From: an uncultured Lachnospiraceae bacterium
GTDB taxonomy: Bacteria > Bacillota > Clostridia > Lachnospirales > Lachnospiraceae
Direction: 5' to 3'
Length of the DNA stretch: 32,874 nucleotides
Assembly: GCA_947630855.1 (NCBI GenBank)
Contig: CANRJF010000031.1
Location: 1-32,874, forward strand
This document shows, piece by piece, positions 1-32,874 of this stretch. Every line of letters begins with the position of its first letter. Position 1 is the stretch's first letter. The translations under genes were made by a program, and so were the position numbers. The notes under the pieces are model-generated. The model made no database searches. It saw only the letters and a program-made list of their open reading frames with translations, and had not been told where the DNA came from.

Positions 1-1
1 A

Positions 2-82
2 TTTGAAGTAATTCCCAATTATGCCCCATATGAGAATATGCCAGAATCATTGTGTATGGCAAAGGATTTGAAAGGAAGATAA
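2..82 (+). CDS. 3' end of an unidentified gene (partial)
   Basis: An open frame enters from the left edge and ends at TAA (80-82), giving 26 residues that end in KDLKGR. It has no recognisable domain, and the segment is too short to assign a family. It is only plausible as the tail of a plus-strand gene because the frame is open from the very first complete codon. From 83 to 225, up to the end of the next minus-strand gene, I see no convincing gene. Confidence 0.3.
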   Translation, partial: FEVIPNYAPYENMPESLCMAKDLKGR

Positions 83-225
83 GGAAAAATGGTAATGTGG
101 CAGTTTGAGCTGAAACAGCAGAAAAGGAAAGAAAAGCAAATTCTTTGAAGATATGACAGACCCGTATCTCAAAGGAAATAAGGCAGGAAACAGACCACAT
201 TATTTCCAGGATGTCCAATTATATT

Positions 226-858
226 TTATTCGGGGATTTTTCCTAAATCCTTACTTTTTCCCCCATTTGCCTTAATCATCTGACGCCATCCTATCTGCGC
301 CCCCATTTTATATAGAAAACGTGGAAAAGCAACGGACACATAATTGTTTTCTTGTACTTTCTTCTTAAGAATGATATCCGAAAAATCTGCTAATGCTTTG
401 TCGATCGGCGCCTTAGGTCCATGTCCGGGTTCCAGTTTGGGCATCATTGCCAGTCCGCCGCCGCCTCCGACACCAACGCCGCCACTCCAAATAAAGCCTG
501 CCTTTAAACTCCAATTCTGTAAAAGCTTCAATGCCAATTGCGCTTGTATCCCTTCGTAAAAACCACAATTCACAATACCATAAATGTGTATCTGACGATT
601 TTGTAAACGTGCTTCTTCTAACTGAATTAAGCAAGACAGCAGGTGCCCCGGAATTCCATCCACATAAAGAGGATAAGCAAATACCCATGCATCTGTTTTC
701 GCCAATTCTTCGATTATTTCTTTAGAAACTGCAGTTGAATGAAATCCAAAATTCACAACCTCTGCATCTTTTCCCCAATATTTTTTTAAATCTTCTAAGA
801 GTACACTGCTGGCACTGTTGTTTACTTTTGGACTTCCATTGATTAACGCAATTCTCAT
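226..858 (-). CDS. Flavodoxin-fold NAD(P)H-dependent oxidoreductase
   Basis: A 210-residue protein that opens with a beta-strand followed by an NGSPK phosphate-binding loop (residues 7-11), typical of NADPH-dependent FMN reductase and flavodoxin-like proteins that bind FMN non-covalently in the cytoplasm. The middle has the AYPLYVDGIPG segment that lines the flavin site in this superfamily. A glycine-rich stretch (GGVGVGGGGG, around residues 125-135) is unusual. It overlaps the upstream gene by 4 bases (ATGA type), so the two are translationally coupled, with this one second in the operon. Electron donor and acceptor are not readable from sequence. The family is confident; the reaction is not. 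Confidence 0.75.
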   Translation of the reverse strand: MRIALINGSPKVNNSASSVLLEDLKKYWGKDAEVVNFGFHSTAVSKEIIEELAKTDAWVFAYPLYVDGIPGHLLSCLIQLEEARLQNRQIHIYGIVNCGFYEGIQAQLALKLLQNWSLKAGFIWSGGVGVGGGGGLAMMPKLEPGHGPKAPIDKALADFSDIILKKKVQENNYVSVAFPRFLYKMGAQIGWRQMIKANGGKSKDLGKIPE

Positions 859-1343
859 AAAATAACGCCCTCCAATTCTTTTACAGATTTATAGAAGTAA
901 ACATCCTTTACCAGGCCATCATAATTATCCGCATTTGCTTTCAACAGTTCTCTGGCTGTTTCTTTTTCTATATCTGTAATATTTTCGCCATAGAGGTGTG
1001 CAGACAACGTGATGATATTTTTATATCTTCGTTTATGGTGCATCTTTCCTTTTCGAATTACAAAATCCGCATGGATGTAGGAGATCGCACGATCCTGTAC
1101 CATTTTTACAAAAGGACTTACACTACCGTAATAACAGCGGCTGACCAGAATTAGTTCAGTACATTTACCCATATCGCTCCCGGTTCCTTCGTAACCATCA
1201 TGAAGCACACACTTGCCCGGCGTTTTGACCCAGCATCCAAAACAACCGATACAATGACGGATCTCTCCCTGTGGTTTAATGACCTTATATTCTCCCGGGG
1301 CGGGAACATTAAAGTTTTCAATATCTGTTATGATGAGTTTCAT
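855..1343 (-). CDS. Iron-sulfur-flavoprotein-like flavodoxin family protein
   Basis: A 162-residue protein with a flavodoxin-like fold. Cysteines C31, C34, C37 and C45 form CX2CX2CX7C, the compact motif that in archaeal/clostridial iron-sulfur flavoproteins (Isf) binds a [4Fe-4S] cluster next to FMN. A one- or two-electron carrier or reductase role in the cytoplasm is therefore likely. The N-terminal NGSP loop is replaced by a divergent IENFNVPAPGE segment, so flavin binding may be altered. The ATG at 1343 has an AAGGAG site 8 bases upstream. It is the first gene of a two-gene operon with the 4-base-overlapping flavoprotein downstream. The physiological substrate is unknown. Confidence 0.7.
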   Translation of the reverse strand: MKLIITDIENFNVPAPGEYKVIKPQGEIRHCIGCFGCWVKTPGKCVLHDGYEGTGSDMGKCTELILVSRCYYGSVSPFVKMVQDRAISYIHADFVIRKGKMHHKRRYKNIITLSAHLYGENITDIEKETARELLKANADNYDGLVKDVYFYKSVKELEGVIL

Positions 1344-1432
1344 TGTGATGTCTCCTTGACCAAATTAAAGCTGTACAGTAGTCCGTAAGGAATGCCTAGC
1401 TAACCGAAATATGGTAATCATAAATGCGTCAA

Positions 1433-1455
1433 AACCACCTGTTATACAAGTGGTT
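1433..1455 (-). terminator. Weak intrinsic terminator at end of membrane gene
   Basis: Read on the minus strand, a 9-bp stem (AACCACTTG / CAGGTGGTT, one G-U pair) with a 5-base loop is followed by TTTT. The stop codon of the membrane protein gene lies in the loop. It would separate the TetR/membrane-protein unit from the flavoprotein pair. The U-tract is short, so termination may be partial. Confidence 0.45.
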
Positions 1456-2119
1456 CTGATTGATTATACATTTTAGTGGATTTTAACAGCAGATTGATTC
1501 CTGTTGCCCAAATAATTAGCCCGACTGCCTGTCCCTGCAAGATATTGGATAAGACTAAATCGTTGTCTGAATTCCATCCATAGATTGTGATCAGATTAGT
1601 AAAGAGCAGGGAAAAGGCAATCAGATTTTCTGCCCATGTATAACCACGACGGATAGGATTCAGAAGGTCTGTTTGAGAATCAGGCTTGTCGGAATGTTTT
1701 TTCTTGGAATATATCTGAAACAATGGATAAATAAGCATCCGCAGTATTAGGATTATTCCATTCAAAATATAAATAGAGCGTGAAAAGGTGAGGATCCGTT
1801 CCATTTTTATATATTGATATGTTCTTCCCATTGCGAAGATGCCAGTCAATATAAGAATAATGCTTGCCGCTTTGCAGGTGCCTTTCAGACTGTCCTCGTT
1901 TCTCCCCCAAATAAGAAGATCTATTTTCCCGATTAGCAGCAATATATAGTAAACAGCGTTAGAAAAACGCCATAAACTGCCGTCAAAACCAACTGCCTGA
2001 ATAAAATAAAACGCAGCTAAGACAATATCCAAAAGGCAGGAAACTGCTATTCCGCAAAAGAAACGGTTTTCTTTGATTTTTAACATTTCTATGTAATGTT
2101 CTATCGTTTGTTTCGTCAT
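1442..2119 (-). CDS. Polytopic membrane protein of unknown function
   Basis: A 225-residue integral membrane protein with about six hydrophobic segments. I do not recognise a characterised family. I chose the ATG at 2119 because GGGAG lies at the correct distance (2131-2135). A TTG at 2179 overlapping the TetR stop would add 20 residues but has no comparable site. The gene lies directly downstream of a TetR-type regulator on the same strand with a 56-base gap, so it is probably the regulator's partner in one transcript. Its loops are poor in conserved polar motifs, so transport or sensing cannot be argued. Confidence 0.6.
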   Translation of the reverse strand: MTKQTIEHYIEMLKIKENRFFCGIAVSCLLDIVLAAFYFIQAVGFDGSLWRFSNAVYYILLLIGKIDLLIWGRNEDSLKGTCKAASIILILTGIFAMGRTYQYIKMERILTFSRSIYILNGIILILRMLIYPLFQIYSKKKHSDKPDSQTDLLNPIRRGYTWAENLIAFSLLFTNLITIYGWNSDNDLVLSNILQGQAVGLIIWATGINLLLKSTKMYNQSEPLV

Positions 2120-2175
2120 TATTTTGGCTCTCCCGTTATTTTGATTCAATCTGCTCTTTTTCAATATACTTTCTT

Positions 2176-2718
2176 TCAAACACGCATAAATCTTGCATTT
2201 TCCATGACCATTTTTGTAAATTCTTTTGTATCATACGGAAATTCCCTCTTTATCCATTCAAGCATCATCCCGATTGCTCCATTAACAGAATAAATAAGCT
2301 GAAATTCTTTGTCCAGACTTAAATAATTGCGGTTCACGGATAAATAATACTCCAATATCGCATTTTTAAGGCTTTCAAAAAAAGCGTTGCTGTTTGAATC
2401 AATAAGCAATACACGGAACTCAAAGGCATTCTTCCTGACATAATCAAAAAAACTTTCTAATTCGGCAGTCTTTACTGTTTTTCTGCTATATCCATTATTG
2501 TCATATACTTTTGGAATATTTGAGATCATCTCGTTTTCAATATCATGTAAAAGATCGCCTACTTCTACATAATGTGCATAAAAGGTTGAACGGTTCAAGT
2601 CCGCTTTCTCACAAATTTCCGTAATGGTAATTTTGCTTAAGGGTTTTGACTGTAACAATTCCAAAAGGACTTCCCGAAATACTTTTTTAGTCATCAGTGT
2701 TTTTCTTGATTCTTTCAA
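2176..2718 (-). CDS. TetR/AcrR family transcriptional regulator
   Basis: The N-terminus shows a typical TetR helix-turn-helix: ITITEICEKADLNRSTFYAHY, read as consecutive segments, follows a VFREVLLELL first helix. The remaining ~120 residues are a divergent helical ligand/dimer domain of the type often found in Clostridia. The frame is open to 2853, but that TTG is the -35 box of a promoter. The best start is TTG at 2718, which has GGGAG 9 bases upstream and puts the usual short basic segment before the HTH. An ATG at 2694 is the alternative. It probably controls itself, the downstream membrane protein, and perhaps the divergent DUF4342 gene through the palindrome at 2805-2833. The ligand is unknown. 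Confidence 0.8.
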   Translation of the reverse strand: MKESRKTLMTKKVFREVLLELLQSKPLSKITITEICEKADLNRSTFYAHYVEVGDLLHDIENEMISNIPKVYDNNGYSRKTVKTAELESFFDYVRKNAFEFRVLLIDSNSNAFFESLKNAILEYYLSVNRNYLSLDKEFQLIYSVNGAIGMMLEWIKREFPYDTKEFTKMVMENARFMRV

Positions 2719-2804
2719 GCAGTTCTTCTCCCTAAAATTTTTTTGAAAAACCATCAAACTTCCTGATTCTGTTGTTTTACTATCAGATTTTGAAATACTG
2801 ATTG

Positions 2805-2853
2805 TTGTAAAACCAACATGATGTATGTTACAATATTTTTTAACGGAAGTCAA
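2805..2853. promoter_or_regulatory. Face-to-face divergent promoters with an imperfect palindrome
   Basis: Minus strand: -35 TTGACT (2853-2848), 17-bp spacer, -10 TAACAT (2830-2825), firing toward the TetR gene. Plus strand: -35 TTGTAA (2805-2810), 18-bp spacer, -10 TACAAT (2829-2834), firing toward the DUF4342 gene. The two promoters overlap. They enclose an imperfect palindrome, TTGTAA at 2805-2810 and TTACAA at 2828-2833, around a central ACATGATGT. This is a good candidate operator for the TetR protein; the binding assignment is inference. Confidence 0.6.
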
Positions 2854-2876
2854 TACATTATTGGAGGTAATTTTCT

Positions 2877-3155
2877 ATGAGCGAAAACAAAAGCAGCCTT
2901 GATGTTGAAAAAGTCGTTGACCAGATCAAGGAACTTGTCAAAAAGGGCAATGTTTCTAAAATCATTATAAAGCATGGCGAGGATACGATTCTGAATATAC
3001 CATTGAATGCGGGAATTGCAGGAACAATCCTTGGTCTTGCGGCAGCGCCTTGGGCAATCATCACCACAACGATTGCTACCATCGGTTTCAAATGCCGTAT
3101 CGAACTTCTCAAAGATAACGGGGAAATTATGGAGGTAATAAATCCCGAGGACTAA
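2877..3155 (+). CDS. DUF4342 domain small protein
   Basis: A 92-residue protein that matches the DUF4342 pattern: an N-terminal charged helix (VEKVVDQIKELVKKGNV), a short beta segment (KIIIKHGEDTILNIPL), then a glycine/alanine-rich hydrophobic stretch at about residues 43-70 that could be one membrane segment or a buried hairpin. Members with an added ubiquitin-like UBA region exist elsewhere; here the N-terminal helix resembles that part. Its function is not established. Start ATG 2877 has GGAGG at a 9-base spacing. It is monocistronic, ending at a strong terminator, and is transcribed divergently from a TetR regulator. Confidence 0.7.
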   Translation: MSENKSSLDVEKVVDQIKELVKKGNVSKIIIKHGEDTILNIPLNAGIAGTILGLAAAPWAIITTTIATIGFKCRIELLKDNGEIMEVINPED

Positions 3156-3239
3156 AACCAACAACGGTCTATTCTGACATCAGGGTGATGTTTAGCTTCT
3201 GCAGCGGAGTGGAAGTCAGCACGGAGATTTAAAGCCGGA

Positions 3240-3287
3240 AGCGGCCGGGGCATTATTTTTTGCCAGATGCCTCTGACCGCTTTTTTT
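3240..3287 (+). terminator. Intrinsic terminator after DUF4342 gene
   Basis: The stem combines AGCGG/CCGCT (3240-3244 and 3277-3281) with an inner GGGGCAT/ATGCCTC pairing, followed by seven T residues (3281-3287). It is about 85 bases past the stop codon. Confidence 0.75.
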
Positions 3288-3299
3288 GTGCATAGAAAT

Positions 3300-3971
3300 C
3301 CCCATTCCGCCGCCTTTCAGTTGGCGGCACAAATAGTAATGAAAGTGTTTCACTCCTCTACGTTGTGCTGTAAAATAGCTTGTAAGAAGCTATACTACAA
3401 AGCACGGGAGGAGGAGTTGTAAAATCTTTCTCGTTTTAGACAGCATAGAAATCAGTGTAAGTTCTGCCTTTTCAAGCACAAATAAGTGGTACTACGAGTC
3501 CGTACACTAAGAATTGTTTAAGCACCTTAGTTTAATTGTGTGGCAGTTCAGTCAATGGCTTCTTATCTTTTACGAAAGGAGCACGGCTATGAAAGTTACT
3601 TATCAAACCTGTTGTGGTATCGATGTCCACAAAAAATTTCTCGTTGCCACAATTATCAAAACCACCGGAGGTATTGAGCCTTCTTACCAGAAGAAGCGTT
3701 TTTCTACTTTCAACAATTCAATTCTTAAATTCAAACAGTGGCTTCTCGACAATGGCTGTTACGATGTCTGTATGGAATCCACAGGCAAATACTGGGTTCC
3801 CGTTTTTAACCTTCTTGAAGATGATGTCATTGCCAATCCCAAATGGGTAAAGGCTGTGAAAGGCAACAAAGATGATGAAAAGGATTCTAAATGGATTGGG
3901 GATTTGTTCCGGCTGGGACTTGTGAAGGGCAGTTACATTCCCTGCAAAAAGATTCGTATTCTAAGGGAATA
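3300..3971 (+). mobile_element. IS110 family remnant, 3'-truncated
   Basis: The element contains an IS110 transposase start (3589) plus an upstream non-coding region that precedes the transposase in this family. The right part of the element is missing: similarity stops at about 3969, in the middle of the transposase, and runs directly into the 3' end of an ABC transporter gene. The left boundary is not visible, so 3300 is only the end of the preceding terminator region. IS110 elements lack terminal inverted repeats and make no target duplication, so the ends cannot be fixed by eye. Confidence 0.6.
3307..3405 (+). ncRNA. Possible bridge-RNA-like structured region in IS110 left end
   Basis: Upstream of the transposase are two clear hairpins. 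One is GCCGCC/GGCGGC (3309-3314 and 3323-3328). The other is ATAGCTT/AAGCTAT (3375-3381 and 3387-3393), enclosed by a further GTGCT/AGCAC stem (3365-3369 and 3401-3405) with internal loops. Known IS110-group elements encode a bridge RNA, with target- and donor-binding internal loops, in the non-coding end preceding the recombinase. Position and shape fit that; no loop was matched to a target sequence. In this truncated copy it is at best a relic. Confidence 0.35.
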
Positions 3972-3972
3972 A
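3589..3972 (+). pseudogene. IS110 transposase, N-terminal RuvC-like fragment
   Basis: 127 residues remain of an enzyme normally around 400 or more. The DEDD RuvC-like nuclease tetrad is still present: D12 (CGIDVHK), E63 (MESTGK) and D96/D99 (KGNKDDEKDS). The reading frame ends soon after GSYIPCKKIRILRE, where intact homologues continue into the helical linker and the C-terminal transposase domain carrying the catalytic serine. ATG 3589 has AAAGGAG about 8 bases upstream. The stop TAA (3970-3972) appears to be created by the junction with foreign sequence. It cannot be an active recombinase. Confidence 0.8.
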
Positions 3973-4157
3973 AAGATAAGACGGTACTTGTTATTGCCCA
4001 CCGTATGCGCACTGTCAGCGGAGCGGATAAAGTGGTCGTACTTTCTGATGGTATGGTTGCAGAGCAGGGAACACCGGAAGAACTGATGAACACAGGAACT
4101 ATTTATCCTCATATGGTAAAACTGCAAATGATTAGCCAAGATTGGGGCATTTATTAA
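3969..4157 (+). pseudogene. ABC exporter ATPase, C-terminal fragment
   Basis: In a different frame from the IS110 fragment, about 62 codons encode the end of an ABC transporter nucleotide-binding domain of the fused exporter (MsbA/LmrA-like) type. DKTVLVIAHRMRTV is the beta-strand plus H-loop histidine, followed by ADKVVVLSDGMVAEQGTPEEL, the classic D-loop-distal tail. Walker A, signature and Walker B motifs are all absent because the 5' part is gone, and no start or ribosome site fits. The fragment begins exactly where IS110 homology stops, so IS-associated deletion is the likely cause. Confidence 0.75.
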
Positions 4158-4200
4158 AACTATGGGTTAGTTATTACTAATTAGACTTGGGAGGAAACTT

Positions 4201-4299
4201 ATGATTGGGATAATCGGCTTGCTGATTGCCTTTGGTAGCTTTGTTATAGCGTTGCTTGCCTTTCTCGACAGAGATAAGGATCACAAGCGAAAAAAATAA
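4201..4299 (+). CDS. Small holin-like membrane peptide (candidate type I toxin)
   Basis: A 32-residue peptide with one hydrophobic helix (residues 2-22) followed by a very polar basic tail (DRDKDHKRKK). This is the hallmark of putative holin-like/TxpA-type toxins that insert in the membrane. It has an excellent GGGAGG site 6-7 bases before ATG 4201. Immediately downstream, convergent terminators and an opposing strong promoter define an antisense RNA overlapping its 3' end, as in txpA/ratA. Its own promoter could not be located with confidence; it may lie within the ABC fragment. The assignment is by size, composition and layout; toxicity is inference. Confidence 0.65.
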   Translation: MIGIIGLLIAFGSFVIALLAFLDRDKDHKRKK

Positions 4300-4421
4300 A
4301 GCCCACCCTGTTGAGACCAGGATGGGCGCCTCTCACTGAGAGGTAAATAGTCCGCTTGGGAAACTCCACCTTTGGAGTGGGGATCCTATGGGACACCTGT
4401 TACCAGCAGGTGTCCTTCTTT
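4290..4421 (-). ncRNA. Candidate antisense antitoxin RNA (RatA-like)
   Basis: A minus-strand promoter at 4428-4456 predicts a start near 4421. The transcript would run about 130 nt to a GC-rich stem-loop (4327-4301) followed on the minus strand by TTTATTTTTT (4300-4291), an intrinsic terminator. It would be complementary to the 3' untranslated region of the small peptide gene and to its last few codons. The segment also folds into several other stem-loops (CCTCTC/GAGAGG, ACTCCA/TGGAGT, GGACACCTG/CAGGTGTCC). The layout matches known 3'-overlapping type I antitoxins. Confidence 0.55.
4391..4421 (+). terminator. Terminator of the small peptide mRNA
   Basis: A perfect 9-bp stem GGACACCTG/CAGGTGTCC (4391-4399 and 4407-4415) with a 7-base loop is followed by TTCTTT. 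It would end the plus-strand toxin mRNA about 120 nt after its stop codon, giving a long 3' UTR available for antisense pairing. Confidence 0.65.
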
Positions 4422-4427
4422 ATGTTC

Positions 4428-4456
4428 AATATATCATTATTCGTTATGTTATTCAA
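4428..4456 (-). promoter_or_regulatory. Promoter for the antisense RNA
   Basis: On the minus strand: -35 TTGAAT (4456-4451), 17-bp spacer, -10 TATATT (4433-4428). Spacing is ideal and the hexamers are close to consensus. No open reading frame follows it, which supports a non-coding product. Confidence 0.6.
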
Positions 4457-4477
4457 GAATTTTCATAAAAAATTATA

Positions 4478-4528
4478 TTGACATGGTGTCAAAAAGGATT
4501 TATAATACAAACACTGACACAATGTCAG
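4478..4528 (+). promoter_or_regulatory. Exact-consensus promoter with two TetR-type operators
   Basis: TTGACA (4478-4483), 17-bp spacer and TATAAT (4501-4506) match the sigma-A consensus at every position. Two copies of the palindrome TGACA-N3-TGTCA flank it: copy 1 (4478-4492, with extra TT/AA ends) covers the -35 box, and copy 2 (4514-4528) covers the expected start site. Centres are 36 bp apart. A maximal promoter with operators at -35 and +1 is the classical design for tight repression. The TetR gene two cistrons down is the obvious repressor, though binding is not shown. Confidence 0.8.
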
Positions 4529-4555
4529 AATATTTCTGAAAAGGAGCATACAGAT

Positions 4556-5119
4556 ATGAAAAAGAACATTGGCTCTCAATTAGCCTTATATCCTACCCCT
4601 GTAACAGTGATTGGAGCAATGGATGGTGAAAAGCCGACATGGACGCTGGTTGCTCATGTTGGGATTATCGGGCATGACCGCGTATTGGTAAGTCTTGCTG
4701 CCCCGCATTTTATCAATCATTGTATCAAGGAGAATCAGAAGCTGTCTATCAATATCGTAAACGAGGATTTTTTGCCGGAGGCGGATTACAGCGGGTCAGT
4801 CAGTGGCGCGAAGGAAGATAAATCAAAATTGTTTCAATATGAGCTTGGAGCTTCTGGAACGCCAATCATTGAAAAAGCGCCGCTGACAATGGAATGCAGT
4901 GTTGTGGATGTATATAATACACCGAATTTTGAAAGTTTTATCTGTATGATTGATAATACCTATGTGGAGGAAGTGTATTTGAATGAGGATGGAAAGATTA
5001 ATTATCAGACATTAAAGCCTGTTCTGTTTGAGTTCCCGACCTATGAGTATTTGAGGACGGGGGAAGTGATCGCACCTTGCCTGTCCTATGCAAAAGAGAT
5101 AAAAAAGGGAGAAAAGTAA
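4556..5119 (+). CDS. Flavin reductase family protein (DIM6/NTAB type)
   Basis: A 187-residue protein with the flavin-reductase-like split-barrel pattern (PF01613 type): YPTPVTVIGAMDG at the N-terminus, NIVNEDFL, the SGSVSGAKEDKSKLF flavin-binding region, and CSVVDVYNTPNFESFIC in the dimer core. Such proteins bind FMN and either reduce free flavin or act as flavoredoxin electron carriers in the cytoplasm. The frame extends upstream to 4478, but that codon lies inside the promoter. ATG 4556 has AAGGAG at 9 bases. It is the first gene of the redox operon, followed after one base by the TetR gene. It could supply reduced or oxidised flavin to the flavodoxins downstream. Confidence 0.85.
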   Translation: MKKNIGSQLALYPTPVTVIGAMDGEKPTWTLVAHVGIIGHDRVLVSLAAPHFINHCIKENQKLSINIVNEDFLPEADYSGSVSGAKEDKSKLFQYELGASGTPIIEKAPLTMECSVVDVYNTPNFESFICMIDNTYVEEVYLNEDGKINYQTLKPVLFEFPTYEYLRTGEVIAPCLSYAKEIKKGEK

Positions 5120-5120
5120 G

Positions 5121-5747
5121 ATGCCAAAAGGATCACCGGAACTGACGCAGGCGAGAAAAGACGAGATTATTGCCGCCTGCGAGCAGTTATATCAGACTAT
5201 GAGTTTTAAGGAGATTACCTTAAAGGAAATCGGGGAAGTAACTTCTTTTACGAGAACTTCCATCTACAATTATTTTCATACGAAAGAGGAAATTTTTCTT
5301 GCCCTGCTGAAAAAAGAGTATGAACTGTGGATTGAAGAATTGCAGGTGATTATGAAGGATAATGAAAGGCTTACCCGGACTGCATTTGCGGAAAAGATTG
5401 CCACAAGTCTGGAACATCGGCGGCAGCTCCTTAAGATTATGTCTATGAATATGTATGACATGGAGGCAAACAGTAGGATGGAAAACCTTGTGGAGTTTAA
5501 GAAAGCGTATGGGATGTCATTAAAGACATTTGCGGAGCTGGTTTCCAAGTTTTTCCCGGCTATGAGTGCACAAGAGTGCCAAACCTTTATTTATCAGTTT
5601 TTTCCCTTTATTTATGGCATTTATCCTTATACGGCTGTAACGGATAAACAAAGGGAGGCAATGAAGGAAGCGGATGTAGGCTATGTTTACATGTCTGTTT
5701 ATGATATTACGCTGAAATGTTTACTGAGGCTTTTGCCTGAGGAATAA
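5121..5747 (+). CDS. TetR family regulator of the redox operon
   Basis: A 208-residue protein. Residues ~10-55 form a full TetR DNA-binding domain (ITLKEIGEVTSFTRTSIYNYF followed by HTKEEIF). The C-terminal helical domain is of the type that senses small hydrophobic ligands. It is the second gene of the operon, separated from the flavin reductase by a single base and without a terminator before the next genes, so it is probably autoregulated. The palindromes at 4478-4492 and 4514-4528 are its likely operators. The inducer is unknown; quinones, nitro-compounds or other electrophiles are reasonable guesses from the regulated enzymes. Confidence 0.85.
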   Translation: MPKGSPELTQARKDEIIAACEQLYQTMSFKEITLKEIGEVTSFTRTSIYNYFHTKEEIFLALLKKEYELWIEELQVIMKDNERLTRTAFAEKIATSLEHRRQLLKIMSMNMYDMEANSRMENLVEFKKAYGMSLKTFAELVSKFFPAMSAQECQTFIYQFFPFIYGIYPYTAVTDKQREAMKEADVGYVYMSVYDITLKCLLRLLPEE

Positions 5748-5776
5748 AAATAATATTTTAAGGAGGAATCTATTCT

Positions 5777-5944
5777 ATGAATTTACCGAAGATTGCAATG
5801 GGCGCATGGGCATGGGGAGATACAGATGGCTATTTTGGAAATACGATGACAGGAGAAGAATTTCGCCCGATTTTTGACGCGGCAATGAAAGCAGGCATAA
5901 TGCCATACAGTTTTGGGAAAGCAGAATGGAGTAAGAAAGGGTGA
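5777..5944 (+). pseudogene. Aldo/keto reductase N-terminal remnant
   Basis: A 55-codon frame with a good AGGAGG site. It starts MNLPKIAMGAWAWGD and has a FRPIFDAAMKAG segment, matching the first ~40 residues of aldo/keto reductases (first strand, cofactor loop, first helix). After AMKAG the family should continue with the strand carrying the catalytic Asp, but here it switches to an unrelated tail and stops. The catalytic D, Y, K and H are all missing, so it is an internal-deletion relic. A full-length but different AKR lies 1 kb downstream in the same operon. Confidence 0.6.
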
Positions 5945-5948
5945 GAAT

Positions 5949-6482
5949 ATGAGGATTGTCGTTTTGGAAGGAAGCCCGCATAAAAAGGGTTCATCAAATT
6001 TACTGGCAGAACAGTTTATTAAGGGCGCAGAAGAAGCCGGACATTCTGTTACGGTCCTGGATGCCGCACACATGGATATGCACCCATGTCTGGGATGTGA
6101 ACATTGCGGCATGAATGGGGAGTGTGTCTATAAAGATGATAACCACATCATCCGGGATGCTCTGCTTGCTTCAGATATGGTGGTGTTTGTTACGCCAATT
6201 TATTATTTCGGCATGTCAGCGCAGCTTAAAATGGTAATCGATAGGTTTTATAGCTATACTACAAGGCTGTCGGGAAAGCATCTGAAGGCAGCGCTGATTA
6301 CAGCGGCGTGGGATTCCGATAAGGATGTAATGCCTTATACGGCGGAACATTATAAAAAACTGTGCCGTTATATGAATTTTGAGAATGTGGGGATGGTTCT
6401 TGGAACCGGGTGCGGTTCCCCGTCCATGACGCAGGGAACAAAACATATGAAGGATGCTTATGATTTAGGAAAAACAATATAA
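5949..6482 (+). CDS. Iron-sulfur flavoprotein-type NADPH-dependent FMN reductase
   Basis: A 177-residue protein. The N-terminal LEGSPHKKGSSN loop binds FMN phosphate. Cysteines C47, C50, C53 and C59 form CX2CX2CX5C, the compact [4Fe-4S] motif of Isf-type proteins, and the TPIYYFGMSAQLKMVIDR segment is characteristic of the family. It is a soluble electron-transfer or reductase enzyme. ATG 5949 follows an AAGGGTGAG site just 4 bases after the AKR remnant stop. A frame extension to 5913 overlaps that remnant and lacks a ribosome site. The donor may be ferredoxin or NAD(P)H; the sequence does not decide. Confidence 0.85.
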   Translation: MRIVVLEGSPHKKGSSNLLAEQFIKGAEEAGHSVTVLDAAHMDMHPCLGCEHCGMNGECVYKDDNHIIRDALLASDMVVFVTPIYYFGMSAQLKMVIDRFYSYTTRLSGKHLKAALITAAWDSDKDVMPYTAEHYKKLCRYMNFENVGMVLGTGCGSPSMTQGTKHMKDAYDLGKTI

Positions 6483-6501
6483 AATTTTGGAGGAAAATAT
6501 A

Positions 6502-6981
6502 ATGAGTAAAATATTAGTAGCATATTTCAGTGCAAGCGGGGTAACAAAAAAAGCAGCCGAAAATCTGGCACAGGCTGCAGGGGCTGATTTGTATGAAATT
6601 AGACCTGCCGTGCCTTACACCCGTGCAGATCTTGACTGGATGGATAAAAAATCCCGCAGCAGCGTGGAGATGAATGATAAGTCCAGCCGTCCGGCTATTG
6701 CGGATAGCGATGCTGAAATCTCACGGTATGATACCATCTTCCTGGGATTCCCGATATGGTGGTATGTGGCCCCGGCCATTGTGAATAGTTTTCTGGAAAG
6801 TTATGATTTTTCAGGAAAGAGGATTATATTGTTTGCCACTTCCGGCGGCAGCGGATTCGGGAAAACGGCAGCCGGGTTGAAGGGTTCCGTTGCGGCAGAT
6901 ACAGCCATTGTCGAGGGGAAGATATTGAATGGGGCAAATAGTGTAGATAACTTACGAAAATGGGTAGAAACGATATTGTAA
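6502..6981 (+). CDS. Cytosolic flavodoxin (Flavodoxin_4 type)
   Basis: A 159-residue protein without signal peptide. KILVAYFSASGVTKKAA is the FMN-phosphate loop, PYTRADLDWMDKKSRSSVEMND the family's conserved insert, GFPIWWYVAP the loop packing on the isoalloxazine, and FATSGGSGFGK the second flavin loop. It is likely a low-potential electron carrier or a flavodoxin-type reductase. Start ATG 6502 has GGAGG 9 bases upstream; the upstream TTG at 6487 is part of that site. It is closely related to the lipoprotein at 10857 and the C-terminal domain of the protein at 11594, making a three-member set in one operon. Confidence 0.85.
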   Translation: MSKILVAYFSASGVTKKAAENLAQAAGADLYEIRPAVPYTRADLDWMDKKSRSSVEMNDKSSRPAIADSDAEISRYDTIFLGFPIWWYVAPAIVNSFLESYDFSGKRIILFATSGGSGFGKTAAGLKGSVAADTAIVEGKILNGANSVDNLRKWVETIL

Positions 6982-6995
6982 GGAGAATTTTGAAA

Positions 6996-8006
6996 ATGAA
7001 ATATGTAAAATTAGGGAAATCAGATTTAAAAGTATCCCGCATCTGCATGGGATGCATGGGTTTTGGCAATGCGGCTGCCGGACAGCATAGCTGGACAGTG
7101 GATGAAAATCAGACGAGGGAAATCATAAAACACGGTTTGGAACTTGGCATTAATTTCTATGATACAGCCATTGCCTACCAGAATGGAACCAGTGAGCAGT
7201 TTGTGGGAAAGGCGCTTCGGGATTTTGCGAAGCGTGATGAATATGTGATTGCCACAAAATTTACCCCGCGTACACAGGAGGAGATTGATTCCGGCGTCAG
7301 CGGGCAGCAGCACATTGAAAATTATATCAATAAGAGCCTTGAAAATCTCGGCATGGATTTTGTTGATTTATACATTTACCATATGTGGGATCACCATACC
7401 CCAATGGAGGAGATTATGGAAGGGCTGAATAATGTCGTAAAGGCAGGTAAAGCCCGTTATATTGGAATATCCAACTGTTTTGCCTGGCAGCTTGCCAAGG
7501 CGAATTATTACGCAAGGTCACAGGGATTTGCGGAGTTTGTATCCATCCAGGGGCATTATAACCTGATTGCCCGTGAGGAAGAGCGGGAAATGGCGCCTTT
7601 CTGTTATTCAGAAAATATTGCTATGACGCCATACAGCGCGCTGGCAAGCGGAAGGCTGTCCCGCCATCCCGGCGAAACTTCAAAGCGGATGGAAGAGGAT
7701 TCCTATGCACGGTTCAAATATGATGCTACGGCAGAGGCTGATGGAAAAATAATCAAGCGTGTTGAAGAAATTGCGGAGAAACGCGGCGTTTCCATGACAG
7801 AGGTTTCCCTTGCATGGCTTTTGACGAAGGTGACAAGCCCCGTGGTGGGAGCAACGAAGTTTTCCCATGTGGATGGCGCTGTAAAAGCGGTGGATTTGGA
7901 ACTGACGGAAGATGAGATTAATTATCTGGAGGAACTGTATGTTCCCCATGCCCTTGCGGGTGTTATGGCGCAGAATGGCAAACAAAAAGCAGGAAATGTT
8001 GTATAA
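6996..8006 (+). CDS. Aldo/keto reductase
   Basis: A 336-residue NAD(P)H-dependent aldo/keto reductase with the complete catalytic tetrad: D56 (NFYDTA), Y61 (AYQNG), K88 (VIATKF) and H129 (YIYHMWD). The C-terminal SPVVGATKFSHVDGAVKAV segment is the usual NADPH-binding region. It reduces carbonyls to alcohols in the cytosol; in the bacterial YhdN/IolS-like branch, methylglyoxal, quinones and other aldehydes are common substrates. ATG 6996 has AAGGAG 9 bases upstream. It lies 14 bases after the flavodoxin gene, inside the TetR-linked operon, consistent with a reactive-carbonyl or electrophile response. Substrate not identified. Confidence 0.9.
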   Translation: MKYVKLGKSDLKVSRICMGCMGFGNAAAGQHSWTVDENQTREIIKHGLELGINFYDTAIAYQNGTSEQFVGKALRDFAKRDEYVIATKFTPRTQEEIDSGVSGQQHIENYINKSLENLGMDFVDLYIYHMWDHHTPMEEIMEGLNNVVKAGKARYIGISNCFAWQLAKANYYARSQGFAEFVSIQGHYNLIAREEEREMAPFCYSENIAMTPYSALASGRLSRHPGETSKRMEEDSYARFKYDATAEADGKIIKRVEEIAEKRGVSMTEVSLAWLLTKVTSPVVGATKFSHVDGAVKAVDLELTEDEINYLEELYVPHALAGVMAQNGKQKAGNVV

Positions 8007-8024
8007 ATGAAGGAGGATAAGAAA

Positions 8025-8780
8025 ATGGAGAAAATTGTACAGACAGCAGGAAAAATGCAGCTTGGTGATTTTGCGCCGGAGTTTGCGCATTACAATGATG
8101 ACGTACTGTTCGGGGAGAACTGGAATAATCAGGATATTGACCTGAAGACCCGCTGCATTGTGACGATGGTTGCGCTTATGGCTTCCGGCATTACGGATTC
8201 TTCGCTGGTTTATCATTTAGAAAATGCAAAGGCGCACGGCGTAACGAGGGCTGAGGCTGCGGCAATCATTACCCATGCCGCTTTCTATGTGGGATGGCCG
8301 AAGGGCTGGGCGGTGTTTAGGCTGGCGAAGGACGTGTGGAAAGAGGAAACTGTGGGGGAAGATGCCAAAGCTGCCCATGGGGCGCAGATGGTATTCCCGA
8401 TTGGCGCGCCCAATGACGGCTTTGCGCAGTATTTTACAGGACAAAGTTTCCTTGCCCCCCTTTCCACATCCCAGGTTGGGATTTTTAATGTAACCTTTGA
8501 GCCGGGGTGCCGCAATAACTGGCATATCCACCATGCCGACAAGGGCGGCGGCCAGATTCTGGTCTGTGTTGCAGGGCGTGGGTATTATCAGGAAGAAGGA
8601 AAAGAAGCGCAGGAACTTCATCCGGGGGATGTGGTCAATATTCCGGTCGGCGTAAAGCACTGGCATGGTGCGGCAAAGGATAGCTGGTTCTCCCATCTGG
8701 CTGTTGAGGTTCCCGGCGAGAACGGTTCCAATGAATGGCTGGAGCCTGTTACGGAGGAAATATATTCTTTGCTGAAGTAA
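8025..8780 (+). CDS. Carboxymuconolactone decarboxylase-like protein with C-terminal cupin
   Basis: A 251-residue two-domain protein. Residues ~1-110 resemble the CMD/AhpD fold (YHLENAKAHGVTRAEAAAIITHAAFYVGWPKG) but lack the CXXC of peroxidase-active AhpD. Residues ~130-245 form a cupin with a histidine metal cluster (WHIHHADKG, later IPVGVKHWHG). Such fusions are common next to flavodoxins and AKRs in Clostridia; the reaction is undefined, and decarboxylation or isomerisation is possible. ATG 8025 has AAGGAGG at 8 bases; the in-frame ATG at 8007 precedes that site and is unlikely. Neighbouring genes are 18 and 12 bases away. Confidence 0.85.
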   Translation: MEKIVQTAGKMQLGDFAPEFAHYNDDVLFGENWNNQDIDLKTRCIVTMVALMASGITDSSLVYHLENAKAHGVTRAEAAAIITHAAFYVGWPKGWAVFRLAKDVWKEETVGEDAKAAHGAQMVFPIGAPNDGFAQYFTGQSFLAPLSTSQVGIFNVTFEPGCRNNWHIHHADKGGGQILVCVAGRGYYQEEGKEAQELHPGDVVNIPVGVKHWHGAAKDSWFSHLAVEVPGENGSNEWLEPVTEEIYSLLK

Positions 8781-8792
8781 TGGAGGATGGCG

Positions 8793-9863
8793 ATGAAAAA
8801 ATGGATTTCTTTTTTCTTTTCGGTGCTTTTGCTGCTGGCTATGGCGGGCTGTGGACAAAGCGCAGACAGGACAGAAGCTCAGAAAAGCAGTCCTGATTCA
8901 GAGAATACCGCTTCTGCAGGCCATCAGGAAGAGGCCGCAGATGATACAGCAGGAAGCGAAGAATTACCGCCAGCGGCGGAAGATACAAATATTGGTGAAA
9001 AGACAAGTTCCCCAGTTGTGTATATGACTACCGATATAAGCCCGGAGGGTTTGATGGCAATCTATGAGGCTCTGGGAGCCGAACCGGAGGGAAAGGTTGC
9101 GGTAAAACTTTCCACAGGGGAAGAGGGGAGCAATTATCTGCGCCCGGAACTGATCGGGGATCTGGTACAGGCTTTAGATGCAACAATTGTGGAGTGCAAT
9201 ACTGCCTACGGCGGGCAGCGCGCGAATACGGCGATGCATTATCAGTTGGCAGAAGACCATGGATATACGGCAATCGCGGATGTGGACATTATGGATTCTG
9301 ATGGTTCCATGACGCTTAAAGCAGCCGGAGGCGATAATCTGACGGAGAACTATGTGGGGGCGCATTTTGCCGATTATGATTATTATGTGATACTCTCCCA
9401 TTTCAAAGGCCATGCGATGGCTGGATATGGCGGCGCGATTAAGAATATCTCCATAGGCATTGCGTCGTCAGAAGGAAAAAGCCATATCCATACAGGCGGA
9501 AAAGGCGGCAGTATGTGGAGCGCGGATCAGGATTCTTTTCTGGAATCCATGGCGGAAGCCGGAAAATCTGTAACAGACTATCTGGACGGGAATATTCTGT
9601 ACATCAATGTAATGAACAGGCTCTCCGTGGATTGTGATTGTGATGGGAGCCCATCGGAACCCGATATGCATGACATAGGTATTCTGGCTTCTTTTGACCC
9701 GGTGGCAGTGGATCAGGCTTGTATTGACCTTGTATATAGCGCTGAGGATGGGGCGTCTTTGGTAGACCGGATTGAATCGAGAAACGGGCTCCATACGTTA
9801 GAGCAGGCGGAAAAAATCGGGCTTGGCAGCAGGGCGTATCAGTTGGTTTCTATTGACAAATAG
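8793..9863 (+). CDS. DUF362 domain lipoprotein
   Basis: A 356-residue protein with a lipoprotein signal (hydrophobic core then LAMAGC, lipidated C20), so it is anchored outside the membrane. A low-complexity acidic/serine linker (residues ~22-65) precedes a DUF362 domain: AVKLSTGEEGSNYLRPELI, CNTAYGG, the SHFKGHAMAGYGGAIKNISIG core, and VDCDCDGSPSEPDMHDIGI, where the paired cysteines may bind metal. DUF362 domains elsewhere accompany ferredoxin modules; none is attached here. ATG 8793 is chosen because GGAGG is 6 bases away; the ATG at 8787 abuts the site. Role unknown; an extracytoplasmic redox or metal function fits the operon. Confidence 0.8.
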   Translation: MKKWISFFFSVLLLLAMAGCGQSADRTEAQKSSPDSENTASAGHQEEAADDTAGSEELPPAAEDTNIGEKTSSPVVYMTTDISPEGLMAIYEALGAEPEGKVAVKLSTGEEGSNYLRPELIGDLVQALDATIVECNTAYGGQRANTAMHYQLAEDHGYTAIADVDIMDSDGSMTLKAAGGDNLTENYVGAHFADYDYYVILSHFKGHAMAGYGGAIKNISIGIASSEGKSHIHTGGKGGSMWSADQDSFLESMAEAGKSVTDYLDGNILYINVMNRLSVDCDCDGSPSEPDMHDIGILASFDPVAVDQACIDLVYSAEDGASLVDRIESRNGLHTLEQAEKIGLGSRAYQLVSIDK

Positions 9864-9880
9864 AGGAAAGGCGGCTGCGT

Positions 9881-10786
9881 ATGTTGGATGTGCTGCGCCG
9901 GGAATCTGTTTATATCTGGTACTATTTCAGTATCCAGCTTGAACAGATTTTCAGATACTGGATATTTGGAATGGTGATTGGTTCCGTCATATCCGTTTTT
10001 GCAAAAGATAAAATACATAAGTTGTTTGACGGTATGCGGGATAAAAAGCTGGGGCTGTTTGGCATTATCCCGGCCTGCATACTGGGTATCCTTTCTCCTT
10101 TATGTATGTATGGGACGATTCCCATTGCCGCTTCTTTTTCGGAAAAAGGTATGCGGGATGACTGGCTGGCTGCTTTTATGATGGCTTCTGTCCTTCTGAA
10201 TCCGCAGCTTATGATTTACAGTGGGGCGCTTGGAGGGACGGCGCTCATCATCCGTCTGGCATCCTGCTTTCTGTGCGGTGCGGCAGCGGGGCTTCTGGTA
10301 TTTTTCTGTTTCAGAGGGAAACAGTTCTTCAATTTTTCCGGTTTTGCCGCCCCGCATAGCCGGGACACTGACCCGAACCCGGCATTACGCCTGTTAAAGA
10401 ATTTCGGGCGGAATGTGAGAGCAACCGGGCCGATGTTTCTGCTGGGTGTGCTGTTGTCTGCGTTATTCCAGCGGTATGTTCCTGCCGATACTTTTGCGGA
10501 ATTTTTCGGGAAAAATAATGAGGGCTTTGGCGTGCTCATGGCGGCAACGGTAGGTGTTCCTCTTTATGCCTGCGGAGGGGGAACGATCCCTCTCCTTTTG
10601 CAGTGGCTTTCGGATGGGATGAGTATGGGAAGTGCTGCGGCGTTTATGATTACCGGCCCGGCAACAAAGATTACAAATCTTGGAGCGGTGAAGATTGTTC
10701 TTGGCATGAAGCATTTTATCTTTTATTTATCCTTTGTGATGTTTTTTTCCCTGCTTTTTGGGATGCTGGTAAATTTGGTTATATGA
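9881..10786 (+). CDS. ArsP/DUF318-type permease
   Basis: A 301-residue membrane protein with about eight helices in two related halves. Duplicated signature segments include GILSPLCMYGTIPIA in the first half and GVPLYACGGGTIPLL in the second, plus TGPATKITNLGAVK. This is the PF03773 permease family, which includes ArsP (organoarsenical efflux) and predicted copper/zinc effluxers. Cysteines sit in both signature loops (PLC and YAC), which would suit a thiophilic metal or metalloid. It lies 17 bases after the DUF362 gene in the operon. No arsR, arsM or metal-chaperone gene is nearby, so the substrate is open. Confidence 0.75.
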   Translation: MLDVLRRESVYIWYYFSIQLEQIFRYWIFGMVIGSVISVFAKDKIHKLFDGMRDKKLGLFGIIPACILGILSPLCMYGTIPIAASFSEKGMRDDWLAAFMMASVLLNPQLMIYSGALGGTALIIRLASCFLCGAAAGLLVFFCFRGKQFFNFSGFAAPHSRDTDPNPALRLLKNFGRNVRATGPMFLLGVLLSALFQRYVPADTFAEFFGKNNEGFGVLMAATVGVPLYACGGGTIPLLLQWLSDGMSMGSAAAFMITGPATKITNLGAVKIVLGMKHFIFYLSFVMFFSLLFGMLVNLVI

Positions 10787-10856
10787 AAAATATGATGAAA
10801 GCGTCACAAGGTATTTTGACGTTTGTATCCAAATATAAAATTTCAGGAGGTTTTGT

Positions 10857-11597
10857 ATGATGAAAAAATTTCAGAAAGTGATTGGATTTATGTGTATGAT
10901 AGCAATGTTAGTTTGTTTTACAGCTTGCGGCTCTTCCAGCGACAACCAGAAAACAGACGAGAAATCTGATACGCCGGAAACGACAGTTTCACAGCAGGAG
11001 GAAACGGATGAGAGCCCGGATGCCGGGGCTGGGGAGTCCACCGGGGAACAGGATGTCCCTGTGGCAGAGCCGGCAGATACAGAAGAAACGGAGGAAGAAA
11101 ATAGCAAGGTGCTGGTGGCTTATTTCTCTGCAACTGGAACAACAAAGACATTAGCTGAGTATGCCGCAGATGCCATGGGGGCAGATCTGTACGAGATCGT
11201 GCCGGAGGAACCGTATACAGACGATGATTTGAATTATAGTGACCGTAATACAAGGGCGACGGTAGAGCAGAATGACAAAAATGCCCGGCCTGCCATTTCC
11301 GGCAGTGTGGAAAATATGGAGCAGTATGAGATCGTGTTTCTTGCTTTCCCAATCTGGTGGGGCGAGGAACCCCGCATTATGGATACTTTTGTGGAAGCCT
11401 ATGACTTCTCCGGAAAAACGGTTGTTCCGTTCTGTACATCCGGCGGCAGCGGGATTGGCTCCAGTGGGAAAAATATGCAGAGCTTAAGCACAGGTGACGC
11501 TACATGGCTGGACGGCGAGCGTTTAGGCAGTTCATCTTCCCGTGAGGATATAGTAAATTGGATTAATGGTCTTGGACTGGATGTGGAGGCAAAGTGA
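10857..11597 (+). CDS. Flavodoxin lipoprotein
   Basis: A 246-residue protein with a lipoprotein signal peptide (CFTAC, lipidated C24), a ~55-residue acidic, Ser/Thr/Glu-rich linker, and then a complete Flavodoxin_4 domain from residue ~83: KVLVAYFSATGTTKTLA, DRNTRATVEQND, AFPIWWGEEP, FCTSGGSGIG. Flavodoxins are normally cytosolic. Here export by Sec and membrane anchoring place FMN chemistry on the outer face, as in the flavoprotein lipoproteins used for extracellular electron transfer, although those bind FMN covalently. ATG 10857 has GGAGG 6 bases upstream. Its stop overlaps the GTG start of the large fusion protein by 4 bases, so the two are coupled. Confidence 0.85.
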   Translation: MMKKFQKVIGFMCMIAMLVCFTACGSSSDNQKTDEKSDTPETTVSQQEETDESPDAGAGESTGEQDVPVAEPADTEETEEENSKVLVAYFSATGTTKTLAEYAADAMGADLYEIVPEEPYTDDDLNYSDRNTRATVEQNDKNARPAISGSVENMEQYEIVFLAFPIWWGEEPRIMDTFVEAYDFSGKTVVPFCTSGGSGIGSSGKNMQSLSTGDATWLDGERLGSSSSREDIVNWINGLGLDVEAK

Positions 11598-13795
11598 AAC
11601 ATAAAGCATTTATTAAAAGAATCATTGATGCGGTAATGCTCTTTTTGCTTCCGGTGCTTATGGCAGAAATTTTGACGGGACAACAGGCACATGAATGGCT
11701 TGGAACAGGCATGGTGTTATTGTTTATTCTGCACCATATCCTTAACTTTGGCTGGATGCGGAATCTGTTTAAGGGAATGTATTCCCCCCTTCGGTGCGCG
11801 GGGACAGCCCTTAATATCTTATTGCTTTTTGATTTTTTGGCTTTGGCATCCAGCGGCATTATGATGAGCGGCTTTGTCTTTGAATGGCTGCCTTTTTCGG
11901 GAGGGATGATAACTGCCCGCACGTTACACTTATTTGCTTCCCATTGGGGACTTATTTTGATGTCCCTGCATACCGGAATGCATTGGAAATTCGTTTTGGA
12001 TATGTGTAAAAGGAAACTGCCGGAGATAAAATCAGAGGATGTGTTTCTTTGGCTGCTGCGGGGAGTCGCTTTTGGAATCGTACTGTTTGGCATCTACGCC
12101 TTTGTGCAGCAGAAAATGACGGACTATCTTTTTATGGGGACACATTTTGTCTTTTTTGATGAAACAAAATCCGTGTTTCTGTTTTATGCGGAAGTGGCTG
12201 CTATGATTGGTATGTTTATTGTGGCAGGGCACTACTTCGGGATGATTTTACAAAAATGGAGGTGTGGTGAAATGGGAAGAAAGATTGCAAAGGTTTTGGC
12301 ATTTTGTATTCCGGTTGCTGTGATTGCCGTTGTAATTTTTTCCTTAAATCATGGCGGCAGTAAGCCGGGAGATACATGGGGTGAAGGCTCTCCGTCTCAG
12401 GAAGAAAATACAGAAAGCAGGAATCCGACGCAGGAAGAAACTGCACAATCGCAAACGGGAAGTCCTGCGGTGCGGACAGATATAGAGGATGGATTTATTT
12501 TGATTTCAGGCGGTACGTTTGAAATGGGAAGTCCGAATGAGGAAGCATGGCGGAGTGATGATGAAACGCTGCATACCGTAACGGTAAATGATTTTTATAT
12601 CAGCCCGTATGAGCTGACGCAAAAAGAATATCAGGACATCTGCGGAGAAAATCCCAGCAATTTTGTGGGCGATGACCTTCCGGTAGAAAATATCTCATGG
12701 CTGGATGCCGCCTCCTATTGTAATGCAAAAAGTGAAAGGGACGGGCTGACTCCGGTATATGTAATCGAGGGTGAAAATGTATCATGGGACCGCGATGCGG
12801 ACGGATACCGTCTGCCCACAGAGGCGGAATGGGAATATGCCTGCCGTGCGGGGACAGTAACCCCGTTCAATACGGAAACTTCAATCAGTGCGGAGGAAGC
12901 AAATTATTACGGACATTACCCTTATATGATTGAAGAAAATTATTTTTCCCAGGGAAATCTGGATACGAAACCTGGTGAATACCGGCAGACAACGGTGGCG
13001 GTGGACAGTTTTTCGCCCAATGGATACGGGCTTTATAATATGCACGGGAATGTCAGCGAATGGGTATGGGATACCTATGGCAGTTATGGTGCAGATGGGG
13101 AAACCAATCCCACCGGAGCAGAAAGCGGAAACCGGAAGGTATACCGGGGCGGAGGATGGAATGATTTTGCTAAAAATATGCGTTCCGCTTACCGTGGGAC
13201 ATTGGAGGCGGATGCTGCCAGTTTTAATTTAGGGCTTCGTCTGGTGCGTGGGGCTGTTGCTGGGGGAAATGGGATAGTACAGTCAGCTCAGACAGATAAG
13301 AGGACGGAAGGAAACGGCAGGATTTTGATTGCATATTTTTCATGGGGTGGCAATACGAGGGGTGTTGCAGAGGAAATACAGGCACAGACGGGTGCTGATT
13401 TGTTTGAGATTACCTGTGTGGAACCTTATTCTAATGATTACAATACGGTGCTTGAGGAAGCGCAGCGGGATCAGAATGCACAGGCCCGCCCAAAGCTTGC
13501 AGAACATGTGGAGAATATGGACGAGTACGACATTGTGGTGATCGGATATCCCAACTGGTGGGCATCTATCCCTATGCCGATAGCTTCTTTTTTGGAAGAG
13601 TATGATTTTTCCGGGAAATTGATTCTGCCGTTTTGCAGTCACGGCGGCGGTCGTTTTGGTCAGAGCCTTACAGCGATAGCAAAGCTGGCACCGAATGCTG
13701 AACTTGGCGAGGGGTTGTCTGTACATTATTCTGGTGGGAGTGAGCTGCCGGGTGATGTAGAAGAGTGGCTGAAAGCAAATAACCTTATTCAATAA
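11594..13795 (+). CDS. Fusion: DUF4405-like heme membrane domain + SUMF1 fold + flavodoxin
   Basis: A 733-residue three-part protein starting at GTG 11594 (GGAGG 4 bases upstream). Residues 1-250 contain seven hydrophobic segments with histidines within or beside helices (H47, H48, H112, H117, H126, H130, H213); the first part resembles DUF4405, a cytochrome b-like family. Positive charges (KHK, RNLFK, KRK, QKWR, GRK) alternate so that the N-terminus is inside and everything after residue 250 is outside. After an acidic linker (255-298), residues 299-552 form a SUMF1/formylglycine-generating-enzyme fold (ISGGTFEMGS, RLPTEAEWEYACRAG, MHGNVSEW, RGGGWND) but lack its catalytic cysteine pair. Residues 575-733 are a flavodoxin. 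It is last in the operon and may pass electrons between membrane heme and external FMN. Confidence 0.8.
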   Translation: MKHKAFIKRIIDAVMLFLLPVLMAEILTGQQAHEWLGTGMVLLFILHHILNFGWMRNLFKGMYSPLRCAGTALNILLLFDFLALASSGIMMSGFVFEWLPFSGGMITARTLHLFASHWGLILMSLHTGMHWKFVLDMCKRKLPEIKSEDVFLWLLRGVAFGIVLFGIYAFVQQKMTDYLFMGTHFVFFDETKSVFLFYAEVAAMIGMFIVAGHYFGMILQKWRCGEMGRKIAKVLAFCIPVAVIAVVIFSLNHGGSKPGDTWGEGSPSQEENTESRNPTQEETAQSQTGSPAVRTDIEDGFILISGGTFEMGSPNEEAWRSDDETLHTVTVNDFYISPYELTQKEYQDICGENPSNFVGDDLPVENISWLDAASYCNAKSERDGLTPVYVIEGENVSWDRDADGYRLPTEAEWEYACRAGTVTPFNTETSISAEEANYYGHYPYMIEENYFSQGNLDTKPGEYRQTTVAVDSFSPNGYGLYNMHGNVSEWVWDTYGSYGADGETNPTGAESGNRKVYRGGGWNDFAKNMRSAYRGTLEADAASFNLGLRLVRGAVAGGNGIVQSAQTDKRTEGNGRILIAYFSWGGNTRGVAEEIQAQTGADLFEITCVEPYSNDYNTVLEEAQRDQNAQARPKLAEHVENMDEYDIVVIGYPNWWASIPMPIASFLEEYDFSGKLILPFCSHGGGRFGQSLTAIAKLAPNAELGEGLSVHYSGGSELPGDVEEWLKANNLIQ

Positions 13796-13858
13796 AACAT
13801 TTGGTTTTGATACTGCGAAATGGTTGTAGTTTTCTTGAAATTTTCCCCTTATGCAAAC

Positions 13859-13916
13859 GGGCTTTAACCTGCACAGGCAGGCTAAAGCCCAAAACCAATA
13901 TGGGCGTTACCGCCCA
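13859..13916. terminator. Tandem hairpins between convergent genes
   Basis: GGGCTTTA-A-CCTG pairs with CAGG-C-TAAAGCCC (13859-13890), followed by a second stem TGGGCG/CGCCCA (13901-13916). No long T-run follows on either strand, so these may terminate weakly or be a small repeat. They lie in the 225-base gap between the redox operon (plus) and the AAA gene (minus). Nothing else is seen in this gap. Confidence 0.5.
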
Positions 13917-14020
13917 CACTGAAGAATAAATTTTGAAAAAGTTTTGGTAAAACTATGAAACTTGTTGTTTAAGGCGTTAGAATAAGATTCAGGCGCAGAA
14001 ACGCCGTTGGAAAAACGGGA

Positions 14021-15604
14021 CTATACAATGACTTCAAAAATGCGTTTTCCGTTATACGTGATGTCCTGCATCCCCGTTTTTTTGTTTTTATTGAAGTTGA
14101 AACTAAGCAGGTATCCTTCATCTACTCCATAGTGATTCAGATACTCAAATAATTGCTGCTCCCCTCTCTGATTGTATTCGTTGCCATGCCAGATTTTCAA
14201 TTCAATTATAAACTGTCTGCCGTGATAATCAATAATTATATCTGTGCGTTTTGCATCTCTTGTCTGTGCTTCAACATAGTAGTTTCCTGAACCGTTTATG
14301 ATGGGTTTCAGATACAGCAGGAAAATTTTTCTGCCTTGTTTTTCTACAAATTTTAAATCGCTGTTTCCGTATATTTCTGTGTAATGCCGATAAAAATTTT
14401 TCATAATCAGCTTCATTTGTAACATACCATTTACCACAAATTGACTGTGTTCTGTGGGAACTGCCTGATGAAGTACATCGTCCATAATCATTTCGGAAAG
14501 AAACAGGTCATATAACTTCGTTTCAAAAATGCGGTTTGCTATGGCCACGGTGCCATGCGCTTCCTTTACAAAACCAAAAGTTACACCCAGATTGATAAGG
14601 TGATTGTCTCTTTCAAATGGATATGTGGTTCCGCAAAAAAGGATATCCTGTATTATTTTTTTCAGTTTCGGGTATTCCATTAATTGCTTTACCATGTCAT
14701 CAAATAACGTATCCGGCTGTTTCCGAAGCAGCAGTTCGGCAGCAATAATCCCCTTTTTCGTCCAGACATCCCGTTTCTTGGGAAAATGTTCTGTTCCAGC
14801 CAGTCTCTCGTCGGAAAGCTGGCAAATGCGGGATACCAGATAAGGATATCCAGAGGTGTATTCATAAATCAGATTGCTGATATAGGAAATATCCATTTCT
14901 GTATGAAAATCTTTTTCATATTCTTTCAACATAGTTGCAATGTCTTTTGAAGAAAATGCCAAATCAACAGTAAAGTCTACCGCAATGTTCCAGGGGCTGT
15001 TGTACTTTGATTCTTCGCCAGGATGCAGTTTGAGTTTCAGATTTTTGATATCGTATACACCTGCCAGAACAACAGATTTAAAAGTATCATCCGCTTTCTG
15101 CAAGTGTTCCAGATATTTATTCCTCAAAAGCCCTAAAAAAGACAGGAATACCTGGTTGTCCGAACTTTTATCCACTTCATCTATAATCAGTATGATTTCT
15201 TTGCTTGAATTACGGCAAAGATTTGTAATCCGTTCGCCCAAATCATCCAGAGGAAATTGTTCAGAAATCGGCTGATTCCATTCTTCTAAAAGAAAGTGTT
15301 CGATTTCCTGTGCCTTGAGTACACGGTTGATTTTGCGAATCAGACCCAGAGCCAGGGTGTACAATGACACGAACATTTCATCAGCCGCTTCAAAACTAAT
15401 CCGTACAACCAGATATTTTTCTTTCAGGCATTGTTCTAACTGATATAGAATTGTTGTTTTACCGTATTGTCTTGCACGGTTAATGATAAAATATTTTCCT
15501 TCCTCGATATAATCTGAAATAATCTGATTGATTTTTTCATGGATGTCCACCATATAATTCTGTTCAGGGATACATACACCGGCGGTATTAAATCGTTTGG
15601 ACAT
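14021..15604 (-). CDS. AAA-like ATPase with C-terminal PD-(D/E)XK-type nuclease region
   Basis: A 527-residue protein. RARQYGKTT (residues 43-51) is a Walker A variant and IILIIDEVDK (137-146) is Walker B, as in AAA-like (PF14516-type) P-loop NTPases. The last ~80 residues contain RTDIIIDYHG...FIIELKIW, the D...ELK signature of PD-(D/E)XK nucleases, followed by QRGEQQLFEYL. A nucleotide-dependent nuclease acting on DNA or RNA is plausible; the role is unknown and such genes are often multi-copy in gut bacteria. ATG 15604 has GGAAGGTGG upstream. The longer start (ATG 15640) overlaps a likely -10 box. It is monocistronic, divergent from the DUF1963 gene. Confidence 0.75.
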   Translation of the reverse strand: MSKRFNTAGVCIPEQNYMVDIHEKINQIISDYIEEGKYFIINRARQYGKTTILYQLEQCLKEKYLVVRISFEAADEMFVSLYTLALGLIRKINRVLKAQEIEHFLLEEWNQPISEQFPLDDLGERITNLCRNSSKEIILIIDEVDKSSDNQVFLSFLGLLRNKYLEHLQKADDTFKSVVLAGVYDIKNLKLKLHPGEESKYNSPWNIAVDFTVDLAFSSKDIATMLKEYEKDFHTEMDISYISNLIYEYTSGYPYLVSRICQLSDERLAGTEHFPKKRDVWTKKGIIAAELLLRKQPDTLFDDMVKQLMEYPKLKKIIQDILFCGTTYPFERDNHLINLGVTFGFVKEAHGTVAIANRIFETKLYDLFLSEMIMDDVLHQAVPTEHSQFVVNGMLQMKLIMKNFYRHYTEIYGNSDLKFVEKQGRKIFLLYLKPIINGSGNYYVEAQTRDAKRTDIIIDYHGRQFIIELKIWHGNEYNQRGEQQLFEYLNHYGVDEGYLLSFNFNKNKKTGMQDITYNGKRIFEVIV

Positions 15605-15638
15605 ATCTGCGCCACCTTCCTGTTTTCCTTTTCTGCTC

Positions 15639-15666
15639 ATTTTACCATAATTACAAAGATGTGCAA
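15639..15666 (-). promoter_or_regulatory. Promoter of the AAA/nuclease gene
   Basis: Minus strand: -35 TTGCAC (15666-15661), 16-bp spacer, -10 TAAAAT (15644-15639). The predicted start, near 15632, is downstream of the ATG at 15640 and upstream of the chosen ATG at 15604, which supports the shorter protein. Confidence 0.5.
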
Positions 15667-15668
15667 AC

Positions 15669-15727
15669 TATAATTTTTTTGACTTTCCCCATTTTTCTGG
15701 CAAAAAAATGAGGAAAGTCAAATTATA
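15669..15727. repeat. Long inverted repeat between divergent promoters
   Basis: The left arm (15669-15696) and right arm (15702-15727) share TATAATTT, GACTTTCC and CATTTTT in inverted order, with one 4-base T insertion in the left arm and one mismatch, around a CTGGC loop. It occupies the whole space between the AAA promoter and the DUF1963 promoter. It could be an operator, a cruciform, or a MITE-like relic; there is no sign of coding. Confidence 0.7.
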
Positions 15728-15736
15728 ACTTATACA

Positions 15737-15766
15737 TTGACAAATAGATTGATGAAACAATATAAT
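15737..15766 (+). promoter_or_regulatory. Promoter of the DUF1963 gene
   Basis: TTGACA (15737-15742), 18-bp spacer, TATAAT (15761-15766). Both hexamers match consensus exactly; spacing is one base over optimal. The gene's AGGAGG and ATG follow within 25 bases. Confidence 0.7.
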
Positions 15767-15788
15767 TTAAGAAAAAAGGAGGTCAGCT

Positions 15789-16703
15789 ATGGCGGATAAT
15801 GAAACAATCAGTAAAAACGATGAGAAAGAAGTTTTATTGACAAAGGAACAGGTAAACAGTGTTGCCAATAAGTTAAAAGAAATCACAAAGCGCAATGCTT
15901 ATTTGATTACCATAAATCCCCAAAAGCCATTAAGTATTTTTGAAAGCAAGTTTGGGGGACTGCCATACTGGGATACGTCTATGGAATATCCTGTGGATGG
16001 CGATGGGGAAAAAATGCTTTTGCTGGCTCAGATTTGTTTAGATGGTCTGGAAAGGCTAAATAACCCTGATAAAATAGAACTGCCTCAAAAGGGAATGTTG
16101 CAGTTTTTTTGTGGGGCGGATGATGTTTTCGGGGCGGATTTTGACCAGCCGGACAGCCAGAAGTCATTCCGGGTCGTGTATCACAGGGATATCGACAGAA
16201 CTATGACGGAAGAGAAAATAAGGGCGTTAGGGATACCTGCATGTACGGATGAAGATATGGAAGAGTATACGCCCGTATTTATTCCGGTTGCGGTGGATGT
16301 CTCTGTGAGGGAAACGTATATCGGATTTATGGATTACCGGTTTGATATATTGTTTTTGGAAGAAGCCCAAAGACAGTTTGGGATAGACATCAAAGATGAA
16401 TCTGTTGATACTATTGTAGGTTCACAGGATTGGGATGAATTGGCAGATGAATTTTGTATGGGAAATCATTGGATGTTATCTTATCCATATTTTGTCCAGT
16501 ATGACCCCAGGGAGGATGAGGAGGATTTCAGGAAGTATGATATGATGCTGTTTCAGATGGATTCGGAGATGGTTGAGGATGAGGAAGGCTGGAAAGATTA
16601 TGTGCTGTGGGGCGACTGCGGCGTTGCGAATTTCTTTATCAGCGGGGAGGCTCTGAAAAAGGAGGATTTTAGCAAAGTATTATATAACTGGGAATGTAGT
16701 TAA
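15789..16703 (+). CDS. DUF1963 (YwqG family) protein
   Basis: A 304-residue acidic cytosolic protein. It has YwqG/DUF1963 hallmarks: SKFGGLPYWD, MLLLAQICLDGL, KGMLQFFCG, then MLLFQMDSE and WGDCGVANFFIS near the C-terminus. The family has a barrel-like structure with unknown function and is often found near toxin-like or immunity-like genes, so an immunity or ligand-binding role is speculative. AGGAGG precedes ATG 15789 by 6 bases. It follows a strong promoter and sits between two ATPase/nuclease genes; the next gene is 148 bases away on the same strand with no obvious terminator between, so co-transcription is possible. Confidence 0.75.
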   Translation: MADNETISKNDEKEVLLTKEQVNSVANKLKEITKRNAYLITINPQKPLSIFESKFGGLPYWDTSMEYPVDGDGEKMLLLAQICLDGLERLNNPDKIELPQKGMLQFFCGADDVFGADFDQPDSQKSFRVVYHRDIDRTMTEEKIRALGIPACTDEDMEEYTPVFIPVAVDVSVRETYIGFMDYRFDILFLEEAQRQFGIDIKDESVDTIVGSQDWDELADEFCMGNHWMLSYPYFVQYDPREDEEDFRKYDMMLFQMDSEMVEDEEGWKDYVLWGDCGVANFFISGEALKKEDFSKVLYNWECS

Positions 16704-16851
16704 AAAGTGGAAGCTTAGACCAACCATTTGGATATTTTGTGAAAAAGGGGGCAAAAAGAAAGTTTTGAAAAGCTTTTCAGGGGAAGCGGTGTTTTATCGG
16801 GTGATGGTATCCTTGTGTAATAACAGTTGATTAGGGAAAGTGAGGCTTTTT

Positions 16852-18546
16852 ATGGTGAAAAAAAAGCTGCCGGTGGGCATTGACATTTTTAATGAAATTC
16901 GCCGGAAAGGATTTTATTATATTGATAAGACAAAGCTGATTTGTGATTTACTAAATAATTGGGGCAAGGTGAACCTCTTCACCCGCCCCCGCCGGTTTGG
17001 AAAGACACTGAACATGAGTATGCTGGAGAGTTTCTTTGAGATTGGTTCGGACAAGACGCTTTTTGAGGGTCTGGCAATCAGCAGGGAAACACAGCTTTGC
17101 GAAGAGTATCAGGGCAGATATCCTGTGGTATTTCTTCCTCTGAAAGGTGTGGAGGGGCTGTCTTTTGAGGATGCCATAGATATGCTTCGCATGTTAGTGG
17201 CCATTGAATGTAATCGTCTTGCATTTCTTCTGAAAAGCGAAGCGGTGGCTGAAACTGATAAGAAGATGTTTTGTGCACTGATGCGGCGGGAAAGCTCGGA
17301 AACAGAACTGAAAAGCGCTCTGGTTACGTTGATGCGGATGCTTCATTCCCATTATGGCAGGCAGGTGATTCTGCTGATTGATGAATATGATGTGCCTTTG
17401 GACAAGGCAAACAGCAATGGTTATTATGACAAGATGGTATCATTCCTGCGGGGCTTTTTTGGTGAGGCGTTTAAGACCAATCCAGACTTGTATTTTGCTG
17501 TGGTAACCGGCTGTCTGCGTATTTCGAAGGAAAGCATTTTTACGGGAATCAATAACTTAAAGATTGATACCATTATGGACAAACGTTATGATGAATATTT
17601 TGGCTTCACGGATGAGGAGGTGCAAAATATGCTGGAGGACTACGGCTTGTCTTATGCTTACCAGGACATGAAAGACTGGTACGATGGCTACCATTTTGGC
17701 GATGCGGATGTGTACTGCCCGTGGGATGTGGTCAATCATTGCGACAAGCTTCTGGAAGACCCACAGGCAAAGCCCAAACCTTATTGGAATAATACCAGTT
17801 CCAATCAGCTTGTGCAGGATTTTATCGGGTTGGCAAATGTGACGACACAGAGGGAAATCGAGGAGCTGGTGGCTGGCGGAGGGATTAGGAAGAAAATTGT
17901 GGAAACGCTGACGTATGGAGAGTTGACAGAGAGCATTGACAATTTATGGAGCGTGCTCTTTTTAACGGGCTACCTGACGGCGGAGCGCAGTGCGCCCCAG
18001 GCGCAGGAGGGGCTGACCCGTCTGGTAATCCCCAACCGGGAGGTACGGGAAATCTTTATTGAGAAGATTCAGAAGTGGTTCCGGGAAAAATTTGTAAAGG
18101 ACGAAAAGCCTATGCAGGCGTTTTGTCAGGCTTTCTTAGACGGCAGTGCAGAAACAATCCAGAAAAGCCTGAACGTGATTCTTGGGAAAATGATTAGCAT
18201 TCTGGATGCAAAAGCGAGAGATGAGCAGAAAGAGAATTTTTACCATGGTCTGCTGCTGGGGCTTTTGCGCAGCGAACCGGACTGGCTGATTTTATCTAAT
18301 GCCGAGTCGGGGGAAGGGTTTAGTGATATTCTCATTGAGCCGGAAGACCCGGATGTGGGATTGGTTATTGAAGTGAAGTATGCTTCCAGTATTTTGGCAC
18401 TTGAGAGGGCCTGTCAGGAGGCTATGGCCCAGATAAAAGACAGACGGTATGACGAAAAACTGCGCAATGACGGCAGGGAGAATATCGGCGCATATGGTAT
18501 TGCGTTTTGCAGAAAACGGTGCAGGGTGATTTTTGAAAAGCTGTAA
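16852..18546 (+). CDS. AAA-ATPase-like protein with DUF1703/PD-(D/E)XK C-terminus
   Basis: A 564-residue protein of the AAA-ATPase_like (PF09820) plus DUF1703 (PF08011) architecture. VGIDIFNEIRRKGFYYIDKT opens the domain, RPRRFGKT (residues 45-52) is the Walker A variant, and VILLIDEYDVPLD (from ~172) is Walker B. The C-terminal nuclease fold shows D492 (GFSDIL), E507 and K509 (VIEVKY), the D...EXK set. Nuclease activity is predicted but not demonstrated for most members. ATG 16852 has GTGAGG 6 bases upstream; a GTG at 16840 lies in that site. It ends before a strong terminator. It is not homologous in detail to the ATPase at 14021, despite the same overall plan. Confidence 0.85.
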   Translation: MVKKKLPVGIDIFNEIRRKGFYYIDKTKLICDLLNNWGKVNLFTRPRRFGKTLNMSMLESFFEIGSDKTLFEGLAISRETQLCEEYQGRYPVVFLPLKGVEGLSFEDAIDMLRMLVAIECNRLAFLLKSEAVAETDKKMFCALMRRESSETELKSALVTLMRMLHSHYGRQVILLIDEYDVPLDKANSNGYYDKMVSFLRGFFGEAFKTNPDLYFAVVTGCLRISKESIFTGINNLKIDTIMDKRYDEYFGFTDEEVQNMLEDYGLSYAYQDMKDWYDGYHFGDADVYCPWDVVNHCDKLLEDPQAKPKPYWNNTSSNQLVQDFIGLANVTTQREIEELVAGGGIRKKIVETLTYGELTESIDNLWSVLFLTGYLTAERSAPQAQEGLTRLVIPNREVREIFIEKIQKWFREKFVKDEKPMQAFCQAFLDGSAETIQKSLNVILGKMISILDAKARDEQKENFYHGLLLGLLRSEPDWLILSNAESGEGFSDILIEPEDPDVGLVIEVKYASSILALERACQEAMAQIKDRRYDEKLRNDGRENIGAYGIAFCRKRCRVIFEKL

Positions 18547-18573
18547 ATGAAATTTGCAATTGGGAAAGGAGCA

Positions 18574-18627
18574 GCGCGCAAACCATGCATGCCTCTCATT
18601 TATGAGGGGCGTGCATGGTTTGCGCGC
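18574..18627 (+). terminator. Very long terminator hairpin
   Basis: Two 26-base arms (18574-18599 and 18602-18627) pair almost perfectly from GCGCGCAAACC inward, with a 2-base gap at the tip and only wobble or single mismatches. TTTGTTTG follows. It ends the AAA/DUF1703 transcript and insulates the ugp operon. Confidence 0.75.
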
Positions 18628-18636
18628 TTTGTTTGA

Positions 18637-18703
18637 TTTACATAGATTTTACTTATGTTTAACGGAAGTGTGGTAGTTAATGCATTCACCGCTAATATAT
18701 AAT
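18637..18703 (+). promoter_or_regulatory. Pho-box-like direct repeats and -10 of the ugp operon
   Basis: TTTACA (18637), TTTACT (18648) and TTAACG (18659) are spaced exactly 11 bp start to start, the arrangement of PhoP boxes in Bacillus and Clostridium (TTWACA-like units with 5-bp gaps). A TATAAT (18698-18703) begins 33 bases after the third unit, without a good -35 box, as expected for an activator-dependent promoter. Activation by a PhoP-type regulator under phosphate limitation is inferred. Confidence 0.55.
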
Positions 18704-18737
18704 TCCTATTGTAAGATTTAGGAAAGGAGAGAAAAAA

Positions 18738-19883
18738 GTGGCTGATATTTTACTGAAAAACGTATGCAAAAAATTTGATAATGGCCGCAGTGTGGTGGAT
18801 GATTTTAATCTGAATATTGCAGATAAGGAATTTATTGTTTTTGTGGGGCCATCAGGATGCGGCAAGTCAACGACACTTCGTATGATTGCCGGACTGGAGG
18901 ATATCAGTGAGGGGGAACTGTGGATTGACGGCCAGCTCTGTAATTATGTGGAAGCCCGGGAGCGGGGGATGTCGATGGTATTTCAGAATTATGCGCTTTA
19001 TCCCAATATGACGGTTTATGGAAATCTTGCATTTGCCCTGAAGATAAGGAAATATCCAAAGCAGGAGGTTGATAAAAGAGTGCATGAGGTAGCCAGGAGC
19101 CTGGAAATTGAGCATCTGCTGAAAAGGCGCCCCAGCGACCTGTCAGGAGGGCAAAAGCAAAGAGTGGCGATTGGGAGCGCGATTATCAGAAAACCAAAAG
19201 CGTTTCTTATGGATGAACCGCTTTCTAATCTGGATGCGAAGCTGCGGACACAGATGCGGGTTGAATTTGCAAAGCTGCATAAGGCATTGGGGACAACCAC
19301 CATTTATGTTACACATGACCAGACAGAAGCGATGACGCTGGGAACAAGAATCGTTGTGATGAAAGACGGGAAAGTACAGCAGGCGGATACACCGGAACGA
19401 ATCTATCGTTATCCGGCAAACCGGTTTGTAGCAGAATTTATAGGTTCTCCGCCAATGAATATTTTAGAATGCTGCGTTGGTCAGGAGAACGGTCAGACGG
19501 TGCTGCTTTTGGATGAAGAGTATGATTCCCGGTTTTCGGGAAAACGCCGGATTTATTTAAAAGGAACGCTGGCAAAATGTCTTTTTCATAGATATATGGG
19601 AAAAAAGGTACTTATGGGCATACGTCCGGAGGATGTCTGTGAATATGAGGAGGCGGTATCCGGAGGGTTTGCGGATTCCTGTGCAGGGTTTACAAAAAGG
19701 GTAAAACTGCGGGAAGTGCTTGGATCAGAGGTAGTCCTTTATCTTGAGGACAAGGAAAAAAACTTTGTGGCAAGGCTTAAGCCGGAAAATAAAAACCAGG
19801 CAGGAGATTTTGTGGAGCTCTTTTTTAATCCGGAGAAGATACAGGTCTTTGATAAGGATACGGAAGAAAATGTTTTATTATGA
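18738..19883 (+). CDS. ugpC: ABC importer ATPase, UgpC/MsmK type
   Basis: A 381-residue nucleotide-binding subunit. Walker A GPSGCGKST, Q-loop MVFQNYALYPNMT, signature LSGGQKQRVAIG, Walker B FLMDEPLSNLDAK and H-loop THDQTEAM are all intact. Residues ~235-375 form the regulatory TOBE region, including MGIRPEDV. It hydrolyses ATP to power uptake through the two permeases that follow. The start is GTG 18738 with AGGAGA 7-8 bases upstream. It is the first gene of the four-gene operon. MsmK-like proteins can also serve several sugar importers; operon partners and the Pho-like box favour the ugp assignment. Confidence 0.8.
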   Translation: MADILLKNVCKKFDNGRSVVDDFNLNIADKEFIVFVGPSGCGKSTTLRMIAGLEDISEGELWIDGQLCNYVEARERGMSMVFQNYALYPNMTVYGNLAFALKIRKYPKQEVDKRVHEVARSLEIEHLLKRRPSDLSGGQKQRVAIGSAIIRKPKAFLMDEPLSNLDAKLRTQMRVEFAKLHKALGTTTIYVTHDQTEAMTLGTRIVVMKDGKVQQADTPERIYRYPANRFVAEFIGSPPMNILECCVGQENGQTVLLLDEEYDSRFSGKRRIYLKGTLAKCLFHRYMGKKVLMGIRPEDVCEYEEAVSGGFADSCAGFTKRVKLREVLGSEVVLYLEDKEKNFVARLKPENKNQAGDFVELFFNPEKIQVFDKDTEENVLL

Positions 19884-19896
19884 AAAGGAGAAAAAA

Positions 19897-20760
19897 ATGA
19901 AGACAACAGGAAGGATGAATGTATCACCTTATTTTTACCTGATTCCAAGCTTATTGGTATTTGCTGTGTTTTTATTCTATCCGTTTTTTAAGACAATATA
20001 TCTTAGCCTGTTTAAGACGGATAAGATGGGACAGGCGAAACTGTTTGTTGGTTTTGGAAATTATGCGGAACTTTTGAGTTCAGCAACTTTTTGGAACAGC
20101 CTGAAAGTGACATGGGTTTTTGTGGTGATTGTCGTGTTTGGAGGAATGTTTCTGGGACTTGTGACGGCGGTACTATGCAACAAAGCATTTCCGGGAATAC
20201 GGGTTTTCAGTACGGCATATGCCCTTCCCATGGCAATTGCATCCAGTTCGGCAGCGATGATTTTCCAGATTATGCTGCACCCGGCGGTGGGAATTGTAAA
20301 TAAACTGACGGGACTTGACATTAACTGGCTCAATGACCCGAATACGGCACTTTACTGTGTTGCCATACTGACGGCGTGGCTGAACAGCGGAATTAATTTC
20401 CTGTACTTTTCTGCAGGCCTTGGAAATATTGACGAGACCATTTATGAGAGGGCGTCTGTGGACGGGGCAAACGGAATCCAGAAGTTTTTCAGCCTGACAT
20501 TGCCGGGGCTGTCCCCTATTATGTTTTATACATTTGTGGTAAATATTATACAGGCATTTCAGTCATTCGGACAGATTAAGATTCTGACGGAGGGCGGTCC
20601 CAATGAATCCACAAATGTAATTGTATATTCCATTTATCGGGATGCATTTTTTAACTATCGATTTGGAAGCGCGGCTGCACAGTCTGTAATTTTATTCATT
20701 ATTATTATGTTGATTACATTGGTTATGTTTCGGCTTGAGAAGAAAGGAGTGAAATATTGA
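19897..20760 (+). CDS. ugpA: ABC importer permease, UgpA type
   Basis: A 287-residue inner membrane permease with six helices of the MalF/UgpA class. The cytoplasmic EAA loop (YERASVDGANGIQKFFSLTLPGLSP) contacts the ATPase. ATG 19897 has AAAAGGAG 7 bases upstream and lies 13 bases after the ATPase stop; the open frame further upstream merely overlaps the ATPase gene. It forms a heterodimeric channel with the next gene. The substrate is inferred from UgpB to be sn-glycerol-3-phosphate or glycerophosphodiesters, with other sugars not excluded. Confidence 0.75.
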   Translation: MKTTGRMNVSPYFYLIPSLLVFAVFLFYPFFKTIYLSLFKTDKMGQAKLFVGFGNYAELLSSATFWNSLKVTWVFVVIVVFGGMFLGLVTAVLCNKAFPGIRVFSTAYALPMAIASSSAAMIFQIMLHPAVGIVNKLTGLDINWLNDPNTALYCVAILTAWLNSGINFLYFSAGLGNIDETIYERASVDGANGIQKFFSLTLPGLSPIMFYTFVVNIIQAFQSFGQIKILTEGGPNESTNVIVYSIYRDAFFNYRFGSAAAQSVILFIIIMLITLVMFRLEKKGVKY

Positions 20761-21680
20761 TGAGCAGAATGGCAGACAGTATGACAATAAGTGGAAATGG
20801 CAATATTTCCAGAGAAGAATTACAGAAATTAAGAGAAATGATGAATTCCCGGGCGCTGGCTAAGAGGCGGATGCGCACAGGGCTTCGGGCTGCGGCAAAT
20901 GTGATGATGGCGTTTGTAGTGCTTCTCCCTCTTTTATATGCGGTCAGTATTGCATTTATGCCTTCCAGTGAATTGTTTACTACGGAATTAAATCTTTTGC
21001 CCAAGCATCCAACAATTGACAATTTTGTGGATGCATGCAGGAATATACCTCTTTTACGGTTTGTGCTTAATTCCTTTATTATGGCAGGCTTTATCACTGT
21101 TGGACAGATTATTTCCTGTTCTCTTGCGGCATTTGCATTTTCTTTTCTGGAATTTAAGGGAAAAGGGATTCTGTTCATGCTTGTAATGGCAACCATGATG
21201 GTGCCGGGGGAGGCAACAATTATTTCCAATTACCTGACCGTTGGCAATCTGGGGCTTTTAGATACCTATGCAGTATTAATTATTCCGTATCTTACATCGG
21301 CAATGGGGATTTTTCTCTTCCGGCAGTTTTACATGACATTTCCGGTGGTGTTATATGAATCCGCGAAGCTGGACGGCTGCTCTAATCTGCGGTTCATTGT
21401 AAAAATCCTGACGCCTTTGACCAAATCAGCAATAGGGGCAATGGCAGTGTATACATTTATTAATGCATGGAATATGTATATGTGGCCGCTTCTGGTAACC
21501 GGCTCGGATTCCATGAGGACGGTACAGATTGGAATCAGTATGCTCAACAGCGTGGACGCACAATCTATTACCCTGATGATAGCAGGTGTGGTATTAATCA
21601 TCATTCCGTCTATTTCCATTTTTATTATCGGACAGAAACAGTTAATCAGGGGAATGTTTTCAGGAGCAGTAAAAGGTTAG
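20760..21680 (+). CDS. ugpE: ABC importer permease, UgpE type
   Basis: A 306-residue permease of the MalG/UgpE class with six helices. It is preceded by a polar ~40-residue N-terminal extension rich in Arg and Met, longer than in E. coli UgpE. The EAA loop is YESAKLDGCSNLRFIVKILTPL. Its ATG (20760) shares one base with the UgpA stop (TGATG), indicating translational coupling. It pairs with UgpA to form the membrane channel. Confidence 0.75.
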   Translation: MSRMADSMTISGNGNISREELQKLREMMNSRALAKRRMRTGLRAAANVMMAFVVLLPLLYAVSIAFMPSSELFTTELNLLPKHPTIDNFVDACRNIPLLRFVLNSFIMAGFITVGQIISCSLAAFAFSFLEFKGKGILFMLVMATMMVPGEATIISNYLTVGNLGLLDTYAVLIIPYLTSAMGIFLFRQFYMTFPVVLYESAKLDGCSNLRFIVKILTPLTKSAIGAMAVYTFINAWNMYMWPLLVTGSDSMRTVQIGISMLNSVDAQSITLMIAGVVLIIIPSISIFIIGQKQLIRGMFSGAVKG

Positions 21681-21710
21681 ATTATAAAAAACAATAAGGA
21701 GAAAAAAATT

Positions 21711-23111
21711 ATGAAAAGAAGAATTGCAGCAATATTTATGGCAGGAGTTATGGCAGCAGGAGCATTTGCAGGATGCGGAGGAAAAACATTAGAGGAGCAG
21801 TCCGTGGGAGAGGCTTCTTCTGACGAAGATGGGGCTGGACAAATTACAGAACTTACCATGGCAAAAGCAGAAGATGTAAAGGGAACAGAGGTTACCTTCT
21901 GGCATTCCATGGGCGGAGTGAACGGGGAGGCAATTGATAATCTGGTGAAACAGTTTAATGAAGAAAATACATATGGCATTACGGTAAACGCCCAGTACCA
22001 GGGCGAATATGATGATTCTTTAAATAAGCTGAAAAGCGCCCAAATCGGGAACATGGGAGCGGATTTGGTTCAGGTATATGAGATTGGAACCCGGTTTATG
22101 ATTGAGTCCGGCTGGACCGTGCCCATGCAGTTTATGGTAGATGAGGACGGTTATGACGTTTCGGTGATTGAACCCAATCTTTCTGCCTATTATACGATAG
22201 ATAATCAATTGTATTCTATGCCGTTTAATTCATCAACACCTTTGATGTATTACAATAAAGATATGTTTGATGCGGCAGGAATTACAGAGATACCGGACAG
22301 CCTGGAGGGCATTAGCGAAATAGGAGATAAGCTTCTGGCTAATGGGGGAGCGGATGAAGTAATTTCTCTGGGAATTTATGGATGGTTTTTTGAGCAGTTT
22401 ATCGGAAAACAGGGACTGGAATATGCAGACAACGGAAACGGACGAAAGGAAGCGGCAACCAGTGTTGTATTTGGAGAAAATGGCGCGGCAAAAAACATTT
22501 TGACGGCGTGGAAGGCATTGGCCGATGCAGGTTATGCTCCGAATGTAGGCAGGGGCGGCGATGCGGGACTTGCTGATTTTTCTTCTGGAAAGTCTGCAAT
22601 TACCTTAGGCTCTACCGCATCATTAAAGCAGATTTTAGAGGATGTGGACGGAAAATTTGAAGTGGGCACAGCATATTTCCCCAAAATTTCCTCTGATGAT
22701 GTGGGCGGAGTTTCCATAGGCGGAGCATCCCTGTGGGCATTGGATAACAAGGACGAAAAAAAACTGCGTGCCACATGGGAATTTGTGAAGTTCCTTATTT
22801 CGGCGGAGTCACAGGCATATTGGAATGCGGAAACCGGATATTTTCCTGTAACGACAGGAGCTCATGAGGAACAGGTATTTAAGGATAATATTGCAAAATA
22901 TCCGCAGTTTCAAACGGCAATTGACCAGCTTCATGATTCTTCACCCGAGTATGCAGGCGCATTGCTGAGCGTTTTCCCGGAGGCAAGGGCAACCGTGGAA
23001 ACAGAGATCGAAAGTATGCTGAATGGGAAAGAAGATATTGATAAAGCGGTGGACAATATGGTATCTTCTATTAATAAATCCATTGAGGAATATAATCTGG
23101 TAAACGAATAA
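21711..23111 (+). CDS. ugpB: ABC importer substrate-binding lipoprotein, UgpB type
   Basis: A 466-residue extracellular solute-binding lipoprotein with lipobox AFAGC (C22). Several segments recall UgpB rather than generic sugar binders: TFWHSMGG, YQGEYDDSLNKLKSA, LVQVYEIGTRFMIESG, LYSMPFNSSTPLMYYNKD, and SIGGASLWAL near the ligand cleft. UgpB captures sn-glycerol-3-phosphate or glycerophosphodiesters. It follows ugpE by 30 bases with a GGAG site, and a strong terminator closes the operon. The operon order ATPase-permease-permease-binder differs from the E. coli order (binder first). Substrate confidence is moderate. Confidence 0.75.
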   Translation: MKRRIAAIFMAGVMAAGAFAGCGGKTLEEQSVGEASSDEDGAGQITELTMAKAEDVKGTEVTFWHSMGGVNGEAIDNLVKQFNEENTYGITVNAQYQGEYDDSLNKLKSAQIGNMGADLVQVYEIGTRFMIESGWTVPMQFMVDEDGYDVSVIEPNLSAYYTIDNQLYSMPFNSSTPLMYYNKDMFDAAGITEIPDSLEGISEIGDKLLANGGADEVISLGIYGWFFEQFIGKQGLEYADNGNGRKEAATSVVFGENGAAKNILTAWKALADAGYAPNVGRGGDAGLADFSSGKSAITLGSTASLKQILEDVDGKFEVGTAYFPKISSDDVGGVSIGGASLWALDNKDEKKLRATWEFVKFLISAESQAYWNAETGYFPVTTGAHEEQVFKDNIAKYPQFQTAIDQLHDSSPEYAGALLSVFPEARATVETEIESMLNGKEDIDKAVDNMVSSINKSIEEYNLVNE

Positions 23112-23160
23112 ACAGCTAATTAAATCTAAATAACCAGCCGCTTATCAGCGGCATTATAAA

Positions 23161-23195
23161 GCAGGAAATCTTTTCTGGATTTCCTGCTTTTTTTA
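23161..23195 (+). terminator. Terminator of the ugp operon
   Basis: A 10-bp perfect stem GCAGGAAATC/GATTTCCTGC with a 7-base loop is followed by eight T residues. A smaller GCCGCT/AGCGGC stem lies just upstream (23137-23152). Confidence 0.9.
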
Positions 23196-23234
23196 CCACT
23201 TATGCCTGAAAATCAGCCGGCTGTTGAAAATCTG

Positions 23235-23263
23235 TTGAAAGCAATAAATTATTTTCATATAAT
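23235..23263 (+). promoter_or_regulatory. Promoter of the LytTR-DUF3021 pair
   Basis: TTGAAA (23235-23240), 17-bp spacer, TATAAT (23258-23263), with start ATG about 27 bases after the -10. A second TTGAAA lies 11 bases upstream (23224-23229) and may be part of a LytTR-type direct-repeat binding site. Confidence 0.65.
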
Positions 23264-23289
23264 ATTTTCACAGAAAGGGGGAATTTCAA

Positions 23290-23730
23290 ATGCAGTTTGA
23301 AGTAAAGATAGACAGTTCGTATAATGAACCGAAAATCATCATATTGACTGCTTCCATGACGGAGGATGTAAATATGATACTGAACAAGCTGTCAAATCAT
23401 GTACCTCAGGTTATTTCAGGCAGTAAGGACGGCAAAATTGAAGTGATAGACCAGGGGGATTTAATTCGGATTTATACAAGCGCCGGAAAAGTTTTTGCCG
23501 TCACCCATAAAGGCGAATATACACTGCGCCTTCGGCTATATGAAATGGAGGAACGGCTGCCCTCCCATCAGTTTGTCCGTATTTCCAATTCGGAAATCAT
23601 TAATCTGAAAAAAGTCCATAACTTTGACATGAGTTTTACAGGTACGATTTGCGTTAAATTATCAAACGGCACAGTGACATATGTGTCCAGGCGTTATGTT
23701 TCAAAAATTAAAAAAATATTAGGAATATGA
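23290..23730 (+). CDS. LytTR family DNA-binding regulator
   Basis: A 146-residue protein without a receiver domain. Its C-terminal ~95 residues match the LytTR fold: YEMEERLPSHQFVRISNSEIINLKKV, then the CVKLSNGTVTYVSRRYVSKIKKIL tail that contacts DNA. Such stand-alone LytTR proteins are typically encoded beside DUF3021 membrane proteins, as here, and control a nearby transporter or themselves. ATG 23290 follows AAAGGGGG at about 6-7 bases. The regulated genes beyond its own operon are not evident. Confidence 0.85.
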   Translation: MQFEVKIDSSYNEPKIIILTASMTEDVNMILNKLSNHVPQVISGSKDGKIEVIDQGDLIRIYTSAGKVFAVTHKGEYTLRLRLYEMEERLPSHQFVRISNSEIINLKKVHNFDMSFTGTICVKLSNGTVTYVSRRYVSKIKKILGI

Positions 23731-23740
23731 GGTGGAAAAA

Positions 23741-24211
23741 ATGAAAAAGAAAATAGTTTCGCGGGGTATTTTTGGTTTTCCTGTTGGAATTGCAATCGGA
23801 TATTTAATTACTATATGTAGTTCTCTTATTTGGGCGGATGGATATTATGCTCCTTGTGTGCCGGAACTAATCTCCGTAATTGGAAACGAAATCAAAGCAG
23901 TTGTTTTACAGGCGTTTCTCTGTGGGTTGTTGGGTACTGGTTTTGCGGCAAGTTCAGTCATATGGGAAATAGAAAACTGGAGCATTACGAAACAGACCGG
24001 GATTTATTTTATCATTACTTCTGTAATCATGCTGCCCATTGCTTATGTTACCTATTGGATGGAGCATAGCATTGCCGGAGTATTCAGCTATTTTGGGATT
24101 TTTGCCCTGATTTTTGTTATTATTTGGATTATTCAATTTATGATTGGAAAGCATAATGTTAAAAAAATGAATGAAAACCTGCATAATGTAAATGACAGCA
24201 ACGCTTCCTGA
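23741..24211 (+). CDS. DUF3021 membrane protein, C-terminus altered by IS200 remnant
   Basis: A 156-residue protein with four predicted transmembrane helices (about residues 10-30, 50-72, 87-106, 113-135), matching DUF3021 partners of LytTR regulators, which probably modulate the regulator from the membrane. ATG 23741 has GAGG 8 bases upstream. The final residues and the TGA stop (24209-24211) lie inside sequence that, in another frame, encodes the IS200 HUH motif. The natural C-terminus has therefore probably been replaced; the membrane core is intact, so function may survive. Confidence 0.8.
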   Translation: MKKKIVSRGIFGFPVGIAIGYLITICSSLIWADGYYAPCVPELISVIGNEIKAVVLQAFLCGLLGTGFAASSVIWEIENWSITKQTGIYFIITSVIMLPIAYVTYWMEHSIAGVFSYFGIFALIFVIIWIIQFMIGKHNVKKMNENLHNVNDSNAS

Positions 24212-24400
24212 CCATGTGCATATGTATGTTTCAATTCCGCCAAAGTTGAGCGTTGCTAAGGCCATAGGCCGGATAAAGTGGAAGGAGATTCTAAACAACA
24301 ATAATAAAGTGCCGCTTTTAAGCGGCACCAGTAATCGGCGAATGGTTTGCCAGACCGCTTTTAGGCGGAAATGCAATGAGCCGGTAACTGCTTGCAGAGT
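24198..24400 (+). mobile_element. IS200/IS605-type remnant
   Basis: In one plus-strand frame, 24204-24275 encodes LPDHVHMYVSIPPKLSVAKA plus IGRIKWKE, the HUH region of the TnpA Y1 transposase (PDHVH at 24207-24221). The rest of tnpA, including the catalytic tyrosine helix, is missing. Hairpins typical of IS200 ends follow: a perfect GTGCCGCTT/AAGCGGCAC (24309-24328) and CCGC/GCGG (24355-24368). It is an internally deleted copy that cannot move by itself. Exact ends are uncertain. Confidence 0.65.
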
Positions 24401-24410
24401 GGCTTTGATT

Positions 24411-24812
24411 TTAGTTTTGCAGTTGTCTTAAGATTCCTTCTACTCTGCGGATTGCCTCTGCCACCTGGCCGGATGCCTGTTTAATCCGGTCCTGAACCAT
24501 CCAGTCTACAACAAAGCCGTCAAAAAACCAGTCCGCAAAGGACAGGAAATCGCCTGTCTCAATATCCAGATGGCATGTCATATTCACATCATCCAATTCT
24601 CTGCTGAAATTTCTCAGGTCATATTTTGCCTGTTCCATATTTTGTTTTGCACTGTCCATTTTGGAATGTTTTGCCATTGTAGAAATAAATCCTCCGCCAA
24701 ACATATCCCAAAGTCCCCAGTTTTTCGCGCTGTCTAAATTATTTTGCGCCTCTTTAAGGCTTCTCAATGCCCGGTTGCCGGCATCAATTGCTTCTCTTCT
24801 TTCTTTGTCCAA
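24411..24812 (-). CDS. Conserved hypothetical helical protein
   Basis: A 133-residue protein I do not recognise as a named family. The N-terminal ~70 residues are a heptad-rich, coiled-coil-like helix (RREAIDAGNRALRSLKEAQNN and onward) interrupted by a glycine-rich GLWDMFGGGFIS turn. The middle has a FLSFADWFFDGFVVDWMVQDRI aromatic segment, and the C-terminus is again helical. There is no signal peptide. The start is probably TTG 24812, overlapping the upstream gene by 29 bases, with AAAGGA 8 bases before it. It is coupled to the MmcQ/YjbR-like gene. No function can be given. Confidence 0.6.
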   Translation of the reverse strand: MDKERREAIDAGNRALRSLKEAQNNLDSAKNWGLWDMFGGGFISTMAKHSKMDSAKQNMEQAKYDLRNFSRELDDVNMTCHLDIETGDFLSFADWFFDGFVVDWMVQDRIKQASGQVAEAIRRVEGILRQLQN

Positions 24813-25146
24813 TTCTTTTTCCTTTCGTTAAGTCATAGCTTTCGCCAATCATCCGGTTAATATCCTTATCAGGAACTGTTCCGTCCAGAATAATAGAATT
24901 CCAGTGTGTCTTGTTCATATGATATGCAGGTAATACAGACGGGAATGCATTTCTCCAGAAATCTCTCCATTCCGGGTCGCATTTTACGTTAATCCATATG
25001 TATTCATCCTTATCATAAATCATTGCAAATATCTTTTTATTTTCCTTATGACGCATGACACACCAATTATTATCGTGAAAAGGATAATCTTCATATACAT
25101 CTTTAAATGAACAACAATATTGTATTGCTTCCTGTCTTGTCTGCAT
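24784..25146 (-). CDS. MmcQ/YjbR family protein
   Basis: A 120-residue protein of the YjbR fold, which is related to the CyaY-like and double-wing DNA-binding families. Signatures: EAIQYCCSFKDVYEDYPF at the N-terminus, VMRHKENKKIFAMIY, IWINVKCDP, and the AYHMNKTHWNSIILDGTVPD stretch. DNA binding has been proposed for the family but is not well established. ATG 25146 has GAGG upstream. A promoter-like TTGAAA-N17-TTAAAT lies on the minus strand upstream. It overlaps the unknown helical protein downstream. Confidence 0.85.
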   Translation of the reverse strand: MQTRQEAIQYCCSFKDVYEDYPFHDNNWCVMRHKENKKIFAMIYDKDEYIWINVKCDPEWRDFWRNAFPSVLPAYHMNKTHWNSIILDGTVPDKDINRMIGESYDLTKGKRIGQRKKRSN

Positions 25147-25215
25147 AATGACCTCTGAATTTTAATTATTTAAAATGATAACAAAAATGCTTTCAAAGGT
25201 CAAGAAGGTATTTGA

Positions 25216-25244
25216 TTGATATCGTTTGGTGGGATGTGTATAAT
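25216..25244 (+). promoter_or_regulatory. Promoter of the two-component system
   Basis: TTGATA (25216-25221), 17-bp spacer, TATAAT (25239-25244), giving a leader of about 75 nt before ATG 25326. Confidence 0.6.
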
Positions 25245-25325
25245 AAAAAAGCAGAAAAAATTTGGCGGAATTTTGACTTTTGCTGCTTATGATAAAATGG
25301 ACAAAATATCCGGGGAGTAAAGTCT

Positions 25326-26000
25326 ATGAAATATAAAATATTAGTGATAGATGATGAAGAAATGATTTTATCAATGTTGAAAAAATGTCTGCAGAATGAG
25401 GGCTTTCTGGTATATACGGCAGACAGTGCAAAAAAGGCATTAAAATTGCTGTCTGATACGCCGGATATTATATTGTTAGACATCAATATGCCTAAGATGG
25501 ACGGGTTAGAATTATGCCGGCTTATTCGAGAACATGTATCCTGCCCTATTATTTTTCTGACGGCAAGAGTGACGGAACAGGATGTGATAAAAGGCTTATC
25601 TGTCGGCGGAGATGATTATATAACCAAGCCCTTTAGTGTAGATGAACTTTCAGCAAGGATTTCGGCACATCTGCGGCGTGAAGAAAGGAGGGCAGCAGCA
25701 GTAAATCTAAGGTTTGATGAAGAGCTGGTTATTGACTATAACAGCAGGGAGGTTTTTTACGGAAAAAAGCAGTTGGATTTCTCAAATAAAGAGTTTGAAA
25801 TTATCCGGTTTCTTTCCCAAAATGCAGGGATGGTTTTTGACAGGGAAACTATTTATGAAAAACTTTGGGGCTATGACAAAGAAGGGGACAGCATTGTAGT
25901 AAAAGAACATATCCGAAAGATACGGAATAAACTGTCGGTTTATACCGATAAAAATTATATTGCAACAGTATGGGGAGTTGGATATAAATGGATAAAATAA
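25326..26000 (+). CDS. OmpR/PhoB-family response regulator
   Basis: A 224-residue regulator. The receiver domain has acidic pocket D9-D10, phosphoacceptor D52 (LLDINMPKMDG) and the conserved lysine in DDYITKPF. The C-terminal winged helix (FSNKEFEIIRFLSQNAGMVFDRETIYEKLWGY, read as one region) binds DNA. GGGGAG precedes ATG by 8 bases. The gene overlaps its histidine kinase by 13 bases, and the ABC transporter genes follow in the same direction, so it probably controls that transporter, as in BceRS/VirRS-like modules. Confidence 0.9.
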   Translation: MKYKILVIDDEEMILSMLKKCLQNEGFLVYTADSAKKALKLLSDTPDIILLDINMPKMDGLELCRLIREHVSCPIIFLTARVTEQDVIKGLSVGGDDYITKPFSVDELSARISAHLRREERRAAAVNLRFDEELVIDYNSREVFYGKKQLDFSNKEFEIIRFLSQNAGMVFDRETIYEKLWGYDKEGDSIVVKEHIRKIRNKLSVYTDKNYIATVWGVGYKWIK

Positions 26001-27160
26001 AATCGCTGAAAATGTCTATGATAATTACTTTTTTAATTACAATATGTGTGATTACCATGCTCTCAGCCATCACAATTTTTGCGGCAAACCAGACCCGGCA
26101 GGGGATATTAAAAAAGCGGCAGTTGGTGATAAGTTCTCCCCACCTTAAGATTGATGAACAGACAGGCGGTTATATTATTGATATAGGTAAAAGCGATGTT
26201 AAATGGCAGCCGCTTGGCACTAAGGATAATATAGCCTATTATGGCTCGTATATTGTCATGACAGCCTTTCCTGTCCTTTATATTATTATTGGTATTGGTG
26301 CGGCGGCTGCGGTTTATTACAGAAGGAAACTGCGGACGCCGATTACACAGTTGCAGAATGGAGTAGAAAGGATACAGGAGAATGACCTTGATTTCCATAT
26401 TTCATATGACGGCGATGATGAATTGGGGCAGCTATGCTGTTCTATGGAAAAAATGAGAAGTGAACTCCGTGAAAATCATAAGGCATTGTGGGAATCTTTG
26501 GAACAAAGAAAATTACTGAATGCTTCGGTGGCACATGATTTAAGAACACCGATTACTGTCCTGAAAGGGTATATGGATTATCTGGAAAAAAATATTTTAC
26601 AGGATAAACTTACGGAAGAGGAATTGATGGATACGGTGTCGTCCATGCGGGGAGCTGTGATACGGTTAGAACAATATGTGGAGTGTGTTCGGGATATTGA
26701 AAGAATAGAAAGTATTGAAATCAAGAAGCAGCCTGAAAATACAAAATTGCTGTTAAATGAAATAGAAAGTAATGTGCGTCAGTTGGCACAGGGAAAGGAA
26801 ATTCTTTTTTCAAACAGCGTTTCATTGGATGAGGCCAACATAGATAAAAGTGTATTATTTCGGATTTTAGAAAATCTTTTGCAAAATGCATTGAGATATT
26901 CTGAAAAGCAGATAAACATAGATATTTCCCGGAAAGACAGATTTTTAGTTCTTACCGTAAAGGATGACGGGGAAGGTTTTACAGAAGAGGATTTGAGAAA
27001 GGCAGCCACCGTATTTTATAGTAAGGATAAGGGAAGGGAACATTTCGGCATAGGTCTTAGTGTCTGCAGGATGCTTTGTGAAAAACATGGGGGTTTGCTG
27101 TATATCAGAAACAATAAAGGAAAGGGGGGGTGTGTCATTGCTGAACTGAATATTTTGTAG
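25988..27160 (+). CDS. Sensor histidine kinase
   Basis: A 390-residue membrane kinase. Helices at residues ~10-33 and ~88-111 flank a short ~55-residue external loop. HAMP follows (RRKLRTPITQLQNGVERIQ), then HisKA with H183 in SVAHDLRTPITVLKGY. The ATP-binding domain has N (ENLLQNALRYS), DDGEGF and GIGLSVCRML. The small sensor loop resembles kinases that sense within the membrane or via a transporter. It is coupled to the response regulator; 70 bases separate it from the ABC ATPase gene. Confidence 0.9.
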   Translation: MDKIKSLKMSMIITFLITICVITMLSAITIFAANQTRQGILKKRQLVISSPHLKIDEQTGGYIIDIGKSDVKWQPLGTKDNIAYYGSYIVMTAFPVLYIIIGIGAAAAVYYRRKLRTPITQLQNGVERIQENDLDFHISYDGDDELGQLCCSMEKMRSELRENHKALWESLEQRKLLNASVAHDLRTPITVLKGYMDYLEKNILQDKLTEEELMDTVSSMRGAVIRLEQYVECVRDIERIESIEIKKQPENTKLLLNEIESNVRQLAQGKEILFSNSVSLDEANIDKSVLFRILENLLQNALRYSEKQINIDISRKDRFLVLTVKDDGEGFTEEDLRKAATVFYSKDKGREHFGIGLSVCRMLCEKHGGLLYIRNNKGKGGCVIAELNIL

Positions 27161-27230
27161 TGTGTTTTCGGAAAATTGACTTTTGGGATATAAAATCTTC
27201 TTACATTACAAGTAAGGAGGTTTTTTATTT

Positions 27231-27977
27231 ATGGAAATCCGAATCAATAATCTTTCCAAGAAATATGGAAAAAAGACGGCTCTTTCACATGTATCTGTTA
27301 CGATTCATTCTGGAATGTACGGGCTTCTTGGACGGAACGGGTCAGGTAAAACCAGTCTGATGAGAATTTTAGCAACTCTTTCTAAGCCGTCAGGCGGCGA
27401 AGTCAGCATGAATGGTGTACCAATAAAAGAAACAGCCAAAATCAGGGAAATGGTGGGTTATCTTCCCCAGGATTTTTCCTTTTACAGAAATATGACTGTT
27501 TATGGCGCCATGGATTATCTTGGATTGTTATCCGGTGTTCCGGATAAAGTGCGAAGGGAAAGAATCTTTACGTTGCTTGAAGGGGTAAATCTGAAAGATG
27601 ATGCACGAATGAAAGTAAAGGCACTATCAGGAGGCATGAAAAGGAGGTTAGGGATTGCACAGGCATTATTGCATAATCCGGAGATTCTTATTGTGGATGA
27701 ACCAACTGCAGGACTTGACCCGGAAGAGCGTATGCGTTTCCGTAATTTGCTGGGCAAATTTGCGGAGGGGAGGATTGTATTGCTGTCAACGCACATTGTT
27801 TCCGATATTGAGTCAATTTGTGAAAACATTGGCGTATTAAATGAAGGCAGGCTTATATTCAATGGCAGTACAGAAGAATTGATACAGAAGGCAGGGGGGA
27901 AAGAAGGGCAGGCTCCTGCTTTGGAGGATGGATATATGTATCTGCTAAGTCAAAGACAGGGAGGTGTTCAGGTTTGA
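27231..27977 (+). CDS. ABC transporter ATPase
   Basis: A 248-residue ATPase of the exporter/ABC-2 class: GRNGSGKTS (Walker A), LPQDFSFYRNMT (Q-loop), LSGGMKRRLGIAQ (signature), ILIVDEPTAGLDPEE (Walker B) and STHIV (H-loop). AAGGAGG lies about 10 bases before ATG 27231. The leader has a small CTTAC-N7-GTAAG inverted repeat (27198-27216 region) that might be a regulator site. It is followed by two membrane genes with overlapping ends, forming an exporter or a resistance module for peptides or lipids. Confidence 0.9.
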   Translation: MEIRINNLSKKYGKKTALSHVSVTIHSGMYGLLGRNGSGKTSLMRILATLSKPSGGEVSMNGVPIKETAKIREMVGYLPQDFSFYRNMTVYGAMDYLGLLSGVPDKVRRERIFTLLEGVNLKDDARMKVKALSGGMKRRLGIAQALLHNPEILIVDEPTAGLDPEERMRFRNLLGKFAEGRIVLLSTHIVSDIESICENIGVLNEGRLIFNGSTEELIQKAGGKEGQAPALEDGYMYLLSQRQGGVQV

Positions 27978-29341
27978 AATTGTATGTAAGAGAGTGCCGC
28001 AAAATAGCAGCAAGCATAATATATTATTTGTTTATTACTGTTTTGGTATGCAGTTGGTTTGGGAATTTTCGGGGTTTTACAATGAAGGAAATAGACCGTG
28101 GGAATGGGACTGCCGGGGCAGACTATGGATTTGACCGCCCATTACTTGCAAAGCCGTTAAAAACAGATAAGTTTTTTGGTACAAAGACCAAAGAAAATCC
28201 TGAAAAGATTATGTGCGGAATGGCGGATATTTTATTGACAGAGTACCGTAATAATTCTTATACAACATATCCTTTGGGATATTATAAATCGGTTTCCCTG
28301 AATGAGGATGAGCAAAACAGAATACTTGGAATTTTGTGTGAAATAACCGGGCTTACAAAATCACAACTGGATACACTTCCAAAGGATTATTTTCCTGGTA
28401 TAAATGGTACGATAATACATTCCGGCAGTTTTGAAACGGACAGTAGTGGAAATATTATTATTACCAATGCAGAAAATTCGGATAAATCCGTTGACAAAAC
28501 AAAGCATTTTATATCACAGGTTTCATATGAAAGATTTAAGGAACTGCTGACAGAAGCAGAAAGTATTACGGAAGGCGGATATTATTATTCATTGGATGTT
28601 TTAACAGAATGTTTTGGGCAGTCTGATATGTCTTATGAGGAAGCAATGGAAGAATATAATCACGCGGTTTTTGATGAGAATATCACCGTACCTTTCGCAC
28701 GGCTGTTCTGCGATTATATGGGATTGGCATTAGGTTTGTATCCCATATTTATTGTAGTGGTTATGTGGTTGAAAGACCGTATGGATAATGGGACGGAATT
28801 GATTTATGCCAGAAAAATATCTTCATTTAAGCTGGTGTTTTCAAGGTATCTTGCCGGTATCACAATGATTTTAATTCCTGTTGTGCTGCTTTCTTTTGAA
28901 TCGCTGATACCGCTTATTTCTTTTGGGGCAGAAAACGGATTTTCAGTAGATTATTTTGCTTATATCAGGTACATTTGCTGGTGGCTGCTTCCCACAGTCA
29001 TGGCGGTATGTGCAGCGGGAATGTTTTTTACCTTATTGACGGATTCTCCTATTGCCATTATTTTGCAGTTTTTATGGTGGACAGTTGATAAGGGGGTAAC
29101 GGGATTGTCAGGAGATACAAATATTACAACCTTGATGGTAAGGCATAATACTTTGCGGGGCTATGAAATCATACAGGATGGATTTAAAGCAATTTGCATA
29201 AACAGGGCAGCTTTAGCTGGCATGGGCATTTTGTTTGCCGGTTTATCCGTATGGATTTTAGGGCAGAAGCGGAAAGGAAGAATCAATGCGGCGAATATAT
29301 ATGGCATGTTCAACAAATTTTCATCTTGCCATAAGAAATAA
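27974..29341 (+). CDS. ABC transporter membrane subunit (ABC-2 like)
   Basis: A 455-residue membrane protein. One N-terminal helix (about 12-32), a large polar extracytoplasmic region (~35-245), then about six C-terminal helices. This is a common architecture in ABC-2-type subunits of antimicrobial-peptide or lantibiotic exporters. The start is TTG 27974, overlapping the ATPase stop by 4 bases, with GGAGG 9 bases upstream. The substrate is unknown. Its end overlaps the next membrane gene by 56 bases. Confidence 0.75.
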   Translation: MKLYVRECRKIAASIIYYLFITVLVCSWFGNFRGFTMKEIDRGNGTAGADYGFDRPLLAKPLKTDKFFGTKTKENPEKIMCGMADILLTEYRNNSYTTYPLGYYKSVSLNEDEQNRILGILCEITGLTKSQLDTLPKDYFPGINGTIIHSGSFETDSSGNIIITNAENSDKSVDKTKHFISQVSYERFKELLTEAESITEGGYYYSLDVLTECFGQSDMSYEEAMEEYNHAVFDENITVPFARLFCDYMGLALGLYPIFIVVVMWLKDRMDNGTELIYARKISSFKLVFSRYLAGITMILIPVVLLSFESLIPLISFGAENGFSVDYFAYIRYICWWLLPTVMAVCAAGMFFTLLTDSPIAIILQFLWWTVDKGVTGLSGDTNITTLMVRHNTLRGYEIIQDGFKAICINRAALAGMGILFAGLSVWILGQKRKGRINAANIYGMFNKFSSCHKK

Positions 29342-29918
29342 CCTGTTTTTGGCAGCAGTTTATTTATGGATAGTTCCTCTGTTAAGAGGAATTGCAAATT
29401 TGGATGCGGTTCGTTCGGCAGAATGTTTGGAACAATCCGTCATACTCATAGGAATGTTCCTTATCATTCCGCTGAATGCTCCCGAACAGTCAAGAGCGAT
29501 ACGGGAAGTAGTTTGTACAAAGAAAACACCTCATTGGAAAATATTGTTTTTGCGTTTGGTAATGTCAATGATGCTGCTTGTTATGATGACAGGTATATTT
29601 TCTGGAATTATGGTTTGGAAAAACTGCACATTTCCTTTTATTCCATATGTGGCAGGAACAGTTATAAGTGCAACGGCATTAGGCAGTTCAGGTTTTCTTG
29701 TATCGGAATTAAGTAATTCTGTTGCTGCAGGATACTTAGTATCCATGGGATATTATCTATTAAATCTTCCCGGTAATATATGGGATGAGAGCATCTTTTA
29801 TTTATTTTCCATGAGTAGGGGAAGTTATACGACAAAACTATGGCTTGCTTTGTTGAGCGTATTGTTTATGGCGGGGGCTTTGATTTATGAGAAAAGCAGG
29901 AATAGCCCCAGGGCTTAA
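29286..29918 (+). CDS. Second ABC transporter membrane subunit
   Basis: A 210-residue protein with about six hydrophobic segments and no other motif. Its start (ATG 29286, GGAAG 5 bases upstream) lies inside the preceding permease gene, showing tight coupling. It likely completes the transporter. Its last codons overlap the convergent PIN toxin gene by 4 bases, leaving no room for a terminator. Confidence 0.7.
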   Translation: MRRIYMACSTNFHLAIRNNLFLAAVYLWIVPLLRGIANLDAVRSAECLEQSVILIGMFLIIPLNAPEQSRAIREVVCTKKTPHWKILFLRLVMSMMLLVMMTGIFSGIMVWKNCTFPFIPYVAGTVISATALGSSGFLVSELSNSVAAGYLVSMGYYLLNLPGNIWDESIFYLFSMSRGSYTTKLWLALLSVLFMAGALIYEKSRNSPRA

Positions 29919-30331
29919 TTTGTCTTGTTTAAAATGTCCAGAAATTCTTTTGCCGTAACGATGAATGGTTTCATGGGAAAGTGCTTTATATTGCCGGTAA
30001 CCAAATATGCATCGTCTTCTTGCTTTTCAACAACGACTTCATAAAAAGGAAGGTCTTTCATGTCTGGAAGTAACTCGCCGGTTGGTGCAGGTATAATTCG
30101 TTCTCCATACTTTTCGATGGTTGACAGAAGTATACTGACAGTTCCTTCTGAAAAATGAAACTTGGTACGTCGCAGCACTTCGTTGTATTCTTTCAGGATT
30201 TCATCATTGAAGAGTGGAATCACTTCACCAGAGAACAGTTTTCCAACGACCAGAACAGTAGCGGCATCGTCGTGACTTGACAGCAATGCAGAAACAAGGA
30301 CATTTGTGTCAATTACTGCATAGCAGATCAT
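29915..30331 (-). CDS. PIN-domain toxin of a type II TA system
   Basis: A 138-residue PIN nuclease (TIGR00305-like). Acidic residues sit where PIN enzymes bind metal: D8 (VIDTN), E in NDEILKEYNEVL and the pair in QEDDAYLVTGNIKHF. It probably cleaves RNA. ATG 30331 directly abuts the antitoxin stop, and its GGAGGTG site lies in the antitoxin's last codons, so translation follows the antitoxin. Only the immediate antitoxin partner is nearby. Confidence 0.85.
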   Translation of the reverse strand: MICYAVIDTNVLVSALLSSHDDAATVLVVGKLFSGEVIPLFNDEILKEYNEVLRRTKFHFSEGTVSILLSTIEKYGERIIPAPTGELLPDMKDLPFYEVVVEKQEDDAYLVTGNIKHFPMKPFIVTAKEFLDILNKTN

Positions 30332-30625
30332 TTATTCACCTCCGTACCGTGCTTGTCTGATTTCTTCGTTGATTTCATCTAAGCTTAAATCCTGAACACC
30401 GTGTTGCTTTGCTTCCTCTCGTAAGGCAAGAAAAGCCTGCATGCCGGAAGCTCTGGTTACTTCCTCAGAAGCCTGAATTTCAAATGGAATTTTTCTTTCC
30501 CGGACAACAGCCCGTGCAAACACATTGAATGCAGTGGTAGCATTCATCCCAAAGTCAGCACAAAGAGCATCAAATTGACGCTTCAAAGCCTCGTCCATCC
30601 GAATACTAAAAGTAGCCTGTGCCAT
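30332..30625 (-). CDS. RelB/DinJ family antitoxin
   Basis: A 97-residue protein. The N-terminal ribbon-helix-helix (ATFSIRMDEALKRQFDALC, then FGMNATTAFNVFARAVVRERKIPFEI) binds DNA, and the C-terminal helix (LSLDEINEEIRQARYGGE) probably neutralises the toxin. GGAGG lies 7 bases before ATG 30625; an upstream in-frame ATG at 30658 lies within the promoter. RelB/DinJ proteins usually partner with RelE/YafQ toxins; here the partner is a PIN nuclease. Confidence 0.85.
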   Translation of the reverse strand: MAQATFSIRMDEALKRQFDALCADFGMNATTAFNVFARAVVRERKIPFEIQASEEVTRASGMQAFLALREEAKQHGVQDLSLDEINEEIRQARYGGE

Positions 30626-30644
30626 ATCAACACCTCCTTCACTA

Positions 30645-30680
30645 TCTATTATATTCAATAAAACGAAAATTGCAATAGAT
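30645..30680 (-). promoter_or_regulatory. TA operon promoter with inverted repeat
   Basis: Minus strand: -35 TTGCAA (30675-30670), 16-bp spacer, -10 TATAAT (30653-30648). ATCTATT (30645-30651) and AATAGAT (30674-30680) form an inverted repeat that covers both hexamers, a fitting operator for the ribbon-helix-helix antitoxin. Confidence 0.6.
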
Positions 30681-30762
30681 ATGAACCTATTAGGTGAAAA
30701 TTTATATAAAATTGTTACTCATCTTTAGTTATTGAACCAAAGACAGCGAACTGCAACCGGCT

Positions 30763-30791
30763 GCAGTTATTAGAAAATTTCTAATAACTGC
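30763..30791. repeat. Perfect 14-bp-arm palindrome
   Basis: GCAGTTATTAGAAA and its exact reverse complement surround one central A. No T-run follows on either strand, so it is not a standard terminator. A second inverted repeat (CGTATCTG/CAGATACG, 30816-30823 and 30837-30844) lies just beyond. Both are in the 318-base gap between the TA operon and pstS. Confidence 0.7.
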
Positions 30792-30846
30792 GGATAACGG
30801 CAAGAGGTATAATGGCGTATCTGTGTGGGTACTGAGCAGATACGAA

Positions 30847-30902
30847 TTAACTTACAATTAACATACACGCACTTTTGGAATTAACATTGGCGGATATACA
30901 AT
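30847..30902 (+). promoter_or_regulatory. Pho-box-like repeats and promoter of pst
   Basis: TTAACT (30847) and TTAACA (30858) are exactly 11 bp apart, with a further TTAACA at 30881. TACAAT (30897-30902) is a plausible -10, starting 33 bases after the second in-phase unit; no consensus -35 is present. Together with the gene downstream, this fits a PhoP-activated promoter. Confidence 0.65.
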
Positions 30903-30943
30903 GTATTCGTACAAAAAAATATTTCAAAGGAGCGTGTTTATTT

Positions 30944-31792
30944 ATGAAAAAAATTATTACGTTTGCAGTAGCATTAACATTGTTTGCAGGGGCAGTTGCC
31001 GGGTGCGGCGCTGACAATTCTTCCGGTGAAGCAGACGGGGGAAGCCAGAAAGCAGAAAATTCACAAACCGTATCAACAGACGGTTCCACCTCAATGGAGA
31101 AAGTAATCGGATTCTTAAGCGAAGCTTACATGGAAGAACATGGAGACATTAAAGTTACATATAATCCCACAGGTTCCAGTTCCGGTATTTCCGCCGTATC
31201 TGAGGGAAGATGTGATATCGGGCTTGCAAGCCGTGATTTGAAAGAGGAGGAGCAGGCAGATTTAACCGGTACAGTGGTTGCTATTGACGGGATTGGAGTG
31301 ATTGTAAATCCTGAAAATCCTGTGGCTGATTTAAGCGTGGAACAGGTGGGAAAGATTTATACCGGAGAGATTACCAACTGGAAAGAGGTAGGAGGAAGCG
31401 ATGCCCCTATTGTCTGTATCGGGCGTGAGGCAGCTTCAGGAACAAGAGATGGTTTTGAGGAGGTTACAGGCACAAAGGATAACTGTAAGTATTCCCAGGA
31501 ACTTACCTCCACCGGAGATGTGGTACAGACGGTTTCAGGCAATCCCAATGCCATCGGTTATGCTTCCGTTGCCTCTTTAAACGACAGTGTCAAAGCTGTC
31601 AGCATTGAGGGAATAGCTCCTACCACAGAAACAATTCAGGGGGGAGAGTACAAAATCCAAAGAAACTTTGTACTGGTAACCAAAAAGGATGCAGCTCTTT
31701 CCAAAGCGGCACAGGATTTCTTCGATTTTGCCACAAGCGAGGAGGCAGATGAACTGATTACCGAAGCAGGAGCAGTACCTGTGGTCAGATAA
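30944..31792 (+). CDS. pstS: Phosphate-binding lipoprotein PstS
   Basis: A 282-residue high-affinity phosphate binder. Lipobox AVAGC (C21) anchors it outside. Phosphate-site segments are present: STDGSTSMEKVI, YNPTGSSSGISAVSEGRCDIG, and GREAASGTRDGFEE. It captures inorganic phosphate for the PstCAB importer. ATG 30944 follows AAAGGAG at about 11 bases; an upstream frame to 30875 would place the promoter inside the gene. pstC follows after 13 bases. Confidence 0.95.
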   Translation: MKKIITFAVALTLFAGAVAGCGADNSSGEADGGSQKAENSQTVSTDGSTSMEKVIGFLSEAYMEEHGDIKVTYNPTGSSSGISAVSEGRCDIGLASRDLKEEEQADLTGTVVAIDGIGVIVNPENPVADLSVEQVGKIYTGEITNWKEVGGSDAPIVCIGREAASGTRDGFEEVTGTKDNCKYSQELTSTGDVVQTVSGNPNAIGYASVASLNDSVKAVSIEGIAPTTETIQGGEYKIQRNFVLVTKKDAALSKAAQDFFDFATSEEADELITEAGAVPVVR

Positions 31793-31805
31793 AACGGAGG
31801 CTGTT

Positions 31806-32687
31806 ATGAAAAAAGTAAAAAAGACGGCAAGGCTGATGGAAAAGACAATGAATCTCATATTTCTGGCGTGCGGCATGCTTACAATACTGTTTGTCATACT
31901 CATTACCATATTTCTGGTAATAAGCGGTATTCCGGCAATAAAGGAGATTGGACTGGCTGATTTCCTGTTTGGAACCACTTGGGCTTCCACCGCCGCCCAG
32001 CCGTCCTATGGTATTCTGCCCTTTATCCTGACATCGGTATACGGAACTTTCGGGGCGATACTCATAGGCGTGCCCATTGGACTTTTGTGTGCCATATTTC
32101 TGGCAAAAATGTCTCCCCGGGGAGTTGCGGGAATTGTAAGGAATGTGGTGGATTTGCTGGCAGGAATACCTTCGGTGGTTTACGGGCTTGTGGGAATGAT
32201 TCTTATTGTGCCATGCGTCCGCGAGGTGTTTCATCTTCCAGACGGGGCAAATCTGTTTTCGGCAATTCTTGTCCTTGCCGTCATGATTCTGCCTTCCGTT
32301 ATATCAGTTTCGGAGACAGCCATTAAGGCAGTGCCGAAAGAATACGAGGAGGCGTCTTTAGCATTGGGGGCAACTAAAACGGAAACGGTATTTAAAGTCG
32401 TTGTCCCCGCGGCAAAAAGCGGAATCATCACTGCAATTGTGCTTGGCATAGGCAGGGCAATCGGTGAGGCAATGGCGGTCATGATGGTTTCGGGAAATGT
32501 TGCCAATATGCCCAGGCTTTTTGGAAGCGTCCGCTTCCTCACCACAGCCGTTGCCAGTGAAATGTCGTATTCTTCCGGGCTGCAGCGGCAGGCATTGTTT
32601 TCAATTGCCCTTGTATTATTTTTGTTTATTATGGCTATCAATCTTGTATTGAATCTCATTGTGAAAAGAGGTGGAGAGAGTGACTGA
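31806..32687 (+). CDS. pstC: Phosphate ABC permease PstC
   Basis: A 293-residue permease with six helices: the N-terminal amphipathic KKVKKTARLMEK, a periplasmic-side segment FLFGTTWASTAAQPSYGILPF, and the EAA loop EASLALGATKTETVFKVVVPAA contacting the ATPase. GGAGG is 5 bases before ATG. The pstA start overlaps its end by 8 bases. Confidence 0.95.
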   Translation: MKKVKKTARLMEKTMNLIFLACGMLTILFVILITIFLVISGIPAIKEIGLADFLFGTTWASTAAQPSYGILPFILTSVYGTFGAILIGVPIGLLCAIFLAKMSPRGVAGIVRNVVDLLAGIPSVVYGLVGMILIVPCVREVFHLPDGANLFSAILVLAVMILPSVISVSETAIKAVPKEYEEASLALGATKTETVFKVVVPAAKSGIITAIVLGIGRAIGEAMAVMMVSGNVANMPRLFGSVRFLTTAVASEMSYSSGLQRQALFSIALVLFLFIMAINLVLNLIVKRGGESD

Positions 32688-32874
32688 TACAATATCCACA
32701 TCAAGGAAAATCAAGGGATTATTGCTAAACTTACTGATGTATATGGCGGCAGGGCTGATTTGTGTTCTTCTGCTGGGGCTGATTGGCTATATCCTGTATC
32801 GCGGAATCCCTTACATTTCATGGGAGCTGCTTTCCACAAAACCCAGCCTGTTAAAGGGTAAGGTGGGACTCCTG
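32680..32874 (+). CDS. pstA: Phosphate ABC permease PstA (cut by window end)
   Basis: GTG 32680, with GGAG just upstream, opens a frame that stays open to the right edge (65 codons). It shows a polar N-terminus, a hydrophobic helix (YMAAGLICVLLLGLIGYILY) and RGIPYISWELLSTKPSLLKGK, typical of PstA. pstB and possibly phoU are expected beyond the window. Confidence 0.9.
   Translation, partial: MTDTISTSRKIKGLLLNLLMYMAAGLICVLLLGLIGYILYRGIPYISWELLSTKPSLLKGKVGLL

What the first reader, a model, noticed from the sequence alone, without database searches (positions are those of the whole stretch)
11594..13795. Three-part membrane fusion: heme-type helices, SUMF1 fold and outward-facing flavodoxin
One gene joins a seven-helix, histidine-rich membrane domain (DUF4405-like start), a SUMF1 fold and a complete flavodoxin. 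The distribution of Lys/Arg between helices puts the last ~480 residues outside the cell. A flavodoxin tethered outside next to a likely heme-bearing membrane domain could form a trans-membrane electron path. I know of no characterised protein with this architecture.
Basis: partly seen in the sequence, partly recalled or inferred. Interest (0 to 1): 0.75.

Follow-up and report, generated by a model that had tools for sequence, protein, structure and literature searches.

The report
Fused membrane cytochrome with external flavodoxin
A bacterial gene joins a membrane domain built like a two-heme cytochrome to an outward-facing domain of unknown role and a flavin-binding-type protein, so a single protein could pass electrons across the cell membrane; related anaerobes share the same fusion, but nobody has tested it in the laboratory as far as I could find.

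Summary
One 733-codon gene (11594-13795, +) encodes DUF4405, FGE-sulfatase (SUMF1) and Flavodoxin_4 domains, all above Pfam cut-offs. It is no frameshift: 60 of 80 related loci have the three parts in one ORF, 55 with the flavodoxin complete. The membrane part models as seven helices (pLDDT 92.4). His33/47 (helix 2) and His112/126 (helix 4) are kept with 14/14 spacing in 63 of 63 sequences, a di-heme cytochrome b pattern. Charge bias gives N-in/C-out in 41 of 41. In 11 loci the SUMF1-flavodoxin part is a separate lipoprotein gene, which independently places it outside. Huang et al. 2024 (PMC11334425) showed heme b in another DUF4405 protein and linked DUF4405 to external, covalently flavinylated Flavodoxin_4. 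New here: the fusion, the embedded SUMF1 domain without FGE catalytic cysteines, and no flavinylation motif (0 of 62). Ferrochelatase is absent from 50 of 50 carrier genomes searched, so the heme source is a puzzle. Most likely it moves electrons from the cytosol to an external flavin; heme, flavin, direction and acceptor are untested.

The parts
11594..13795 (+). DUF4405 - helix 7 - SUMF1 - Flavodoxin_4 fusion gene, 733 aa, GTG start overlapping the stop of the upstream gene
   Evidence: ORF list; Pfam; 60 of 80 related loci have the three parts in one ORF
11594..12256 (+). Membrane domain, helices 1-6 (residues 1-221), DUF4405 cytochrome-like
   Evidence: Pfam DUF4405 above cut-off; 54 of 54 members of A2 match DUF4405 at E <= 1; AlphaFold2 model pLDDT 92.4
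11690..11692 (+). Codon of His33 (helix 2, outer end), predicted outer-heme ligand
   Evidence: 41 of 41 conserved; invariant in the 54 rows of A2
11732..11734 (+). Codon of His47 (helix 2, inner end), predicted inner-heme ligand
   Evidence: 41 of 41 conserved; 14 residues after His33 in 63 of 63
11927..11929 (+). Codon of His112 (helix 4, outer end), predicted outer-heme ligand
   Evidence: 41 of 41 conserved; invariant in the 54 rows of A2
11969..11971 (+). Codon of His126 (helix 4, inner end), predicted inner-heme ligand
   Evidence: 41 of 41 conserved; 14 residues after His112 in 63 of 63
12269..12352 (+). Helix 7 (residues 226-253): takes the chain outside; stands where split homologues have a lipoprotein signal
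   Evidence: Model; N-termini of split SUMF1-flavodoxin proteins
12353..12487 (+). Acidic, poorly conserved linker
   Evidence: mean pairwise identity 0.135 for residues 255-296; pLDDT under 50 for 255-291
12488..13249 (+). SUMF1 / FGE-sulfatase-like domain (residues 299-552), without the FGE catalytic cysteines
   Evidence: Pfam 164 bits; alignment to human FGE; any Cys in columns 512-552 in 1 of 63
13319..13771 (+). Flavodoxin_4 domain, no ApbE flavinylation motif
   Evidence: Pfam; alignment to 4ICI and 3KLB; motif in 0 of 62 fused homologues and not in the window protein
10857..11597 (+). Flavodoxin_4 lipoprotein (246 aa) directly upstream, overlapping start/stop
   Evidence: Pfam 191 bits; no ApbE motif; a flavodoxin ORF directly precedes the fusion in 52 of 58 loci, 48 of those 52 with a lipobox-like start
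9881..10786 (+). ArsP_1-family permease
   Evidence: Pfam 127 bits
8787..9863 (+). DUF362 protein with lipoprotein-type N-terminus
   Evidence: Pfam 151 bits; lipobox-like start in 11 of 15 DUF362 ORFs of fused loci
8025..8780 (+). Carboxymuconolactone decarboxylase-cupin protein
   Evidence: Pfam; ORF list 8007-8780
6996..8006 (+). Aldo/keto reductase
   Evidence: Pfam 235.6 bits; ORF list 6960-8006
6502..6981 (+). Flavodoxin_4 without signal sequence (cytosolic)
   Evidence: Pfam 242.8 bits, match from residue 8 of the listed ORF; ORF list 6487-6981
5949..6482 (+). FMN_red family flavin/NAD(P)H reductase-like protein
   Evidence: Pfam; ORF list 5913-6482
5121..5747 (+). TetR regulator
   Evidence: Pfam
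4556..5119 (+). Flavin reductase-like protein
   Evidence: Pfam 62.1 bits; ORF list 4478-5119

Best explanation
The protein is a one-chain transmembrane flavocytochrome. Helices 2 and 4 of the DUF4405 domain hold two b-type hemes stacked across the membrane (His47/His126 inside, His33/His112 outside; conservation shown, ligand role inferred). Electrons come from cytosolic reduced flavin or NAD(P)H, plausibly through the flavin reductase, FMN_red protein or cytosolic flavodoxin of the same operon, pass from inner to outer heme, and reduce non-covalently bound FMN in the external flavodoxin domain. Helix 7 and a flexible acidic linker tether the SUMF1-flavodoxin part outside (supported by charge bias and by lipoprotein versions). 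The strongly conserved SUMF1 domain, without FGE cysteines, most likely docks the flavodoxin to the cytochrome or binds the terminal acceptor; the lipoprotein flavodoxin encoded just upstream is the likely next carrier. Shown: domains, conservation, predicted topology, gene order, split and fused versions. Inferred: heme and FMN occupancy in this protein, direction, SUMF1 role, acceptor.
For: Domains. Four invariant His with 14/14 spacing in 63 of 63; invariant in all 54 rows of A2, which include 12 DUF4405 genes that stand alone and 3 pieces of probably broken fusions. A purified DUF4405 protein of an Oscillospiraceae bacterium showed heme b spectra, and DUF4405 genes cluster with apbE and external flavinylated Flavodoxin_4 (PMC11334425, passages); DUF4405 was assigned to the cytochrome b family by HHpred (PMC5898192, passage). 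C-terminus outside: 41 of 41 by charge; 16 of 24 SUMF1-bearing ORFs without the membrane domain have a lipobox-like start, including all 11 truly split loci. Fusion link: 11 loci have both parts as separate genes, 6 directly adjacent. A flavodoxin ORF directly precedes the fusion in 52 of 58 loci. The flavodoxin aligns with 4ICI and with 3KLB, solved with FMN, across the glycine/threonine-rich first loop and the later tryptophan- and glycine-rich loops (their role in flavin binding is recalled).
Against: No heme, flavin or electron transfer was measured for this protein. The genome has no ferrochelatase, no AhbD above cut-off and no IsdE-type importer above cut-off, so the heme source is unexplained. 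The relative orientation of the parts is not predicted (full model pTM 0.47) and parts of the SUMF1 domain, including 426-465 and 518-532, have pLDDT under 50. The membrane model has no PDB fold match at E <= 0.001. Flavodoxins often work at low potential (general knowledge), which may disfavour reduction by a b heme. The fusion is patchy: of 145 relatives only three (own genome included) give a full-length match and one more has the split form.
Confidence: 0.6

Rival explanations
1. Repair or reduction system like MsrPQ: the DUF4405 part is the heme membrane donor and the external SUMF1 domain is the catalytic or substrate-binding part that acts on one kind of oxidised external protein or small molecule, with the flavodoxin as relay.
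For: MsrQ-like and DUF4405 models share the arrangement of central histidines (PMC11334425). SUMF1 is about as constrained as the flavodoxin (mean pairwise identity 0.70 and 0.72, against 0.42 for the membrane part; 115 of 260 columns at least 95% identical).
Against: None of the window proteins I scanned (20) matches a molybdoenzyme of the MsrP kind; no known catalytic residue set was recognised in the SUMF1 part; FGE cysteines are absent.
Confidence: 0.2
2. Electrons run inward: the external flavodoxin, fed by an external reductant, passes electrons to the hemes and the cytosol.
For: Nothing in the anatomy fixes direction; reduced flavodoxins are low-potential donors (general knowledge).
Against: No clear external dehydrogenase among the operon proteins scanned; several operon enzymes are cytosolic flavin/NAD(P)H-type proteins.
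Confidence: 0.1
3. Sensor or receptor: SUMF1 (a C-type-lectin-like fold, recalled) binds a ligand and the flavin/heme parts report redox state rather than carry flux.
For: Closest solved SUMF1 relatives include a variable protein of Treponema denticola (2Y3C) and PorK.
Against: No cytosolic output domain in the chain; the conserved histidines and the reductase-rich operon suit electron flow better.
Confidence: 0.07
4. The membrane domain is heme-free in these bacteria or carries another ligand, because they cannot make heme.
For: Ferrochelatase in 0 of 50 carrier genomes (the same search found it in 8 of 14 control genomes) and not in the window's genome; AhbD above its cut-off in 0 of 50 (49 carriers and the own genome; 1 of 14 controls passes); of 145 relatives, 27 have DUF4405 and 3 have ferrochelatase, without overlap.
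Against: All four heme-type His are invariant; many bacteria take up heme (general knowledge); one carrier, L085, has an AhbD-like protein at 360 bits, under the 500-bit cut-off; many carriers are draft genomes of unstated completeness; the published heme b result came from E. coli, which makes heme.
Confidence: 0.1

Closest known systems
DUF4405 cytochromes with flavinylated Flavodoxin_4 (Huang et al. 2024, PMC11334425)
   Same: Same membrane family with four His, same partner family outside the cell, neighbouring genes, Firmicutes
   Different: Fused in one chain with a SUMF1 domain between; flavodoxin lacks the ApbE motif (0 of 62); a seventh helix; no ApbE among the 20 window proteins scanned, and the genome's one ApbE lies on another contig
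MsrQ / PepSY-type / cytochrome b561 membrane hemoproteins
   Same: Heme-ligand histidines in a helical bundle; weak matches (E <= 1) of A2 members to Ferric_reduct (7 of 54) and Ni_hydr_CYTB (6 of 54)
   Different: Separate families; no fold match at E <= 0.001 in PDB
FGE / SUMF1 family (human FGE, PvdO, PorK/GldK, TvpA)
   Same: Family signature and fold match
   Different: No catalytic cysteine pair; sandwiched between cytochrome and flavodoxin
Flavodoxin_4 proteins of Bacteroides (PDB 3KLB, 4ICI)
   Same: Fold and loop stretches
   Different: Those chains are single domains of 160-170 residues; this one is tethered outside
Listeria-type flavin-based extracellular electron transfer
   Same: Same job in outline: electrons to external flavins (recalled; the 2018 paper was seen only as a reference-list entry)
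   Different: Recalled, components not compared here

Membership tests
DUF4405 cytochrome | Pfam PF14358 match above cut-off | tested here: met
   34.2 bits against 26.7 for the window protein. In two other fused members checked the match falls just below: 23.5 (L095) and 22.5 bits (L072)
DUF4405 cytochrome | Four central histidines | tested here: met
   His33, 47, 112, 126 invariant in 54 of 54 rows
DUF4405 cytochrome | Six-helix membrane bundle | tested here: met
   Six helices plus a seventh tether helix
DUF4405 cytochrome | Binds heme b | not testable with these tools
   Shown for another member (PMC11334425)
Flavodoxin_4 | Pfam PF12682 match and flavodoxin fold | tested here: met
   98.7 bits; Foldseek 4ICI, 3KLB
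ApbE-flavinylated Flavodoxin_4 | Flavinylation motif (searched as D-x-x-[ST]-[GSA]-[AG]-[ST]; pattern recalled) in an insertion after strand 1 | tested here: not met
   Absent in the window protein, in 62 of 62 fused ORFs and 24 of 24 SUMF1-bearing ORFs without the membrane domain (22 of the 24 have the flavodoxin); present in 18 of 156 other flavodoxin ORFs, one of these (L072) probably a chance match near the N-terminus
Formylglycine-generating enzyme | Catalytic Cys pair (336/341 of human FGE; numbers recalled) | tested here: not met
   No Cys between residues 418 and 607 of the window protein; 1 of 63 has any Cys in columns 512-552; alignment
Formylglycine-generating enzyme | SUMF1 family signature | tested here: met
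   PF03781 164 bits
Flavin-based extracellular electron transfer system | External redox-type carriers | tested here: inconclusive
   Flavodoxin domains placed outside by charge and lipobox; flavin content not tested
Flavin-based extracellular electron transfer system | Measured electron transfer to an external acceptor | not testable with these tools
   Needs the bench

The most novel reading that the evidence does not exclude
A self-contained electron export protein of heme-scavenging anaerobes: two hemes, an external non-covalent flavodoxin and a new redox or substrate site in a SUMF1 fold on one chain. It would be active only when heme is available from outside, so external heme would switch on an anaerobic electron outlet in Clostridia and their neighbours.
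Probability: 0.25. Interest if true: 0.8.

Novelty: new variant of a known kind. Interest (0 to 1): 0.55.

Why it matters
It ties three families into one physical path. The DUF4405-flavodoxin partnership, published from gene neighbourhoods, is here confirmed by fusion in 60 of 80 loci. It departs from the published pattern that external flavodoxins of this family carry flavinylation signs, and gives the SUMF1 fold a possible role in electron transfer. Because carriers lack the heme-synthesis genes I looked for, it raises a directly testable question: do these anaerobes depend on scavenged heme for an electron outlet?

Tried and rejected
Frameshift or assembly artefact: rejected (60 of 80 loci in one frame; 55 with the complete flavodoxin). 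FGE activity: rejected (no catalytic cysteines). Covalent flavinylation by ApbE: motif absent. Diversity-generating target protein (the SUMF1 fold and the TvpA match suggested it): no reverse transcriptase search was made; set aside because the SUMF1 part is highly conserved and not at the C-terminus. Link to the flavin-induced neighbourhood of C. scindens (preprint PMC12934955; passages): the genes named there differ. Viral copies: no stretch matched the patterns. Solved structure of the membrane part: none by profile or by Foldseek at E <= 0.001. Heme route: ferrochelatase absent, AhbD below cut-off, IsdE below cut-off (0 of 14 controls passed either), cytochrome bd absent in the own genome. 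Heme-auxotrophy literature: two papers listed, neither useful by title. Extracytosolic flavodoxin lipoproteins: no paper with three of four terms. Flavodoxin tree: 140 rows (137 representatives of 237 domains after clustering and a 110-residue minimum, plus 3 window rows), quick method, 59 of 137 inner branches open; used only for broad placement. It does not settle whether flavinylation was lost or never present in the fused clade.
Full report
What is there. The window gene at 11594-13795 (+) encodes 733 residues from a GTG that overlaps the stop codon of the preceding flavodoxin gene. Pfam finds DUF4405 (residues 73-131), FGE-sulfatase (299-552) and Flavodoxin_4 (576-713), each above its curated cut-off. 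Sequence searches against solved structures and Foldseek agree for the two soluble parts: TvpA, PorK and FGE for the SUMF1 part; 4ICI and 3KLB, putative flavoproteins (3KLB with FMN), for the flavodoxin. Stretches of the SUMF1 part are poorly modelled (pLDDT under 50).

Not an artefact. A scan of genome contigs kept the best 80 of 199 candidates. In 60 of the 80, all three parts lie in one ORF; the flavodoxin is complete in 55 and cut short in 5 (L034, L035, L053, L055, L056). Adding two loci, the 62 fused ORFs lie by record taxonomy in Lachnospiraceae (16), Oscillospiraceae (14), unassigned Clostridia (14), Erysipelotrichaceae (7), Anaerolineaceae (2) and others (9); many are metagenome bins, so single odd labels deserve caution. 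Of the other 20 loci, 14 hold the membrane part and the SUMF1-flavodoxin part as separate ORFs. By my reading three of these (L036, L082, L089) are probably broken fusions, because the second ORF starts inside the SUMF1 domain or at a helix-7-like stretch. Eleven are truly split, and in six of these the two genes are adjacent (L091, L096, L100, L101, L102, L107). L064 and L080 hold the fused gene in pieces. In L097, L098, L106 and L109 no membrane part was seen in the stretch held, which reaches a contig end in each case.

Distribution near home is patchy. Of 145 relatives (own genome included) only three give a match over the whole protein (G000, G026, G040), and G029 has the split form; none of the 14 other genomes of the same genus has a full-length match.

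Membrane part. AlphaFold2 on 54 sequences gives seven long helices with mean pLDDT 92.4 and pTM 0.88. Seventeen columns are invariant, among them His33, His47, His112 and His126. In 63 of 63 fused sequences (the window and 62 loci) both His pairs are exactly 14 residues apart. With N inside, helices 2 and 4 both run from outside to inside, so His33 and His112 lie at the outer end and His47 and His126 at the inner end. That is the arrangement of two bis-His hemes in b-type cytochromes (recalled, as is the 13-14 residue spacing). A fifth histidine, 130, is kept in 40 of 41. No solved structure matches this fold at Foldseek E <= 0.001.

Topology. Counting Lys and Arg in the loops, with helix borders set by me, favours N-in/C-out in 41 of 41 non-redundant sequences. 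Independently, 16 of 24 SUMF1-bearing ORFs without the membrane domain begin with a lipobox-like signal; the other eight are fragments or broken ORFs, two with an uncleaved helix, and three with other signal-like starts. So SUMF1 and flavodoxin are predicted outside in both versions, and helix 7 of the fusion takes the place of the signal.

SUMF1 and flavodoxin parts. They are more constrained than the membrane part: mean pairwise identity 0.70 and 0.72 against 0.42 over 41 non-redundant members. The stretch that aligns with the catalytic-cysteine loop of FGE is nearly invariant here but has no cysteine (1 of 63 has any Cys in columns 512-552), so FGE chemistry is excluded and another conserved task is implied. 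The ApbE flavinylation motif is absent from 62 of 62 fused ORFs and from 24 of 24 SUMF1-bearing ORFs without the membrane domain, while 18 of 156 other flavodoxin ORFs in the same loci match it, one of them (L072) probably by chance. In a quick tree of 140 flavodoxin domains the fused rows fall on the side that also holds all 11 motif-bearing rows (branch support 94, under the 95 mark), and a 98% SH-aLRT set of 38 rows mixes fused rows with two of them; deep forks are weak. The window's genome has four Flavodoxin_4 proteins; none matches the motif, and three look exported by their start (two) or by the fusion (one).

Operon. In 52 of 58 fused loci with at least 800 bases upstream, a flavodoxin ORF directly precedes the fusion on the same strand; 48 of the 52 have a lipobox-like start. 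In 38 loci with enough flank, relatives of the window operon recur within 9 kb: aldo/keto reductase 30, TetR 22, CMD-cupin 19, FMN_red 19, cytosolic-type flavodoxin 14, flavin reductase 13, DUF362 11, ArsP-type permease 11; 200 of 200 such neighbours are on the same strand. These loci are related to each other, so the counts are not independent.

Heme supply. The window's genome (95% complete) has no ferrochelatase and only a radical-SAM match far below the AhbD cut-off. Among 50 genomes carrying the fused, split or broken system, 0 have ferrochelatase. In one search (49 of those plus the own genome) all 50 give some radical-SAM match, as do all 14 controls, but none passes the AhbD cut-off; one, L085, has a 360-bit AhbD-like protein. 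This is not special to carriers: 3 of 145 relatives have ferrochelatase and 27 of 145 have DUF4405, with no overlap. Either these bacteria scavenge heme, or the membrane domain works with something else. The published heme b result was obtained in E. coli, which makes heme (PMC11334425), so it does not settle this.

What is known. Huang et al. 2024 (PMC11334425; outline, passages and section 10 read) showed heme b in a purified DUF4405 protein, linked DUF4405 to apbE and flavinylated Flavodoxin_4, and noted that external flavodoxins show signs of flavinylation. Neither 'SUMF1' nor 'formylglycine' occurs in its main text. An earlier paper placed DUF4405 in the cytochrome b family (PMC5898192, passage). 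The library holds 8 papers with DUF4405, 7 listed; no listed paper holds it together with 'formylglycine-generating' (listing). FGE-sulfatase with flavodoxin gives two papers, on a cyanobacterium and on prophages (listing). Within this open-access library I found no description of the fusion; subscription journals were not searched.

Verdict. It is a new variant of a known kind: a fused, apparently non-flavinylated form of the DUF4405-flavodoxin electron route with an unexplained SUMF1 domain, found in organisms in which I could not find the genes to make heme.

Noticed in passing
L034:12440-17630 (also L035 near 12540, L053 near 12440): In L034 an insert of about 5 kb with a serine recombinase, Mob_Pre and Rep-type proteins splits the flavodoxin part of the fusion gene at the codons of the GYP stretch (window residues 651-653); in L035 and L053 the ORF departs from its relatives at the same place. 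This looks like an integration hot spot of mobile elements.
   Followed up: partly
L063:1596-3656 and L080:6899-8962: Flavodoxin-SUMF1-flavodoxin proteins with signal-like starts in Ruminococcus-labelled loci; the L063 N-terminus has a weak dockerin match (19.8 bits, cut-off 22.9), the L080 one none.
   Followed up: partly
L111:776-3526: A 916-residue protein with three flavodoxin domains, two Ig-like domains, a cyclophilin-like domain and an ApbE-type motif.
   Followed up: partly
L023:1477-2592: A 371-residue DUF4405-type ORF ending in a 55-residue flavodoxin piece without a SUMF1 domain; perhaps an internal deletion of the fusion.
   Followed up: partly
window 4201-4299 (+): A 32-residue Hol_Tox (holin-like toxin) match, 29.4 bits over cut-off 23.3; a 9-nt perfect inverted repeat lies at 4391-4415. 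No Rfam family matched in the window at gathering threshold.
   Followed up: partly
window 8787-9863 (+): DUF362 protein with a lipoprotein-type start, so probably outside the cell with the flavodoxins; 11 of 15 DUF362 ORFs of fused loci share such a start.
   Followed up: partly
window 5777-5944 (+): A 55-codon ORF (read) where related loci L032 and L033 have aldo/keto reductase ORFs; no Pfam match better than E 0.29; may be a remnant.
   Followed up: partly
L030:979-2001: Flavodoxin fused to a copper amine oxidase N-terminal-type domain, next to TetR, FMN_red and aldo/keto reductase genes.
   Followed up: no
window 14021-15640 (-) and 16840-18546 (+): Two AAA-ATPase-like proteins with PD-(D/E)XK nuclease-type C-termini flanking a DUF1963 gene.
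   Followed up: no
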